A stretch of DNA of 64,000 bases from Phycisphaerae bacterium (GTDB lineage: Bacteria > Planctomycetota > Phycisphaerae > UBA1845 > PWPN01): contig JAGNEZ010000017.1 of the NCBI GenBank assembly GCA_018003015.1, positions 1 to 64,000 on the forward strand, written 5' to 3'. The notes under the pieces are model-generated. The model made no database searches and was not told the DNA's origin. It saw only the letters and a program-made list of their open reading frames with translations. Below are positions 1 to 64,000 of the stretch, one piece after another (positions within the stretch are counted from its first letter, which is position 1; each line of letters begins with the position of its first letter). The translations under genes and the position numbers were made by a program.

Positions 1-317
1 GGCGTCGTCCCCGCTGCCTGTGCCAGGACTTCCCGCCAGACCCGGTAACCGCCGTTCAGAATGGATGTCCAGTCAATCGCACACAGAACAATCGGCTTCT
101 CCCGGGTCAGCAGAATCACCCCGCGAGCCGAAAGCGGATCGACGATCCTCCTGGCCGGCTTGACCAGAGCCTCACACAGCGGGCTGCCCAGCGGCGGAGT
201 GACATCGGCCTGGAAGAGGGCGATCCTCAGCGGTTCTCGCCCAGGATCATCCCCGCCCGGCAACGTCGCCGAGGAATCAGCCGCAGACTTGTGCCGTTCG
301 GTCAGGCCCTCAGCCAT
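1..317 (-). CDS. Ceramidase-like protein, 5' part only (cut by window edge)
   Basis: An open frame starts at an ATG at 317, behind a GGGGAG Shine-Dalgarno, and runs off the left edge without a stop (105 codons visible). The first ~35 residues are polar, with no clear signal peptide. They are followed by LFQADVTPPLGSPL, ARGVILL and IVLCAIDW, the pattern that opens planctomycete proteins annotated as neutral/alkaline non-lysosomal ceramidase-like. The gene starts 10 bases after the stop of the LamG protein and is probably cotranscribed with it. The family name is from recall of this N-terminal pattern; the metal-binding part lies outside the window, so activity cannot be judged. A second protein of this type lies at 5145-6506. 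Confidence 0.7.
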   Translation of the reverse strand, partial: MAEGLTERHKSAADSSATLPGGDDPGREPLRIALFQADVTPPLGSPLCEALVKPARRIVDPLSARGVILLTREKPIVLCAIDWTSILNGGYRVWREVLAQAAGTT

Positions 318-327
318 CGTCTCCCCG

Positions 328-3300
328 TCACGGTCTGGGCGTGCAGTCGGCGGTGGCGTGAATGCCGTCTCCGCTGAAACATAACTGCCAGATCCCAAAA
401 TCGGTCTGGTCGACGTCACCATCCTCGTCGAAATCGGCCCCCGAACACGCCCCTGTCGGGTCGCCCAGCGGAACCGCCGCGCCGGTGAAACAGCTCTGGA
501 AGGAGTCGAAGTCCGCCAAATCCACGTCCCCGTCGTTGTCAAAGTCCGCGTACTTCTTGCCCAGCGTCACCAGCAGCGCTTCGACGCCGAACTTGGCCAG
601 GTACTGCATCTCCGCCCCGTCCAGGGCCTGAGGCAGAATCAGGATGTCGTCAGCGTAGCCCAGGAAAGGATGGTTGTTCGTGTTCGTTCCCACCTGGTCC
701 TCGCCAAAACGTAGCTCGCGCGTCAGGTCGAGGACCATGGTCGCAGGCGGCGCTCCCCCGGCCCCTACCCAGCCGCCGGGCAACTTGCTGCCGTCCAGGT
801 AAACCTTCAGATCACCGTGGTCGTAGGTCATCGCGATGTGGTGAACCTGACCGTCCGCGCTGATATTGAACGCCCCCGAAGGAACGTCAAACTCATAGTA
901 AGGAGGCCCGTTCACCGGATCCGACACCACCAACCACATCGCCATCCCGTCCGCCTGCTGCCCGCCGGAATCAAACACCCATTCGATCACCGGAGTGGTG
1001 TAGTCGCCATGGTAGCTGGAGAACAACTTTCGCCGACCCGCGGGAACCTCTCGCACGTGCACCGCCAGCGTCGCCTGAGCTCCCAAGTAGCGCACCTCGG
1101 GGAACTCCAGCCCGTTGAACGGCAGGGCGCTGTTCAGAGCGTGCAGAGACTGCAGGCCAAAAATCGGCAAACCGTCGGTGATGATCGATCCCAGGGGAGT
1201 CGGAATGGGAACGGCAGTGTCCTGGGCACCGATCTGGGCCAGCTTGTCGGTGATCCGTGGGAGTGTATCCCCTTCCATCGTGTAGAGCATCTCCCCAGCT
1301 ACTTGCTCGGTCAAGTTCAGGCTCGCCGCCCCACTGGCCGCCAGAAGGGCAATTTGATCCGCGGTCAGCACTCGACGCAGGACCAGAATGTCATCAGACG
1401 TACCCACCAGCTCGCTGTTCGCCACGCTCGGCGGGTAGTCCTCCCCGTACAGCAGGTCGCCGATCCGACCCGGCATGCCCGTTACCCCCGCCCAGAAAGC
1501 ATCCCCCACCATGACACCATCGAAGTAGATCTTCACCTCCATGCCGTCCGTCTCATCGACCGTCTTTCTTTCAAACGTCCAGGCCACATGGTGGGGCGTA
1601 TCGCTGTCCGCCCAGCTGGCCATCGCTGGGGCTCCGGCCAGAAAGTAAGTGCTCGGATTGCCCGGATCCGACTGCCATTCGGCCGCGATCCCAATCGTGG
1701 GATTCCAGGGAATGCTGCCACCGGCGTCAATCGTCACCAGAAACTCCTGGTCCATAGAACCGCCGTCGTGGTTGGTAAACAGGTGGATCTCGCCGGGCGC
1801 AACCTGCTTGAGACTCACCGCCAGGGTGAACTTCTCGCCCAGGTTCTGCGTCCCCGGGAGCGGGAAACTCATCAGCGCCGTGTTCTTCAGCGACGTCCCG
1901 AAGATCGCCTCGGCATCCGTGACCAGGACCGCCGGCAGCGGCGGAGCCGGGGCGTTGAACACTACCGCGTTCTGAGCCCCGTCGTCGGTCAGCTTGTCCA
2001 CGGCCGGGCCCGTTTCCGGATCACCCTCAAAGGACAACCAGATCTGGGGGGCAAAAGTCGAGCAGGTGATCGAGGCACAATCCGAACCGGCCCCATTCCA
2101 CTGGCCACGAGTGCTCTGGCATACGCTTTCGGTCAGCTGCACGCACACCCCGTTCGTGTAGCAGCAAGCCCCGCCCGGCGGGCAGGGATTCTCGGCGCAC
2201 GTGGCTCCCGCTGTCCAGTGACCACTCTGCGCAACGCAAACACTTTCCACCAGGTCGCTACAGGTGCCGTCGTCGAAACAGCAGGCCCCAGCGGGTGGAC
2301 AAGGGTTCTGATCGCAGCTGGCGCTCATGTTCCAGCTTCCCGATTGAGCCAGGCATTCGTTCTCGGTCAGGTCGCTGCACGTGCCGTTGTCGAAACAGCA
2401 GGCCTTGACCGGTAGTTCACAGGTCACATTCGCGCACATCGAATCCGGGCCTTTCCAGATCCCGCCTTGGGCAAGACAGCTGCTCTGCGTCGTGCCGTCC
2501 GCGCACGAACCCGACGGCAGACAGCATGCTCCCGACAGCTCCATGAACGCGGCGGCACCCTGGCTGGCAAGCGTCTGAATCTCCGCCTGCGACAGAGCCC
2601 GGTCCAGGATCAGGAGGTCGTCGGCGTAACCCAGAAACGGGGTGCTGCTCTGATCGGTGGGGGGAACGTCTTCGCCGAACCGCAGGGGGTTGCCCTTCAG
2701 GTTGAAACGCTCGAACCAGGGCTCAGCTCCCTGATACCAGCTTCCCGGCAGCTCGTTGCCGTCCAGGAAGATCTTCACGACACCACGGTCAAACGTGGCG
2801 GCGATATGATGGACCTGACCATCCGCGCTGATGTCAAAAGCACCCCGGGGAACGTCCCACTCCGCTCCGGCGGCACTCGCGGGATCCAGCACGTAAAGCC
2901 ACGTGGCCACACCGTCCGCGTTCTGACCGGCGGAGTCGAACACCCACTCGATTCCCGCATTCCCATACTGCCCGTCGTAGTTGGAGAACAGCTTCCGCCG
3001 GCCGGCGGGTACGTTCCGGACGTGAACAGCGAACGTCACCTGCGGCCCCATGTCACCGGAGAGACCCTCAAACTGCAGACCGTTGAACGTCTGCGTGGCA
3101 CTCGGGGCGTTCAGAGATTGCCCCCCGAAGATCGGGGAATCCGCCACAATCACCGAGTCCGGATACACCACCGCATTCTGGGCACCGTCGCCGATCAGCT
3201 TGTCCGTGGCCGGGCCGGTAGCCCCATCACCCTCGAACGAAAGCCATACGTTGACCCCAAACGCGCCGCCAGAACTCCCGGCCATCAGCGCCGCCGCCAC

Positions 3301-3333
3301 GACACAACCCAATAAGGTCCTTGTGCGCTTCAT
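328..3333 (-). CDS. Secreted LamG-domain protein with four Cys-rich repeats and a C-terminal dockerin-like module
   Basis: The 1001-aa product begins with a signal peptide (MKRTRTLLGCVVAAALMAG). The start is fixed by GGAGG upstream of the ATG. Three concanavalin-A/LamG-like segments are visible at about 27-265, 432-690 and 700-920, each opening with a version of WLSFEGD and ending with YADDLLIL-DRALS. Between the first two lie four ~40-residue repeats of the form ACC-x5-C-x7-C-x7-W-x7-C-x3-C (about 267-430), probably disulfide-bonded. The C-terminus carries two EF-hand-like loops (DFDNDGDVDLADF and DFDEDGDVDQTDF), the dockerin-like ending common in Phycisphaerae. The protein is extracellular and probably binds carbohydrate or cell surface; no catalytic domain is seen. 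It is followed by the ceramidase-like gene. Confidence 0.85.
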   Translation of the reverse strand: MKRTRTLLGCVVAAALMAGSSGGAFGVNVWLSFEGDGATGPATDKLIGDGAQNAVVYPDSVIVADSPIFGGQSLNAPSATQTFNGLQFEGLSGDMGPQVTFAVHVRNVPAGRRKLFSNYDGQYGNAGIEWVFDSAGQNADGVATWLYVLDPASAAGAEWDVPRGAFDISADGQVHHIAATFDRGVVKIFLDGNELPGSWYQGAEPWFERFNLKGNPLRFGEDVPPTDQSSTPFLGYADDLLILDRALSQAEIQTLASQGAAAFMELSGACCLPSGSCADGTTQSSCLAQGGIWKGPDSMCANVTCELPVKACCFDNGTCSDLTENECLAQSGSWNMSASCDQNPCPPAGACCFDDGTCSDLVESVCVAQSGHWTAGATCAENPCPPGGACCYTNGVCVQLTESVCQSTRGQWNGAGSDCASITCSTFAPQIWLSFEGDPETGPAVDKLTDDGAQNAVVFNAPAPPLPAVLVTDAEAIFGTSLKNTALMSFPLPGTQNLGEKFTLAVSLKQVAPGEIHLFTNHDGGSMDQEFLVTIDAGGSIPWNPTIGIAAEWQSDPGNPSTYFLAGAPAMASWADSDTPHHVAWTFERKTVDETDGMEVKIYFDGVMVGDAFWAGVTGMPGRIGDLLYGEDYPPSVANSELVGTSDDILVLRRVLTADQIALLAASGAASLNLTEQVAGEMLYTMEGDTLPRITDKLAQIGAQDTAVPIPTPLGSIITDGLPIFGLQSLHALNSALPFNGLEFPEVRYLGAQATLAVHVREVPAGRRKLFSSYHGDYTTPVIEWVFDSGGQQADGMAMWLVVSDPVNGPPYYEFDVPSGAFNISADGQVHHIAMTYDHGDLKVYLDGSKLPGGWVGAGGAPPATMVLDLTRELRFGEDQVGTNTNNHPFLGYADDILILPQALDGAEMQYLAKFGVEALLVTLGKKYADFDNDGDVDLADFDSFQSCFTGAAVPLGDPTGACSGADFDEDGDVDQTDFGIWQLCFSGDGIHATADCTPRP

Positions 3334-3437
3334 GATTCACCTCCGAGAAGACAATGATCCCTAAAAACGACGTTCCGACTCCTGCCCGGGAGGAACGGTC
3401 CGCCACCGGCATGCGCCGGGTGCGTAACCACGGTGGC

Positions 3438-4379
3438 TCATGGCCTGTAAAATGGGTCGCCCACGCTGATCCGGTAGTACCACGATTCCCAACCCGACCC
3501 GTAAGGGGCGCCCATGATCGCCTTGATGACCGGCTGTTCCGTAGACGCACGCTCGACGCCGAACTTCTTCATGTACCACTGGCAAATATAGTCCGCGGGG
3601 TCCTTCACCCCCGCCGGTCGGGCGGGCGGCCGGACCTGCTCAACATGACCGTCCACAAACACCGCACTCGAGCCGCGCGGGTGCATCTGCAATGCCGATC
3701 TCGGTCTCGCCCGCTCCCCGATCCGGTCTTCCCCGTAAACCGGAAGATGCCCCGCATGCCAGACGTCAAACGCTGTGGGTTCATGGCTCCTGCGGGCCGC
3801 GGCTAGGTCCGGGTTCTCCAGTTCCGATGCCCCGTCCATGATGTAAATCACGCGCGACGGCTGTTTCCATAGATCGATCCTGGAAACACCCTCTACTTCT
3901 ATCCACATCCCCCCCACGGGATCCGGTATTCCGGCACGCGTCAGCGGACCGCGGTGATCCAGACCGTTGATCGCATAATCCAGGAACCGATCATCAGGGT
4001 GCGTGATGGTACGCTCGGGACACTGAAAAACCTCGTACTTCTCCACCAGTTCAGTGATGTAGGCGCCGTCCCGGGCCCGCTTGTCACCCATCAGACGCGC
4101 AACGTGATTCACCCAGTTGTATAGGTTCGCCCCCACCGGCACGTTGTAGGTGCCGAAGGCCCGTAGAATACGGCTTCTGTGTTCGGCCACAAACACGTTG
4201 GCCGCCACGCCAAACTGTCGCTCATTGGTCTGGCACTTGATCGTGCGACCCTGGGCCCTGACCCGGTTCAGCGAAGGAATGAGAATAGCCAGGAGCAGGG
4301 CAATGATGGCGACCACGACCAGGACTTCAATCAGGGTGAAAGCTCGGGCCGCACGAAAACGCAAAAGCGAACTCATCAT
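3438..4379 (-). CDS. Pseudopilin-like protein with type IV prepilin N-terminus
   Basis: The product is 313 aa. After a short basic leader it has [20 protein letters not shown], a textbook type III signal cleaved by prepilin peptidase before Phe, followed by a membrane/coiled N-terminal helix. The C-terminal region contains VFVDGHVE, close to the H-x9-DG signature of the large planctomycete DUF1559-like pseudopilin family. The start is placed at 4379 (an ATGATG pair) because AAGGAGG at 4384-4390 lies just upstream; an upstream in-frame start would lack this. It probably sits in the inner membrane or is exported by a type II-secretion-like system. The function of this family is not established. 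A second member occurs at 35456-36454. Confidence 0.85.
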   Translation of the reverse strand: MMSSLLRFRAARAFTLIEVLVVVAIIALLLAILIPSLNRVRAQGRTIKCQTNERQFGVAANVFVAEHRSRILRAFGTYNVPVGANLYNWVNHVARLMGDKRARDGAYITELVEKYEVFQCPERTITHPDDRFLDYAINGLDHRGPLTRAGIPDPVGGMWIEVEGVSRIDLWKQPSRVIYIMDGASELENPDLAAARRSHEPTAFDVWHAGHLPVYGEDRIGERARPRSALQMHPRGSSAVFVDGHVEQVRPPARPAGVKDPADYICQWYMKKFGVERASTEQPVIKAIMGAPYGSGWESWYYRISVGDPFYRP

Positions 4380-5144
4380 CGGTCCTCCTTCGCGACTGCC
4401 CCCCACCAAGCGTGCTCCCGCGGCATCAGGTCAGGCCGCGGAACGGCAGGTCCACCAGCTCCCCAGAGTGTGGGCAACACTTCCCCAGCGTGATGATCAG
4501 CTGACGCAAGCCCGCTCGGCAGAAAACCACCCGGGCTCGCTCTGAGGCAAGAACCTTATAGGGTAGCCTGCGGATTCTCATCCCGGCACCGCCTTCGCGG
4601 CGCTCGCGACGTCTGCTCGAGAAATGATGGAGCGATTTCGCGAAGGACCCGACAACGCGCCGAAAGAACGTTAGCCACCGCCCGTCACGGCACGCCAACT
4701 CCGGACCCCGTGCAAAACGCACACGCCACTATGTTGACATGGTGCCTCATCTTAGCGACAGGTGCTCAGGCCGTCAATCGGTGCGGACAACATGCCGACG
4801 TGTCCCCCGTTCCCTGCTCCGCAGGCGTCTGCAATGTCTCTCAGATACAGTGGTTGCAGACCCCGCGGCTTCGCATTGTGTCAGGTTCAATACCTTTCCA
4901 GGCTGGGCAGGGCATGCACGCGGGTGCCTCGTCGGCTGTGCCCCGAGGGAAAATGAGCGAGAATCGTCAGAACCTCACCCCGAGTCGAACGCGATTCGAA
5001 CACGCCCCGAACACCCTCTTCGCCGAAAGCGAATCGGTAGCCCTCCAGCAGCTGTCTCGGAGCGACTGACCCACCGCCTGCAATACCTGAAGTCGGACCC
5101 GCCGCACCCTGCCCGGTCTCAGATCGCGACGGCCGGCTCGCAAC
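4380..5144. other. Intergenic region, 765 bp, no gene recognised
   Basis: Between two minus-strand genes. Short open frames occur on both strands but none has family resemblance, a good ribosome site or consistent codon use. The segment should hold the promoter of the pseudopilin gene; a TATAAG-like box reads on the minus strand near 4555-4561, but its -35 is poor. No tRNA, riboswitch or repeat was recognised. Confidence 0.5.
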
Positions 5145-6506
5145 TCACCTGCCGACCGCTTCAACGACCCGATTCACGCCGGCCGCTACCCGGTCCTCCA
5201 CATCCTTCGCCCAGCGGGTGGCGGGGTGCCCGTACTCCTCCAGGCTGGTGGCCTCATAGCCTCCCTCCTCCCAGACCCGCCGCGAGGGGATGTATCCCAT
5301 GGTGTCGTTCGCGTATGCCGTGACCCAGGTGCCCTTCCCGTACGTACCCTTGAATCGGAGCGCGTAATCCACCACAACCTCGCCGCCGAGCATGACCCAC
5401 AACTGCTCCCCGCCGAGCCGCCACGCCTCGACAGGATACGAATACCCCTTCGCAAACGACTTGCCCGCCCGGACCTGCCCAAGCATCTCCTTCGCCCAAC
5501 GGCCGAAGAGCCCCTCCTTCTTGACCATGGCCTCCAGCTCCGCCACAGTGGGGTTCCTCTCGTAATCCAGCGTCACGAACTCGAAGGCGGTCCGCAGAGT
5601 GGGACGAACCGCCCGCATCGCATGGCCAAGGACGTCCTCCACGCCGGCGGCAAGCATACCGCCGTACTTCTCACACAACGCGACCGACCGCCGAGGCAAC
5701 GGATTCTGGTCGGCCCCGCAGCCCGCCCAGAACATCACCATGGCCTCCGGATGGTTCTTCTCCAGGGCAAGCTGGGCAAAGCCAGGATAGTCGCCAGACC
5801 ACTGATACGAATCGAGTACCGTGCCGTGGCAGGCGTAACCGAACAGAACCGCCCGCAACTGGCCGTCCTCGCCACGGACCGCCAGCACGGGCAGGCTGTG
5901 ATCGACCGGACCCTTCAGAACCGCACCCTGCTCCAGCAGCCTCGGCACCTCCGCCTCGCGATTGTTGCGGCGGTTCACCGCAAAAGCCGCGGTGCCCTCG
6001 CCGGCCCAGAGAGCCGCCGGCACCCTGCGATCCAGAGCCTCACCGACCGCCTGAACGATCGTGCCTTCAATCTCGTGGGAGTACGTGTCGATCAGGGCCG
6101 CCTGCTTCTCATCTAGGGGGTAGCAGGCCATGAGCGATTCGCGAACCACCGGGCCCGTGTGCGTGTGCGTGCAGGTGATGGCAACCTGAGATCGTTCGAG
6201 ACCGTAACGCCGCTGGATCTGCGCGTACATGGCCTCGTACATGACCTTGGAGAACGCGCAAACGTCCGCCGTCACAATGACCGCACGCCGCCCCGAGCCA
6301 TCCTCGATCGCCAGAGCCTTCGCCCATAGGGGGTGCAACGTCCCCTCAGCCGGGTGCTTGCGGCTGGCGTAGCCAGCCAGCCATATCGGTTGCCGCGGCG
6401 TAATGTTGGCCTTCGCCGTGCCAGCCTTCCAGCCCTCGGCCAGGGCTTGCCCAACGCTGGCGGCGAACGCGGCAACCAATACAAGCTGTACCAAACCTCG
6501 TCGCAT
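5145..6506 (-). CDS. Secreted neutral/alkaline ceramidase-like hydrolase
   Basis: The product is 453 aa with a signal peptide (LVLVAAFAASVGQALA) and a mature start GWKAGTAKANITPRQPIWLAGY, which is the opening strand of the neutral ceramidase N-terminal domain. Further family motifs are THTHTGP (zinc-binding histidines), YACHGT, SGDYPG and GCGADQNP. It is shorter than animal or Pseudomonas ceramidases (about 650-750 aa), so the C-terminal immunoglobulin-like domain is missing. That is usual for planctomycete members. The substrate is probably an N-acyl amide, but ceramide hydrolysis is not proven. It is transcribed away from the plus-strand oxidoreductase at 6886, with a 379-bp divergent intergenic region. 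Confidence 0.82.
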   Translation of the reverse strand: MRRGLVQLVLVAAFAASVGQALAEGWKAGTAKANITPRQPIWLAGYASRKHPAEGTLHPLWAKALAIEDGSGRRAVIVTADVCAFSKVMYEAMYAQIQRRYGLERSQVAITCTHTHTGPVVRESLMACYPLDEKQAALIDTYSHEIEGTIVQAVGEALDRRVPAALWAGEGTAAFAVNRRNNREAEVPRLLEQGAVLKGPVDHSLPVLAVRGEDGQLRAVLFGYACHGTVLDSYQWSGDYPGFAQLALEKNHPEAMVMFWAGCGADQNPLPRRSVALCEKYGGMLAAGVEDVLGHAMRAVRPTLRTAFEFVTLDYERNPTVAELEAMVKKEGLFGRWAKEMLGQVRAGKSFAKGYSYPVEAWRLGGEQLWVMLGGEVVVDYALRFKGTYGKGTWVTAYANDTMGYIPSRRVWEEGGYEATSLEEYGHPATRWAKDVEDRVAAGVNRVVEAVGR

Positions 6507-6885
6507 CCCGTGCTATTCTACCTCCTCCCCCGGAATATGGGCAGTAGCAGGCCCAAGAGCCAAAAACGAGCCCCCAACACGGAAGTGACTCATCGCCGGG
6601 CCCGTGGAACCATCGCCAGCCAATCCCCATTGAGCTCAGCGACCAAACCGCTATCATGTCATCTTGAATTCACTGGCAACCAGGAGTCAACCCGGATGCC
6701 GGACAGCATGACGCATCGCCACCTCAGCGAACATGCCAGGAAGGTCGCTGTCCGAACGGCGCTCATCCCAAGAAGCCTCCGAGTCACCCTACGGATTCAC
6801 CGCCATATCACCGCCCGCCGTCTCGTGCCCGGAACCGGCGGGTCGGCGTACCTGAGGAACACCGTCATTCTGTGGAGGATTTCCG
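6507..6885. other. Divergent intergenic region, 379 bp
   Basis: Separates the ceramidase-like gene (minus) from the oxidoreductase (plus) and must hold both promoters. No convincing -35/-10 pair, operator palindrome or small gene was found. GGAGG at about 6873-6877 is the ribosome site of the downstream gene. Confidence 0.4.
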
Positions 6886-8265
6886 ATGAGAACAGCGAGA
6901 ACAACGCGACGAACGTTCATCAAGCAGGCTGCGGTGGCCGGAGCGGTCGGTCCCCTGATCCTCGCCGGCAAAGCCCACGCTGCAAACGACCGGAAACTGC
7001 GCCATGCGTCCATCGGCGTGGGCCGAAGAGGCGCCGAGGACTTGGCCGCGCTCACAAGCCATCCGGGCATCGAGATCGTGGCCCTCTGCGATGTCGACCA
7101 GAACTACCTGGAAGAGGCTGCCAAGCTCTACCCCAAGGCAAGACGGTACCGCGATTGGCGGGAAATGCTGGAGAAAGAACGTGACCGGATTGACTCCATC
7201 AACGCCACCGTCCCCAACCACATGCACGCGCCAATCTCGATGACCGCAATGCAAATGGGCAAGCACGTCTATTGCCAGAAACCCCTGACTCACAGCATCT
7301 ACGAGTCGCGCCGGCTCGCCGAAGAGGCGGCCCGCAGGCCTGAACTGGTGACCCAGATGGGCGTCCAAACCCATTCAAGCGGGGGATACCGCACCGCAGT
7401 GGCCATGATCCAGTTCGGGATCATCGGTAAGGTCAAGGAGGTGCACTCGTGGGATATCGTCAGGTATCATTACACCGGCGCCGTCACCAACCCCCCGATG
7501 CGGCGCCGCCCCGATCGCGTGGACAAAGTCCCGGATTCGCTGGACTGGAACCTCTGGCTGGGCGTGGCCCCCGAACGGCCTTACGTCAAGGACATCTACC
7601 ACACCCGGTTCTGGCGCCGCTGGCATGATTTCGGCGGCGGCGCCCATGGCGATATGGGCGGCCACATGATGGACGTCGTATTCACCGCCTTGGAGCTGAC
7701 TTCGCCGATGTGGGTCCTGAGCCATCGAAGCCCTCCCTACGAGGAAACCTTCGCCCCGAACAACAAGGTGCAATACCACTTCCCCAGGACAAAGTACACT
7801 ACCGGCGACATCGACTACTACTGGTACGACACGGGCCCTGTCGACGCCAAGAGCAGCTGGCCGATTGACCAGAGCAAGGAACTCCCCGAGGACGGTTCGA
7901 TGTTCGTGGGTGAGAAGGGCTACATGTTCCTGCCGCATTCCGGCTCGCCCCAGCTTCTGCCCGGGGATGAATTGAAGGGCGCTGCCGAACAGTTCAATAA
8001 ACAGGTCGGTCCGGTGAAGGGACGCGAGGTCGATCACTATCACCAGTTCATCGATGCCTGCCTGGGCAAGGGAAAAACCACCACGCCGTTCGCCTACTCC
8101 GGCCTCTTGACCGAAAGCGTGCTGATGGGCACGGTGGTCAACCGTTTCCCAATGGAGAAACTGATCTGGGATGCCAAGGGGCTGCAGTTCACCAACAAGC
8201 CGGAGGCCAACAAGTACCTTCGCCGCGCCTATCGCGATGGCTGGCATGTCGATGGACTCGGATGA
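6886..8265 (+). CDS. Tat-exported Gfo/Idh/MocA-family oxidoreductase
   Basis: The product is 459 aa, starting behind GGAGG. It has a twin-arginine signal (TRRTFIKQAAVAGAVGPLIL), then a Rossmann NAD(P)-binding region (HASIGVGRRGAEDL, IEIVALCDVD), the family motif MGKHVYCQKPLTHS with the catalytic-site Lys-Pro, and a C-terminal GFO_IDH_MocA substrate domain with the metal/substrate-type motif GAHGDMGGHMMD. Such Tat-exported members are numerous in Planctomycetota and are thought to oxidise or rearrange sugars, folded with cofactor before export. It is followed by a ThuA-like gene 63 bases downstream; ThuA and Gfo/Idh/MocA genes are commonly paired. The substrate cannot be told from sequence. 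Confidence 0.9.
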   Translation: MRTARTTRRTFIKQAAVAGAVGPLILAGKAHAANDRKLRHASIGVGRRGAEDLAALTSHPGIEIVALCDVDQNYLEEAAKLYPKARRYRDWREMLEKERDRIDSINATVPNHMHAPISMTAMQMGKHVYCQKPLTHSIYESRRLAEEAARRPELVTQMGVQTHSSGGYRTAVAMIQFGIIGKVKEVHSWDIVRYHYTGAVTNPPMRRRPDRVDKVPDSLDWNLWLGVAPERPYVKDIYHTRFWRRWHDFGGGAHGDMGGHMMDVVFTALELTSPMWVLSHRSPPYEETFAPNNKVQYHFPRTKYTTGDIDYYWYDTGPVDAKSSWPIDQSKELPEDGSMFVGEKGYMFLPHSGSPQLLPGDELKGAAEQFNKQVGPVKGREVDHYHQFIDACLGKGKTTTPFAYSGLLTESVLMGTVVNRFPMEKLIWDAKGLQFTNKPEANKYLRRAYRDGWHVDGLG

Positions 8266-8280
8266 GTGCCGTCCCCGGAA

Positions 8281-8320
8281 GCCCGCAACTGCTGAGGAGA
8301 GCCCGCAACTGCTGAGGAGA
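8281..8320 (+). repeat. Exact 20-bp tandem duplication containing the ribosome binding site
   Basis: The unit gcccgcaactgctgaggaga occurs twice with no spacer (8281-8300 and 8301-8320) just ahead of the ATG at 8329. Each copy carries GAGGAGA, so the ThuA-like gene has two ribosome-binding sites, at 8 and 28 bases from the start codon. Confidence 0.95.
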
Positions 8321-8328
8321 GATCCAGC

Positions 8329-9120
8329 ATGAAAACGCTTGCATCCACTGTCGTCCTGTTGGCCTGCTTCGGCTGCACCTCAGAGTCCCCCGGCCCGGCA
8401 AGCCGGCCGGCCGACAAACCAACGCCCGTGATCCTCTTCCTGGTCAGCGAGGACCCCAGCAACTACAAGGCCCACGAGACCATCCCCCGTTTTGCCGACG
8501 TCCTCCAGAAGGAGTGCGGATTCAAGTGTACCGTGATCCGGGGCGAGGGTGAACCCCAGGCATTCCGGTTCCCCGGCCTGGAGACCATTCGCGAAGCCGA
8601 CCTGGTCGTCATCTTCTTCCGTCGCCGAGCTCTGCCCTCGGAGCAACTCGCGTGGATACGATCTCATCTGCAGGCGGGCCGACCTTTGATCGGGATCCGC
8701 ACCGCCAACCACGCGTTTTCCGTGCAAGGCGACGTGGCCGCAGGTCATGACCAATGGTGGGAGTTCGTCCCGCAGGTGCTGGGCTGCGAGAACCGCGGCT
8801 ACGGACCGGAGGCGTCCGGCACCGAGGTGACCGTGGTATCCGACGCGACCCGACATCCCGTTCTCAAGGAGGTCAGGCCGGATAGGTGGCACGCGGAGGG
8901 TTCACTCTACCTGGTCAAGCCGTTAGCCGATCCGAACGCCACGGTGCTGCTGACGGGATCGGCCGGAGACAAGACCGAGCCCGTCGCCTGGACCCGGATG
9001 TGCGGCTCCAGCCGGATATTCTACACCTCGCTGGGCTTCCCCACCGACTTCGAGCAGCCTCCGTTTCGCCGACTCCTGGTCAACGCCGTGTACTGGGCCC
9101 TGAAGCGACCGGCACCGTGA
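8329..9120 (+). CDS. ThuA-like lipoprotein
   Basis: The product is 263 aa. It opens with a lipoprotein-type signal (MKTLASTVVLLACFGC; the lipidated Cys is either in LLAC or CFGC), then a ThuA/glutamine-amidotransferase-like fold. Visible are VILFLVSEDPSNYKAHETI, LVVIFFRRRALP, RPLIGIRTANHAFS, QWWEFVPQVLGC and the closing GSSRIFYTSLGFPTDFE. ThuA-like proteins are linked to sugar or trehalose metabolism, but the reaction is not known for this subgroup. It follows the Gfo/Idh/MocA gene on the same strand, probably cotranscribed. The leader holds a 20-bp tandem duplication. Predicted location is the periplasmic face of a membrane. Confidence 0.82.
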   Translation: MKTLASTVVLLACFGCTSESPGPASRPADKPTPVILFLVSEDPSNYKAHETIPRFADVLQKECGFKCTVIRGEGEPQAFRFPGLETIREADLVVIFFRRRALPSEQLAWIRSHLQAGRPLIGIRTANHAFSVQGDVAAGHDQWWEFVPQVLGCENRGYGPEASGTEVTVVSDATRHPVLKEVRPDRWHAEGSLYLVKPLADPNATVLLTGSAGDKTEPVAWTRMCGSSRIFYTSLGFPTDFEQPPFRRLLVNAVYWALKRPAP

Positions 9121-9328
9121 GCGTGCTCCGCTTACAGGCTTAAGCCCGATCGCGGGCGGCACCCGCTACGCCGCCGGACTGATCGATGCAGCAGTCCAAA
9201 CACGCGGTTTCCACCGCCCGCTGGCCATGATAGACTTCCCGGAAGCGTGAAATCGTCACCAGGGCGCTGTGTAATCGTTGTTCGCGAGCCATTGGGATCT
9301 TTTTGACACTGTCAGATGGGAGAGCGTT

Positions 9329-10453
9329 GTGTTGAAGACCAGCTGCACTCGCGCACCGCGGTTGACCCAGGTCGGGCGTTGGCTCGTGCTCGCTGCGGCT
9401 TCCGCCATCCCCGCAGCCAATGCCGAGGACAGCCCTGCCGGCAAGGCGCTGACCATTGAATACCACAACCCGGTCTGGGACGGCTACCTGGCTGACCCAC
9501 AAGTGATCAAGACGCGAGGCGAGTACTACGCCTACGGAACCGGAAAGGAACTGGGCGGCAAACAGTTTCCGGTGCTGCATTCGAAGGACTTCGTCAGATG
9601 GGAGTTCGTCGGCAATGCGATGGAAACAGTGGCGGAACCCAAGATCAAGGACTACTGGGCCCCAGAAGTCGCCGAACGCGGAGGCCAATACTTCCTCTAC
9701 TACGCCGGCGACGGAAAAATGCGAGTCGCCGTCTCCGAAAACCCTACCGGACCGTTCAAGGATACGGGCAGAGTCCTCTTTCCTGACGAGCCGTTTACCA
9801 TCGACGGAAATCCCTTCCGGGACCCCCAATCCGGGAAATGGTACCTGTTCTTCGCCAAGGACTTCCTCGATGGACGCGTCGGCACCGCGTTGGCCGTCGC
9901 CCAACTCCAGGACGACATGATCTCAACCACCGGCCCCATCAAGACCGTGCTGCGGGCCGTCGCGGATTGGCAAATCTACCAGCGCCATCGCCAAATGTAC
10001 GGCCGGGTGTTCGACTGGCACACCGTCGAGGGCCCGGCCGTGCTCTTCCATGACCGGCGGTACTACTGCTTCTACTCCGGTGGAAACTGGCAAACGCCCG
10101 GCTATGGCGTCGGCTTCGCGGTTTCCGACTCTGTGACGGGACCGTTCCAGGATACCGCGGACCTCAATGGCCCGGCCGTACTCAAGAGCATCCCCGGCAA
10201 CTTGATCGGTCCCGGCCACAACGGCGTGATTCTGGGGCCAGACAACAAGACCTGGTTCATCGCGTACCACGCCTGGAATGCCGAACGCAACAAACGGCAA
10301 ATGTGCCTCGATCCGCTGGAGTGGACACTCGAAGGACCCAGAGCCTGCCAACCCTCGCGCGGAGCCAAGCGAGTCACATTACCCCTGACTTCCACACCGG
10401 CACCACCCCTGACTTCCAGGCCGGCGCCCGCGGGTGTGCAGCCAACAAGGTAG
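9329..10453 (+). CDS. Secreted GH43-like glycosidase (arabinanase/xylosidase type)
   Basis: The start is placed at GTG 9329, because GGGAGAG lies just upstream and the residues after it form a signal peptide (LTQVGRWLVLAAASAIPAANA). An ATG at 9278 would add 17 unconvincing residues. The mature part of the 374-aa product shows the five-blade beta-propeller signatures of GH43: YLADPQVIKTRGEYYAYGT with the catalytic base Asp, YWAPEVAERGGQYFLYYAG, DGNPFRDPQSGKWYLFFAK with the second Asp, and VEGPAVLFHDRRYYCFYSGG with the general-acid Glu. GH43 enzymes release L-arabinose or D-xylose from arabinans and xylans; the subfamily is not assigned here. The C-terminus has a short Pro/Thr-rich duplication (LTSTPAPPLTSRPAPAG). 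It is convergent with the lyase gene at 10639. Confidence 0.88.
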   Translation: MLKTSCTRAPRLTQVGRWLVLAAASAIPAANAEDSPAGKALTIEYHNPVWDGYLADPQVIKTRGEYYAYGTGKELGGKQFPVLHSKDFVRWEFVGNAMETVAEPKIKDYWAPEVAERGGQYFLYYAGDGKMRVAVSENPTGPFKDTGRVLFPDEPFTIDGNPFRDPQSGKWYLFFAKDFLDGRVGTALAVAQLQDDMISTTGPIKTVLRAVADWQIYQRHRQMYGRVFDWHTVEGPAVLFHDRRYYCFYSGGNWQTPGYGVGFAVSDSVTGPFQDTADLNGPAVLKSIPGNLIGPGHNGVILGPDNKTWFIAYHAWNAERNKRQMCLDPLEWTLEGPRACQPSRGAKRVTLPLTSTPAPPLTSRPAPAGVQPTR

Positions 10454-10638
10454 GAGTCACGGCCGTCACCTACTCGGGCGTCGCCCACGCGTGCGGCTGC
10501 CACCGCAGGTTCAACGCAGTCACCACTACCAGATTCCCCGAAGCCCGATCCCCGCAGCCCCCGGTAGATGGTCCGTCCTTCGTCGGGCAGACGCCGGACC
10601 GAGAACCAGGAAAACCCCTCAGGGCAACGCAAACCCGG

Positions 10639-11826
10639 CTACCGCGAAGCCTTAACCTCCACGGCGTAGACATGGGTCGCCCCGTGCATGTTGGACCGGA
10701 AGACGATCCACCGGCCATCGGGGGTGAAGCTGACGTTCGGCTCCAGGGCGTAGTCGTGCTTGCCCAGATCCACCAGCCGCTCGGCCTCGAGTTCGCCGTC
10801 CTTGGGCGTCAACAGATAAACCCACTGGCCATTTCCCGGGGCGGCAACACTCCTGGGACCCCCACCATCGCCTGCGAAAAACCGGCCGTCCGGAGAGACA
10901 TTGTAGTGCACCGACCAGTGCTCGCGCCGCACCTTGTACCTGATCCGTTCGCCGGTCGCGAGCACCAGGCCGGCCAGCCAGAAAACCCGCGAACGCGGCG
11001 TCTGCAGGTCGTACCAGATGATCTTGCCGTCGGGACTGAAAAACTCGTGTCCAGCAATCTCCATGTCCATCGCCCGGGTGTGGATCTTCCTCAGACCGGC
11101 CCCGTCGCTGCGGAGGGTCCAGATGCGATCCACCTTGTGCCAGGGCCCCTCGTGGCAGAACATGATCAGCCCCGGGTCCGTCGGCGAGAACTGCACGTGG
11201 TTGAGCCAGTCGTTGCTGGGGTGGAAGGTCTTCAAATCCCCCGTCCGAGTGTCGATTGTGTACAGACGCATCGGCACCCGGGCGGCCCAGCGCGCCTCCA
11301 GACTGCTCCTCGGCCCGGCAGGCCGCGTCCCCGCCGGCCTCGTGTCCACAGGCCGGGCCTCCGCGTCCGTACAACTGCCAGCCAGTAGCGTCTCGTCACT
11401 GTTGACCGCCAAGCCCGAGCCGGGTCGCAGCCCCACCGGAATTCGGGCGATCTGCCGCGTGGCACGGGTGTCGAGATGCGTGGCGTACACCCCGCCACCG
11501 CCCAGGTAATACACCTGCCGGCTCTTCCGGCCAACGACAACCTGGCTTACACGCCCCTCCACGACCGGCGCGATCCCCAGCGTCTCCAGGTCGATCGCGG
11601 CCAGCCCTCCGGGCACCGAAACCACCAGCTTGTCTCCCGAAGCCGTGTAGCCGTTCTGGTGAAAATAGAGACTCGCGCTGCCCGGTTCACGCGAGAGGCG
11701 AATCACCCGGTGGCCCGTGGAGGGCTCCATCCACTCGGTCGGCGGCTCATCCGCGGCCCAAGCCGGAGAACCCATCCCCACCAGAATCACAAGCACGTGC
11801 CATGATCGCCCCGGCGTCATTCCCAT
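10639..11826 (-). CDS. ogl: Oligogalacturonate lyase-like beta-propeller protein (PL22 type)
   Basis: The product is 395 aa with a signal peptide (MTPGRSWHVLVILVGMGSPAWA). The body is WD40/TolB-like, with family signatures of oligogalacturonate lyase: HPSNDWLNHVQFSPTDPGLI, FCHEGPWHKVDRIW, GHEFFSPDGKIIWYDLQ, REHWSVHYNVSPDGRFFAGD and NVSFTPDGRWIVFRSN. The conserved His residues in these blades are the Mn2+ ligands and catalytic residues of characterised members. Enterobacterial enzymes are cytoplasmic; this one appears to be exported. It would cleave short pectate oligomers to 5-keto-4-deoxyuronate. A Pro/Arg-rich stretch (PVDTRPAGTRPAGPRS) is an unusual loop. Two ATGs (11826, 11820) are both possible starts. 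Confidence 0.85.
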   Translation of the reverse strand: MGMTPGRSWHVLVILVGMGSPAWAADEPPTEWMEPSTGHRVIRLSREPGSASLYFHQNGYTASGDKLVVSVPGGLAAIDLETLGIAPVVEGRVSQVVVGRKSRQVYYLGGGGVYATHLDTRATRQIARIPVGLRPGSGLAVNSDETLLAGSCTDAEARPVDTRPAGTRPAGPRSSLEARWAARVPMRLYTIDTRTGDLKTFHPSNDWLNHVQFSPTDPGLIMFCHEGPWHKVDRIWTLRSDGAGLRKIHTRAMDMEIAGHEFFSPDGKIIWYDLQTPRSRVFWLAGLVLATGERIRYKVRREHWSVHYNVSPDGRFFAGDGGGPRSVAAPGNGQWVYLLTPKDGELEAERLVDLGKHDYALEPNVSFTPDGRWIVFRSNMHGATHVYAVEVKASR

Positions 11827-11886
11827 GTTCCGCCCACCCTCTCAAGTCGGCCCGGCCCGGTCCGATACAACTCCGCCGAAAGCCCT

Positions 11887-12169
11887 CTACATCCAGGAGT
11901 TCAACCGCTCACAACGTACGTCCCATCGACCGTTGCTGGGAAATCCTGGCCCCGGCTGGCTCACACAGCCCTCCCAACCGGCGGCCATCATCGCCACCGC
12001 GGCCGGCAAGCCCCCGTTCCCGGGTAGGTACGCGGTCAGACCGGGACGCTGATAGTTGTGACCGTTGGGATGATAGCGGTTCTTGGCCACCTCCATCAGC
12101 AGGGCACCAACCGCGAGCTCCGGTTCACCGGCACGGGCGGCGGCCATGGCAACCAGCGGCTCGGAACAC
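11887..12169 (-). pseudogene. C-terminal remnant of a glycoside-hydrolase-like protein
   Basis: Reading on the minus strand to the TAG at 11887, about 90 codons encode a well-formed protein end: EPLVAMAAARAGEPELAVGA, LLMEVAKNRYHPNGHNYQRP, GLTAYLPGNGGLPAAVAMMA, then PGFPSNGRWDVRCERLNSWM. This resembles, from recall, the C-terminal end of large planctomycete/lentisphaeral glycoside hydrolases; the exact family is not certain. No start codon or N-terminal domain precedes it. The frame runs backwards into the 3' end of the methyltransferase, which occupies another frame. The most likely reading is that a deletion fused the methyltransferase region to the tail of a lost hydrolase gene. Confidence 0.6.
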
Positions 12170-12982
12170 TCACCCGGCGCCGCCTGCCCTCCCGCCCGGC
12201 AGACACACCGCCCCCTTGGACTGTGGCAACGACTTGCGGGCCCGCACGAACGTCCAGCAGTTGTCCACCAGCGTGTCACCCTCCACATGCCGGAAACGAT
12301 GCAGCTCCTTGTACGCGGTTGGAGCCTCCAGATGAAGACGCCGAACCTCCTCCACCTGGGCGGCGGAACGCTGGTAGCGCTCCAGCCAGGCATGGAGCGA
12401 TTCCGTCGCTCGAATCTGCACGATCCGCACCACCACAAAGTCGGTCCGCATTAGGGCAACCAGCAGCTCGTGCAGTGTCAGACAGCGTCGCCTCAGCGGC
12501 TGACGGGTCTTGACGATCACCTTCCACCACTCCTCGTCGGCTTCTCCAAACGGGGTCATCTGCCCAACCACCAGAATGCCGGTCGCGGCCAGCACCCGGC
12601 GGATCTCCCGCAGACACCGATCCAGATCCTCGACGTAATGCAGACTCTGCCGGCAGGCCACGGCATCGAAGAAACCGTCGACCATCGGCAGTGCCTCGGC
12701 ATCACCACCGCACGTCAGGATGCGCGGATTCCGGACCTGGGCCAGCATCTCCTGCGAGAGATCAACGGCAACACATGGACCGAGCGATGGACACGCCGCC
12801 AACGCGGCCGCCAACACCGCTCCCGTGCCCGCACCCACGTCCAGGATCCGCTGACCCGCGGCCAGGCCCAGAAAGTCGAGCGTGACCCTCATGATCCCCG
12901 GATCATGCACCCACTCCGCCTTGTCATAGGATGCGGCCCGTTCCTTGAAGTGCTGAATGAGATCAAGCATCGGAGAATGCAC
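12170..12982 (-). CDS. Class I SAM-dependent methyltransferase
   Basis: The product is up to 270 aa. It has the Rossmann-fold SAM-binding motif I (RILDVGAGTGAVLAAAL), an acidic motif II (CVAVDLSQEMLAQV), a motif IV region (GFFDAVACRQSLHYVEDLDR) and post-motif sequence REIRRVLAATGILVVGQ, matching the ubiE/methyltransferase-11 superfamily. The start is either GTG 12982 or ATG 12970; the upstream AGGGTG suits the ATG slightly better. No signal peptide is seen, so it is cytoplasmic; the substrate is unknown. The last ~15 residues (VCLPGGRAGGAG) are low-complexity and lie exactly at the junction with the hydrolase remnant, so the native C-terminus may have been replaced. Confidence 0.85.
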   Translation of the reverse strand: MHSPMLDLIQHFKERAASYDKAEWVHDPGIMRVTLDFLGLAAGQRILDVGAGTGAVLAAALAACPSLGPCVAVDLSQEMLAQVRNPRILTCGGDAEALPMVDGFFDAVACRQSLHYVEDLDRCLREIRRVLAATGILVVGQMTPFGEADEEWWKVIVKTRQPLRRRCLTLHELLVALMRTDFVVVRIVQIRATESLHAWLERYQRSAAQVEEVRRLHLEAPTAYKELHRFRHVEGDTLVDNCWTFVRARKSLPQSKGAVCLPGGRAGGAG

Positions 12983-13116
12983 CCTGACGAGTCGGCTTCG
13001 TCTCGCTCATCGCTTCGCAGGATGCTTGAAGTCTATCGGCTCTCGGTGACTCGGGCAAGCAAGGCAACACCAACGAACGGAAAACGAGAAGATCAAACTC
13101 GATGACGGCCCCCTCG

Positions 13117-13734
13117 TCAGCTCGGCGCGGTCTCCGCGGCAGTCGTGACCGTCGTCGGACGGCCAAAACGCTGCAGAATCTCGCCCAGGATGGTCTGCTC
13201 CAGGATCTCATCCCGCCCCAGCGGAATCCACTGCATCTGCTGACTCGGCCGGATCATCTGCCCCGACATGGTCGGCGCTTCGGCACTGTACAGCCGCAGG
13301 GCCGCCGCCGGGTTGTCAATCTGCCGCTCTTCCAGTCGCAGGCGCAACCGCTCAACCTTCACGTCGATACTGTACTCGCCCTGCGAATCCACCGGGGTGA
13401 TCTGGATCGTGGCCTTCCTTTGAATCGTCTGTAAATTGGCCTCGGTCCAGTAGTACGCCGGCCTCGGCTGCTGGCGCCAGAACTCCAGGCCCTGGGCGCT
13501 GGTCTCCGGGTGAGTACTCAGAACCCCGCTCGCCCGGTCCTCCCGGTCGATCCGAAACCAGTGCTGGCGCAACGCCTCGCCGGCCGTCTGCCAAAGCGAT
13601 TCGAAGTCCTCCTTCTGCGAGACCGACACACGCTCGAAGGTCGGCCCAGTCGGCTGCGGCGGAGCTTGGCAGCCCAAGCAGGCGCCCAGGATAAGGCACA
13701 AGGCCCTCAGCCCCGCTGACCGGATCACTCTCAT
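13117..13734 (-). CDS. Lipoprotein of unknown function
   Basis: The product is 205 aa from the ATG at 13734, which follows GGGGAG at a good distance; an ATG at 13758 is less likely. It has a lipoprotein signal (LRALCLILGACLGCQAPP), then a soluble domain with FERVSVSQKEDFESLWQTAG and an alternating beta region ATIQITPVDSQGEYSIDVKV, ending near EILQRFGRP. No enzyme motif is recognised. It sits between the GH116 gene and the methyltransferase on the same strand. It is likely anchored to a membrane and may be an assembly or envelope factor, but no function can be assigned. Confidence 0.75.
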   Translation of the reverse strand: MRVIRSAGLRALCLILGACLGCQAPPQPTGPTFERVSVSQKEDFESLWQTAGEALRQHWFRIDREDRASGVLSTHPETSAQGLEFWRQQPRPAYYWTEANLQTIQRKATIQITPVDSQGEYSIDVKVERLRLRLEERQIDNPAAALRLYSAEAPTMSGQMIRPSQQMQWIPLGRDEILEQTILGEILQRFGRPTTVTTAAETAPS

Positions 13735-13796
13735 GTGCAAACTCCCCAGATCAGTCACCCTCGCGACGTCTCAACCTTTCACTTCACCAGGACCGT

Positions 13797-16400
13797 TCAC
13801 GCCTTGGGCGTGTACCGGGTCTCCTTGACCTCGATGATACCCGTCTTGACCTCCAGCGACGCCTTGCCGTTCTTGACTACAACGGTACCACAGCCGGTCG
13901 CGGTCGCCAGGAAGGCCCTGAAGTCGCCCCCAATGCTCGGCTCGACGTACAGCACCTTCTCGACCGCGTCATAGCGCACGCCGGTCAGCCCCTGCAACAG
14001 ACCGTAGCTCGACATCGCCCGGGCATACCAGTGCCCACACTCATATTCATTGAACGGGTTGCGAACCCGCCCATCGTAGCGGTCCCGGGCGACGCGGACT
14101 ACGTCGAGCCCCTCTTCAACCAGCCCCATCATCATCATGTGCGAGGCCGCCTGGTACTCGATGCCCGTCCAGACCTCGTTGCTGTAAACAAACGGCAGGC
14201 TCAACGCCCCCCCCTTCGGCCAGGTGCATAGCAGCAGACCGCCGTCGCTGCCCGCCGCAAAGGTCGGACGCTGCGGATTGGCGTGCTCCGCCAGACTGCG
14301 CTTCAGATTGTAGCGGTGCACCGCCTTCAGGTGGCTGGCAACCTTCTTGGAGTCCAGGATCTCACCGACATGGCAGACCATCGCGATCCAGGCCCCGAGA
14401 ACACCGTCCGACAGGCAGCCCGTGCCGTACTGGTACTTCGGCCCTTCCTTCTTCAGCAGCTCGAGGGCCTCCGGCGTGTACCCGCCCTGAAACGTCTGAA
14501 CTTCCAGCGGGCTCTTGGCCTTCAGGCCCTCCCATTGGACCTTCTGAATGAAGTACTCGCCGTTGAACAGCTCGGCCTCGGTAACCTTGACGCCTTTCTC
14601 GAACAGCTCGGCGTAAAGCTCGTTCTCCTCGCCCAGCGCCTTGCCCATCTTGATCGCCGCCGCCAGCGCCCCTAGATAGAAGCTGGTACACATGCCGTCC
14701 GGGCCCCAGAACTCGATGTCGTAGGTGTTGTGGTGCGGCTCCTCGAGAATCCCTTTGTGGCCCGGGTCCCAGGTCGCAATGCAGTAGTCCAGACTCGACT
14801 TGACCTTCGGCCACAGCTTGCGGAGCCAGTCGGTGTCGCCGCCCACTCGCCACTCCCGGTAGACCTTCATGATCCCGCCCAGCTGGCCATCGGACGCGGC
14901 GTGAAAATCGTGTTCGGGCTGGCGGATGGGCAGCGAGACGCGGAAGGTCTGGTGCCCGGTGTCCGCCTGGGTCACGTTGAACTCGGTCTCACGCAGCATC
15001 CGCTCGATCGCCGGGAACAGGTGCGGCAGCGCCTGGGCATAGTTCCACACGTGCGTGCAGGATCCGTGACAGCAGCCTTTGTTGTCGCCGCAGCCCTCCC
15101 AGGCCCATAGACGCCCGTCTGTCTGGCGCAGCACGGTCGGCGACTTCAGAATGGTCAGATTCGCGGCAATCGCCTCGATGACCTCCGGAGGCAGCGTCGA
15201 GTCGTAGAAACACTCACTGAACTGGGCACTCCTCTGGCGGAGCGAGTCGTAACTCTCCCGCCAGTACCTGGCTACCGCCTCGACGTTCGCAAACCGCCCG
15301 GAATACCAGGGCGAATACGTCAGCTTGGCGGCCGACTTCTCCTCCTCCGGGGTGTTCTTGCCAATCCGCAGGTTGCTTCTCCCGGAGTACCAGCTGAACT
15401 CCAGGACAATCGTCCTGTCCTTGCCGGCAGCGACCGTGAAGGGCACGAACAGGCTGGCGCCGGACGCGGGATCACCCTCCTTCGGTGCCGGCCGATCGTA
15501 ACATGCGCCTTCCTGGATGTCCTTCCAGCAGATCGTGTACGGGTCGAACCAGCCGCCCCGGAACCAGGCAAGGTTCACCTTCACCCCCGGATCCGTCACC
15601 GCGGCGCAGAAGGCCGAGGCCGCCCATGGCTCCTGGTCGCTGCCTTCCTGGTAAACGGTGAAGCCCCCTTGGGCCGCTTTCGTGCCCCGGGCGAACTTGT
15701 TATCGCTCGCAAGAAAGTTCTTGGCGTTGAACGAGAACACCGCCTCGATCGGCCGGTTCGTCGGATTCCTGAACCGATACTCCAGACCCGCCACCGGCAA
15801 ACTCGAGGCGTCCGCATCCCCGGGAATGAACGGGCTCCAGCCGGTGATCTCCACCCCCAGCGGCACCTTGTCGTCCGTGAGCTCGATCTTCGCAAATGGA
15901 AACCGCGCCAGAAACGTCGCCGATCCAAATCTCGGCAGACCGTACGTCTTGCCCCCCAGCCCGTTGCCCGAGCCGGGTAGACCAAATAACTTCCACTTCG
16001 CCAGCGGTCCCTCCAGCACCCGAGCCGTATTCGGCTGATCCTTCACACAGACGGCCGCAAACATGAACGGATCATTGAACACCTCGGGCTGGTTACGCAG
16101 CGATACGTGCGAGAAGCCCCCAGCACCCTCCAGACAAACCATGCCCCCACCCATCCCACCCATCGGGAAGGCCACGCGGTCCAGATGCTCGCCGGTATAG
16201 ACACTGTTGTACCGGTGCCCCCCCGTACCCTGGGCGAATAGCCCCGCCGCCCGATCCTGTGCCGCCCGACCACCCGCGGCCCCACCACTGTCCTCGCAGC
16301 CCCCCGTCCCCGAGGCTCCAATCACCCCCGCCGTGGCTACGGATTTCTTCAGAAAATCGCGACGAGGTATGGACGATTGGCTCGACCGACCCTTGGGCAT
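13797..16400 (-). CDS. GH116-family glycosidase (GBA2/DUF608 type), Tat-exported
   Basis: The product is 867 aa from the ATG at 16400, which follows GAAGGAG. The N-terminus is a Tat signal (IPRRDFLKKSVATAGVIGA). It has an N-terminal beta-sandwich (YTGEHLDRVAFPMGGMGGGM, then EYRFRNPTNRPIEAVFSFN) and an (alpha/alpha)6 catalytic domain containing GSCTHVWNYAQALPHLFP, HHNTYDIEFWGPDG and YGTGCLSDGVLGAWIA. The Asp in the last motif corresponds to the acid/base of this family, and the NTYD motif marks the active-site region. Family members hydrolyse beta-glucosides, beta-xylosides or glucosylceramide. It closes with YECGHWYARAMSSYGLLQGL. A second, larger member is at 28385-32056. Confidence 0.88.
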   Translation of the reverse strand: MPKGRSSQSSIPRRDFLKKSVATAGVIGASGTGGCEDSGGAAGGRAAQDRAAGLFAQGTGGHRYNSVYTGEHLDRVAFPMGGMGGGMVCLEGAGGFSHVSLRNQPEVFNDPFMFAAVCVKDQPNTARVLEGPLAKWKLFGLPGSGNGLGGKTYGLPRFGSATFLARFPFAKIELTDDKVPLGVEITGWSPFIPGDADASSLPVAGLEYRFRNPTNRPIEAVFSFNAKNFLASDNKFARGTKAAQGGFTVYQEGSDQEPWAASAFCAAVTDPGVKVNLAWFRGGWFDPYTICWKDIQEGACYDRPAPKEGDPASGASLFVPFTVAAGKDRTIVLEFSWYSGRSNLRIGKNTPEEEKSAAKLTYSPWYSGRFANVEAVARYWRESYDSLRQRSAQFSECFYDSTLPPEVIEAIAANLTILKSPTVLRQTDGRLWAWEGCGDNKGCCHGSCTHVWNYAQALPHLFPAIERMLRETEFNVTQADTGHQTFRVSLPIRQPEHDFHAASDGQLGGIMKVYREWRVGGDTDWLRKLWPKVKSSLDYCIATWDPGHKGILEEPHHNTYDIEFWGPDGMCTSFYLGALAAAIKMGKALGEENELYAELFEKGVKVTEAELFNGEYFIQKVQWEGLKAKSPLEVQTFQGGYTPEALELLKKEGPKYQYGTGCLSDGVLGAWIAMVCHVGEILDSKKVASHLKAVHRYNLKRSLAEHANPQRPTFAAGSDGGLLLCTWPKGGALSLPFVYSNEVWTGIEYQAASHMMMMGLVEEGLDVVRVARDRYDGRVRNPFNEYECGHWYARAMSSYGLLQGLTGVRYDAVEKVLYVEPSIGGDFRAFLATATGCGTVVVKNGKASLEVKTGIIEVKETRYTPKA

Positions 16401-16600
16401 GCGCAACTCCTTCACTGCAAGTAAGTTCCACCGGGCCGACCCTCCCGGACACCGGGCATGATAAACCATATCGGACCACCCGTCACGCCACCCCATTGGC
16501 CCAACGGCGATTTGAATTCGACATTCCCCTCAGGAAGTTGACCTCCAACCGCCGCGGCCGGGGGCATTCCCAATACCGCCGCCGGTCGCAAGGGAACACG

Positions 16601-16924
16601 ATGCTGGGACGAACACGAAGGCAGGCTAAGGTGGGTTGGTCGCTGACCGCGGCCATAGCGGTCTTCTGCCTGGGATTGGCCGCCCTGGGAGCCTTCAGGG
16701 AATGGGCTCCCGGCGGCTCACCAGGCCCCGCCCAGGCCCGGGCGGCCATGCCCCCTCCGGCTGCCATCGTCTCCGCCACGCCACCCGCCAGCACCACCCA
16801 TCCATGCCCCCGACACAACGGCCTGCCCGATCCCTTCACCTTGGTGTTCCTCGGAACGGCCGGCCTCCTGGTCCTCAAAATGAACCGCATGGCCCATCGC
16901 CAACCCTCCAAATCCATCACCTGA
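16601..16924 (+). CDS. Small protein with N-terminal signal and C-terminal PEP-CTERM-like tail
   Basis: An ATG at 16601 opens a 107-aa frame. It encodes a basic N-terminus and hydrophobic segment (VGWSLTAAIAVFCLGLAALG), a Pro/Ala-rich middle, and a C-terminal stretch LPDPFTLVFLGTAGLLVL followed by KMNRMAHR. This Pro-x-Pro, hydrophobic helix and basic tail layout resembles a PEP-CTERM sorting signal with LPDP in place of PEP. No strong Shine-Dalgarno is present, and no homologue is recognised. It is divergent from the GH116 gene. The frame could be chance in GC-rich DNA; the ordered layout makes a real small envelope protein possible. Confidence 0.4.
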   Translation: MLGRTRRQAKVGWSLTAAIAVFCLGLAALGAFREWAPGGSPGPAQARAAMPPPAAIVSATPPASTTHPCPRHNGLPDPFTLVFLGTAGLLVLKMNRMAHRQPSKSIT

Positions 16925-17418
16925 CGCCAACGCGCTGGACATTTGACCCAAAACAAGCAGATTCTCCCCCAGAACCATACGCCTGCCGTGGGGCAGTAGC
17001 GATGGCCATCCCGTTCAGTCTGACCGCGATCCTGAACACTCCTCCGCGGAACACCCGCCACGTTCTTGAACCGGAGGATCCCTCTGCTCATGCAGCGGCC
17101 CTGCGACGCTCAACAAACGCATGCCCCCTCATGAATGGCGCCCCAAATAAAAGGCGCACAGGCCTTGGGCGCAATTACCCTAACCATCTATCTTTCCTAG
17201 ATTGAATAGAACCGGAGAACGCCGATTTGTGCCAGAAACGCTATAACTCTATACTAAGACGTAAGTTAAGATTGACTGATTCGGTGTCTCATTGGCTTCG
17301 TTTGGCGCTGGGCATTTCAGAGCCCACCCCGGCGCCCGCCGCCGCTACACCGCGCCCTTACCATCAGGACCGACAGCACCGAGTCCGGAGAAACTCACCC
17401 GCCAGGGTGCGAAACCGG
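16925..17418. other. Intergenic region, 494 bp, relatively AT-rich
   Basis: Lies downstream of the minus-strand CotH gene. The centre (about 17145-17290) is distinctly richer in A/T than its surroundings and includes a promoter-like pair on the plus strand. A GC-rich inverted repeat (GGCGC..GGGC / GCCC..GCGCC, about 17302-17340) could end the minus-strand transcript, but no T-run follows. No coding sequence was recognised. Confidence 0.4.
17227..17255 (+). promoter_or_regulatory. Promoter-like sequence with no gene downstream
   Basis: TTGTGC (17227-17232) and TATACT (17250-17255) are separated by 17 bases, a sigma70-type arrangement. The next plus-strand gene is far away, so if active it would make a transcript running antisense into the 3' end of the CotH gene. 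Confidence 0.25.
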
Positions 17419-20400
17419 TCACGGCTCGGCTCTGCCAGGGGATCCCAGCACCGCCCCGCTGGCCCGCCAATAGGCCGGATCACCCCACGTCGACAGATCA
17501 CCCTCCGGGTCACGAATGCACAGCGAGTAACCCAGCCCGTCCGTCGAAGCATACCAGCTCTCACTGTAAGTGAAATCGTGAATCACTTGGCCGACCGCAT
17601 CGCTAAGCCGCACCGTGTCGCTGCTGTTCTTGAGCTTGCCGGTGTACTGCCCGGCCACCGTGGCGGTGGCTCCGTAGCGTTCCGCGAAGGCGGCCAAGTT
17701 CTCGACCACGACCATGAACCCGCCCGGGGCCAGGGTCAGGCTCGGGAATACGAACTGAATCCCGCCGCTCAGGGTCAATCCTTCTAGCTGGAGGTTTAAG
17801 GTTCCTATGTTCTGGATCTCAAGATACTCGTATTCGTCTTCGTCGAACGAGCCGCCGGCGGGGGGATGGTACATGATCTCCGTGATGCGAATCGTCGGCA
17901 GACCCGCCGGAGCAAACAGCGCTTCGTTCAGGGCACTCCACGTGGCCCCCGACAGGGTCCGGGCCTTCACCCGCACCGTGCCCGTCAGCGAGATCGGGCC
18001 AGTGTAGATCATCGCCTCCCCGTTGGCCTCCCCGCCGGGCAGACGCGGGTCGCTACCATCCCGCGTGAACCAGATGTCCCCCGGCCCGGTCATCGTCAGC
18101 TGGAAACCGGGCGAGTAAGCTCCACCATGCTGGCTGAACACCGGCGGGCTCAAGGTCGGATACAGCCCCCGGCTCTCCAGGGCCTGCTTCATGACATTCC
18201 ACCGGGCCGGGAAGTAGGTGTTCACCAGCCGACTCTGCTCGGTGAGCCACTCCAAGTCCCGGGTGTACGGCTGGGTCGGTCGGGCAATGTCGCCCCAGCG
18301 CGCAGACTCCATGATCACCGCCGACTGGATGCTGTTGCTTCGCTCCTTGTAGTAGGCGGCGGGACGGTTACGCTCCGGATGGTCCGGCGTCCAGACCGGA
18401 TTGGCCGAATCAATCGACAGCACCCCACCATTGAACATGTGCCGATGAACGTGATCCGCAAACCGCAGCCGGTACTCGGCGTTCGCCATCAGCCTCTGGT
18501 GAAGGTGCGTCGGACCAAGCGCACCGGAGTCATCCGCGTCCATCTTGCCGATGTAGCTGACACTGTCTTCGATCACGTGTTCGGCATCCCAGCTGAGGTA
18601 TCGGAACAGCCCCCCGGGTTGCCGGCTGCGGCACACATACCAGTTCTGGTGGGCCCAGTCGCTGTTGCCGGCGTAGAAGTTGAGCAGCATGTAGTCGATG
18701 AACCAGTCAAGATCAAGGTACTGCTCCTGCAGGGTTTCATACCTGGCGCTGTCGGCCAGACCGGAGTCGGCCAGAGTCATCATCGCCCGGTAGGCCGTGT
18801 TGTCACCGTTGACGATGGTGTAGTACTGGTGCTTGAGGACGTCGTAGTCCTCCGGCGAGCCGCCAAAGTAGTCGGCGCTGAAGTCCTCGTCGGGCTTCTC
18901 GTGAAGCTCGTACACGCCCCAGTACAGGCCGTTGATGTACAGGTGGACGAAGATGTTGTGTGGACCGATCATCCCCATCGCGGTCTGCATGTTGGCCATC
19001 CAGGCGTCGCGCGCGTAATCGCCCCTCCGGCGCTGGCTGGAGTCCGTCGAATGAACCCAGCTGTTGTTCATGTGCGCGTCGAGCACCAGGGTGTTGAACT
19101 CCTGAACCACCGAGTCCGCGTACAGCGGGAACCGCAGCTTCGGCGGCCCATAATTGTCCTTGAACAGCAGCCGCATCGACTGCTTCATGCACTTCCACAG
19201 CGTGCTGCTGGAGTTGGCGGTGCTCGTGCCGCCCTGGATGCGGACACCACAATCGACCTGGAAGCCCTCCCGCCCGTCCGCGTAGATCAATTCCGCGGAG
19301 ACCGGACGCTCCCAGGCAAGGCCTTCGTCCAGCTTGTTCGAGTAGATGCCAACCCTCGGGTCAAACCAGTTGGAGGTGGGCATCACCAGCGACACCGAGG
19401 GCAGGGCGGTCAGAGCAGCCATCAACTCGCCGCTGTAACGGGAGTCGGTGATCACTCGCGGATCCATCTGGTAGTCGGCGGGAACCCAGGTATCGCTCGC
19501 CCCGGCAACCGGCAAGGACGGATCATTACCCCAGTGGTCGGGGAATCCTCCCGGGAGGGCGGGCTGCTGAAACACCGCACCGGGAAAGAGATACGTGTGG
19601 GTGTCAGTGTTGGTCGGCAGATGATCGGCCTTGAACGCCGCGGCCCGCAGCGTCGTGGTCGTGCTGATCGCAACCGGACCGCTATACACCATGCCGGTCG
19701 TCTCGCTCACCGGGCTGCCGTCCGTCGTGTACCGGACCGTGGCTCCGGGTGTCTCCGTGGTGATCTGCACCGCAACCGGAGTATCGTAGAAGCCGCGATT
19801 GAAATCGAACTTGGTGTCCGCCACGTAACCGGCGTAACCTGCCCCGTTCATGGCCTTCGGGCTCGCCGGCGAGAAGTACCGGAATTCCCCGGCCTGGTAC
19901 TCGCCCTCGCTCGCACCCTGGACCCACAGCTCGGGCATGAAGATCAGGTCCGAACTCAGGTCCAGGTCGCTCGAGCTGTAGTTCATGCCGTGGATGGCCA
20001 GCACGTTCTGGCCCGCCCGGAGCGCGCCGGCAAACGCGGTGATGTCAAACTCGTCGTAGACGCTGGGAAGCGCGGTGTGCGAACTCTTGGCTCTCGAGTT
20101 GAACGCCAGCGTGTTGGCCGCGTTCGAGGTCTTCAGCAGGTAGGTACCGTTCAGGTAAACCGCGAACGCGTCGTCGTACTTCATCTTGAGGGTCAGCTTG
20201 GTCACCGTGAGCGGACCGTCCACCGTGAAGGGAATGCGAATGTAGATGGTGAACTTGCCCTGGTTGTAGATCAGCGGCTCGACGTCTCCGTCGGAGGCGA
20301 TCAGCGGGTCGTAGGTGCCGGCGCTGTTACGCTCATACCCAATGCCGGTGTGGGCCTGCGTCCAGGCGCTTTCCGCCGGATAGTCCGTGGCCGTCCAGGC

Positions 20401-21159
20401 CAGGCCCAGATCGGACGCGGGCACCAGGTAGCGGCAAGCGGCACCCGGCCCGATCAGCTGGATGGTCGTCGGCAGGGTCTCGGCCCGCAAGCCATACGAG
20501 GCCCGGGCCTTCTGCTTGGGATACGCCGGAGCGAACGCCGACGCGACGACCAGGCCGTCCGGTTTGACCAGGGCAAGGTACTCGCCACTGGCATCGAGCT
20601 GAAAGTTGGTGTGCAGCTCGCCGTTGAGGCCGACTCGGTTCTGTCCCGACGCGAAGACAACCAGGTGCTTGAAAGCGTCGAGCTCTACCTCCGGAAACCG
20701 CCATTTGGTCGCGACCGCAGGATCGTCGGTGAGATACCAGCCCCCCAAGTTGACAGCGGAAGAGCCGGAGTTGTAGATCTCGATCCAGTCGGACCAGTCG
20801 CCGTGGTCATCGGGCAGAACACGGTTGTCCTCAGCCATGAACTCGCTGATGAACACGGCGCTCGGTCCGATATCCAGGCCAAGGCAGTTCTGGAACAACC
20901 CGAAATCGACCTGGTCCACGTCGCCGTCCTGATCCAGATCGGCGAAGCCGCAGGCGGCGGCGGGTGGGCCCAGCGCGGGCCCGGTCACGCAGCCGACGAA
21001 AACGTCCAGGTCCGCCGCGTCAATCCTCTGGTCGCCGGTCGCCTCGCAGGTGGAGCACGCTTCGCCCGATGCCAGCACCGGCCGTCCGCAAGCGACGCAG
21101 ACTCCGAGCACGAGCAGTGATAGCCGGAAGCAGACACGGCCAGCCACCCTTGGATCCAT
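17419..21159 (-). CDS. Giant secreted CotH-kinase-like protein with dockerin and two lamin-tail domains
   Basis: The product is 1246 aa. The start is taken at ATG 21159, giving a signal peptide (FRLSLLVLGVCVACGRPVLA); the frame stays open upstream without good starts. Domain order: dockerin-like EF-hand pair (about 43-94, with DLDQDGDVDQVDFGLFQ), lamin-tail domain (about 100-215, with FISEFMAEDNRVLPDDHGDW), chitobiase-like Ig folds (TPGATVRYTTDGSPVSETTG), a CotH domain (about 590-930, with FQVDCGVRIQGG, NTLVLDAHMNNSW, YINGLYWGVYELHEKPDEDF, LSWDAEHVI), a second chitobiase-like fold (IWFTRDGSDPR), and a C-terminal lamin-tail domain (RITEIMYHPPAGG). CotH proteins phosphorylate secreted proteins in Bacillus; the target here is unknown. 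The order, with dockerin at the N-terminus, is notable. Confidence 0.88.
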   Translation of the reverse strand: MDPRVAGRVCFRLSLLVLGVCVACGRPVLASGEACSTCEATGDQRIDAADLDVFVGCVTGPALGPPAAACGFADLDQDGDVDQVDFGLFQNCLGLDIGPSAVFISEFMAEDNRVLPDDHGDWSDWIEIYNSGSSAVNLGGWYLTDDPAVATKWRFPEVELDAFKHLVVFASGQNRVGLNGELHTNFQLDASGEYLALVKPDGLVVASAFAPAYPKQKARASYGLRAETLPTTIQLIGPGAACRYLVPASDLGLAWTATDYPAESAWTQAHTGIGYERNSAGTYDPLIASDGDVEPLIYNQGKFTIYIRIPFTVDGPLTVTKLTLKMKYDDAFAVYLNGTYLLKTSNAANTLAFNSRAKSSHTALPSVYDEFDITAFAGALRAGQNVLAIHGMNYSSSDLDLSSDLIFMPELWVQGASEGEYQAGEFRYFSPASPKAMNGAGYAGYVADTKFDFNRGFYDTPVAVQITTETPGATVRYTTDGSPVSETTGMVYSGPVAISTTTTLRAAAFKADHLPTNTDTHTYLFPGAVFQQPALPGGFPDHWGNDPSLPVAGASDTWVPADYQMDPRVITDSRYSGELMAALTALPSVSLVMPTSNWFDPRVGIYSNKLDEGLAWERPVSAELIYADGREGFQVDCGVRIQGGTSTANSSSTLWKCMKQSMRLLFKDNYGPPKLRFPLYADSVVQEFNTLVLDAHMNNSWVHSTDSSQRRRGDYARDAWMANMQTAMGMIGPHNIFVHLYINGLYWGVYELHEKPDEDFSADYFGGSPEDYDVLKHQYYTIVNGDNTAYRAMMTLADSGLADSARYETLQEQYLDLDWFIDYMLLNFYAGNSDWAHQNWYVCRSRQPGGLFRYLSWDAEHVIEDSVSYIGKMDADDSGALGPTHLHQRLMANAEYRLRFADHVHRHMFNGGVLSIDSANPVWTPDHPERNRPAAYYKERSNSIQSAVIMESARWGDIARPTQPYTRDLEWLTEQSRLVNTYFPARWNVMKQALESRGLYPTLSPPVFSQHGGAYSPGFQLTMTGPGDIWFTRDGSDPRLPGGEANGEAMIYTGPISLTGTVRVKARTLSGATWSALNEALFAPAGLPTIRITEIMYHPPAGGSFDEDEYEYLEIQNIGTLNLQLEGLTLSGGIQFVFPSLTLAPGGFMVVVENLAAFAERYGATATVAGQYTGKLKNSSDTVRLSDAVGQVIHDFTYSESWYASTDGLGYSLCIRDPEGDLSTWGDPAYWRASGAVLGSPGRAEP

Positions 21160-21453
21160 CGACGTTGTCTCCGCGACTGTGGCCCCGCCGCCATCCAACT
21201 TTCGGACAGCGCCGCGCCCACACCTATTATACCCCCACGGCCGACCTGGTCGCCCCAATCCCCCGGGTCGTCGCGGCCAGGCAGCCCCTGGGATCATGAC
21301 CCCGCCCCTCGCCTCACCTCGTCCCGAACTGGCCGCGGTCGGATCAAGCCGGCGCGACCGCCTGTCCGAATCGAGTGCGGCATGCCGTCCGCTGGTCAAA
21401 GGCTCGGTTGCGGACCGGCCCTTGACCCACCCCCCCTTGGAGGTACAGATCGC

Positions 21454-24400
21454 CTACGGACGCTCGGCCACACAATCCGGCCGAAGCGCCTGGGACCATG
21501 CGATCGCCGGACCCGTGTAGCAGTTCGTGAACGCCTGCAGATCCACGGCGTCGATGTCGCCGTCTCCCGCAGCGTTCTCGCCGTCGCGGTCCAGGCAAGC
21601 GCATTCGGCGGGGGCGCTGAAGCCGCTGCCGCTGAAGCAGACCTGGAACTGCCCGAAATCGGCTTGGTCCACATCGCCATCATTGTCCCGATCGGCAAAC
21701 ACCGCCCCGCAGACATCGAGCGGTGTCTTGACCGCCAGCCCGCCCCCGAGTACGTCGCCGACCAGCCGGAACACCTGGCGGTAGCCCCGGGTGAACGAGA
21801 GGGTCTCGTCACCCTTGGCGGCGAACAGCTGCAGGTACGAACTCCCAGTGCCTTCCCGCTGGATCAGCTCGATCGGGTACTCGCCTGGCGCGGGGAAGGT
21901 CACCAGCACCGAGTGGACGGTGGCTCCGGCCAACTGCGACTGGACACAGACCGGGCTCGATGGATCGCAAGCCCCACCGATCTCCAGTTGGGTCCCGATC
22001 GTGAACTGGCAGTCGTCATCGTGGGCGACTACGAAGGTGTAGGGTCCAGCCTCGGGAATCACCAGCACGCCGATGGACCGACTGACAAAGTTGTCGTCGT
22101 CCAGGTTGTTGACCGCCGGATCATCGGTCGGCCAGGGCACCTTGGGCCAGTCACGCCATCCGCCGCCGCTGCCGCTGCCCCCGCCGCCGGTTCCCGGATC
22201 GCCCATGCTGATCGCGTAGTACCGACCCTGGGCATCCCCGACCACGGCCGGGCCCTGCAGAAGGGTGATGGCCTCGGCCAGACTGGCGGTCATACCAGGC
22301 CGGTAGAAGACCTTGAACGTGCCCTGGCCGGTCAGATCGACGTTGTCGTACAACAGGTAATAGGGCTGCACGGTGGTACTCTGTGCGCCCAGGGTAGGTC
22401 CCGTGCCGTCGTCATTCCACACCCCGCCGGCGTAGATCTCCATTCCATCCTCGCCGGGCACGCCAGCGTCGTAATCGTTGGGCTCGTCCGTGTTCCAGAG
22501 GCCGCCGGAGCCGACATCGCCCGTCGGCACCGCACTGCCATCCAGCCACTTGAAAGTGCCCTCGGCCGTACCCAGGAGCGCGCCCAGGTTGACGCCGTCC
22601 AGCGAACTGACCCCGTCGGCGTCGGTGCCCGGCAACCACAGGTCGGCGTGGCTGCCAATGACCGTGCCGACATACCGGTCGATCGGCGGCTTCCAGTCGC
22701 CGGTGGCGCCGTGGAAGGCGGGCAGGTTGCCCTGGTAGTTGGCCATGTAATGCACCCGGGCCTCGTCCCAGGTCATGCTCCCGACCCGCTCGACGTACAT
22801 GCCGTTGGGGGCCATTCGCTGGGCGATACGCAGATCGGGCGGCTGAACCGCCAGCGTGATCTTGTGGAGCATCGTCTTGGCCGGCGAGCAGTTATCGATG
22901 AGCCGCAGATAGGCGACATAGTCACCCATCGACAGGCCGGTCGTGTCGAAGCTGAGCGTCAGGGTGTCGCTTTCGCCAGCGGGAATCGGCTGGGCCGGGG
23001 CGGTCTTGTCGATCGAGAGCCAGCTTACCGTCGCCGGCACCTTGTTCTCGTCCAGCAGGGTCACCGTGTACGAGGTCGGATCTCCTGACACCCCGGTGTT
23101 CGTGATCGCGACCGTCGCGTTGGCCGGCTTCGAGCCGGACTCGATGCCGGTGGCGGTGGTTGCGCTGGGCGTCATCGTGAGCCGGCAGGGCACCTGGGGG
23201 ACGACCACCAGGCCGTACATGTTGTAGTTGCCCGCATTCTGCTGCCTGAGGGTAATGGTCGAGCCGGCGGTGAAGGTCTGTTGGTAGACGGTGAAGTACT
23301 GGTTGGGGTTGCCGTCCAGGCCGCCAGTCCCGCGCAAGGTGATGTTGGCCGGCGTGCTGCCTTCGTCGATACCGATGAAATCCGGCTGCCGCAAGCCATC
23401 CCTGTCGGGCGACAGCCCGGTATCGAGCTGGAGCCATCCCTCGTTTGCCACCCAGGGCATCGTCCCAGTCGTGCCGCTGCCGAGCGTGGGCGGATCGGTG
23501 TTGGTGGCGGTGGCATCACCGACCCGATTGTCGATCAAGAGATAGGCCAGGACGTCGGAGGCGACGGTCACGTTCAGCTGTACCGTGGCGTTGTCGCGGT
23601 TGGACTGGAGGGTGGATACATACTCACCCCCGAGCAGGTAGGGTGGCAGGCCCGGGCGGACCGCCCCGGTGTTGGCCAGCGTTCCGGTCGCGTCGAATCT
23701 CGCGCCCATGTACCTGTGATTGCGGTCGATCAGGGCGAAGACGTAATCGGTGAAGTACACCACCGTGTTGGCGAAGTCGTTCTCGCGCTGGGCGGTGGGC
23801 CCGATGCCGCCGGGCGCCCCGTCGGAGTTGAAGATCGAGACATAGGTGATGGCTCCGATCGCCAGGGTCACCGTGTGGACCGTTGTTCGACCGCAGCTAT
23901 CGACGAACTTGACGTAGGCCGTGTACCTGCCGGCCGGAAGACCGGTGGCGTCGAAGCTGAGGGTCAACGTGTCGCTGCCGCCGCCGGGAACCGTCCCACC
24001 GACCTTGTCGAGCGTGAGCCAGTCCCAGTCATACGCATTCAGATTGGCGTCACATTCGGCCACCGTGTAGGTGGCCGGCAGGTTGGCCGCACCCACGTTA
24101 TCGATGGTCTGCGTGATCGGGGCCGGACTGGTGCCGTCAGGCAGGCCGACGGCCAGCGTCTCGGTGGGGATGGACAGGTCGCATTCGGCCCGCGGCGTGA
24201 CCACCAGGCCGTACATGTTGCCGCCGAACGGCGGACCCGGCTTCAAATGGATCACCTCGCCGGCCAGGAACTCCTTGCGGTAGATCACGTAGGCGTTCTG
24301 GACACTCTTGCCCGGTCCGGGGACCAGATTCGTGGTGGTAGTCGCCCGGAGCGCGAAGTCCGCGATCGAGCCGCCTTCGTCGATGCCGACGTAGTCGGGC

Positions 24401-26058
24401 TGCGCGTTTCGCGCCGGCATCTGGGCGCGGTTCGCGTAGTCCCAGGTATTCATCCGCCGCCACCCATCGGTCAGGACCCAGTCCATGCTCGCGGGCCCGA
24501 TCACCGCGGGGTCGGTGTTGATGCTGTCGCCCGTCCGGTTGTCCACAAGCAGGTAAGCGGTGACGTCCTGCTGGTTGAGCGTCACTTCCATCTGGAATGA
24601 GCCGTTGTCCTTGTTGTCATTGCGGGTGCTGACGTATTCGCTGCCGGGCACGGTCAGGTAGGTGGGTAATCCGGCCACGATACTGCCCGCCGCGGGATCA
24701 CCGGTCGACAAGGTCAGATTGCCGGCCGAGGTGAACACGGCGCCCTTGTATTGGTGGGTGCGGTCCGTGTAGCAGAATACCTCCTCGCCGAAGGGAACGA
24801 CGACGCCAGTCTGGTCGTTCTCCCGTTGGGAGCTGTACGTGCCGCCGTTGGTGATCGGCCCGTCGGAGCCGGAATCGGTCACCGAAAGGATTAGCTTGGT
24901 CGCATCCAAAAGAACCAGGTTCACCCTGACCAGATGCGCCGTGGCCGGAGCGCAGGTACTGGTCACCTGCACGTAGGCCGTGTAGGCGCCGGGCGACAGG
25001 CCCGCGATGGCGTAGTTGACGGTCACCGTGTCGGTTGCTCCGGGGGCCAGCGGGCTGGCCGGCGCCGTCTTGCTGAGCGAGATCCAGCTCACGTCGCCGG
25101 GTGTCGTGGCGTCGATCATCTCCTGGGCCGTGTAGGAGACCGGGCCGGCGTCGCCGTAGGCCGTGAGGGTGATGGGCGAGCCCGCCGGGTTGGTGCTGTT
25201 GGCGAAACCTTGTGCCGAAACGGACGAGGGCGACACGAGCAGCGCGCAGACCGCTGCTCGGGGATTCGGCACCACGACCAGGCCGTACATGTTATTGCCC
25301 GTGGCCTGCTCCTTCAGGTTGATCACCGAACCGGCGCTGAAGTCCTTCCGGTAGACGGTCGCGAACTGGTTGAGTCCTTCGCCGGGGCCATACGCCAAGC
25401 CTCCAGGGGTGGTCGCGTGGGGTCGAGCCGAGAAGTCGGTGATCGACGAACCCTCGTCGTAGCCGACGAAGTCCGGCTGACCGTTCGGCGACAGGCCGGT
25501 GTTCACCTGGACCCAGCCGTCGTCGGCCACCCAGGGCAGCAACCCGGTGCCACCGCTGCCCAACGCGGGGGGAAGCGTGTAGCCGCCGTTGCCATTCCGG
25601 TTGTCAATGAGGAGGTAAGCGGTGACGTTCTGTGCTCCGATGGTCACGTTGATACCGAACGGCGCGGCATTGTCCCGGTTGGTGTTGAGGGAAGCGACGT
25701 ACTCGCCGCCCACCAGGTAAGGCGGCATGATGCCGATCGTGTTACCGGTCGTGGAGAGCAGGCCGGTGGCCGAGTTGAATCTCGGGGCGTTGTATTCGTG
25801 GGTGCGGTCGGTGTAGCAGGGAACGTCCTCCCCGAAGAGCACGATGCCCGGATCCACCGGGGGCAGAGCGGCATAGTAGCCGAGGTCGTTCTCCCGCTGG
25901 GTGGTGACCCCGTTCAGAACCGGCGCATCCGAACTGACGTCGGTCACATAGGAAATGAGCTGTGCGTTACCGCCGAGCGGGATGGCCAGGATGAGGGCGG
26001 CGGCGCCGCAAGCCAGACGACACCGACTGATCCGGATCTGCGAACCCTTGGAGCGCAT
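21454..26058 (-). CDS. Giant secreted protein: three ~350-aa repeats, C-type-lectin-like, PA14-like and dockerin-like domains
   Basis: The product is 1534 aa with a signal peptide (LACGAAALILAIPLGGNAQ) and an AAGGAGG ribosome site. Residues 33-384, 387-734 and 737-1071 are three copies of one unit. Each has a first part with QREND, EDVPCYTDRTHEY, LVGGEYV, NRDN, AYLLIDNR, DEGS and NMYGLVV, and a second, BACON/Ig-like part ending in LSPGAYTAYVQVTSTC. They are followed by a C-type-lectin-like domain (about 1080-1240; FKWLDG, LWNTDEPNDYD, EDGMEIYAGGVWND), a Gly/Ser linker, a PA14-like beta domain (about 1310-1420; AGPYTFVVAHDDDCQF) and a dockerin-like end (DRDNDGDVDQADFGQFQ). It probably binds glycans or the cell surface; no enzyme active site is seen. 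Confidence 0.85.
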   Translation of the reverse strand: MRSKGSQIRISRCRLACGAAALILAIPLGGNAQLISYVTDVSSDAPVLNGVTTQRENDLGYYAALPPVDPGIVLFGEDVPCYTDRTHEYNAPRFNSATGLLSTTGNTIGIMPPYLVGGEYVASLNTNRDNAAPFGINVTIGAQNVTAYLLIDNRNGNGGYTLPPALGSGGTGLLPWVADDGWVQVNTGLSPNGQPDFVGYDEGSSITDFSARPHATTPGGLAYGPGEGLNQFATVYRKDFSAGSVINLKEQATGNNMYGLVVVPNPRAAVCALLVSPSSVSAQGFANSTNPAGSPITLTAYGDAGPVSYTAQEMIDATTPGDVSWISLSKTAPASPLAPGATDTVTVNYAIAGLSPGAYTAYVQVTSTCAPATAHLVRVNLVLLDATKLILSVTDSGSDGPITNGGTYSSQRENDQTGVVVPFGEEVFCYTDRTHQYKGAVFTSAGNLTLSTGDPAAGSIVAGLPTYLTVPGSEYVSTRNDNKDNGSFQMEVTLNQQDVTAYLLVDNRTGDSINTDPAVIGPASMDWVLTDGWRRMNTWDYANRAQMPARNAQPDYVGIDEGGSIADFALRATTTTNLVPGPGKSVQNAYVIYRKEFLAGEVIHLKPGPPFGGNMYGLVVTPRAECDLSIPTETLAVGLPDGTSPAPITQTIDNVGAANLPATYTVAECDANLNAYDWDWLTLDKVGGTVPGGGSDTLTLSFDATGLPAGRYTAYVKFVDSCGRTTVHTVTLAIGAITYVSIFNSDGAPGGIGPTAQRENDFANTVVYFTDYVFALIDRNHRYMGARFDATGTLANTGAVRPGLPPYLLGGEYVSTLQSNRDNATVQLNVTVASDVLAYLLIDNRVGDATATNTDPPTLGSGTTGTMPWVANEGWLQLDTGLSPDRDGLRQPDFIGIDEGSTPANITLRGTGGLDGNPNQYFTVYQQTFTAGSTITLRQQNAGNYNMYGLVVVPQVPCRLTMTPSATTATGIESGSKPANATVAITNTGVSGDPTSYTVTLLDENKVPATVSWLSIDKTAPAQPIPAGESDTLTLSFDTTGLSMGDYVAYLRLIDNCSPAKTMLHKITLAVQPPDLRIAQRMAPNGMYVERVGSMTWDEARVHYMANYQGNLPAFHGATGDWKPPIDRYVGTVIGSHADLWLPGTDADGVSSLDGVNLGALLGTAEGTFKWLDGSAVPTGDVGSGGLWNTDEPNDYDAGVPGEDGMEIYAGGVWNDDGTGPTLGAQSTTVQPYYLLYDNVDLTGQGTFKVFYRPGMTASLAEAITLLQGPAVVGDAQGRYYAISMGDPGTGGGGSGSGGGWRDWPKVPWPTDDPAVNNLDDDNFVSRSIGVLVIPEAGPYTFVVAHDDDCQFTIGTQLEIGGACDPSSPVCVQSQLAGATVHSVLVTFPAPGEYPIELIQREGTGSSYLQLFAAKGDETLSFTRGYRQVFRLVGDVLGGGLAVKTPLDVCGAVFADRDNDGDVDQADFGQFQVCFSGSGFSAPAECACLDRDGENAAGDGDIDAVDLQAFTNCYTGPAIAWSQALRPDCVAERP
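22846..25962 (-). repeat. Three tandem ~1.05-kb coding repeats
   Basis: Units lie at about 24907-25962, 23857-24900 and 22846-23850 within the giant protein. They are diverged at base level but align at protein level through the shared motifs QREND, DRTHxY, GGEYVSTxNxNRDN, AYLLIDNR, IDEGS and NMYGLVV. Confidence 0.85.
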
Positions 26059-26559
26059 AACTTCCTCCTTCCGTCTGTAGATATGGCCCCGCGTTCTTTG
26101 CGAGGTTTCTGCTTCGACCCGATCTGGCCACGCTCAAGAGGCGCGCATGCGTCAGGAGCGAATCCCGAAACGGACTGTCCAGAGGCAGGAAGATTGGCCT
26201 TTGTCACCCCCGAACGTGGTTTCCCGGGTTACGACTTCTGTGTTCTTCGCACCCTCTCGTGCCAAGGCAATTCTCAGGATGGGGGCGGCGTCGCGCCGCT
26301 CCGCGCTCAGCTGCGAATCTACGCTCCTATGTACCGCGCGCACGGGTCCAAGTCAAGGAATTTGGCGATCTGGCGGGCCGGAAGGGCGGTCTGGGCGGAT
26401 TCTCTCCGGACCTGCGGCCGGTCTGCCCGACAGGTCGCGACGGCGGTGGGGCGGAGGGGGCGGTGTAGAGAATCTCTGAGTCGGGCAGGGGTGGAAGTGA
26501 ATGGCCGGAAGCCGAGTTGGTCGCCCGCGACGGCGTGGTTCACGGTCCTCGGCGTTGGG
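26059..26559. other. Intergenic region, 501 bp
   Basis: Upstream of the giant repeat protein (minus) and downstream of the racemase-like gene (minus). It must contain the promoter of the giant protein. Short frames occur on both strands but have no recognisable product. The segment around 26200-26290 looks like degenerate former coding or repeat sequence rather than a functional gene. Confidence 0.4.
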
Positions 26560-27708
26560 TCAGGCGCCTCCCGATTTCGGGCCGCGTTCGAGTTCGAGGC
26601 AGGCTCTTTCGACGGTGAGGTGTTCGAGTTCCGTCGGATCGGGTTCGGCCCCGACGCCGGGGACATCGGGCAGGGTGACCTGGGACGGGCCCGAGAGCAC
26701 GATCTCCGGGCGAGCCATGTCTTTCCGGAAGAACCGACTGCTGGGGAAGATGTCGGAGGGATACCGGATGTTGGGCAGCGAGGCCATGGCCATGCAGTGG
26801 CGTGCCCCAAGGGCGGACTCGAGCATGCCGCCGACCCAGCAAGGGACACCCGCCTGCAGGCAGAGGTCTTGGATTCTCAGTGCTGGGGTGAGCCCGCCGA
26901 CGCGACAGGGCTTGATGTTGACCCACCGGCAGGCGCCGATCTCGATTGCCTGGCGGACCCGGTGCGGCGAGGTGATGCTCTCGTCCAGACAGATCGGCGT
27001 CTCGATCTGCTTCTGCAGGGTCGCATGGTCCACGAGATCGTCGTGCATGAGCGGCTGTTCGATCATCGCGAGGTGGAAACGATCGAGCCGCCGGAACATA
27101 TCTACGTCCTTGAGCGAGTATCCGCTGTTGCAGTCGATATGGAAGACCGTCTTGGGGAACGTCCGGCGGACGGCATCCACCATGTGCAGATCCCAGCCGG
27201 GCGCGTATTTCAGCTTGACTCGCTTGAAGCCCGCCTTGACGGCTTCGTCGATCATGGCCAGCAGGGCGTTGATCGTTTCCATGGCTCCGAAGTCGGCGCC
27301 GACATCGACGGCTCCGCCCCGCCCGCCGATGGCCTGCCAGAGCGGCCGTGCGGTCAGGCGGGCGTGCAGATCCCACCAGGCCATGTCCAGGGCGGCCTTG
27401 GCAAAGAAGTTGCCCTTAAAGCACGAAAGCAGTTCCTGGAGGGTTTCACCGGTATCGATCTCCCGGCCGAGCAGAACCGGAGCCAGGACCTCGCGAACGG
27501 TCAGGAACACGCCCGCGGAGTACTCCGGACCGTAGGTCGGGAATCGGAACGGCTGCGACTCCCCCCAGCCGTAGCTGCCGCCGGAAACCAGCTTCACGAC
27601 CACGGAACCGACCGCGTCATCACTGCCGTAGGCAGTGCGGAACGGGTAGACCAAAGGCATCTTCAGCCGGTAGATCTTGATCGCGTCTATCGTGGGCACG
27701 ACCGGCAT
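26560..27708 (-). CDS. menC: Enolase-superfamily enzyme, o-succinylbenzoate synthase / N-acylamino-acid racemase type
   Basis: The product is 382 aa with the muconate-lactonizing-enzyme layout. The N-terminal capping domain is IDAIKIYRLKMPLVYPFRTA. The barrel contains the KxK catalytic pair (RVKLKYAPG), metal ligands in HIDCNSGYS, MIEQPL and CLDESI, a second Lys in NIKPCRVGG, and GGMLESALGARHCMAMASLP, which is characteristic of the MenC/N-acylamino-acid-racemase group. It either makes o-succinylbenzoate for menaquinone or racemises N-acyl amino acids; sequence alone does not separate the two. No other men gene is in the window, which leaves the racemase or epimerase role open. There is no signal peptide, so it is cytoplasmic. 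It lies downstream of a decayed beta-helix gene and a GH116 gene on the same strand. Confidence 0.82.
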   Translation of the reverse strand: MPVVPTIDAIKIYRLKMPLVYPFRTAYGSDDAVGSVVVKLVSGGSYGWGESQPFRFPTYGPEYSAGVFLTVREVLAPVLLGREIDTGETLQELLSCFKGNFFAKAALDMAWWDLHARLTARPLWQAIGGRGGAVDVGADFGAMETINALLAMIDEAVKAGFKRVKLKYAPGWDLHMVDAVRRTFPKTVFHIDCNSGYSLKDVDMFRRLDRFHLAMIEQPLMHDDLVDHATLQKQIETPICLDESITSPHRVRQAIEIGACRWVNIKPCRVGGLTPALRIQDLCLQAGVPCWVGGMLESALGARHCMAMASLPNIRYPSDIFPSSRFFRKDMARPEIVLSGPSQVTLPDVPGVGAEPDPTELEHLTVERACLELERGPKSGGA

Positions 27709-27750
27709 ACGCTATCCTTCCCGCGGCAAGGCAACGAGTTACGAGAATCC

Positions 27751-28388
27751 TCACTCGCGATCCACAGGTCCGTGTTCCGGCTGGGGGATCGCCTTCCGTC
27801 CCGCGGCGCTGACGTCGATGGCATGGATCCCTCGCTTCAGGGCCGGCGAGTCCTTCGCGAAAGTGACCTTGCCCTTCTCGTACTCGGTCAGCATCGGGTC
27901 CGCGAGGAGCCAGCTGTCGCCCGATTCGACCTTCAGTTCGCCGGTCGTCTGATAGTCCTTCATGGTTTCCATTTTCACGTCGCCCTCGGCGCTGAACAGG
28001 ACGTTGTGCTTGGCCGTGGTGATCGCGCCGACGTTGGTGACGGTCAGGTCCTCCAGCCGGCAGTTCTCGGCCATGTGGAGGGCGGCGGCGCCCTGGAAAG
28101 CGCCGGCCCGAAGCCACCGGCCACCAGCGGCGTGTTGGTGATCGACAGGGTCAGTCCGCGGAGGGTGATGTCTCTGGCCGGTGCGTCCGGGCGGCCGTTG
28201 ACTTGGATGATCGACTCCATGGCCGGGGCCATGACCTCCGCGTGATGCATGTCCTCGCCGGGCAAAGAGCCTATCTCACTTGGGAGTGTGGGACAGGCTT
28301 CCACTCTGTTCCATGACCGGCAAGATGCCGGTCCTACACCGCGCGGGATAGGCTCTGTGGCATCGTGGACCTCCAGAGGGGCGCTCAC
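27751..28388 (-). pseudogene. Decayed right-handed beta-helix protein gene
   Basis: Two frames on the minus strand together encode pieces of a planctomycete parallel beta-helix protein. The upstream frame holds PGEDMHHAEVMAPAMESIIQ and ARDITLRGLTLSITNTPLV. The reading then continues, after an apparent loss of one base near 28105, as AFQGAAALHMAENCRLEDLT and closes with SPALKRGIHAIDVSAAG before the stop at 27751. The N-terminal region is absent, replaced by a palindromic element at 28266-28356, and the middle of the helix seems deleted, since the protein jumps from an early rung to its terminal segment within a few residues. The GTG at 28388 overlaps the stop of the GH116 gene, so it was probably once the next gene of that operon. 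Confidence 0.7.
28266..28356. mobile_element. MITE-/REPIN-like palindromic element
   Basis: A 91-bp element has perfect 10-bp ends AGAGCCTATC (28266-28275) and GATAGGCTCT (28347-28356). Inside are two hairpins: TGGGACAG/CTGTTCCA (28289-28296 with 28306-28313, one G-T pair) and GACCGGCA/TGCCGGTC around AGA (28315-28333). This three-stem layout is typical of small non-autonomous palindromic elements. It lies within a decayed gene. No transposase is nearby. Copy number in the genome is unknown. Confidence 0.6.
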
Positions 28389-31300
28389 GCCTGACGCAGG
28401 GTGACCTCGATCGCCGAGCCTTCGGTGACGGCCAGTTCATGCTCGAGAACGAGCCGCACATCCGTTTCGGTCTGCTGAACTTCGGCGGCAATCGCTTGAC
28501 CGGCGGCGGTCACGGTAGCCTTGACCGGGGCCTTGTCCGGTACGGCGAAGACCAGCTCGCTGACCTTCAATCGCCCGTGGCGAACCTCGATGCGGGCGGT
28601 CTGCTCCTTGTCCTTGCGCTGCTGCATGAACAGGCCCCAGCCTTCGGGGGCGGTGTAGAACGAACGATGGTCCTCCGGCTGCCACCTGGGCTTGAAGCCG
28701 AGGATGCCCTTCGGCCCTTCGAGCACGAGTCCCTGGCTGGCGATGAGGAGCGACCACGAGCTCATCGCCCGGGCGTAGAATTTGCCGCATTCCAGCTCGT
28801 TGTAAGGATTACCGCCCGGGCCCGAGTTGAGGCCGTCACGGCGCCGGCCGTCATAGCGGCTTCGTGCCATGCGCACGATCTTCCTCGCGTCGTCGATCAA
28901 GCCCTCGTAGACCATCGCCCCGGCGGCGGCGTACTCGATACCGGTCCAGACCTCGTCCGCGTAGAGAATGAACGGGTCAGGCCGCCCGCCTTTGGGCCAG
29001 GTGCAGATGATCAGCCCGCCCTCGTCATCGGGCACGTACCGTCGCGGGATCTGCTTGAAGCCTTCGAGCTTCTCGCGGAAGTTGTACTTGGCGACCGCGG
29101 CAAGGGCGCTCTTGACCCGATCGACCGGGAACAGGTAACCCAACCCAAGCATGTGGGCCCACCACTGGCCGAGGAGCTGATCGGCGTGGCAGCCGGTGTT
29201 GTAGTCGTGGGCCGGCTTGGCTTCAGGGGTCTGGATGTAGTATTCGCCGTTCCAGAGCTTCTCGTTCTGGGTCTTCATTCCCGCTTCGCGCACCAGTCGC
29301 CAGCGCTCGGCGCTTGCGGTGTCGTTCATGATCAAAGCCAGTTTCTCGCCGGCGGCCAGTGCGCCCAGATACTGCGAGCCGATGAACGTGTTCTCGCCGG
29401 AGACGGCCGTATCGTAGGTGTTCCACTGGTGCCCGTGGGGCGTGCCTTCCTTGTTCTTGTCGATAGCCTGAACGATCCAGTCCACGGCCTTCTTGACGCC
29501 CGGCCAGACCTGATCGAGGAACTTCCTGTCCGGGCTGAGCTGGTACTCGCGCAGGGCGGCCTCGATGCAGGCGCAGTGCCCGTCGATGAAGGCGTCGTGC
29601 GGCCCGTGCTCGCGGTGCGACGTCTGCCCGTTGGCATGCAGGAAGGTGACGAAATTGGAGACCCGCATGTTCTGCCCGACGGCTGGGAAGAGCCGGGCGT
29701 GGGTCTGGGCGTAGTTCCAGACGTGCGTGCAGTTGAGCGGGCAGCAGCCGTAGCTGCCCTCGAACCCGCCGAAGTAGCCGTCCTCTGACCAGAAGCAGGT
29801 CGGGCCGCGGAGGATGGCGACCTGCGAGGTCATAGCATCGATGAACTCCTCGGGCAGGTTGGACTGGTAAACGGTCTGGTGATAGAGCCGGGTTCGCTCC
29901 CAGAGTGCGTCGAGGTTCGTGGCCAGGTAACCGGCGACAGCGGAGGCGTCGGCCCAGCGCCGGGTGTAGAGGTTTCCCGCATGCTGGAAGCGCCGCACAT
30001 TGGGGAAGTGCCAGGTGATGGCGAAGGTTACCGTGCGGGACTCGCCGGCCTGGAGTGTGAAGGGGACCCCGAGCGCGGCGTTGATCGTCTCGCCGGCCTT
30101 GCTCACGGCCTCCTTGTCGGCGACCTTTGCCGGGTTCCCCATGAATGTGGTCAGTTCTTCCCCGTACCTCCAGGCGGGAAGTGCGGCCGCAGTGGGGTCG
30201 AAGGCCGTCAGGGCCATGGTTCCCCAGCCGGTGTCACCGGGCACCATCCGCTCACCGGCCTTGAGCGGTTCGGGACGTGCGGCGGCCAGGAGGGCGCTGC
30301 CGAAGCTCCAGGGCAGCCGCGGGGCCAGTGCCAGAATGATGCGTCCCTTGCCGAGCGGTCCTTCAATGACCAGGGGATCGCCGCCCGGCGTCGTTGTCAG
30401 GACGCGATATCCCCGCTCGACGGTGCAACCGCCCAGGCGGGTGTAGCCCGAGACTCTCCATTCAGCGGCGGGGGCCTGGAGCGTGTCGGGGGCGTCCCTG
30501 GTCGGGACCGCGCCGGTACCGGCCGCCAGCGTTGCGTCCTCGGCGCCCTTGAAGGTCACGCCGATGGCCTTGGCGACGACGGCTGCGGCGCTGGCCTCGC
30601 TCAGCAGGGCTTCCGGCGGGACGTCGGAGAAGATGATCCGGTCCACGTTGATGTGGCCCCAGGCATCGGACCGGCGATCGACGACCTCGATCACGGCCTC
30701 TTTGCCCTTGAGATCGCCCACATCCCAGCCCGCGGCATCGAGGGTCTCGTCGTTCTTGCCGGTGGCGGTGCGAACCACTTTCTTGTCCACCAGCAGGTTG
30801 ATGCAGGTTTCTTTGGGGTGGTGCCCACCGCCGATCAGGAAGCCGATGTAGCGGCGTTCGATCTTAAAGGGCTTGGAGGTGGCCGTGCCCTGGGTGGCAT
30901 CGCCGCCGAGGTAGGTATTGATCAATCGCTTGCCGGTGAAGCCGCTCACCCGCTGCTGGTTCGCTTCGGTGCCGCGGGAGGGTGCGCTGCCGAAGGCGGC
31001 GCCGTTGACCGTCCAGCCCTCGTAGGTGTCCTTCTCGAAGTCCTCGAAGACCGTCGCGACGGAGGCGAAATCGCTGGCGGCGGCGCGGAGCTTGGCCAGG
31101 TTGTCGAAGAAATCGCTGGACACGCCGTCGACCAGGACAATGCCACCGTCGGACGCGATCCGGGCGATCGGCTCGGTGATCTGTCGAGTGAGGCTCGAAG
31201 CCCCGGTCAGCCAGAGCATCTCCTGGCCTGCGACCTCGAGGCCCTTGGCGTCGCGGACCTTGACCGGGCCGGACGCGACCGGATCGGCCGACTTGTCCAT

Positions 31301-32056
31301 GGCCACGCTCACCAGGCCCCGATCGCGGACCACGCGGTTGCGATTGCCGCCGTATTTCCCGTACTTGACGCCCCGAATGCCGCCGTCCCCACCGCCGCCG
31401 ACGGCGTTCTGCATGGCGGCGAAGAAGGCCGTTTCGACCGCGTCTTGGCCGGTGTTCTTGGCGATCAGTCGGAAGATGGCGCAGGGGATCGATGAGTTGG
31501 CGGCGTCCAGGGGGATCATCGGATTGGCCGCTTCGAGCAGGACCTCGATGGGCAGAGCCCGATCGCGGAAGGTCAGCCGGGCAATCGGGTAGCCGCCCTC
31601 GTACTCCAGGGATTCGACCGGCTTGAGCGAGCCGTCCTCGGTGGTCTGGAGTACGCGGGTGATGACCTTGCCGTCCTTGCCGCGAGCTCGAACCGCGAAG
31701 AAGCTGTCCGGAATGCGATGCTCGGTGAAGTTGTTGAAGATCTGCCAGACGCCCAGCTCACCCTGTCCGTTCAACCAGATGCTGCCGGTGCCGATGCCGC
31801 CGATCGGCATGGCGACCGCCTCGAGATTCTTCCCCTTGTAGACCCGCGCCGGGGTCAGCGGATACGTGCGCGAGCCGGTGAGCTTGGCCGGCAGGGCAAG
31901 CGACTTCTCCATGAGGTTCTCGGCTCGCGTGTACTCCTCGGCCACGGCCAGGGCCGCGACGCCCGCGGTGAGCTTCTCCATGAACTCGCGGCGGCTCATT
32001 TCGGTCGACATCGGCGCTCGGCAACGCCCACCACAGCATCGGCCTTGTCCGGACAT
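28385..32056 (-). CDS. Large GH116-type glycosidase with inserted beta-sandwich domain
   Basis: The product is 1223 aa from ATG 32056 (GAGAGGAG upstream). A Cys-rich leader (MSGQGRCCGGRCRAP) precedes a Tat-like motif SRREFMEKLTAGVAALAV. The GH116 N-domain (AVAMPIGGIGTGSIWLNGQG) is interrupted at about residues 335-482 by a segment starting EDFEKDTYEGWTVNGAAFGS with YIGFLIGGGHHP and DAWGHINVDRIIFSD. That segment is the carbohydrate-binding-like module often seen beside GH32 levanase-type domains. The catalytic (alpha/alpha)6 part follows, with NCTHVWNYAQTHARLFP, HQWNTYDTAVSGEN and YNTGCHADQLLGQWWAHML; the Asp of the last motif is the expected acid/base. NTYD is followed by TAVSGEN instead of the IEFWGPD of the 14-kb paralogue, so this branch may use a different substrate. 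It is much longer than usual members (about 800-900 aa). Confidence 0.85.
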   Translation of the reverse strand: MSGQGRCCGGRCRAPMSTEMSRREFMEKLTAGVAALAVAEEYTRAENLMEKSLALPAKLTGSRTYPLTPARVYKGKNLEAVAMPIGGIGTGSIWLNGQGELGVWQIFNNFTEHRIPDSFFAVRARGKDGKVITRVLQTTEDGSLKPVESLEYEGGYPIARLTFRDRALPIEVLLEAANPMIPLDAANSSIPCAIFRLIAKNTGQDAVETAFFAAMQNAVGGGGDGGIRGVKYGKYGGNRNRVVRDRGLVSVAMDKSADPVASGPVKVRDAKGLEVAGQEMLWLTGASSLTRQITEPIARIASDGGIVLVDGVSSDFFDNLAKLRAAASDFASVATVFEDFEKDTYEGWTVNGAAFGSAPSRGTEANQQRVSGFTGKRLINTYLGGDATQGTATSKPFKIERRYIGFLIGGGHHPKETCINLLVDKKVVRTATGKNDETLDAAGWDVGDLKGKEAVIEVVDRRSDAWGHINVDRIIFSDVPPEALLSEASAAAVVAKAIGVTFKGAEDATLAAGTGAVPTRDAPDTLQAPAAEWRVSGYTRLGGCTVERGYRVLTTTPGGDPLVIEGPLGKGRIILALAPRLPWSFGSALLAAARPEPLKAGERMVPGDTGWGTMALTAFDPTAAALPAWRYGEELTTFMGNPAKVADKEAVSKAGETINAALGVPFTLQAGESRTVTFAITWHFPNVRRFQHAGNLYTRRWADASAVAGYLATNLDALWERTRLYHQTVYQSNLPEEFIDAMTSQVAILRGPTCFWSEDGYFGGFEGSYGCCPLNCTHVWNYAQTHARLFPAVGQNMRVSNFVTFLHANGQTSHREHGPHDAFIDGHCACIEAALREYQLSPDRKFLDQVWPGVKKAVDWIVQAIDKNKEGTPHGHQWNTYDTAVSGENTFIGSQYLGALAAGEKLALIMNDTASAERWRLVREAGMKTQNEKLWNGEYYIQTPEAKPAHDYNTGCHADQLLGQWWAHMLGLGYLFPVDRVKSALAAVAKYNFREKLEGFKQIPRRYVPDDEGGLIICTWPKGGRPDPFILYADEVWTGIEYAAAGAMVYEGLIDDARKIVRMARSRYDGRRRDGLNSGPGGNPYNELECGKFYARAMSSWSLLIASQGLVLEGPKGILGFKPRWQPEDHRSFYTAPEGWGLFMQQRKDKEQTARIEVRHGRLKVSELVFAVPDKAPVKATVTAAGQAIAAEVQQTETDVRLVLEHELAVTEGSAIEVTLRQA

Positions 32057-32302
32057 GATTCGCTCCTCTCGAACGGTACGACGGTTCCACACCAACGCGG
32101 CCACTTTACCTTGGCGTATTTCCCCGATCAAGGTACTGAAATGCGACAGTCCCTGGGGGTCCTGCCTCCGCGCTCCGCCCCGGCGGCCTCGCCCGCCGGG
32201 CATGGAGGCCGCAGCATGGGCCCTCGAGAACCCGGGGGTGGGGTTCAGGTCGCGGGCTGTTCCCGATGGCATCTCGGTTGGGCGCCATGCCGCTTCCGCC
32301 GC

Positions 32303-33655
32303 CTAGGCCTTATCCGCCGGATGCACCCACGGCTTCCGATACGGCCGCTTGAGCAAGCCGTTCGCCTCGTCGTCACCCACGACCTTGCCGGCCTTGGCAT
32401 CCCAGGTCAGCGGGCGGCCGAGCTTCATGGACAGGTTGGCCAGGATGCAGGAGGCGGTCGAGATGTGGCCTTCCTCGATGTCGGCCACCGGCTTGCCGCG
32501 TGAGGCGATGGCCGCGAGGAAGTCCTTCATGTGCAGGCGTGTGGCCGGTGCCGCGTTGAGTTCGATGGCCTTTTCGTTGACGTCCTCGGGGTACTGGTCC
32601 TTTTCGAAGACGCAGTCCTTGTGGACCGACGGTTCGTTCTTTCCCTCCGGGTAGAAGTCGTAGCTCATGGTGCTGGCCTTGAGTGTACCCTTGTCGCCGT
32701 AGAGGAACAGCGCCCAGGGGTACTTCGGGTCGGTCGGATTGCCCCAGGTGCGATGCGTCCAGGCGCAGGTCAGGCCGTCGTACTCGAAGGTGGCCGTCTG
32801 GGTGTCGGCGATGTTGGACTTGCCTTCCTTCTGGACCAGGATCCCGCCGGTCGAGGTGATTCGCTTCGGCCAGGCCAGGCCCAGCATCCAGCGGACGGTA
32901 TCGTACATGTGCACGCACATGTCGCCGGTGATGCCGTTGCTGTACTCGGTGAACGTCCGCCACCAGCGTACGTGGGGGATGCCGTCGTACGGCCGGAGTG
33001 GTGCCGGGCCGGTCCACATCTCGTAATCGAGGTGGTCGGGAACCGGCTGGACCGGCGGGTTGCCATTGGCCCGCATGTGGTAATAGCAGCACATCTCCAC
33101 GTGGCCGATCTTGCCCAGCAGGCCGGCCTCGACCACGTTCTTCTTGGCGTCGATCAAGTGGGGGGTGCTCTTGCGTTGCGTGCCGACTTGGACCACGCGC
33201 CGGGTGCGGCGGGCGGCGGCCACCATAGCGGCGCCTTCGGCCACGTCCACGCTGATTGGTTTCTGCACGTACACGTCTGCCCCGGCCTCGACGGCCGCGA
33301 TCATGGCCAGGGCGTGCCAGTGGTCGGGTGTGGCGATCAAGACGATATCGAGGTCCTTCTCCTTGAGCATCTCACGATAGTCACCGTAGGCTCGGGGTTT
33401 CTTCTTCGAGATCTGGCGCGTGGCGACCATCTCGGCCGCCTCATCGACCTGTTTCTTGTCCACGTCGCACAGGGAGACAATGTTGACCGGAGAGACCTGG
33501 ATGAGGCGGAACAGGTCGGACTTGCCATACCAGCCGGTGCCGATGAGCCCGACGCGAAGCCCCGCCTTCGGCTCCGCGCCCTGGACGAAGGAACCGCTGA
33601 ATGCACTGACCGCCGACGCGGCCGCACTCGTCCTCAGGAAATCGCGACGATTCAT
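32303..33655 (-). CDS. Tat-exported Gfo/Idh/MocA-family oxidoreductase
   Basis: The product is 450 aa, start behind GGAGGATCACC. It has a Tat signal (MNRRDFLRTSAAASAVSAFS), a Rossmann motif (LRVGLIGTGWYGKSDLFRL, NIVSLCDVD), LIATPDHWHALAMIAAVEAG and the family motif ADVYVQKPISVDVAEG. The C-terminal substrate domain contains GITGDMCVHMYDTVRWMLGL. It shares overall plan but only modest sequence with the homologue at 6886. It is divergent from the sulfatase gene (225 bp apart), and both may belong to polysaccharide breakdown. It probably acts on a sugar or cyclitol in the periplasm; the substrate is unknown. Confidence 0.9.
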   Translation of the reverse strand: MNRRDFLRTSAAASAVSAFSGSFVQGAEPKAGLRVGLIGTGWYGKSDLFRLIQVSPVNIVSLCDVDKKQVDEAAEMVATRQISKKKPRAYGDYREMLKEKDLDIVLIATPDHWHALAMIAAVEAGADVYVQKPISVDVAEGAAMVAAARRTRRVVQVGTQRKSTPHLIDAKKNVVEAGLLGKIGHVEMCCYYHMRANGNPPVQPVPDHLDYEMWTGPAPLRPYDGIPHVRWWRTFTEYSNGITGDMCVHMYDTVRWMLGLAWPKRITSTGGILVQKEGKSNIADTQTATFEYDGLTCAWTHRTWGNPTDPKYPWALFLYGDKGTLKASTMSYDFYPEGKNEPSVHKDCVFEKDQYPEDVNEKAIELNAAPATRLHMKDFLAAIASRGKPVADIEEGHISTASCILANLSMKLGRPLTWDAKAGKVVGDDEANGLLKRPYRKPWVHPADKA

Positions 33656-33880
33656 GGTGATCCTCCGGTCAAAAAGATACGGGAGGCAGAATAACGTGCG
33701 TTTTCCGGCTTGGCCAGCGGAACTGGCTCGTGAGCTTCGCGGCCCGTCCTGCGGATCAGGACGCTGGTGCTTGGGGAGCGGCTTTCGTTTCCCACCGGCC
33801 TCGTTTCTCGGTCTCCGGCTTTGGGCTCGGAGCCGCCTGGATTATCATACCGCCAGGACAGAGGGAGGACGTGCGCACTC

Positions 33881-35401
33881 ATGAAATCGACTTGGCCTGC
33901 TCCGATCGTCTTGTTGAATCTGGTCACCTTCGCCGTTGCCGGGGCGGCGAGTCAGACGGAACGGGGTGCACAGGCGGGTGCGTCTCGGCTTCCGAAGCCC
34001 AATCTGATTTTTGTCCTGGCGGACCAGCTCCGGTACCAGTCCTGCGGCTTTGCCGGCGACTCGAGGGCCAGAACGCCCCACCTCGACAGGCTGGCCAGCC
34101 AGAGCGTTGTGTTCCGCAACGCCATCTCCGGCCATCCGGTCTGTGCGCCTTACCGGGCCTCACTGTTCACCGGCAAATACACGACGTCCACCGGGATGGT
34201 GATCAACGAATTGCGCATGAATCCCAACCACGAGTGCCTGGCCCATGTGCTGGCCCGGCACGGGTACGACACGGCCTACATTGGCAAGTGGCACTTGTGG
34301 GCCAACGAGCTGGGGAACCACTACGACCCCAAGAACTCGTTTACGCCGCCGGGGCCTTACCGGTTGGGTTTCGATGGGTTCTGGGCGGCCTACAACTTCC
34401 ACCACGAGTACTACAAGGCCTACTACCACACGAACAGCCTGGAGAAGATTCCGGTCAACGGCTATGAGCCTGATTTCCAGACGGAGATGGCCGCCGGCCT
34501 GATCGATCGCTTTGCCCGCTCGGAGAAACCCTTCGCTGTGTTCCTCTCCGTCGGCACGCCGCACGATCCCTGGGGGCAGGACAACGTGCCGCCCGAGTAC
34601 TACGCCATGTTCGCCGACGAGGGCGGTACTCCGCGGTTCGCGCTACCGCCGAACTACAAAACGGAAAACGACCCGTACGCTGACGACTGGGGGCGATACA
34701 GAGGGCCGGACGAGCGCCGGAGGATTCCAGCGATGATGCGCGGCTACTACGCCATGACCGCCAATCTCGACTGGAACCTCGGCCGGCTGCTCAAGGCGAT
34801 CGACGACGCCGGGATCCGGGACCGCACCATCCTGGTGTTCACTTCCGATCACGGCGAGATGATGGGCGCCCAGGGTCGGCGGGCCAAGAACATCTTCTAC
34901 GAAGAGGCGATCCGCGTGCCATTTCTCGTGCGCTGGCCGGGCAAGACACCGGCCGGCCAGTCGAGCGACGCCTGCCTGAACACGCCGGACATCATGCCGA
35001 CGCTTCTCGCGATGGCCGGCTTGCCCATTCCCGCCAAGGTCGAGGGCATGGACCTCAGCCACTGCGCGTTCGGCCGGTCGGGGCCCGAGCCTGAGGCGGC
35101 ATTCCTGCAGAACACCGGGGCGTGCGCGATCTGGCAGGATGGCTACGAGTGGCGAGCCCTCCGCGACAAGCGGTACACCTACGCCATTTATCGTAAGGAC
35201 CGCAAGGAACTGCTGTTCGACCATGTGGCCGATCCGTATCAGCTCCGGAACCTGGTCACCGACGCCGAGCAGGCCCCGACGCTGAATCGCTTCCGGGCCC
35301 TGCTGAAGAAACGGATGAGCGAGTTGGAGGACACCTTCGAGGCCAGCAGCTGGTACCGTGACCACTGGGTGAAGGACCGGATCATTCTTCGGGTGCGATA
35401 G
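33881..35401 (+). CDS. Secreted sulfatase (formylglycine type)
   Basis: The product is 506 aa from ATG 33881, which follows GAGGGAGGAC; a more upstream ATG at 33767 lacks this and would precede the signal peptide (IVLLNLVTFAVAGAAS). The metal-binding opening is NLIFVLADQLRYQSCGF, and the active-site consensus is C88-A-P-Y-R92 in PVCAPYRASLFTGKYTTS, where Cys is converted to formylglycine by an anaerobic-type or FGE maturase (not in the window). Further family signatures are AYIGKWHLW, TILVFTSDHGEMMGAQG and YEEAIRVPFLVRWPG. It hydrolyses a sulfate ester, plausibly on a sulfated glycan. Planctomycetes carry many paralogues, so the substrate cannot be assigned. Confidence 0.92.
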   Translation: MKSTWPAPIVLLNLVTFAVAGAASQTERGAQAGASRLPKPNLIFVLADQLRYQSCGFAGDSRARTPHLDRLASQSVVFRNAISGHPVCAPYRASLFTGKYTTSTGMVINELRMNPNHECLAHVLARHGYDTAYIGKWHLWANELGNHYDPKNSFTPPGPYRLGFDGFWAAYNFHHEYYKAYYHTNSLEKIPVNGYEPDFQTEMAAGLIDRFARSEKPFAVFLSVGTPHDPWGQDNVPPEYYAMFADEGGTPRFALPPNYKTENDPYADDWGRYRGPDERRRIPAMMRGYYAMTANLDWNLGRLLKAIDDAGIRDRTILVFTSDHGEMMGAQGRRAKNIFYEEAIRVPFLVRWPGKTPAGQSSDACLNTPDIMPTLLAMAGLPIPAKVEGMDLSHCAFGRSGPEPEAAFLQNTGACAIWQDGYEWRALRDKRYTYAIYRKDRKELLFDHVADPYQLRNLVTDAEQAPTLNRFRALLKKRMSELEDTFEASSWYRDHWVKDRIILRVR

Positions 35402-35455
35402 GCCCGGACGACAGATGGGAGTGGCTCGCCGGCGGTGAGGCCGTGCGTCGCCAGC

Positions 35456-36454
35456 TCACCACGGACACGGCCCTGGGATCCGTTTGATGAACGCGGACAA
35501 ATTGGGGATGTCCGGCTGGCCGGATTCGCGCCAGAACTGAGGCTGGCCGACCTCGGCGAAGAGTTCGCGGCCGAGCGTCTTGGCGGGGTAGAGGCGGCCC
35601 TCCGCGTGGCCGTCGAGGAACGCGATGCCGGCCCGGCCCTCGGTTCGCCCGCTCTTCGAGGTGAGCGCGTGCCGGGTCGCGATGCGATCGATGCAGTTGA
35701 AACTCCCGTCGGGGTAGTTTCGGTTCGTGTGGTAGAACGGGTGGTCCTCGAACATGGTCATGAACCGCGAGGGCTGGAAGATGACCTTCTGACCGGCGGT
35801 GAACGAGACTCGTCTGTGGCCGCCGGGTAGTTGGTTGTTGAGCGAGTCGGCCACGTAGACGAAGCTCTGGAGGTTCTCGGGCGTTCGGTAGCCGATGTAG
35901 GCGTTCATCGAGTAGCTGAGCCGGCCGTTGCCCCCGCCGCCGACATCGGTGTCGTCCGCCGGGCCGGGCCGGTCGGAGGGGCAGACGTAGACCGCGGCTT
36001 GCTTGACGTACTTGTACAGTGTGCCCTTGCCCGGCGTGTCGGCGACGAACTCGGGATCGAGGTGGTAAGGTTGCCGGTACGCGGGCGCGTACTGCAGGGC
36101 TACCTGCCGGTCGCGGGGCCCGTCCCAGGTCACGCCCGGGGGCCGCGGCCACTCCTGGCCGAACAAGGCCTGCATCCAGAACAGGCCGTGCGTACCCGGA
36201 AGGGCCTTTTCGCCACCGACGTAGAGGAGCATGCCGGTCATGAGCTGCCGGAGGTTTGATCGGCAGCTGACGCCATAGGCCTGCTGTCGTGCGTGGGAAA
36301 AGGCTGGGAGGAGGATGGCGATCAGGAGGGCGATGATCGCGACCACGGCCAGCACTTCGATGAGGGTAAACCCCGATCGCGGCCATGAGCGGTTGCCCGG
36401 GGTGGCGCGAGTCCGGCACAGATCGCGGGGGATAGAATGCGGTTCCTGATGCAT
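35456..36454 (-). CDS. Pseudopilin-like protein with type IV prepilin N-terminus
   Basis: The product is about 332 aa from ATG 36454; a GTG at 36490 is the alternative and neither has a good ribosome site. The prepilin signal is [20 protein letters not shown] with cleavage expected between Gly and Phe. Downstream is [19 protein letters not shown], a conserved family region, and near the C-terminus [15 protein letters not shown], the H-x9-DG-like signature. It resembles the pseudopilin at 3438-4379 in plan. The role of these proteins in Planctomycetota is unknown. It is convergent with the sulfatase gene (54 bp apart). Confidence 0.82.
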
Positions 36455-36490
36455 GATTCGAGGCTTTCGAAGCGGTTGACCCGACTTCAC

Positions 36491-36926
36491 CTTTGCCGCC
36501 GGGGCTCGTCGCTACCTGTTATGTCACCCTGGCCGGACGGAAAGTTCGCTTGTTCCCTTTGATCATAGTTCGAAGGGCGTATGATTCCGGGGCAACGGTC
36601 GCGTTCTTCTCGCAGGATGAAGGAGAATGATCGGCAGGACCAATACGCGAATGGGGGAATAGGGGGGCGCTCGATGGGCGTCATCCTCGGGCAATCAGCG
36701 ATTCGGCCAGGATCGCGTCTATCCGGCTTTGAATGCGTTAACCCCAATAATATCAAATGATTACCATCGCCGAGCAAGCCGGGAGGACTTCCTCAAGGGT
36801 GCCTCGTCGGGGTTGTGAGGTTTTTCCGCCCCCCGATTTGATGTTTGGTTATTGTTAGGGTATACTAGATGATGCGTCACGGCCCAGGTCCTCTGGCTTG
36901 ATGGGCATGTTGGGAGGATGCGGGTC
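36491..36926. other. Divergent intergenic region, 436 bp
   Basis: Separates the pseudopilin (minus) from the umuD-like gene (plus). It contains an AT-rich patch (about 36745-36770) and, at its right end, a strong promoter-like pair. No gene was recognised inside. Confidence 0.45.
36838..36866 (+). promoter_or_regulatory. Sigma70-type promoter of the umuD-dinB-dnaE2 cassette
   Basis: TTGATG (36838-36843), a 17-base spacer and TATACT (36861-36866) form a near-consensus promoter about 60 bases upstream of the umuD-like start. A GTATAC palindrome overlaps the -10 box and could be part of an operator. No consensus LexA box of the known types (CTG-N10-CAG, GAAC-N4-GTTC or GTTC-N7-GTTC) was found, so damage control is inferred only from gene content. 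Confidence 0.6.
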
Positions 36927-37325
36927 ATGGAGATCGAACCACAAAACTTGTCTGGCGACGGGGAGGAGATCGCGAGCATACCGGCCGGGTGGCCGCAAGA
37001 GATCGAGGCCGGGTGTGTTCGGCTGGACCCGGTGGCCGTCCTGCGGGCCAACGGGCGGAGTTTCGCCCTCCGCGTTCGCGGGGAGTCGATGATTGGAGCC
37101 GACATTCACGACGGTGACGTGGTTGTCGGGGAGTTCACGCCCGAGGCTCGACCCGGGGCCATCGTCATCGCTCTCATCGACGGCGAATCCACGCTCAAAC
37201 GGCTGGTGACGCGTCACGGACGGCCGTACCTGGCGTCGGAGAATCCCAATCAGCCGAACCTCGTTCCGCTGGAGGAGCTGGTGATTCAGGGTGTGGCACA
37301 TACTGTTATTAGGAGGATAGGATAG
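36927..37325 (+). CDS. umuD: UmuD-like self-cleaving S24 peptidase
   Basis: The product is 132 aa from ATG 36927, placed by TGGGAGG nine bases upstream; an ATG at 36918 is less well spaced. There is no helix-turn-helix, so it is UmuD-like and not LexA. The catalytic pair is Ser54 (VRGESMIGADIHDGDVVV) and Lys91 (STLKRLV), 37 residues apart exactly as Ser60 and Lys97 in E. coli UmuD. A likely self-cleavage site Ala20-Gly21 lies in SIPAGWPQEIE, matching the Cys24-Gly25 region of UmuD. RecA-stimulated cleavage would turn it into an active partner of a translesion polymerase. It is the first gene of a plus-strand cassette with a Y-family polymerase and DnaE2. Confidence 0.9.
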   Translation: MEIEPQNLSGDGEEIASIPAGWPQEIEAGCVRLDPVAVLRANGRSFALRVRGESMIGADIHDGDVVVGEFTPEARPGAIVIALIDGESTLKRLVTRHGRPYLASENPNQPNLVPLEELVIQGVAHTVIRRIG

Positions 37326-37392
37326 CGATTAGCGATCAGCATTCAGCCAGACCATTCAACCGCTGACCGCTGACCGTTGCTGACTGCTACTC
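37324..37392 (+). repeat. 7-bp degenerate repeats between umuD and dinB
   Basis: AGCGATTAGCGATCAGC (37324-37340) in one orientation and CCGCTGACCGCTGACCG (from about 37360) in the other. The 7-base period unit is AGCGATC/AGCGGTC. The opposed copies can pair, giving a hairpin that fills the whole intergenic space up to the dinB start codon. Confidence 0.75.
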
Positions 37393-38610
37393 ATGCGTTC
37401 GATTCTCCATTTCGATGCCGATGCGTTTTTTGCCTCCGTGGAGCAGGCGGCGGATCGACGGCTGCGCGGGCGGGCGATCGTGGTGGGGGGGCTGCACCGG
37501 GGGATTGTGGCGTCGGCCAGCTATGAGGCCCGGGCGTTCGGCGTTTACACTCCGATGCCGGTAGCCAAGGCCCGCAAGCGGTGCCCGCATTTGATCGTCG
37601 TACCGCCCCGGTTCGAGTTGTATGAGCAGTTTTCGGATCATATCTTCGGTATGGCCGGCGAGGTGGCTCCGATTGTCGAGAAGCAAGGCGTGGACGAGGG
37701 CTACCTGGACCTGACCGGCACGCGGCAGTGTCTCCGGAAGGATCCGGAAGAGGTGGCCCAGGAGTTGCGAGCCAACGTCAAAGACTGGCTCAAGGTGACC
37801 ATCTCGCAGGGCCTGTCCCGCAACAAGCTGCTCAGCCAGATCGCCAGCAAGCTGTACAAGCCTGACGGGTTGACGGTCATTCCGCCGTGCGAGGATCGTG
37901 AGCTGGCGTTTCTGCACCCTTTGCCGGTCAAGTGGCTGCCGGGCGTCGGGCCGGCGGGGGCGCGGTTGATGCAGTCGGCGGGCCTGACCCGCATCGGCCA
38001 GGTGGCGGACATGCCGATGGACTGGCTGAGCGAGCTGATGGGCTCGTCCGCCCGGCAGCTCCGCGATTTTGCCCGTAACATCGACAACCGGCCAGTGGTG
38101 GCCGATCGGCCGGAGGCCCTTTCCTACGGGCACCAGGAGACCTTCGACGAAGATACGGCCGACGCCGTGTTCGTGGACGCCAAGCTGCGAGCGTTGGTCG
38201 ACCATGCCTTGGTGCGGTTGCGGGCGGATGCCAAGCAGGCCCGTACGGTCAGCGTCAAGATCCGCTACACGGACATGGACGAGCACCAGGGGCAGAGCAG
38301 CCTGGCCGAGCCGACCGACGTCGAGCAGGATATGTACCCTCTGCTGTCCAAGCTGCTCAAGCGATTGTGGGATCGGCGGGTAAGGCTCCGCATGGTCCAG
38401 GTCACGTTGACCAACGTCTACCATGGGTATCGGCAAATGGACCTGTTCGGCGTCAAGCAGAGGCAGCGCGACCTAGCGTTGACTTGCGAGGCAATCCGCG
38501 ACCGGCATGGCCGGAAGGCCCTGATGCGGGCTCATGATTGGGTGGTGAGTAGTGGTCAGAGCAGTCAGAGCGATCTGCAACCAGCGGTCAGCGATCAGAA
38601 TCAGCAATAG
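37393..38610 (+). CDS. dinB: Y-family DNA polymerase (DinB-like), catalytically intact
   Basis: The product is 405 aa. Palm-domain catalytic residues are present: Asp8 and Asp10 in HFDADAFFASVEQAA, with the steric-gate Phe13, and Asp101-Glu102 in GVDEGYLDLTG. The finger motif SYEARAFGVYTPMP and the thumb helix-hairpin-helix GVGPAGARLMQSAGLTRIGQ follow, then a little-finger domain. QMDLF (348-352) fits the beta-clamp-binding consensus. This is therefore an active translesion polymerase and not the inactive ImuB usually paired with DnaE2. The last ~20 residues (SGQSSQSDLQPAVSDQNQQ) are encoded by 7-bp repeat DNA and look like a read-through extension. No ribosome site is visible; the start codon directly abuts repeat sequence. 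Confidence 0.92.
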   Translation: MRSILHFDADAFFASVEQAADRRLRGRAIVVGGLHRGIVASASYEARAFGVYTPMPVAKARKRCPHLIVVPPRFELYEQFSDHIFGMAGEVAPIVEKQGVDEGYLDLTGTRQCLRKDPEEVAQELRANVKDWLKVTISQGLSRNKLLSQIASKLYKPDGLTVIPPCEDRELAFLHPLPVKWLPGVGPAGARLMQSAGLTRIGQVADMPMDWLSELMGSSARQLRDFARNIDNRPVVADRPEALSYGHQETFDEDTADAVFVDAKLRALVDHALVRLRADAKQARTVSVKIRYTDMDEHQGQSSLAEPTDVEQDMYPLLSKLLKRLWDRRVRLRMVQVTLTNVYHGYRQMDLFGVKQRQRDLALTCEAIRDRHGRKALMRAHDWVVSSGQSSQSDLQPAVSDQNQQ

Positions 38611-38763
38611 GCGAAGAGAGGTGAACTGGCGAAACGCCGAGGGCGCCGAGAAGCATTAGGAGTTTTAAATGGACGACCAAGATCTGGGGGCGAGAGGTGA
38701 ATTCTGAAATCCGAAGCAGCTGATTGCTGCGGATTGCTGGCCGCTGATCGCAGACTGCTACTC
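38550..38763 (+). repeat. Inverted 7-bp repeat pair flanking the dinB-dnaE2 junction
   Basis: Forward copies lie at 38550-38610 within the 3' end of dinB (AGTGGTCAGAGCAGTCAGAG, AGCGGTCAGCGATCAG). Reverse copies lie at 38715-38763 (CCGCTGATCGC, then GACTGCTACTC up to the dnaE2 ATG). GCGATCAG (38591-38598) pairs with CTGATCGC (38744-38751), and CAGCAAT (38602-38608) with ATTGCTG (38723-38729 or 38733-38739). The ~100 bases between are non-coding. Confidence 0.7.
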
Positions 38764-41700
38764 ATGTTCCTTTCGCTGCACAATCGTTCCGCTCATTCGT
38801 TCGGGTCGTCGTTGACCACGCCGGCGCAGCTGATGGAGTTCGCGGTGCGGCATGGGATGTCCGCGATCGCGTTGACCGATTTGCACGGGCTTTACGGGGT
38901 GGTGGCGTTTCAGCAGGCCTGCGAGAAGGCGGGGATCCGGCCGGTGATCGGTGCTGAACTGATGCTGCGGGACGGCCCGGCGGTGACGATGCTTGTGCGC
39001 AACTCGATCGGGTACGGCCACCTCTGCCGGCTGGTATCGACGCATCACCTGCGCGAGGAGCCGTTGGGGATTGCGGATCTGTGCGCCCATGCGGAGGGGT
39101 TGTGGTGTTTGTTGGGGAGCGGTCAGCGATCAGCGGTGAGCGGTCAGCAAGAAGGGCGAGAGGGTGCTGTGGGCAGGTTGAGGACGATGCTCAACTCGGG
39201 CGCTCTTCGTGAGGCGTTCGCGGGGTGGCTGTACGTTGAGTTGGCGATTCACCATCCCGACGATGCGGCCGAGGCCCGGCGGCGGGGGCGGACGGCGGAT
39301 GAGGCGGGGGTGCCGGTTGTGGCCACGTGCGAGTCACGGTGTCCGCGGCCGGAGATGAACCCGATCCTGCGAGCCTTGGCTTCGATCGGCACCCTGACCC
39401 TATTGGGCGTCCCGCACGCGGACAAGCCGCTTGGGCGGTGGCATCTGCGCACCCCGGCGGAGATGGCGCGGCTTTTCCGTCGCCGGCCGGACGCATTGAC
39501 GAACACGGCGGCCATCGCCGAGCAATGTGACTTCCGGTTTGACTTTTCGAGCAACCGGTTTCCGGCGTTTGATGCGCCCGACGGCAAGACGGCCGTGCGG
39601 TATCTGCGCGAGTTGTGTGTGGCCGGCTGCCGGCGGCGGTATGTGGATGAGCTGCCGCAGCGAGGGATCGGTGGACGGCGGCCGTCGATGGCGGAGGCTC
39701 TGAGCCGGCTGGATCGCGAGTTGGCGGTGATCGAGCAGGTTGGCTATGCGGAGTACTTCCTGGTTTTCCACGAGATCGTCTCCTACTGCCGCGGTCGGGG
39801 CATCGCCACGCTGGCCCGGGGGTCGGCGGCCGACTCGCTGGTCTGTTACGCGCTGGGTGTGAGCCACGCCTGCCCGTTCCGGTTTGACCTTCCGTTTGAT
39901 CGTTTCCTCAACCCGGAGCGAGCCAAGTTCAGCAAGATGGCCGACATCGATCTGGACTTGCCCTGGGACCGGCGCGAGGAGGTCATGCGCTGGGTGTACG
40001 AGCGCTGGGGACACGATCGAGTGGCGATGATCGGGGCGGCCAACACTTACCGGGCGCGGGCGGCGGTAGCCGAACTGGGCAAGGTCTACGGTCTTCCGCC
40101 GCATGAGATCCACAAGTTTACGAGGCGATTGCCCTGGTTTGGGCGAGTCGCGGATTTCCAGGCGGGCGGCGAGGAGGAGCGGGAGGAAGCCGGAGCGATA
40201 GGCGGAGGGCCGCCGCCTCATCGTCAAGAGGAGCGTCACCGGGCGATCGCTCGCCCAGGCAGCGCGCAACTCGAGGAGCCCTACCGCACCATCCTCCGGA
40301 CCGCCGGGGCACTGGAAGGATTGCCGCATCATTGGTCGATGCACCCTTGCGGGTTGGTGGTATCGCCGGAGTCGTTGACCGCGCTGGTGCCGGTGCAGCG
40401 TTCACCGCGCGGCTTGCTGGTTGCCCAGTACGACATGGACGCGATCGAGGATCTGGGCTTCATCAAGATCGACCTGCTCGGCCAGGCAGGGTTGTCCGTG
40501 CTCCGTGACAGTGTGGCGGAGATCAACCGCACCGAGCGCGAGCCGATCGATCTGGCCACGGACGTGGACTACTCGGACGACCGGACCTGGTCGATGATTG
40601 CCAGTGGCGGCGCCCGGGGTGTGCATCACATTGAATCGCCCGCCATGACCAGTCTGATTCGCCAGTGTAACTGCCGGGACATTGACGCGCTGACCGCGAT
40701 TGTAGCCATTATCCGGCCGGGTGCGGCCAACCAGGGCAAGAAGGACCGGTTTGCCCGCCGCTACCAGGGGCTCGAGCCGGCGAGCTACGTGCATCCCGCG
40801 ATCGAGAATTCGCTGGCGAGCACCTATGGGCTGATGGTCTTCGAAGAGCACATTCTGCAGGTGGTGGTGGATTTCGCGGGGATGAACCTCGGCCGGGCGG
40901 ACGTGCTCCGTCGGGCATTGAACAAGCAGAAGCGGGAGCTGATCGCCGAGTTGAAGGGCGAGTTCTGGAGCAGCGCCCGCCGGATGGGTCGTCGCGAGGA
41001 CGAGATCGCGGCGGTGTGGGACATGGTCGGCGGATTCTGCGGATTCATGTTCAACAAGGCCCACTCGGCCGAGTACGCGGTCGAGGCCTTCCAGGGCGCG
41101 TGGCTCAAGTGCCGCTGGCCGGCGCATTATCTGGCGGCCATTCTCTCCAACTACCGCGGCTTTTACGCCCAATCGCCGACATTGCCGCAAATCCTGTACG
41201 TGCTCGAGGCTCTGCGATTGGGGGTCGGCTTCCGCCCGCCGTGCGTCAATCGCTCGGGCCCGCGATTCCGCGTCGAACGAAGCGAGAGTGATGGCCGGGG
41301 GTTCATTCGCGTGCCGCTGAGTCACATTCAAGGTCTGTCCGAGGCATGGTTGGACCGCTACCACGGCGAGCGAGAACGAGGCCTGTTCATCGACCTGGCG
41401 GATTTCATTGAGCGATGCCGGCCGGGCGACGCGGAATCCCAGTTGTTGCTCGACAGCGGGGCGCTCGATGCACTGGGTGAAAACCGGTCGGCGATGTTCT
41501 GGCAGATGCGGCGATTGCTCAAGGAGAGCCGTCGGGGCGGGAGCCTGTTTGCGGCACACCCGCGGCGCGGCAACTCGCCCGTGGACCCTTCCTCAAGCGA
41601 TCGCCAGTCGCCCGGTCTGCCGATCCGTCTCACCCGCCCCGACGTCTGGCAGACTGCCCAGCGGGAGATGGAACTGCTCGGCTTTCCAATCACGATGGAG

Positions 41701-42051
41701 CCGCTGACTTTCCTGAGCCGCGACGACAGGGGTCGGTACATTGACTGGCCGGGTTACACGCCGGTGAGCGAACTGAGCGTTCGTTCACGGCGGCGGGTCG
41801 CGGTCTGCGGCCTGATGGTGGCCGACCGGCTCAATACCACGTCAGGCGGCGAGATGATGAAGTTCGTCACCCTGGCCGACCGCACCGGTTTCGTCGAGGC
41901 GATTTTGTTTCCCGACACCTACCGGCATTTCGGTCACTTGACGGTGAGTCAGCCGATCCTGGCTGCGACGGGTGTCCTCGAACCGTTCGAAAACGGCAAC
42001 GGCTTCGCGTTTCGCGTGGAGCGGGTCGAGCCGCCACGCAGAGTTGGCTGA
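38764..42051 (+). CDS. dnaE2: DnaE2-type error-prone DNA polymerase III alpha subunit
   Basis: The product is 1095 aa, within the usual DnaE2 range and shorter than replicative DnaE. The start at 38764 gives the PHP domain opening SLHNRSAHSFGSSLTTP; the expected metal-binding HxH is altered (HNRSAH), as is common in DnaE2. The polymerase core contains YFLVFHEIVSYCRGRGI, ARGSAADSLVCYALGVS, the catalytic aspartates in KMADIDLDLPW, and GFCGFMFNKAHSAEYAVEAF. An OB domain near the C-terminus reads VAVCGLMVADRLNTTSGGEM. Residues about 118-135 (SGQRSAVSGQQ) are encoded by an inserted 7-bp repeat in a PHP-domain loop. It extends mismatched or damaged ends during induced mutagenesis with the upstream UmuD and DinB partners. 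Confidence 0.9.
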   Translation: MFLSLHNRSAHSFGSSLTTPAQLMEFAVRHGMSAIALTDLHGLYGVVAFQQACEKAGIRPVIGAELMLRDGPAVTMLVRNSIGYGHLCRLVSTHHLREEPLGIADLCAHAEGLWCLLGSGQRSAVSGQQEGREGAVGRLRTMLNSGALREAFAGWLYVELAIHHPDDAAEARRRGRTADEAGVPVVATCESRCPRPEMNPILRALASIGTLTLLGVPHADKPLGRWHLRTPAEMARLFRRRPDALTNTAAIAEQCDFRFDFSSNRFPAFDAPDGKTAVRYLRELCVAGCRRRYVDELPQRGIGGRRPSMAEALSRLDRELAVIEQVGYAEYFLVFHEIVSYCRGRGIATLARGSAADSLVCYALGVSHACPFRFDLPFDRFLNPERAKFSKMADIDLDLPWDRREEVMRWVYERWGHDRVAMIGAANTYRARAAVAELGKVYGLPPHEIHKFTRRLPWFGRVADFQAGGEEEREEAGAIGGGPPPHRQEERHRAIARPGSAQLEEPYRTILRTAGALEGLPHHWSMHPCGLVVSPESLTALVPVQRSPRGLLVAQYDMDAIEDLGFIKIDLLGQAGLSVLRDSVAEINRTEREPIDLATDVDYSDDRTWSMIASGGARGVHHIESPAMTSLIRQCNCRDIDALTAIVAIIRPGAANQGKKDRFARRYQGLEPASYVHPAIENSLASTYGLMVFEEHILQVVVDFAGMNLGRADVLRRALNKQKRELIAELKGEFWSSARRMGRREDEIAAVWDMVGGFCGFMFNKAHSAEYAVEAFQGAWLKCRWPAHYLAAILSNYRGFYAQSPTLPQILYVLEALRLGVGFRPPCVNRSGPRFRVERSESDGRGFIRVPLSHIQGLSEAWLDRYHGERERGLFIDLADFIERCRPGDAESQLLLDSGALDALGENRSAMFWQMRRLLKESRRGGSLFAAHPRRGNSPVDPSSSDRQSPGLPIRLTRPDVWQTAQREMELLGFPITMEPLTFLSRDDRGRYIDWPGYTPVSELSVRSRRRVAVCGLMVADRLNTTSGGEMMKFVTLADRTGFVEAILFPDTYRHFGHLTVSQPILAATGVLEPFENGNGFAFRVERVEPPRRVG
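39118..39151 (+). repeat. 7-bp tandem repeat inserted inside dnaE2
   Basis: About five units of AGCGGTC/AGCGATC/AGCGGTG in tandem. They are read in frame as GSGQRSAVSGQQ in a loop of the PHP domain, at a place where homologues usually have a short turn. Confidence 0.75.
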
Positions 42052-42214
42052 GGCGAGCGCTGACCTGCCCGCGAGTCACCGGGATGCCGGCCGGACCGAC
42101 CGCCATCATGCCCGGAGCCCAGCCACGGCTGCAATCGTCCACCTGTCGGACGGCGCGCACCGGCCGACGCGGCATGCCCGCCCAGGCGTGTTCAGGCCGA
42201 GGCAGGCCACGAAA

Positions 42215-44878
42215 TCACCGGTCGAGCGATCGTCCCCGCCGATCGCGTTTGAGGATCAACTCGTACCAGAGGGTTCCTTGCCCGCCGATCTCGATGGTGC
42301 TTCCGCCGCGGTCGTCGGGTCTGGGCTGGATGCGGTTTCGGCGTTCACCTTTCTCGTCGAGTGCGAACGCCTCCAGGCGCTCGGGCGGCAGCGGCAGCGT
42401 GATGCGGGCCGGCACGACCTCGACCAGGCTCGGCGAGCGACCCCATTCGTGGCCGACGCTGGACCGCGTGCCGTCCGTCCACCGCATGTCGGTGTTCTCG
42501 GCGGAGCCTGTGGCGACGATGATTGCCCGGCCGGGTCCGGCGAACGATCGACCTTCGATGAGGGAGACGCAGATCGTCGACCAGTCCTGAAGGGTGCGTC
42601 CGGGCGAAAGGGTGACATCACCGAGAATAAACGAGCGACCGGCGGTGAAGCCGATGACCGCCTTGGTGCGAGCGGTATCGACGGTAACGACGCCCTGGTT
42701 GGGCACCCGGCGGTCCCAGGTGATCTCCTTGGTGTCCGAGACCAGCAATCGGGTGTCCGGCGGAGCGATCCGAGATGGCGGCTCTTCACGGTTTCTGGCC
42801 CCGGCGCGGATGGCGGTGCGATGCAGCAGCGACATGGCCGGGTCGACGCCCAGGGCATCCTGTTCGACCTGTTTCCAGGCCCGGCCCTGTTGGAGGATGA
42901 GTTCTGGTTCCCGCTCCGGGGGCAGGCCGCTGAGCACCGCTTCGGTGGCCGGAGCGACATGACCGGTCCGGAACATGAGGGCCGCGGCGAGCATGTTGAC
43001 CATCTTGGTCGGGTGCTGGCCGATGTCGAAAAAGCCGTCGATCTTGCCGGTGTCCCAGCGTCCGCTGTGATTGTAGGCGAACAGGAAGATCCCGTCCCAG
43101 TCCTGGAAAGCGGCATGGGCGGCCAGCAGGAGCGGGCATTCACTGCTGAAGGTATTGGGCGCGGAATGGTTGTATTCGGTGATGGTGAAAGGCTTGCCCT
43201 CCACCCGCTGCATGGAGAGTCCGGCCAGGACGCCGCCGGCCTCGTTGACCATGCTGCGATTCTGGACCGTCCAGTCCCGCGGGTCCCAGGGCCGGTTCGG
43301 GAAATGCGGATGCTGCCAGTAGGCATGGCCGTCCACCGCGTCAAACCGGGCCTGCAGGTTTGGCGTACTGCAGCCGACGATTGTGCCGATGACGACGCCG
43401 GGGTACCTCAGGTCTTCCTTGACGAACCGCTGCATGGTCTGCCAGTAGTCGCGTTCGAGGGTCCACAGGAAACGCAGCTTGTCGATGCGAGCGGCTCGCG
43501 ACCAGACACGACCGTCGTGCCGGCCGATCCACGGGATTCGCTCCTGTTCGACGGTTTCCTCCGGCTGGAGTCCCTGCAGGCCGCCGGGTCGCAGCGAGGT
43601 GTCGGCCAGCCAGATCTTGCCGGTGGCTTTGGCCAGCCCGCTGAAGTTGACGCGGGCGTTGGAGTCGGTGGCGGACGCGACGAAGGTCAGGCGGTGCTCG
43701 CTCCACTCGGGGGTGATCGCCACGCTGGCCGAGAGGCCCAGGTTGCCGTACGGTTCATGGGCCTGCCCGCAGGCCGCCTCGATGGCGCGGGGCGGTTCGG
43801 CTCTAGCCCGGAAGCAGAGCGTGTAGAGATCGCCCTCCTTGACGCTCAGGCCGGCGTGGTTCAGTTGGACGTGCCAGCCCTGCTTGCCGGTCTGGGTGAC
43901 CGTGACCTGGGCGACCGGCGGCTTGCCGTCCTCGCGTGACTCGAGCACTACATTTCCGGCTGCGCCCTCGTGCTGTTCGAGGTTCCAGCCGGGGCGGGCG
44001 ATGGTTGTCCGGGCGCCGAGCGGTCTGAGCATTTCCCGTCCCGGCGGTTCGTTGCGTGAGGCCCAGGCCCTGCTCAGTTCCGGGGTGGTCGGATACCGCC
44101 GTCTCAGCCACACGTTCCACTGGCGGGCGAGATCATGAGCAAACGGGCGGGGCAGGCGGTCGAGGTCGCCGCCCAGGTAGTGCTGGATGATGCCGTTCTC
44201 GTTGTTGATCTCGACCATCGCGATCGTGGGGTCTTCCACGTAGGTCAGCCGCGTGTAGGGGTTGCGGTGGGTGAGCAGTGCCCGGGCGTATTGCTGCTGC
44301 AGTTCGATCATGCGGGCGTTGAACATGCCCACGGTGTGGCGTTCCTTCCAGTCGAGTTCCTCGATCTCGCGGGGCAGGCCGTCGCCGGCGTGGAACCGGC
44401 GCCCAACCAGGAGATTCAGGTTGGAGTAGATGCCGTGCTTCTTCAGCTCGCTGATCAGGAAATCGAGGCGATCGAGGGCCTCGGGGACCAGTTCACCGCT
44501 GTCGGCCGCCTCTCGCCTGGTGATGCCACTGGGGAATGGCGAGGTGTCCATGTGATGGAACCGGACCACGTTGATGCCGAACTTGGCCATCCGGGCGGCG
44601 ATGCCCTCGGCCTCGTTCTTGCGGGGGATGGTCCCCGCGAAGCAGAGGTTCACGCCCAGGAACCGGACCCGTTGGTCGCCGGCATAGAAGTGCCCGTCGT
44701 TGCCGGCGCGGATCGGTCCGAACCGGCCGGCGGGAACGTGGTTCAGGAAGCTCAGGTCGGTCGGTCCCTCATTCCCGTCATTCCAGGGCAGCACGAACGG
44801 GACCAGGCCGGCCCCGCCGCCAGGAGCGGCCAGGGGCGTCAGACACGAGGTCAGCCCCAGCAAGTGTGATACGATCAT
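42215..44878 (-). CDS. Secreted GH5-like glycosidase with inserted CBM4/9-like module
   Basis: The product is 887 aa from ATG 44878, chosen because GGAAGGAGA lies 6-7 bases upstream; an ATG at 44884 is too close. A short signal peptide precedes a TIM-barrel domain with FLGVNLCFAGTIPRKNEAEG, RMAKFGINVVRFHHMDTSPF and IAMVEINNENGII, where the Glu of NEN is the expected acid/base. A carbohydrate-binding-like beta-sandwich (GKQGWHVQLNHAGLSVKEGD) is inserted after about residue 310. The barrel resumes with VVIGTIVGCSTPN, VDGHAYWQHP and PFTITEYNHSAPN, whose Glu is the likely nucleophile. The substrate is unknown; a beta-mannan or beta-glucan is plausible for this group. It is 34 bases downstream of the inositol-phosphatase-like gene. 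Confidence 0.8.
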   Translation of the reverse strand: MIVSHLLGLTSCLTPLAAPGGGAGLVPFVLPWNDGNEGPTDLSFLNHVPAGRFGPIRAGNDGHFYAGDQRVRFLGVNLCFAGTIPRKNEAEGIAARMAKFGINVVRFHHMDTSPFPSGITRREAADSGELVPEALDRLDFLISELKKHGIYSNLNLLVGRRFHAGDGLPREIEELDWKERHTVGMFNARMIELQQQYARALLTHRNPYTRLTYVEDPTIAMVEINNENGIIQHYLGGDLDRLPRPFAHDLARQWNVWLRRRYPTTPELSRAWASRNEPPGREMLRPLGARTTIARPGWNLEQHEGAAGNVVLESREDGKPPVAQVTVTQTGKQGWHVQLNHAGLSVKEGDLYTLCFRARAEPPRAIEAACGQAHEPYGNLGLSASVAITPEWSEHRLTFVASATDSNARVNFSGLAKATGKIWLADTSLRPGGLQGLQPEETVEQERIPWIGRHDGRVWSRAARIDKLRFLWTLERDYWQTMQRFVKEDLRYPGVVIGTIVGCSTPNLQARFDAVDGHAYWQHPHFPNRPWDPRDWTVQNRSMVNEAGGVLAGLSMQRVEGKPFTITEYNHSAPNTFSSECPLLLAAHAAFQDWDGIFLFAYNHSGRWDTGKIDGFFDIGQHPTKMVNMLAAALMFRTGHVAPATEAVLSGLPPEREPELILQQGRAWKQVEQDALGVDPAMSLLHRTAIRAGARNREEPPSRIAPPDTRLLVSDTKEITWDRRVPNQGVVTVDTARTKAVIGFTAGRSFILGDVTLSPGRTLQDWSTICVSLIEGRSFAGPGRAIIVATGSAENTDMRWTDGTRSSVGHEWGRSPSLVEVVPARITLPLPPERLEAFALDEKGERRNRIQPRPDDRGGSTIEIGGQGTLWYELILKRDRRGRSLDR

Positions 44879-44912
44879 GAGCATTCTCCTTCCCGCGTGT
44901 GGTTGAGGCGGT

Positions 44913-45722
44913 CTACTCTTCTCCTGCCGCCTGCATCTCCGCCCAAAGACGTTCCAGCATCGCCGGCCGGGCGGCCAGATAGGCGACTTCCTTGTGGCCA
45001 TCGATCGCCAGGTCGACCGGAAACACTGGCCGGTCGAGCGTGCTGTGGGTGCGCACCCCGGCCTCGTTGCCGATCAGCCAGCCGGCGGCCACGTCCCACA
45101 GATGACACTCGCCCAGGTAGACGGCATCGAAGCCGCCAGCCGCCAGGTAGGCCAGATGCAGGGCGGTCGAGCCGGTATTCCGTAATCGGTACTTCTGCAG
45201 CCAGGGGTGGAGGACGGCCGGGAGGCGATGATGAGTGCCCGAGGGGATGCCGATCAGCACGTCAGCGGAGTAGGGCGGTTCGGTCTGCAGCCGCCGCTCG
45301 TTGAGCCATGCTCCGCCGCCGGCGCTGGCCGAGTACATGTCCCCGCCGGCCGGGTCGAGAATCATGCCCACCACCGGGTAGCCGTTCTCCACCAGGGCCA
45401 CCGAGACCGAGTATAGCGGAACCGAGCGGGCGTAGTTCCGGGTGCCGTCGATCGGGTCGATGACCCAGCATCGTTTGGCGGTGGCGATGTTCGCGTGCCG
45501 GCGGGGGTCGACCTGGGTCTCCTCGGTCAGGACCGCGTCGTGCGGATAGCGCGACGCGATCGCGTCGAGCAAGGCGGCCTGAACCGCATGGTCGGCATCC
45601 GTAACCGGCGAGGCATCCGGCTTGATCGAAGTCCTCGCCATCCCGAACCGAGCTCGGGCGACCATCCCCGCCTCGCGGATCCAAGTGAATGACTCTCTGC
45701 GAATGGTTTCGTAGGTGTCCAT
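44913..45722 (-). CDS. Inositol-monophosphatase family protein
   Basis: The product is 269 aa from ATG 45722, or 272 aa from GTG 45731; neither has a ribosome site and the leader consists of 7-bp repeats. The metal-binding and catalytic motifs are complete: ARTSIKPDASPVTDADHAVQ, AVLTEET, WVIDPIDGTRNYARSVP and GECHLWDVAAGWLIGNEAG. Members dephosphorylate inositol phosphate, histidinol phosphate, fructose-1,6-bisphosphate or PAP. The broad motif set does not decide which. It is cytoplasmic. It lies between the hemY gene and the GH5-like gene on the same strand. Confidence 0.9.
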   Translation of the reverse strand: MDTYETIRRESFTWIREAGMVARARFGMARTSIKPDASPVTDADHAVQAALLDAIASRYPHDAVLTEETQVDPRRHANIATAKRCWVIDPIDGTRNYARSVPLYSVSVALVENGYPVVGMILDPAGGDMYSASAGGGAWLNERRLQTEPPYSADVLIGIPSGTHHRLPAVLHPWLQKYRLRNTGSTALHLAYLAAGGFDAVYLGECHLWDVAAGWLIGNEAGVRTHSTLDRPVFPVDLAIDGHKEVAYLAARPAMLERLWAEMQAAGEE

Positions 45723-45730
45723 GGTGTTCA

Positions 45731-45759
45731 CAGCGATCAGCAGTCAGCGATCAGTCATC
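45731..45759. repeat. Outlying copy of the 7-bp repeat
   Basis: CAGCGATCAGCAGTCAGCGA and following bases, in the short leader of the inositol-phosphatase-like gene. It is the only copy seen outside the umuD-dinB-dnaE2 block and again abuts a start codon. Confidence 0.7.
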
Positions 45760-45832
45760 CTATGGCGACGACCGGCAGATCGCCCACAGGGTTTCTCGAC
45801 CCGGGGCCCGAGGCTTTCCGCACCAGACTCTG

Positions 45833-47281
45833 TCATTGTCCGTCACTCATCCTTTTCAGGACTCTGTCCGCCGCCTGTTCGCCGGACTGCACGCAATCCG
45901 GGATGCCCACGCCGCCGAACGCGTTTCCGGCCACGGCCAGGCCGGGCAGGTCGGCCAATCGCTGCTCGATGCGTTTGACTCGTTCCAGGTGCCCGACCGG
46001 ATACTGGGGCATGGACAGCGGCCAGCGGTGAATCTCGGTGAATCTCGGCTCGCCCTCTGCTCCGATCAACTCCGCGAGGTCCTTGAGCACCGCCTGGCGC
46101 AGCTCCTTGTCTTCCATTTCGTAGATGTGCGGCTGGATCGCTCCGCCGAGGAAAGTCCGCATCAGGACCCAGCCGTTCGGTGCCCGCCCGGCGAACTTGA
46201 TGCTTCCGAACGTGCCCGCGATCATCGAGCGGTTCTCGACCGACGGCACGACGAAGCCGAAGCCGTCGAGCGGGTGGCGGATCTGGTCACGACGGTAGGC
46301 CATCGTCATGGTGGCTGACGACGCGTACTTGATGGCCTCTAATTCACTCCCGAGCAGGGGATCGATGCCCTCGACCATCTTGGCCGAGGCGTGCGACGGG
46401 CAGGCCAGGATGACCGCATCGGCCGTCTCGGTTGACCCGTCGGCGACCAGGACTCGCCATTGCGATCCGGCCCGTTCGATCTTGTCGACCGCTGTGCGGG
46501 TCCTGGCGGTCTCGGGCGGCAGCCGCCCGATCAACGTATCCGTGAGCGTGGCCATACCCTCGTCGAAGGAGACGAACATCGAGTATCGGGCCCCGCTATC
46601 GCCTCTGCCCGGTGCGGCGGTCGCCTTCCGCCCGGCCCGCATGCCCAGGATGATGCTCCGGTACCTGTCCTCCAGTTCCAGAAACCGGGGCATGGTGGTT
46701 CGCAGGCTGAGGGTTTCGGGGTCGGCGGTGTAGATGCCGCCGACCAGCGGTTGGGCGATACGTTCCAGGGCTTCGCGCCCGAACCTGCGGCGAACGAAAT
46801 CGGCCAGGCTCTCGTCGCCATCCGGCGGTCGTCTCTTGGCCGGCAGGATGACGTCGAGTCCCATGCGGATCTTGCCCGGCCAGGAGAACAGGCGGCTGGT
46901 CACAAAGGGCATGATTCGCGTCGGAGCCAGGAGTAGGAAACCTTCGGGGATGGGAAAGAGTTTGCCCCGGCGGACCACGTAGACGCGCCGCCGGTCGGCG
47001 TCGGTGGGAATGACCTGGTTGTCAATGCCGAGTCGTTTGCACAGAGCGATGGCCCACGGCTTCTGGGTAATGAACGAGTCCGGTCCGCCCTCGACCAGGA
47101 AGCCGTCGCGGCGATGAGTAACGATGCTGCCACCCAGTCGTCCCGTCGATTCGAGCAGGATGACATGGACCGGCCGGCGAACCTGTTCGGTGCGCTCCAC
47201 AATGCGGTGAGCGGCCGCCAGCCCGGCAATCCCGCCGCCAACGACGATCACTCGTTTGGGAATCACCTCCGCATTCTCCAC
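45833..47281 (-). CDS. hemY: Protoporphyrinogen/coproporphyrinogen oxidase (HemY type)
   Basis: The product is 482 aa, starting at a GTG behind GAGGAG. The N-terminal dinucleotide-binding motif is RVIVVGGGIAGLAAAHRI, followed by VILLESTGRLGGSIVTHRRD and FLVEGGPDSFITQKPWAIAL, the flavin and substrate signatures of this oxidase family. The C-terminal FAD motif is GLAVAGNAFGGVGIPDCVQS. It oxidises protoporphyrinogen IX (or coproporphyrinogen III in the coproporphyrin-dependent pathway) using oxygen. It lies 50 bases downstream of the hemD-hemE fusion and is probably in one operon with it. Membrane-associated action is typical of the family. Confidence 0.92.
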   Translation of the reverse strand: MENAEVIPKRVIVVGGGIAGLAAAHRIVERTEQVRRPVHVILLESTGRLGGSIVTHRRDGFLVEGGPDSFITQKPWAIALCKRLGIDNQVIPTDADRRRVYVVRRGKLFPIPEGFLLLAPTRIMPFVTSRLFSWPGKIRMGLDVILPAKRRPPDGDESLADFVRRRFGREALERIAQPLVGGIYTADPETLSLRTTMPRFLELEDRYRSIILGMRAGRKATAAPGRGDSGARYSMFVSFDEGMATLTDTLIGRLPPETARTRTAVDKIERAGSQWRVLVADGSTETADAVILACPSHASAKMVEGIDPLLGSELEAIKYASSATMTMAYRRDQIRHPLDGFGFVVPSVENRSMIAGTFGSIKFAGRAPNGWVLMRTFLGGAIQPHIYEMEDKELRQAVLKDLAELIGAEGEPRFTEIHRWPLSMPQYPVGHLERVKRIEQRLADLPGLAVAGNAFGGVGIPDCVQSGEQAADRVLKRMSDGQ

Positions 47282-47331
47282 TCACTCCTCACCGCATGCT
47301 CATCATTCATGACGAATCGCCCATCGCTCGC

Positions 47332-49278
47332 TCATCGCCTGCTCAGATCGTGGACCGCATCCACCAGGGCGATGACGTGATCGACCGGTGTGTCCGGCAG
47401 GACGCCGTGGCCGAGATTGAAGATGTGTCCCGGCCGGCCGGCGGCCTGGTCGAGGATGACCTGGGCCTGCTTACGGATTCGCGCCGGCGTGGCGAACAGG
47501 GCCACGGGGTCGAAGTTCCCTTGGACGGCCACGTCATGCCCCAGTTCCTGCCAGGCTTCGGCCAAGTCCACGCGCCAATCCAGGCCGATGACGTCGCCTC
47601 CGGCCTGCTTGATCGCCTTCAGGATGGTAGCCGTGTTGGTGCCGAAGTGGATGATCGGCACACCCGGTTTGATCGCATGGATTAACGCGTGCATGTGTGG
47701 CATGACGAACTCACGATAGTCGGCCTCGTTGAGACAGCCGACCCAACTGTCGAAAAGCTGAACCGCCTGCACGCCGGCGTCGATCTGGGCGTTGAGATAC
47801 TTGGCATGATCGCAGACCAGTCGGTCCATGAGGGCGTACCAGGCGCCATGGTCGCGGTACATGAACGTTTTGGTCTGGCGGAAGTCACGGCTCGAACGAC
47901 CTTCGATCAGGTAGCTGGCGATGGTGAACGGGGCACCGCAGAAGCCGATCAGTGGTACCGCGGGGTGCAGCGCCCGCCGGGCCATGCGGATGGCCTCGAA
48001 GACACAGGCCAGCGACTCGGCCGGCTCGATGCCCGGCAGGGCGTCCACGTCCTGGCTGGTCCGCACCGGTCGGGACATCATCGGGCCGTGGCCCTCCTGA
48101 TAGCTGAGCCCCACGCCCATCGGTTCGACGATCAGAAGGATGTCGCTAAAGATGATGGCCGCGTCGACTCCAAGTTGCTCGACCGCCATCGCCGTGACCT
48201 CGGCGGCCAGGTCGGGCCGCTTGCACATTTCCAGGAAGGAGACCCTGGAACGAATCTCGCGATAGGCTCGCTGGTACCGCCCCGCCTGGCGCATCAGCCA
48301 GATCGGCGTGTACTCGGTCTTCTCGCGCCGGCACGCCCGGAGGAAGGCGCTGTCGTGCAGCGGGTCGGTCGTCCCTCCGCACTCATCCGCCGGCCAGATG
48401 AGCTCCAGCCGACCGGCTCGGCTCGTGTCGATTCCGACTTCAAGCGACGCCCTTTTCCGCCGGAGGAGGGTCGTGGCCGACCGGGCCAGCCCGCGGACCA
48501 GATGGCCCATTCTGGTACGGTCCGGCTCGAAATCGACGCCCAGGCCGAGTTGGCGCAAGGCCGCGCTCGCCGTGGGGCCGATCGAGCCGATCACGGTGCG
48601 TTTCAGGGCCTCGCGAAGGCCATTCTCGACACCCATGTCCGCGGCCACCTGAAGAACATTGCGGGCCTGTTGGGCGCTGGTGAAGGCAACCACGTCGGTC
48701 CGGCCGTCGCACAGAGCCCGGATTGCCTCGCGGAGCGGTTCGAGATCCTCGGGCAACCCCCAGATGTAAACCGGCACGGGAGTGACTCTGGCCCCATGCG
48801 CTTCCAAGGTCTCGACCAATGCGAGATTCGGCTCGCCATACTCTTGGATCGCGATCCGCTTGCCGGTCAGTGGTCCGGCCTTGACTAGAGCCTCGACGAC
48901 TTCGCGCCAGGTGTTCGGTTCGCCGGCCTGGAGTGTCGGCTTGAGGTGCCAGCCGCGCAGAACGGCCAGCGGCTTGGGGCCGCGAACCACGCTGACCGTC
49001 TTGGACAGGGCTTCGATGACGGTGTGGCGAGGATAGTACGGCTCGACGAGTGACATGAGCGCCCCTGCGCCCACCCCGGTGAGGAAGATGACAATGTCGA
49101 ATTGGCCGGCGATCAGCTGCCCCGCGAAAGCCCGCATGTTCGGCCCGACGGGTACAGGCAGCTCGCGCATTGCCGGCGCGGACCGTGCCGAACCGCCCAT
49201 ACGCTCCACGAGCCCGACCATCTCTGAGGCCATCCGGCCCTCAAAGCAAGTGACACGCAATCCTTCCAGGTTGGCCAT
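47332..49278 (-). CDS. hemDE: Fused uroporphyrinogen-III synthase / uroporphyrinogen decarboxylase
   Basis: The product is 648 aa with two complete enzymes. Residues about 5-272 are HemD-like: GLRVTCFEGRMASEMVGLVE, IVIFLTGVGA, VVRGPKPLAVLR, VVAFTSAQQARNVLQVAA and VIGSIGPTASAALRQLGL. A linker of roughly 30 residues follows. Residues about 305-648 are HemE: PIWLMRQAGRYQRAYREIRS with the substrate-binding arginines, AAIIFSDILLIVEPMGVGLS with the catalytic Asp, FCGAPFTIASYLIEG and GHIFNLGHGVLPDTPVDHV. The fusion would pass uroporphyrinogen III directly from ring closure to decarboxylation. It is followed by hemY; hemA, hemB and hemC are not in the window. The ORF is continuous, with no sign of frameshift. 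Confidence 0.93.
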   Translation of the reverse strand: MANLEGLRVTCFEGRMASEMVGLVERMGGSARSAPAMRELPVPVGPNMRAFAGQLIAGQFDIVIFLTGVGAGALMSLVEPYYPRHTVIEALSKTVSVVRGPKPLAVLRGWHLKPTLQAGEPNTWREVVEALVKAGPLTGKRIAIQEYGEPNLALVETLEAHGARVTPVPVYIWGLPEDLEPLREAIRALCDGRTDVVAFTSAQQARNVLQVAADMGVENGLREALKRTVIGSIGPTASAALRQLGLGVDFEPDRTRMGHLVRGLARSATTLLRRKRASLEVGIDTSRAGRLELIWPADECGGTTDPLHDSAFLRACRREKTEYTPIWLMRQAGRYQRAYREIRSRVSFLEMCKRPDLAAEVTAMAVEQLGVDAAIIFSDILLIVEPMGVGLSYQEGHGPMMSRPVRTSQDVDALPGIEPAESLACVFEAIRMARRALHPAVPLIGFCGAPFTIASYLIEGRSSRDFRQTKTFMYRDHGAWYALMDRLVCDHAKYLNAQIDAGVQAVQLFDSWVGCLNEADYREFVMPHMHALIHAIKPGVPIIHFGTNTATILKAIKQAGGDVIGLDWRVDLAEAWQELGHDVAVQGNFDPVALFATPARIRKQAQVILDQAAGRPGHIFNLGHGVLPDTPVDHVIALVDAVHDLSRR

Positions 49279-49316
49279 GTGCGTGGACCTTCAACGCCGT
49301 TGGGCGGCCGGCAGCG

Positions 49317-50711
49317 TCAAGCCTTGACCTGCGGTGGCCGAGTCCATGCCACACCACCCTGTCGACGCTCGCCGGACCACATGATCAACATCAGAATACC
49401 ACCCAACACACCGAAACCAGCCATACTATACAGCCAGGAGCCCCAACCGTAGTGGTCGATCAGCCACCCGATGACCAGCCCCGCTACGCCTGCCCCCAGG
49501 TACTGGAATGCGTCGATGAATCCGGTGGCGAAGCCGGCCATTTTCCGCCCGCCGATGTCCATCGGGGCCGCCGTACCCAGGATCGAGTGAGTGGAGTTGC
49601 AGGTGAAGGCGATGCACAGCAGCGATGCCGTCATGCTCCAACTCGATCCGGCCTGAGCTCCGATCAGGATGATGACCGTCTCGATGAAGTAAAGTGCGGC
49701 TGCCACCGGAGCCCGCCGACCCTGAAAGAGCAGGTCGGAGACATATCCGGACAGGATCGAGCCCATCGTTGCGACCAGAGGCAGGCCCCATGCGACAAGC
49801 TGAAAAGCGAAGCTTGTCAGGGAGACCTTCTGGACTTCCCGAAAGTACGCCGGGAACCAGTCATCCACGCCATAACGCACCACACCGGTGCAGAAGTAAG
49901 CCCCGGCGGTCAGCCAGATGAACGGGTTGACTATGATCGTGCGGGCGACGGCGATCAGGGAGAGAGGTTCTCGGTCCTGGTCCGCGCCGTCTTCATGTTG
50001 GACCACGCCGACATACCCCGCTTCCTCCGGAGTGTTCCGGGTCAGGAGGAGCATGAGCGTGGTGATGACGGTCACGAAGCCGGCCGGAACGAAGAACACC
50101 CACTGCCAACCGCAAGCCGGGAACTGATACCTCCAGATCGTGAATCCCGTCAGCAGAAGCGGGCTGATGGTGTTGTTAATGAATCGCCCCAGGTTGATCA
50201 TCAGCCCGAAGATGCCGGCGAACCGCCCCCGTTCCCGACGCGCGAACCAGGCGGTGTTTGTCTTCACCATGCCGGGGGCGCCGAACGCCTGAAGATACCC
50301 GTCGATCCCGCGGAGGAGTACGAACCAGCCGAGGACGCCAAACATCGGGCCCATGAGCCCTTGGTAGGCCGCCAGACCGAACAGGAGGTTCATGACGGCC
50401 GTGCCGTACCCGCCGACGGCCATGGTGGTCTTGCCGCCAAACCGGTCGGCCAACAGGCCGTTCACCACCAGCCCGACCGCATAGCTCCAACTACGGGCGG
50501 CCGTGATGTAGCTGTAGTGAACATTGCTGAAGCCGAAGGCCTGACAGAAGTCCGTCTTGGCGATGGCCAGATTGTATCGGTTGAAATAGTAGGAGGCGTA
50601 GGTCAGTCCGATGAAGAACCAGTTTCGTCCCCGCCGGAGACGGAACTTGGGTGGGCGCACGGGCAGAGAGTCGGGGGGCGTGACGGACGCGTAGGGCAGA
50701 CTTCCAGCCAT
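49317..50711 (-). CDS. MFS transporter, organophosphate:phosphate antiporter type
   Basis: The product is 464 aa with about 12 hydrophobic segments. The start at 50711 has GGAGA upstream. The opening WFFIGLTYASYYFNRYNLAI and AKTDFCQAFGFSNVHYSYIT match the GlpT/UhpT/UhpC group, and GLLADRFGGKTTM is the loop 2-3 MFS signature. A central cytoplasmic loop holds TRNTPEEAGYVGV. It would exchange phosphate for an organic phosphate such as glycerol-3-phosphate or hexose phosphate, or may act as a sensor as UhpC does. It lies 38 bases upstream of the hemDE gene on the same strand, though a functional link is not evident. Confidence 0.88.
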   Translation of the reverse strand: MAGSLPYASVTPPDSLPVRPPKFRLRRGRNWFFIGLTYASYYFNRYNLAIAKTDFCQAFGFSNVHYSYITAARSWSYAVGLVVNGLLADRFGGKTTMAVGGYGTAVMNLLFGLAAYQGLMGPMFGVLGWFVLLRGIDGYLQAFGAPGMVKTNTAWFARRERGRFAGIFGLMINLGRFINNTISPLLLTGFTIWRYQFPACGWQWVFFVPAGFVTVITTLMLLLTRNTPEEAGYVGVVQHEDGADQDREPLSLIAVARTIIVNPFIWLTAGAYFCTGVVRYGVDDWFPAYFREVQKVSLTSFAFQLVAWGLPLVATMGSILSGYVSDLLFQGRRAPVAAALYFIETVIILIGAQAGSSWSMTASLLCIAFTCNSTHSILGTAAPMDIGGRKMAGFATGFIDAFQYLGAGVAGLVIGWLIDHYGWGSWLYSMAGFGVLGGILMLIMWSGERRQGGVAWTRPPQVKA

Positions 50712-50938
50712 CCCGTCTCCTGAGATGGGGCAGATCCCGGACCTGCCGCCTTGCCGGCGGGCCTGCCGATCTCATGAAACAGGCCACCCAGGCTGCTCAA
50801 GGATAGCCGAACCTGCTGACCCCTGCCAGCAATCAACGGGCTGGCGGGCGTCAAGCTGGAAGGGCGGGGCGGGGCGTGATCCCCGGTGGGCGATGATCGA
50901 CGGTCGTTTCCGCCAAGTGAGAAGTCGGTCCCGGAGTC

Positions 50939-51631
50939 CTATGGCTGGGTCGAGTCAGCGGCTTCTGGGTCGCGGTTCTTCTTCTTGGCGGGCTTCTTGG
51001 CGGCCTTGGCGTCGGGCTTCGCCTTGCCTTGAGCAGCCTGATACTCCTCGTCGCTCAGCGTGCCGTCGCCGTTGGTGTCCGCCTGGGGATGTCGCTGCAA
51101 GAAGATGAGCTTGGCGGCTGCGGGGTTGGTGCTGGTGAAGGCCTTGTACTCCTCGCGGCTCAGCATGCCGTCGCCGTTGGTGTCGGCTTCGGGGAACTGC
51201 TTGAGGATTGCCTCCGGGTTGGCCGCGGCAGCCCGGTTCATCGCTCCGTACTGATCCCGAGCCCTCAGCAGTTCGTCGCGGCTCAGCTGCGCGTTCCGAT
51301 CGAGGTCCATCTCTGCGAGATGCTCGATCAACCAGTTGAACATGCGGGGATCGGGTTTGAAGTTGTCCCCTTTCAGGCCGCGAGCATCTCTGATCCTGGC
51401 CCGGCCGTCCTTCAACTCCTGGTCCGTGAGCACGCCGTCATGGTTGCCGTCCAGTTCAGGGTGTTTCTGGAGGAGTTTGACCCGGTCCGGTCCTGCGGCC
51501 TTCTGGGCAACGGCGTCCCGCCTTTTAGCGGCCTGATCGGCCGCCTGTGCGACGCTCCGAAGCTCGGCGCTCGCCACCAGGCCGATCGTCAACAACAGGC
51601 CGGCGGTCAGAATTGTGACCCGAGACATCAT
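50939..51631 (-). CDS. Secreted EF-hand calcium-binding protein
   Basis: The product is 230 aa from the ATG pair at 51631/51628, behind AAGGAGA. It has a signal peptide (VTILTAGLLLTIGLVASAE) and four EF-hand loops: DGNHDGVLTDQEL, DLDRNAQLSRDEL, DTNGDGMLSREEY and DTNGDGTLSDEEY. The second loop has Asn and Ala at usual ligand positions and may bind weakly. The C-terminus is Lys/Ala-rich (AKKPAKKKNRDP). The family is abundant in Planctomycetota and usually has no known partner. It probably acts in the periplasm or outside the cell as a calcium-dependent structural protein. Confidence 0.85.
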   Translation of the reverse strand: MMSRVTILTAGLLLTIGLVASAELRSVAQAADQAAKRRDAVAQKAAGPDRVKLLQKHPELDGNHDGVLTDQELKDGRARIRDARGLKGDNFKPDPRMFNWLIEHLAEMDLDRNAQLSRDELLRARDQYGAMNRAAAANPEAILKQFPEADTNGDGMLSREEYKAFTSTNPAAAKLIFLQRHPQADTNGDGTLSDEEYQAAQGKAKPDAKAAKKPAKKKNRDPEAADSTQP

Positions 51632-51754
51632 GTTTCTCCTTGTGGATTCGAGAGTTATGAACGGCGCAGCCCCGCGCAACCCCGTCTCGACCCCGGCGGC
51701 AGCCGCCAAGGTCAACCTCCATACTAACGTCGCCGCCGTTCCGCTATTGCCGCC

Positions 51755-54049
51755 TCAGCGCGGTCGGGCCGTCCAGGCGATCGCGTAGCATGCCGCGGCC
51801 GCGAGGAAGACCCAGGTGAAGCCGGCGGCCACGGCAAGCATGGTGCCGCCGATGGAACCGACCACGGAGGCGACGCCGTTGATGCCCCAGAGGGCGGAGA
51901 CGGCCGGGCCGTTCTCCTCTTGGGCCGATCGGCGCAGACCGAGGGGGAACGGCATGCCCATCAGGAAGCCGAACGGGAACACCGACGCGGCCGCCACCGC
52001 GATCCGGGTGTTCAGGTCCAGCGGCAGAGCCGCCCGAACCAGGGTGGGCAAGCCGAACGCGGCCAAGGCGATGAGTAACACGATCGCCGGAATGATCCAG
52101 CCCAGCGCCTTGCCGATCCGGGTGGGGTCCAGCCGCCGGGCGAAGAGGCTTCCCAGGCCACCGGCCACGAGCAGGGTGAACAGCAGAACCACGAGGGTGT
52201 AGATCGGATGGCCCAATAAGAGGATGAGTCGCTGCAGGAGCGAGACTTCGCAGATGATGAATCCTATGCCCAGAGCCCCGAAGTAGGCCACCGCTCGTCC
52301 ACCCGGCGCCTGGAATCCCAGCACCCGACCGCCGCCCAGGATCACAGCGGTGACCACCAGAACCGCCACCACGAACGGGGTGAATAATCGGGTCACGAAG
52401 CTCGCGATTCCGTACGGCTTGTCGGTGGCAAAGTAGAACGGATGATCGTCCGGCACCGGTGTCGCCAGAGTATCGAAACTATCCGTGTAGCGATCGAAAT
52501 CAATCCTGCCGGAGAACAGGTCAGCGTAAACGGGCTCTGATACGCGCGAGGTGGCGTGGTAGATGTGGGCCTTCTCGTGTCCGGCCAGCAACCGGTCGAC
52601 TTTCTCGGGCGAGAGGGGCGAACGCGTCAACATGAAGACGGTCTCGACGGGTTCGGCCCCCTCGCTCTTGCGAATGCTGGCGGCCAGGATGTGTTTGCCG
52701 ATCTCCTCCATGGGCATACCCCGCTTCGAGAGCAGGGAAACCGAGTTCGAGACCAGCCGAGGGATGTCCGTCGGCCAGCGGATGATCACCAGCGCGCCGC
52801 TGTCGGTGAGACGGTCGTAGTAGGCCTCGAGGGCGTCGCGGGTGTACAGGTAGCTCTCGGTCAGCGAGAGCCCCCCGCTGGCGACCGAGGCCCACGAGTC
52901 GACGAATCCGAGGACGATGAAGTCGAACTTCTGGTCCGTCCGCTGAATGAAGTTGCGGCCCTCGTCCAGGACCAGATTCACCTTGGGATGGTCGTAGAGA
53001 TTGCCGGCCTTGTCGCCCAGGCGGCGGACGCAGTCGATCATCAGCGGGTTCATCTCCACCGCGGTGACGCGAGGGCTGCCGGCCGCGATCGCCATGACCA
53101 CGTCGGTGCCGCCGCCCGGCCCGATGACCAGCACTTCCGGCTCGTTCGCCAGGCGGAAGGGAAAGGCTCGGAACCAGCTGCGGGCATCCTCCGGCTGGTC
53201 CGACGATCCGTCCCAGCGGAGGACACTCGTCTCGGCATCGCTGTCGATGAACAACCGGGCGAGGTGGAACTCATCGAAGCCTTGCACGGAGGTGATCCGA
53301 GAGTACACGTTCCACTTGTCGCTGGTGATCTGAGCTCCGGGATGGGCGGCGAGCAGCTTGTAGAGGGCCTTTTCGGGAGCGTTGCTGATCGTGAACGTTT
53401 GGGTCTTGAAGTTCCAGACGCTGAAAGCCGCCGTGCCCAGGACCGCTAGGCCGGCCAGTGCGGTCCAGGGCCCCCGCGACCGGGTGGCGATCGAGGAGCT
53501 GAGCAGCACCGCGCCCAGGGCCGGCAGAACCGCGATGGCCATGACCGCGGTCTCGGCCCCGAGCAGACTGATCGCCGCCGGCACGGCCAGCGTACCCAGT
53601 GCCGCTCCAACCAAGTCGGCGAAGTACAGGCGATTGGAGTCCTTGCCGTGCGACTCGAAGGCCAGGCTCAACGCGGCTCCGCCGGTCAGGAACGGCAGCA
53701 CACTCAACAGGAGGTAGTAGTTGAGCCGCTCGGGTGAGAGCGGGAACTTGAGGATGCCGCACGGAAACAAGGCCAGAGTGAGCGACAGCAGCAACGAGAG
53801 GGCAACCAGAATCTGGCGAACGGTGTCGCCGTGCCGACCCAGCCGGAGGATGTAGACCAGGAACCCGCCCAATCCCCAGCCGAACAGGGCCACCGAGATG
53901 GCGACGAAAGTGTAGTGATACCAGATGGTTGCGGAGAAGATCCGCGTGAGCGTCAACTCGAACATGAGCCCAGACGCCGAGAGCAGGACCACTGCTCCAA
54001 GCAAGGCCCGGGAGGCCCGCATGCCGGCGGGCGAAATCGGCTGGTCCAT
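51755..54049 (-). CDS. Membrane spermidine-synthase-like protein
   Basis: The product is 764 aa from ATG 54049 (GGAG upstream). An N-terminal block of about six membrane helices (SRALLGAVVLLSASGLMFEL, then FVAISVALFGWGLGGFLVYI) is followed by a methyltransferase-like spermidine synthase fold with EVLVIGPGGGTDVVMAIAAG, VTAVEMNPLMID and LDEGRNFIQR. A second set of helices lies at the C-terminus (GIGFIICEVSLLQRLILLLG). The putrescine-binding Asp is not evident; FIVLGFVDSW replaces the usual D-x-x-D segment, so polyamine synthesis is doubtful. The family is common in Planctomycetota and delta-proteobacteria and its reaction is unknown. Confidence 0.8.
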   Translation of the reverse strand: MDQPISPAGMRASRALLGAVVLLSASGLMFELTLTRIFSATIWYHYTFVAISVALFGWGLGGFLVYILRLGRHGDTVRQILVALSLLLSLTLALFPCGILKFPLSPERLNYYLLLSVLPFLTGGAALSLAFESHGKDSNRLYFADLVGAALGTLAVPAAISLLGAETAVMAIAVLPALGAVLLSSSIATRSRGPWTALAGLAVLGTAAFSVWNFKTQTFTISNAPEKALYKLLAAHPGAQITSDKWNVYSRITSVQGFDEFHLARLFIDSDAETSVLRWDGSSDQPEDARSWFRAFPFRLANEPEVLVIGPGGGTDVVMAIAAGSPRVTAVEMNPLMIDCVRRLGDKAGNLYDHPKVNLVLDEGRNFIQRTDQKFDFIVLGFVDSWASVASGGLSLTESYLYTRDALEAYYDRLTDSGALVIIRWPTDIPRLVSNSVSLLSKRGMPMEEIGKHILAASIRKSEGAEPVETVFMLTRSPLSPEKVDRLLAGHEKAHIYHATSRVSEPVYADLFSGRIDFDRYTDSFDTLATPVPDDHPFYFATDKPYGIASFVTRLFTPFVVAVLVVTAVILGGGRVLGFQAPGGRAVAYFGALGIGFIICEVSLLQRLILLLGHPIYTLVVLLFTLLVAGGLGSLFARRLDPTRIGKALGWIIPAIVLLIALAAFGLPTLVRAALPLDLNTRIAVAAASVFPFGFLMGMPFPLGLRRSAQEENGPAVSALWGINGVASVVGSIGGTMLAVAAGFTWVFLAAAACYAIAWTARPR

Positions 54050-54215
54050 TGAAGGTGCTCCGTCCTCGGTCCTGGAACGTGTCAAAAGGGGGAAGCCTAA
54101 CCCCTGCGGATGCGTTTCGCAACGCCGGCGCACGAGTCGGGCCGACCGGGTGCGTGCTCGGTCGGCCCGTGTGATTCCATCCCGTGGAGTGTGCAGAAGC
54201 AGGCTCGCCGCGATC

Positions 54216-55178
54216 CTACTGCTGCTTGTCGTCTTCCTTCTCCTGGGCGGTCTCCTTGGCCTTGGCCTGCTTGACGAGCTCCCCATAGGTCGTGGTGAAG
54301 AACTCGGCGCACTTGGCCAAATCGGGCACGGAGTTCTCCCAATTGTGCTCGTACTCGGCCATGACGCCGCCCTTGAAGCCCTGGCGGTGCAGTTCGGTCA
54401 CCAAAGCCTTGGCATTGCAGACCCCCGTGCCCCAGGGAACATCGTGGGCGTTGGGGTTTTTCTCGTTCAGGTCCTTGAAGTGCGACCAGAGAATGCGGCC
54501 TTCAAGTTGCCTGAGGCACTCCAGCGGGTCGAGTCCCGAACGGACCCAGTGCCCAGTGTCCGCGCAGGCACCAATGCGCTTGCTGCAGTTCTTGATGGCC
54601 TTGAGTACCGTGTCCGGGTTCCAGTAGTGCGACGGCTTGGGGTGGTTGTGAATGGCCACGTTGATCTGATACTCGTTGGCGAGTCTGTCGATGAGTTCGA
54701 GGCTGTCCTCGGGAGGCTCCGCGGTGATCGTGGTGATCCCCATGACCTTCGCGAAGTCGAAGACCTTGCGATTCTCGGCTTCGTCCTTGCCAAGACCGGC
54801 CACGCCATAGCCGATCGCCCGGATACCGGCCTCATCCAGCTTGTTCTTGATTCTGGCCATCTGGGCCATGGTCAGGTCGGGACCCATCTTGGCGTCACCC
54901 ATGTCCTTCGAGACCTGCTGGCCGGGAAAGACCTCGATGAAGTCGAGGCCGAGCTGCTTGGCCTTGTCGACCGCCTCGAAGAAGGTGAACAGCCGGAAGG
55001 TATAGGCCTGCGTTCCCAGTTTCATGCCCGCGCACCCCGCACAAGATCCGCTGCAGCTCGGCCCGCAGTTGATCGTGCCGGCATCCTTTGCACAACAGGC
55101 CGGCGCGGCCATCGAGGCCGGGGAGCACACCCACACCATCGTCGCCGCTGCAATCATCGCACCCATGGTCCCGCGCAT
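54216..55178 (-). CDS. Secreted sugar isomerase/epimerase-like TIM barrel
   Basis: The product is 320 aa with a signal peptide, a Cys-rich segment (CCAKDAGTINCGPSCSGSCA) and then a xylose-isomerase-like TIM barrel: MKLGTQAYTFRLFTFFEAVD, GLDFIEVFPGQQVS, TITAEPPEDSLELIDRLANE, NVAIHNHPKPSHYW, GACADTGHWVRSGL, WSHFKDLNEKNPNAHDVPWG and GVMAEYEHNWENSVPD. The Glu, Asp, His and Glu in these strands are the usual divalent-metal ligands. A basic/acidic tail (KAKETAQEKEDDKQQ) ends the protein. Secreted members occur widely in Planctomycetota beside Gfo/Idh/MocA oxidoreductases; the substrate is unknown. The Cys cluster is an unusual addition. Confidence 0.85.
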   Translation of the reverse strand: MRGTMGAMIAAATMVWVCSPASMAAPACCAKDAGTINCGPSCSGSCAGCAGMKLGTQAYTFRLFTFFEAVDKAKQLGLDFIEVFPGQQVSKDMGDAKMGPDLTMAQMARIKNKLDEAGIRAIGYGVAGLGKDEAENRKVFDFAKVMGITTITAEPPEDSLELIDRLANEYQINVAIHNHPKPSHYWNPDTVLKAIKNCSKRIGACADTGHWVRSGLDPLECLRQLEGRILWSHFKDLNEKNPNAHDVPWGTGVCNAKALVTELHRQGFKGGVMAEYEHNWENSVPDLAKCAEFFTTTYGELVKQAKAKETAQEKEDDKQQ

Positions 55179-55391
55179 CGTTCAATCCTCTGAAAGACCC
55201 TATGGACAACCGATCTCACACCGAGGGGATTCTAGCACCAGTCCGGCGACACGGGAAGGCAAGTCGTTCAGACGGGGCCCGGAATCGGCCCGTCGCTTGC
55301 CTCCGCATCGGTGACCGGTCGAAACGACCGCATCACTCGTTTCGCCGGCTCCCGAAAGCCGGCAGTATGAGCGAGCTTCTGCCGGCCCGTG

Positions 55392-57797
55392 TCACTCCGC
55401 CTTGATTCTCAGTACGTGGACGCTGTGGGCCGGCAAAGTGTGGCGGAACTCAGGGCCGGTAACAATGAAAGCCTGGTTCTTCGGAGCCACCTTGGTCGGC
55501 TGTTCCAGCGAGTTCTCATCGCCCGCGTCGGCCGAGGTCAGGACGGTGAGACTCACCGAGTGCGGCCCGTCCTTGGCTGCCCGCAACTCGAACCGGGTAT
55601 CCAGCGGGTGCTCAGCGGCATTGACCGCCTTGATGATCACCTCCCTGGATGACTCTGTCCGCCCGGCGACCGCGTAGAGCGATTTCGATGCCCTGCCCAG
55701 CTTTACGTCGTGGATCAGCTTGCCGTCCAGGTAGCATTTGGCCGAAGAGCCGGCCACTTCGACCTGGATGTCGTACCAGCGATCGGTCTCGATTCTGCCG
55801 GCCACGCTGTCGCCGACAGGGCCGTCGGGTCCCTCGATCGCATGGCGAACGTTGCCCCAGCCGCCCAGGTTCCACCAGCTCTTGGTGTTCTCGTCGCGAG
55901 AACGGAAGCTGATGAGGAAGCCCTCCTCGCCGCCCAGTTTGCGGGCTTTGAGGCTGAGCGTGTAGTCAGTCCAGTCGCGATCGCCGGCGAAAGCCCGAAC
56001 GTTGGTGTCCAGCGAGGTTTGCCGGAAGGCGTTGTCCTTGACTTCCCACTTGCCGCCGAGCGTTCTCCAGCCGGTCGTGTCCTTGCTGAAGTCCGACTTG
56101 TACAAGACCTGGTCCCCGCGGCGGACCTGGATGTCCTTGAACTCGGCCTGCGTGGACCAGGTGCCGACGCCGACGCACCCTGCGACCATTGACTTGGAGG
56201 TCGTGACCGGTGCGGTGGCTTCGGTGGCGAGGATCACATCCGGGCGGTGGTTGGCGAACAGCTTCTGAACATAGTACGAGGGCGTGCCGTACGCCCGGGC
56301 GCTGTCGAAGTTGATCGCATCCGGATTCCACTGTCGCCAGCCGACGTTGACGAACAGCGGGGCGTACGAGGCCATCGCCACCACGTCCGAGTTACGTTCC
56401 ATGCCGGTCATGAACGCCGCCTCGCCGATCGCGGCGGCCAGGTTGCCGTGGCCGCAGCCTTGGGTGACGGCGTATTCCCCGACGTAGATTCTGTGGGAGT
56501 GGCGGTCGTATGAGTCATAGCGATCGGCCTGGCTCAGGAAGAAGCGAGGGTTGTTGTAGTAGTGTTCGTCAAGCAGCTCGATCGGCCGGTTGGTGGGTCG
56601 GCCCTGCCATTCGTTTGCCACGAGCGTGACCTGGGGATACTTCGCCTTGATGGCGTCGTAGAAAAGGGCGTAGCGTTCGTGGTAGCGTGGGCCGCCGTTC
56701 TCGTTGCCGATCTGCATGTACTTCAGGTGGAAGGGTTCGGGATGGCCGGCCTCGGCCCGCAGCTTGCCCCACGGGGTATCGGTGCCGCCGTTGGCGTACT
56801 CGATCGCGTCGAGAGCGTCCTGTACCCAGGGCCCCATCTTGTCCAGGGGCACGAAGTCCTCGTGGGCCATGCCGCAGTTGATGACGTACAGCGGCTCGGC
56901 GCCGAGGTCCGCGCACATCTGCAGGTATTCGTGATAGCCCAGTCCGTCGGTGGAGCGATAGCCCCAGAGGTTCCAGTGTCCCGGCCGGCGGGCGAGGTCA
57001 CCGATCGAGTCCTTCCATCGGAACGCGTTGGCCAGCTTGTTGCCCTCGACGTAGCAGCCGCCGGGGAAACGGACAAACGCCGGCTTGAGGTCGGCCAGCA
57101 TCTGGGCGAGGTCGGCCCGCAGGCCGTTCGGGCGGGCCTTGAAGGTATCCTTCGGAAAGAGCGAGACCATGTCGAACCAGACCTTGCCCGGCCCCTTGAC
57201 CCGCAGGACCAAGCGTGCGGCCGGGTCGGTGGCGGTGGGCTGAAGTGCGGTGGAGAACTGCTTCCACACGCCGGAAACGCCTGTGATCGCTGACTCGGCA
57301 TACGTCTTCGTGCCGTCGGTATTCTCCAGGTAGGCGGTCAGCTCGCCATTCCAGCCTTCCGCGCCGCGAACGTAGACCGAGAGCCGGCAGGCCTTGCCCT
57401 CGCGAACCGCAATCCCGTGGAAGCCGCTGTTGGCCGCTCCGACCGAACCGCTGGCTGAGAGGCTCTCGAGCTGCAGCGCGGTCGGGTTTCGGTCGTTGAG
57501 GGGGACGCTCCTGTCGAGGGAGAGTCGCCCGTCACCGCCTTCGCCCTTGACCAGTGTCCAGGCCACCGGCCCCCGAGCGTCTTCGAACGAGCGGTTCTGG
57601 ATCATCTCGGCGTATAGTCCCCCGTCGCCCGCCCGGTTGATCTCCTCGAAGAACAGTCCGTACAACATGGGGCTGACTTGGATGCCCGGTCGGTCGGTAT
57701 GGACTGTCAGCCGAGCGGTGGGGATCTGTTCGTCGGCCGCATGGGCGGCCGTTGTTCCGATCAGGACGGCGAGGGTGAAGCCAGTCGAGAGCCGCAT
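55392..57797 (-). CDS. GH51 alpha-L-arabinofuranosidase, secreted, with inserted LamG-like domain
   Basis: The product is 801 aa, start behind AGGAGAATCATCC. A signal peptide (LAVLIGTTAAHA) precedes the N-terminal beta domain (SPMLYGLFFEEINRAGDGGL, EMIQNRSFED) and a CBM4-like segment. The TIM barrel has RFPGGCYVEGNKLANAFRWK, YMQIGNENGGPRYHERY with the acid/base Glu, and RIYVGEYAVTQGCGHGNL with the nucleophile Glu. A concanavalin-like insert (about 570-715; FLISFRSRDENTKSWWNLGG) separates the barrel from the closing beta domain, which ends THTLPAHSVHVLRIKAE-like. It releases L-arabinose from arabinan or arabinoxylan. It lies next to the GH127-like gene, which has a related substrate. Confidence 0.9.
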   Translation of the reverse strand: MRLSTGFTLAVLIGTTAAHAADEQIPTARLTVHTDRPGIQVSPMLYGLFFEEINRAGDGGLYAEMIQNRSFEDARGPVAWTLVKGEGGDGRLSLDRSVPLNDRNPTALQLESLSASGSVGAANSGFHGIAVREGKACRLSVYVRGAEGWNGELTAYLENTDGTKTYAESAITGVSGVWKQFSTALQPTATDPAARLVLRVKGPGKVWFDMVSLFPKDTFKARPNGLRADLAQMLADLKPAFVRFPGGCYVEGNKLANAFRWKDSIGDLARRPGHWNLWGYRSTDGLGYHEYLQMCADLGAEPLYVINCGMAHEDFVPLDKMGPWVQDALDAIEYANGGTDTPWGKLRAEAGHPEPFHLKYMQIGNENGGPRYHERYALFYDAIKAKYPQVTLVANEWQGRPTNRPIELLDEHYYNNPRFFLSQADRYDSYDRHSHRIYVGEYAVTQGCGHGNLAAAIGEAAFMTGMERNSDVVAMASYAPLFVNVGWRQWNPDAINFDSARAYGTPSYYVQKLFANHRPDVILATEATAPVTTSKSMVAGCVGVGTWSTQAEFKDIQVRRGDQVLYKSDFSKDTTGWRTLGGKWEVKDNAFRQTSLDTNVRAFAGDRDWTDYTLSLKARKLGGEEGFLISFRSRDENTKSWWNLGGWGNVRHAIEGPDGPVGDSVAGRIETDRWYDIQVEVAGSSAKCYLDGKLIHDVKLGRASKSLYAVAGRTESSREVIIKAVNAAEHPLDTRFELRAAKDGPHSVSLTVLTSADAGDENSLEQPTKVAPKNQAFIVTGPEFRHTLPAHSVHVLRIKAE

Positions 57798-57999
57798 GGA
57801 TGATTCTCCTGAGGGCAGAGACCCCGTTGAGCATGAGATCGCCGGATACGTGAGTTCTCCCGGCTAGCCTCACTATGCGGACGACGGGGCGGGTTGTCAA
57901 ATCGTGTGTCGCGGTGGTCGGCGGCGGTGGACGGCCTCCGGATTGTTCGGGTGCCGATCCCCTCGTGCTCATCCAAAAGCCATCGCCGTCGCCTGGTTC

Positions 58000-60246
58000 C
58001 TATTCTGCGTTGAACTCCCCGCGGAACAGCCACCAGGTGCCATCCCCGCCGGGCTGACTGGGCCAGATCCAGCGAGCTCCGGTGGCGGCGTACTCGGCGG
58101 GTATGTGCTTCCACGGCTCGGCGCCCCATTCGCCCAAGTCGCTGAGGGGGACGGCCTCGCCAGTCTTGGTGCCGACGTCGGTGAGCAGGTCGGCCGGCAA
58201 GGCGGGCGGGCAGGGGATGGCCGTGAACGTCTTCAGGCCGGTGGCGAGGTTCACGCTGTCGGCCTGAACTCGGACCACTCCGATGATGGCGGAGGGGGCG
58301 CCCTTGGTCTGGGCTTTGACGGCGATCACGTTCTTACCCGGCTTGGCGTAGCACTCGATGTGCGGCGACTCTTCCCAGCCCTGGTACTGCAGGATCTCCT
58401 GTCCGTTGAGGTAGATGATGCGGCGACTGCTAGAGGCGAAAACCAGCTCAATCGGCCGACCGGACACCGGCGGCGCGGCTGCCCTCTGGGAGAGTCGCTG
58501 GAATGCCGGGGCGTCCACGCTTCGCACGTGAAACAAGCATCGGCAACCGCCCAGGGGGCGGGCGGACAAGGGTACCAGCTCCGCACGTTGTGTCTTGCCG
58601 CCGAGCCCTTCGATGACGACCGGGATTCGACCCTGAGCTGCGTCGCCGGTTGCCATGACCACGGTGGGAGCCGAGGCGGAGTCCGTCAGGCCATCGACGA
58701 CGGAGACATCCGGCAGGCAGTACATGTCCGCTCCGGCGAAGACCCGCACCAGGCCCTTCGTCGCGGGCTCGTGGGTGCTCGGGCCCGCCAGCCGGACAGT
58801 GTGGGGAAACGCCACCCTGGCCGCGAGCTGGTCCGCATCCTTCACGGTCAGCTCGACCCAGCCGTCCTGGTCGGGCCTGTCCTCGCCGTTGATTCGGAGC
58901 CCGGTGTGACCCGCCCATGCGGGCACGCGGAGGGCCAGGATGATCTCGCCCCGCGAAGAGGCTTTGACCTCAATTTGCCATTCCGTGGGGTCTCGTCGGC
59001 GGGTGGTCACGGTGACCTCGCGATCTCCCACCCGGAACTTCGCGTCCACTTCCGCCAGCCAGGTCACGAGCGCCCGCCGGCCGTCGTGCAGAACGCCGTA
59101 GTGCGGCAGATCGGCCAGCACCTGGGCACCGTGCATCGAGCAGCACCAATAGGCTTCCGATCCGTAGTGCTCAATGCCCGCTCCGGGCACGTTCCCATGC
59201 TCCGCCTTGGCGGGCCGGAAGGTATGATGCCCAAATCCGCCGTTGCGGAACTGCACGGCCAGCAGGTGATTCCGCAACGTGTGCTCGGCGGCGTCGAGGT
59301 AGCGGCTCTCGCCCGTAACCCGCCAGAGCATGAGACTGAGCCACAGCCAATCGGCCTCGGAACAGCCCTCGTCGCGCCCGTAATTCATGTCGAACAGTTC
59401 GAGGATGCCACCGGTGGGCAACTGATACTCGGAGCTGATCCGGTCGTAGCCCTTGCGAACGGCGGCCAGGAACTCCGACGATCCCAGAACCCGGTCCACC
59501 TCGAGCATGCCTCGGAAGCTGGTCATGCGGCCATGGCTGTGGTGCATGTCGAACTCCCCATCCAGCAGCGCCAGCCGGCCGATCGATCGAGCTTCCTGGG
59601 TGTACTTGGAATCCCGGGTGAGTTCGCCAAGGGTGGCCAGGCCTTCAATGAGCGATGGATAGCAGGTAGTGAAGCCGGAGGCAAACACGCCGCCGACGCA
59701 GCGGAAGTTCTCCTCCTTGGCGTAATACTTGTGTGTGACAAGGGCGTAATCGCCGAGCTTCTTGGCCATGACCAGGACCTCGGACCTCGGCTTCTGCTGG
59801 TAGCGCTGGGTCAGGGCCCAGAGCAGCCGGCCGTTGCCCCACAGGATGGGCATGTCGCGCTGCTGGTTGATTTCCTTATCCAGGTCTTGGTCGGCGCCGA
59901 AGTGGCCACCGGGCCGCTGGTAGCGCTGGAACCCGCCGGTCAACTCGTTGATGGCCGCGATGTCTCGCCCCAGGACCGGCTCGGCGGCATTGAGGGCCCC
60001 GAGTAGCCGTCCGGAGATGTCTCCGCTGTACTCGGTGAACCGCCGGGTCAACTCGAAACTGACATCGGAGAGGGCGAACCTGGCATCGTTCAGCGGGGCC
60101 GAGCACAGCCGGCTCACCGCTCGTTCCAGCCGGGCTCGCGCGTCTCCTCGGGCCTGGACCTGATCGGCAAAACGCGGCTCCGCCGCCACGGCGAGCAGCC
60201 CCCATCCAAGGACGCCGAGAGTCATTGCCAGAATCGACCGCTTCAT
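58000..60246 (-). CDS. GH127-like beta-L-arabinofuranosidase (DUF1680), secreted
   Basis: The product is 748 aa from ATG 60246, behind AAGGAGA. The signal peptide is ILAMTLGVLGWGLLAVA. The (alpha/alpha)6 region begins FALSDVSFELTRRFTEYSGD, with GCSEADWLWLSLMLWRVTGE and SEAYWCCSMHGAQVLADLPH. In characterised GH127 enzymes a Glu and a Cys pair in these positions bind zinc and provide the catalytic Cys, and all are present here. A C-terminal jelly-roll follows, with RVPAWAGHTGLRINGE. The last ~180 residues include YLNGQEILQYQGWEESPHIE, a galactose-binding-like fold not found in the shortest family members. It would release beta-linked arabinofuranose, complementing GH51 and GH43. Confidence 0.85.
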   Translation of the reverse strand: MKRSILAMTLGVLGWGLLAVAAEPRFADQVQARGDARARLERAVSRLCSAPLNDARFALSDVSFELTRRFTEYSGDISGRLLGALNAAEPVLGRDIAAINELTGGFQRYQRPGGHFGADQDLDKEINQQRDMPILWGNGRLLWALTQRYQQKPRSEVLVMAKKLGDYALVTHKYYAKEENFRCVGGVFASGFTTCYPSLIEGLATLGELTRDSKYTQEARSIGRLALLDGEFDMHHSHGRMTSFRGMLEVDRVLGSSEFLAAVRKGYDRISSEYQLPTGGILELFDMNYGRDEGCSEADWLWLSLMLWRVTGESRYLDAAEHTLRNHLLAVQFRNGGFGHHTFRPAKAEHGNVPGAGIEHYGSEAYWCCSMHGAQVLADLPHYGVLHDGRRALVTWLAEVDAKFRVGDREVTVTTRRRDPTEWQIEVKASSRGEIILALRVPAWAGHTGLRINGEDRPDQDGWVELTVKDADQLAARVAFPHTVRLAGPSTHEPATKGLVRVFAGADMYCLPDVSVVDGLTDSASAPTVVMATGDAAQGRIPVVIEGLGGKTQRAELVPLSARPLGGCRCLFHVRSVDAPAFQRLSQRAAAPPVSGRPIELVFASSSRRIIYLNGQEILQYQGWEESPHIECYAKPGKNVIAVKAQTKGAPSAIIGVVRVQADSVNLATGLKTFTAIPCPPALPADLLTDVGTKTGEAVPLSDLGEWGAEPWKHIPAEYAATGARWIWPSQPGGDGTWWLFRGEFNAE

Positions 60247-60459
60247 GAGATCTCCTTTCCAGCTTCGCTGCCCGCAATCACCCCGGGCGGGCGTTGCTCC
60301 ACGATACAGGCCATCCTGGGTCGGCGCCCAGAAACCGCCGCATGCCTGCAGAATTCGCCAATGACCCACGAGGGCCGAGGCGGGTATAATACCAGACACG
60401 AAGATGAACGACGGACTTGCCGGAGGTACGGCCGGGGTTCCGCTTCGGGAGAACGATAC

Positions 60460-60861
60460 ATGTCACGATCGCGTTTGAGTCGGCGGGCAGCGTTGGGCGT
60501 GGCGAGTCTGGCGGCCCTGGCTTGCGCCTGCAGCCTTCTTGAAATCCCGTCCAACGTCCTCATCAACAACATGACGGTCAACATCGCTCGTGACGGTGGA
60601 TCTGCGGAGCTCATGTTCGCCGGTATCGCCGGCGAGGAGATCATCATCACCCTTACCGGCAGGATCGACGGGATGGTCCCCTATGCCCAGCTCATTGCCC
60701 CCAACGGCGGTTCGAGCACCGTGCCGGATGCCAGCACCGCGGAAAACGGGATCAACTCGGTGCAGATCACCCTCGCCCAGACCGGCGGCTACACCCTGAT
60801 CATCTACGATGACGCCCAAGTAGGGGGGGCGGTGACCGTCCGGGTCGAACTGGTGCGGTAA
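60460..60861 (+). CDS. Small lipoprotein with pre-peptidase-like beta domain
   Basis: The product is 133 aa from ATG 60460 (GGGAGA upstream). A Tat- or Sec-type lipoprotein signal (SRRAALGVASLAALACACSL) leads to an all-beta domain: VNIARDGGSAELMFAGIAGE, EIIITLTGRIDGMVPYAQLI and GGYTLIIYDDAQVGGAVTVR. The overall pattern resembles the pre-peptidase C-terminal (PPC) fold, in which strands end in a Y-x-L-x-I/V motif. No catalytic domain is attached. It is convergent with pyrE, 17 bases apart. Confidence 0.65.
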   Translation: MSRSRLSRRAALGVASLAALACACSLLEIPSNVLINNMTVNIARDGGSAELMFAGIAGEEIIITLTGRIDGMVPYAQLIAPNGGSSTVPDASTAENGINSVQITLAQTGGYTLIIYDDAQVGGAVTVRVELVR

Positions 60862-60878
60862 GAAATGCGGGTTGGAGC

Positions 60879-61406
60879 CTACTCGTCAATGCCCAGGTCC
60901 GTCTTGGTCATGAGGGCGGCAAACGCGAAGCCGCCACCTTCGATGTTCTCGCGGGCACCTTCCTGGCGGTCGATCACCGCAACAATCCGCTCGACGATCG
61001 CGCCTGCTTCCTTGAGCGTCTTGGCAGCCTCGAGAACCTGACCGCCGGTCGTGGCGATGTCTTCGACCAGCAGAACGCGATCGCCCGCGTCGATCTTGCC
61101 TTCGTACATCTTCTGCGTGCCATAGCCCTTCTTGGCGTTTCGTACGATGACGAAGGGCAGGCCGCTGGCCATCGACGTCGAGGCGGCCAGGGCCACGCCG
61201 CCAAGCTCGGCCCCGGCGATGCGCGTGGTCGAACGGCCGACGTACTTGGCAAACCGCTCCCCCAGCTCACGCAAGATGACCGGTTGAGCTTCAAACAGGT
61301 ACTTGTCGAGGTAGTACTTGCTCTTGCGTCCTGAGCGGAGAGTGAACTCGCCTCGCAGAAGGGCGGCCGAGGAGATCGCCTGGTAGAGTTCCTGGTCCTT
61401 CATCAT
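60879..61406 (-). CDS. pyrE: Orotate phosphoribosyltransferase
   Basis: The product is 175 aa. It has the PRPP-binding signature RVLLVEDIATTGGQVLEAA, the conserved flexible-loop Lys in VIVRNAKKGYGTQKMYEGKI, an N-terminal GEFTLRSGRKSKYYLDKYL typical of orotate binding, and IAGAELGGVALAASTSMASG for the orotate site. It converts orotate and PRPP to OMP in pyrimidine synthesis, in the cytoplasm. The length is normal for the short bacterial/archaeal form. It starts at an ATGATG pair with TGAGGT upstream. No other pyr gene is adjacent. Confidence 0.93.
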   Translation of the reverse strand: MMKDQELYQAISSAALLRGEFTLRSGRKSKYYLDKYLFEAQPVILRELGERFAKYVGRSTTRIAGAELGGVALAASTSMASGLPFVIVRNAKKGYGTQKMYEGKIDAGDRVLLVEDIATTGGQVLEAAKTLKEAGAIVERIVAVIDRQEGARENIEGGGFAFAALMTKTDLGIDE

Positions 61407-61548
61407 CGTACCTCAAGGCAGCTCATGACTGCCACAACTCAGCTCAGTCCGTGCCGCCACGCGGCATCGCCGACCGCACGACGATACCCGCCCGGGCAAC
61501 AGACTGCCAGAGACCGCGCCTCTTTCCCCGTCCCGCTCCAGCGGTATC

Positions 61549-62166
61549 ATGGGTCCGATGAGCCTGGTCAGGATCAGCGTCGCCCTCGTCACCCTTGGAC
61601 TCCTCACCGGCTGTGCGCCCAAGCAGTTCGCCAAGTACCCGCAAGGCTCGCTTCGGGTGGCCTACGAAGAGTCGAGCAGCTACTCCGGTTGCCTGGTGGC
61701 CTGCACCGCCATGGCCGCCAATTACCTGACGGACCAGCGGAAGCTCAGTGAGAAGGGGATCCGGGAGTCACTCAAAATGGCCAACCTGGACGAAACCCGG
61801 GTCGCTGACGTTAAAGCGTGGCTAGAGACGCAGGGACTGTATTTGCTGACCCTCTCGGGCACCCTAGACGGAAAACCGCCAGCCAGTCTGGGCTACTGGC
61901 TTTGTCAGCGGGGCTATCCGGTCATCTGTGTGATTAACCGCCACGAGAACGACGTGAAGTTCAACCATGCGGTGGTGGTGATCGGTTTTACCAAAACCGC
62001 CGGCGACGAAACCGCCGATAGAATCCACTACCTTGACCCTGCTTCGGCCAAGGTGTTACATTCGGAAGACCGGAAGACGTTCGAGACCCTGTGGGCGCGA
62101 GGCGAGCACGCGATGATGATGGTCATCGCTCCGCCGCAGGAGCCGGGCACCGGTAGCGCGCAGTGA
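61549..62166 (+). CDS. C39-like cysteine peptidase lipoprotein
   Basis: The product is 205 aa from ATG 61549 or 61558. A lipobox (LVTLGLLTGCAPK) anchors it to a membrane. A papain-like C39 domain follows: Cys48 in YSGCLVACTAMAANYL, His140 in VKFNHAVVVIGF and Asp163 in HYLDPASAKV form a plausible catalytic triad. C39 peptidases cut leader peptides at double-glycine sites when fused to ABC exporters. The free-standing lipoprotein kind has unknown targets. The usual upstream Gln of the oxyanion hole is not obvious. A small secreted peptide gene starts 18 bases downstream. Confidence 0.75.
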   Translation: MGPMSLVRISVALVTLGLLTGCAPKQFAKYPQGSLRVAYEESSSYSGCLVACTAMAANYLTDQRKLSEKGIRESLKMANLDETRVADVKAWLETQGLYLLTLSGTLDGKPPASLGYWLCQRGYPVICVINRHENDVKFNHAVVVIGFTKTAGDETADRIHYLDPASAKVLHSEDRKTFETLWARGEHAMMMVIAPPQEPGTGSAQ

Positions 62167-62183
62167 ACGAAGGAGTCTTTGCC

Positions 62184-62483
62184 ATGCGGTCAAGCCTCAT
62201 GATGACGGTCCTTGCGGCAGTGGTCTTCGCGGCGCCCCTGGTTTCCGTCGCCGCGCCGCCAGCGAAACCCTTGCCGGTCACGGCCAAGCAGTTCGATCAA
62301 CTGCGCCAGATTCAAGCTCAGCCTCAGCATGCGGCCGTGGTCAACGTGCAGGCCACGTTCACGTCGGACCGCGAGAAGCAGCTGGAAGCCAACCTCATCG
62401 CCAACGATATCCTGACCGTGGCCTGGGACGCCGGTTGGCCGACGACGCTCCTCATCGTCACCATCTGCGCAGCCCCGTTGTGA
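62184..62483 (+). CDS. Small secreted protein next to the C39-like peptidase
   Basis: The product is 99 aa. The start at ATG 62184 has AAGGAG nine bases upstream, a strong ribosome site. A signal peptide (LMMTVLAAVVFAAPLVSVAA) is followed by about 60 mature residues: KPLPVTAKQFDQLRQIQAQP, a charged middle (TFTSDREKQLEANLIAND) and a hydrophobic C-terminus (WPTTLLIVTICAAPL). No double-glycine site is evident, and no family was recognised. It is likely cotranslated with the peptidase gene and is a candidate substrate or partner. Confidence 0.6.
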   Translation: MRSSLMMTVLAAVVFAAPLVSVAAPPAKPLPVTAKQFDQLRQIQAQPQHAAVVNVQATFTSDREKQLEANLIANDILTVAWDAGWPTTLLIVTICAAPL

Positions 62484-62501
62484 GGTTTCCCGCTGTGAGG
62501 T

Positions 62502-63779
62502 TTATCGTCCCCGTTCCAGCCTGATGGGGACTTCGGTATCTCGTTCCCTGCGTGGTGGCTGGAAGGGCAGGAAGCCCGGCAGTCTGTCCAGTTGCGCCTG
62601 CTTGACGCGCAACAGGATGGTACCTTCCCAGCCGACTCCGACCGGGGACGACAACGTGACTGAGCCGGCTAGCATCTGGCGAAGAGCCGTCACGTCGACC
62701 GCCGGGCCGGTGGCCGCACACCATCGCTCGATTGGAATCTCGAAGAGACGCTGGCGGCCGGGGACGGTGGCGAACTCCGCCCAATCGGTACGCAAGTAGA
62801 ATGTTCGCCCGACTTGGTTCACCTGGACGAGGAACGGCGATCGCTCTTCGCCTACGACCGCCTGGAAGGTGCCGGTCGCTTGGGGCCAGGGTCGGCACAG
62901 AAGATTGAGGGTATGGGTCTTCTCGGTCGTTGTGGCCGGGGCGGCCAGCTTACGGAGGGTGTCCTCGCTCGGTTGGATGTCGGATATCCTGCAGAGGGCC
63001 GCGGCGGCGGTCTCGCGGATCGATTCGGCAGGGTCACATGCCAGTTCGACCAGCCGTCGGGGTCCCATGAGTTCCAGGATCCGGCGTCCCGAGGTGCCCA
63101 TCGTCTCTGCTTCAGCTGCTTTGAGGATGGGTCCGATTTGGCGGATTCGTCCGCAGCCGATGAGGGCGGTGACCGCTCGTCTGCGATGTTCCTCACGGGC
63201 AGTCAGCATGACCAGGTAGCGATCGAGGTTTTCGTCGGTGACCTGGCCGGCGAACTGCGCGGCCAGATCGAGATCGTCGGCACCCCTGCTAAGCAATGCA
63301 GCCACCCGGGCCACCAGACGTTCATCCGCCATCTGGTCGGCCATTCGGTTGGCGGAGGAGCGTGTCCAGGAGAAGACCGCGTAGACTCCACCTCCGAGGG
63401 CCAACAGGGTGAGGCTGACCACCAGCCATCGGGTAGGCAGCTTGCTCCACAGCGAAGGGCGGGCTTCCACCTCCTCCTGCGTTCGGGTTTTCTGGACGAC
63501 TCCGGTGACCTGGTTGGCCCCACACTCTGGGCAGCGGACCATGCCCGGCTCCATGGGGGCATCGCACATGAAGCACTGCCGATACTCCTTCTTCTCTTTC
63601 GGGGCGGGCACGCCGATCCAGGAATCCTCGCCCAGATCGGTCTCTTTCCACTGGAAGGGCACGCGCTGTTCGCCGATGCGGAAGCTCTCGTTGCAGCCGG
63701 TGCAGACGGCAGTTTTGCCCATGGCCTCGGTCATCGTGCGGTAGCGGCGGTGGCAGTGGGGGCACTGTACGCGGATCAT
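62502..63779 (-). CDS. Zinc-ribbon membrane protein with HEAT-like region
   Basis: The product is 425 aa. Two Cys-pair zinc ribbons sit at the N-terminus: CPHCHRRYRTMTEAMGKTAV with CTGC (MJ0042-like), and CFMCDAPMEPGMVRCPECGA. A single membrane helix follows at about 117-138 (RWLVVSLTLLALGGGVYAVF). The following ~170 residues are helical with HEAT-like repeats (LIGCGRIRQIGPILKAAEAE, LACDPAESIRETAAAALCRI). The C-terminus is a beta region of unknown fold. The zinc ribbons are cytoplasmic and the rest is probably periplasmic. No homologue of known function was recognised. Confidence 0.75.
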   Translation of the reverse strand: MIRVQCPHCHRRYRTMTEAMGKTAVCTGCNESFRIGEQRVPFQWKETDLGEDSWIGVPAPKEKKEYRQCFMCDAPMEPGMVRCPECGANQVTGVVQKTRTQEEVEARPSLWSKLPTRWLVVSLTLLALGGGVYAVFSWTRSSANRMADQMADERLVARVAALLSRGADDLDLAAQFAGQVTDENLDRYLVMLTAREEHRRRAVTALIGCGRIRQIGPILKAAEAETMGTSGRRILELMGPRRLVELACDPAESIRETAAAALCRISDIQPSEDTLRKLAAPATTTEKTHTLNLLCRPWPQATGTFQAVVGEERSPFLVQVNQVGRTFYLRTDWAEFATVPGRQRLFEIPIERWCAATGPAVDVTALRQMLAGSVTLSSPVGVGWEGTILLRVKQAQLDRLPGFLPFQPPRRERDTEVPIRLERGR

Positions 63780-64000
63780 GGCTCATTCACCTCGAACCGG
63801 GACACCGGCGGCTATCATAGCACGGGTGGCTCGCTTTGGTCTCGCCTCGATCACGGTGGACGCGATCGCGCCGGAAAGGGGTGGGTGGCCCATCACCCGC
63901 GCCGATCGCGATCCTGATTGAGAATGGCAGGGAACTTTCCCATTCCACGCGCGCGGCTTTGTGGCTCACTCGAGGCCACGGGAGCTGCTGGCGAGAATTC

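Follow-up and report, generated by a model that had tools for sequence, protein, structure and literature searches.

The window, by which we mean the whole 64 kb stretch of Phycisphaerae DNA analysed here, carries a cassette (36838-42051) in which an S24 (UmuD-like) protein, a Y-family DNA polymerase (PolY) and DnaE2 are encoded one after another, all on the + strand. We consider it probable that this cassette specifies a LexA-regulated, SOS-induced inserter-extender mutasome (PolY-DnaE2-RecA), a putative complex with a LexA-derived UmuD'-like subunit. In eukaryotes, pairs of Y-family and B-family polymerases perform two-step bypass. More tentatively, as a possibility that we would not quite call probable, two active polymerases of different families may form one machine across Planctomycetota and Verrucomicrobiota, covalently joined in the latter, as a bacterial counterpart of the inserter-extender pair of eukaryotes, and a cassette LexA may, apparently more than once, have turned into a UmuD-like polymerase subunit by losing its DNA-binding domain. 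PolY and PolA of Bacillus subtilis have been proposed to bypass lesions as a pair in two steps (PMC13335488).

The three-gene cassette and its host genome

The features of the cassette are as follows:
36838-36866, + strand: promoter-like element TTGATG-N17-TATACT with a putative SOS box (promoter scan)
36843-36859, + strand: putative SOS box GTTTGGTTATTGTTAGG, inside the promoter-like element
36918-37325, + strand: S24 autoprotease-like protein without a DNA-binding domain, 135 aa (PF00717, E = 1.3e-18)
36927, + strand: alternative ATG of S24
36984-36989, + strand: A23-G24 of S24, putative cleavage site
37086-37088 and 37197-37199, + strand: S57 and K94 of S24, the Ser-Lys dyad
37331-37377, unstranded: short dispersed repeat (AGCGATCAGC family) between the S24 and PolY genes
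37393-38610, + strand: Y-family DNA polymerase (DinB-like), 405 aa, catalytic residues intact (Pfam IMS and IMS_C)
37414-37416 and 37420-37422, + strand: D8 and D10 of PolY
37693-37695 and 37696-37698, + strand: D101 and E102 of PolY
38434-38448, + strand: beta-clamp binding motif QMDLF, PolY residues 348-352
38455-38529, + strand: RecA-NT-like motif, PolY residues 355-379 approximately (profile-profile match, predicted helix 354-372)
38583-38603, unstranded: repeat of the same AGCGATCAGC family, 3' end of the PolY gene
38764-42051, + strand: DnaE2, a second C-family polymerase, about 1,095 aa
39943-39945, 39949-39951 and 40471-40473, + strand: catalytic D394, D396 and D570 of DnaE2

A preliminary description of this DNA had proposed a three-gene locus beginning at 36838, which is the first base of the TTGATG-17-TATACT pair, and the gene calls and Pfam domains bear the locus out. 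The four catalytic carboxylates of PolY and the QMDLF motif that it listed are all present in the sequence, and its Ser-Lys positions 54/91 in S24 are right when counted from the second ATG (36927); from the ATG at 36918 the dyad is S57/K94, with a spacing of 37, and the Ala-Gly pair is at 23/24. The structure model of PolY has a pLDDT of 85. DnaE2 has the Pfam domains PHP, DNA_pol3_alpha, finger, HHH_6 and, as the last one, OB; the domain matches end there and no C-terminal domain was found. Its first PHP motif is degenerate (HNR for HxH). For its start we favour the ATG at 38764 (MFLSLHNRS...), a TTG at 38734 appearing less likely from the sequence. The last residues of PolY are specific to the species, since a dispersed repeat lies at the 3' end of its gene. 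Short repeats of the AGCGGTCAGCGATCAGC family are found in the window at 37331-37377, 38583-38603, 39118-39153 and 45731-45759, that is, in both gaps of the cassette, in the DnaE2 frame (where the repeat codes for SGQRSAVSGQQ) and near the start of an inositol-monophosphatase gene; there are 12 word hits versus 1.2 in shuffles.

The host genome (6.86 Mb in 144 contigs, 98.7% complete) has one further DnaE, encoded on contig 34, which is 32% identical to the cassette DnaE used as the query. Genome-wide, the Y-family profile matches the cassette PolY alone and reveals no second Y-family enzyme; the RecA profile matches a single RecA and no ImuA. Neither ImuB nor a separate DinB was found in this genome, nor was an ImuB-C domain, linked or standalone. 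The absence of imuA and imuB, which the preliminary description put forward as a check, thus holds, and there is no imuAB-dnaE2 cassette elsewhere in the genome. Of the two sequence-level findings that it had named as speaking against its proposal, a second cassette of this kind did not turn up, and unlinked genes in relatives were seen only in G044. ImuB-C was also considered as a part of the cassette and rejected; four relatives have unlinked copies of it. The LexA profile finds a full-length LexA on contig 9, the cassette S24 and one weak partial match.

The RecA-NT-like match of PolY is significant at the profile level only: helix 354-372 aligns in register with the RecA N-terminus at E = 5.6e-4, with 0 of 40 column shuffles scoring as well, whereas single-sequence matches are weak, and 53 of 500 shuffles did at least as well as the window sequence. 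PolY scores 87 bits against the UmuC model (cut-off 431) and 261.5 against the Pol IV model PRK02406 (cut-off 256); as judged from these models, PolY is DinB-like and not a UmuC orthologue. UmuC is described as holding UmuD' through its C-terminal tail (PMC6511836). PolY has no conserved UmuC-like, UmuD'-binding tail past the RecA-NT region, and therefore binding between S24 and PolY would need another surface.

Conservation of the cassette and the PolY-DnaE2 fusion

Orthologues of PolY (66-97% identity) are present in 11 of the 101 genomes of the order, the next Y-family group being less than 40% identical; these relatives are mostly metagenome-assembled genomes. Checking the gene order across them, we found S24, PolY and DnaE2 adjacent, in the same order and on the same strand, in eight genomes (G000, G032, G024, G016, G011, G030, G079 and G092) that span eight or fewer genera and two families. 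In the nearest relative, G032, DnaE2 starts close behind the stop codon of PolY. In G020 all three genes stand in a row up to the contig end, and in G052 the contig ends beside PolY, just upstream of it. The one exception to linkage is G044, in which PolY and DnaE2 are together and S24, retaining an operator-like site of its own, is on another contig between unrelated genes; S24 is thus not part of one operon everywhere. Orthologues of S24 are encoded in all PolY-bearing genomes, with the exception of G052. With dN/dS values of 0.06-0.19, S24 is under purifying selection, and its interpretation as a pseudogene was rejected.

Two further observations concern neighbouring genes and a more distant cassette. 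A DUF72-like gene, recognized by inspection of its protein, lies beside the split-off S24 of G044 (L065, 2564-4266), and a gene annotated as DUF72-family separates lexA from the Y-family gene in the lexA-PolY-DnaE2 cassette on a Desulfosarcina plasmid (L186, 1839-7614). In G005, from another family of the order, a full-length LexA, a Y-family protein and a DnaE make up a divergent cassette (L070, 2445-9033) that is about 30% identical.

Scanning 84,980 species genomes with the PolY alignment gave 10 loci in Phycisphaerae plus 70 others that are 45-54% identical and titled mainly as Verrucomicrobiota; a few of the titles ('Klebsiella pneumoniae', 'Akkermansia muciniphila') are metagenome labels and perhaps unreliable. 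In at least 54 loci, mainly from Verrucomicrobiota, PolY and DnaE2 share a single open frame that runs for over 1,250 codons without a break, giving a fused protein of ~1,400 residues; many of the shorter cases are contig ends. A whole-genome search confirmed the fusion in seven genomes, with single frames 1,371 to 1,577 codons long; one of the seven is Verrucomicrobia bacterium LW23, a genome not labelled as metagenome-assembled. With a strict cut, 289 Verrucomicrobiota genomes yielded two full-length matches and one to DnaE2 only, so that the fusion is patchily distributed and the 54 loci represent a selection. LW23 (L195, G102) has, besides the fusion, a third DnaE that groups with the imuAB-type DnaE2.

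In the 62 aligned sequences (8 from Phycisphaerae and 54 fusions), D8, D10, D101 and E102 of PolY and the three catalytic aspartates of DnaE2 are invariant; the search pattern DADAFFAS favours D8 and D10 and not the other five carboxylates. The three aspartates are, we assume from the aligned motifs and established knowledge, the counterparts of E. coli D401, D403 and D555. The clamp motif Q-x-D-L-F is present in all eight Phycisphaerae sequences and has been lost in the Verrucomicrobiota fusions, so recruitment of the clamp via PolY is not constant. Most of the 62 sequences have a degenerate first PHP motif, as has been reported for DnaE2 (PMC12926913).

Both polymerase trees pair the Phycisphaerae cassettes with those of Verrucomicrobiota (support 100/99 for PolY and 99/100 for DnaE). 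The PolY tree leaves out Deinococcus ImuY and two ImuB rows, which the PolY profile missed. In the DnaE tree, which took in one wrong row (L079, a shadow ORF) and in which the rows from Streptomyces and Deinococcus form long branches, the cassette DnaE2 stands apart from both the replicative DnaE1 and the imuAB-type DnaE2, and the pairing is starred when these rows are left out. There is also a weak grouping (81/33) with the Desulfosarcina lexA-PolY-DnaE2, in a tree that contains no Bacteroidetes reference. The natural fusion of these genes in a neighbouring phylum suggests that both polymerases copy damaged DNA together, and with both active sites intact it would allow one- and two-polymerase models of DnaE2 bypass to be tested with a single protein.

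Origin of the S24 protein and a probable SOS box

The only Pfam domain of the cassette S24 is Peptidase_S24, the N-terminal DNA-binding domain being absent. The Phycisphaerae and Verrucomicrobiota cassette proteins group together in the S24 tree (99/97), at a distance from the Phycisphaerae hosts' genomic LexA, to which the cassette S24 is about 39% identical. At the fusion loci the preceding gene, mostly within 50 bases, usually encodes a full LexA with its DNA-binding domain; at Prosthecobacter-like loci this LexA is about 155 aa long and has a decayed N-terminus. The pairing in the tree therefore marks the cassette S24 as a LexA minus its DNA-binding domain and not as a UmuD orthologue: it looks like the cassette's own LexA after loss of that domain. 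The name UmuD given to it in the preliminary description thus fits neither its grouping with the Verrucomicrobiota cassette LexA nor a PolY without a conserved UmuC-like tail.

The Ala-Gly site and the Ser-Lys dyad are kept in most S24 members. Both S24 copies of G092 (L063, 6193-6540; L069, 3547-3876) start downstream of where the cleavage site would be and carry Arg instead of the catalytic Lys, like a ready-made UmuD'; such a pre-shortened form fits a structural role of the processed protein. The model of S24 has a LexA/UmuD' fold (Foldseek) and an unstructured N-terminal arm (pLDDT 73 overall, below 50 in the arm). At several Prosthecobacter-like loci (L127, L130, L138, L144-L147, L150 and L153), where the DNA-binding domain of the cassette LexA is decayed, an intact TGTTC-N4-GAACA lies upstream; this decay is apparently a second, independent loss. 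The series from a full LexA through a decayed helix-turn-helix (HTH) and no HTH to a pre-truncated protein would show a polymerase subunit arising from a repressor.

The Phycisphaerae cassettes share, with some divergence, a TTGAYR/TATACT promoter with the direct repeat GTTYGG-N5-GTTMGG between its two elements. In ten whole genomes this pattern has 20 matches versus 1 for the reversed pattern, and the box core occurs once in the 64 kb window. The box also precedes the genomic lexA operon (in G000, G032, G020 and G044), and its core lies close upstream of recA, in reverse orientation, at six of six recA loci of the cassette host's family; it is not upstream of recA at the two loci examined from the other family. 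Further matches precede unrelated genes and may be due to chance. We propose GTTYGG-N5-GTTMGG as the probable SOS box of Phycisphaerae. Since the cassette, lexA and recA have this operator-like element in common, damage induction of the cassette is likely. The box has the same 11-base period as the alphaproteobacterial box GTTC-N7-GTTC (cited in PMC8565304). No LexA boxes of the E. coli or Verrucomicrobia type precede the window cassette; the cassette lexA of Verrucomicrobiota has YTGT-N8-ACAR just upstream in 21 of 55 cases, the expectation from shuffles for YTGT-N8-ACAR or TGTTC-N4-GAACA being 0.35 sequences. A partial literature search by title and abstract returned no paper about a planctomycete LexA motif, and the proposed box would give a starting point for studying the SOS response in Phycisphaerae.

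In four Phycisphaerae an open frame of 200-320 aa lies between the box-like site and the genomic lexA (on contig C9 of G000 at about 11623-12715; L177, L183, L167 and L175). It overlaps the lexA start, and LPLCVFGPGG and WPLVVxGPDGL are conserved in it.

Proposed mechanism and comparison with known systems

On the reading that we favour, DNA damage would lead to cleavage of the genomic LexA and derepression of the operon, as suggested by the box common to lexA and recA. PolY would dock on the beta clamp via QMDLF and on RecA via its RecA-NT-like helix, both contacts being predicted from the motifs, and would insert a nucleotide opposite the lesion; DnaE2, presumably tethered to PolY as the Verrucomicrobiota fusion implies, would extend the distorted end. 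RecA-stimulated cleavage of S24 at A23-G24 may then supply a UmuD'-like subunit or a licence for the complex, a step supported by G092 because this relative encodes the post-cleavage form only. The preliminary description had envisaged one controller; two levels seem more apt, transcriptional control that the genomic LexA would exert, as the box suggests, and a possible second, proteolytic step at S24.

Genes can be linked and share a promoter without their products forming a complex, and PolY has a clamp motif of its own. The three genes might accordingly be merely co-induced, with PolY and DnaE2 acting on separate lesions from a common SOS promoter and S24 serving as an independent UmuD-like brake or surviving as a repressor relic; the separation of S24 from the polymerases in G044, where it has its own box, would suit this arrangement. 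We think it unlikely, given that PolY and DnaE2 form one polypeptide in Verrucomicrobiota and that S24 is under purifying selection. Less likely still is a use of PolY in the manner of ImuB, mainly as a clamp and RecA adaptor for DnaE2, with its catalytic residues kept for minor or separate lesions. In the cassettes studied so far, DnaE2 does the synthesis and its Y-family partner is accessory (PMC6511836, PMC8072749). Yet D101 and E102 are invariant in 62 of 62 sequences, as are the D8 and D10 favoured by the search pattern, and PolY is the sole Y-family match in most of the cassette-bearing genomes searched.

The repressor descent of S24, together with the Ala-Gly site and dyad kept in most members, also fits a purely regulatory protein, that is, a truncated LexA that stays apart from the polymerases and modulates the SOS response, either as a partner of the genomic LexA or as a competitor for RecA filaments. 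We regard this as the most improbable of the alternatives: the G092 copies have neither the cleavage site nor the lysine, the orthologues accompany this PolY in all genomes but G052, and identity to the genomic LexA is only about 39%.

The preliminary description recognized only umuDC and imuABC cassettes, a view that is outdated because active PolY plus DnaE2 without ImuA or ImuB had already been described: such operons were reported in 2019, with relatives that often include lexA (PMC6511836), and were classed as DnaE2B-PolY-RecA in 2026 (PMC12926913). Within the text searched, neither paper mentions a PolY-DnaE2 fusion or a UmuD with DnaE2. The literature searched, with partial coverage that makes priority uncertain, likewise has no mention of the fusion or of a cassette of this kind whose S24 protein lacks the DNA-binding domain.

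Like the DnaE2B-PolY-RecA systems of Bacteroidetes (e.g. Cellulophaga algicola), the present cassette has two apparently active polymerases, a RecA-NT motif in PolY and no imuA or imuB in the genome; it differs in having an S24 protein without a DNA-binding domain, in its planctomycete host and in the fusion of its two polymerases in Verrucomicrobiota. With Pol V (UmuD'2-UmuC-RecA) it shares an S24 protein that has the Ala-Gly site and Ser-Lys dyad, lacks a DNA-binding domain and precedes an active Y-family polymerase with a RecA-NT-like motif, whereas its PolY is DinB-like without the UmuC tail, its S24 comes from LexA and DnaE2 is added. The imuA-imuB-dnaE2 mutasome is also an SOS cassette of a Y-family protein and DnaE2, from which the present one differs by the absence of ImuA, by a catalytically intact Y-family member without ImuB-C and by a DnaE2 outside the imuAB-type group. 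The nearest experimentally studied cassette is lexA-imuY-imuB-C-dnaE2 of Deinococcus, which is SOS-controlled, lacks imuA and likewise begins with an S24 protein, followed by a Y-family protein and then DnaE2; the Deinococcus cassette differs in its ImuY, which is predicted to be inactive, in a LexA that is a full repressor and in having a standalone ImuB-C. Set against these systems, what appears to be new here is the PolY-DnaE2 fusion, the probable SOS box of Phycisphaerae and the UmuD'-like, pre-shortened S24 of one relative.
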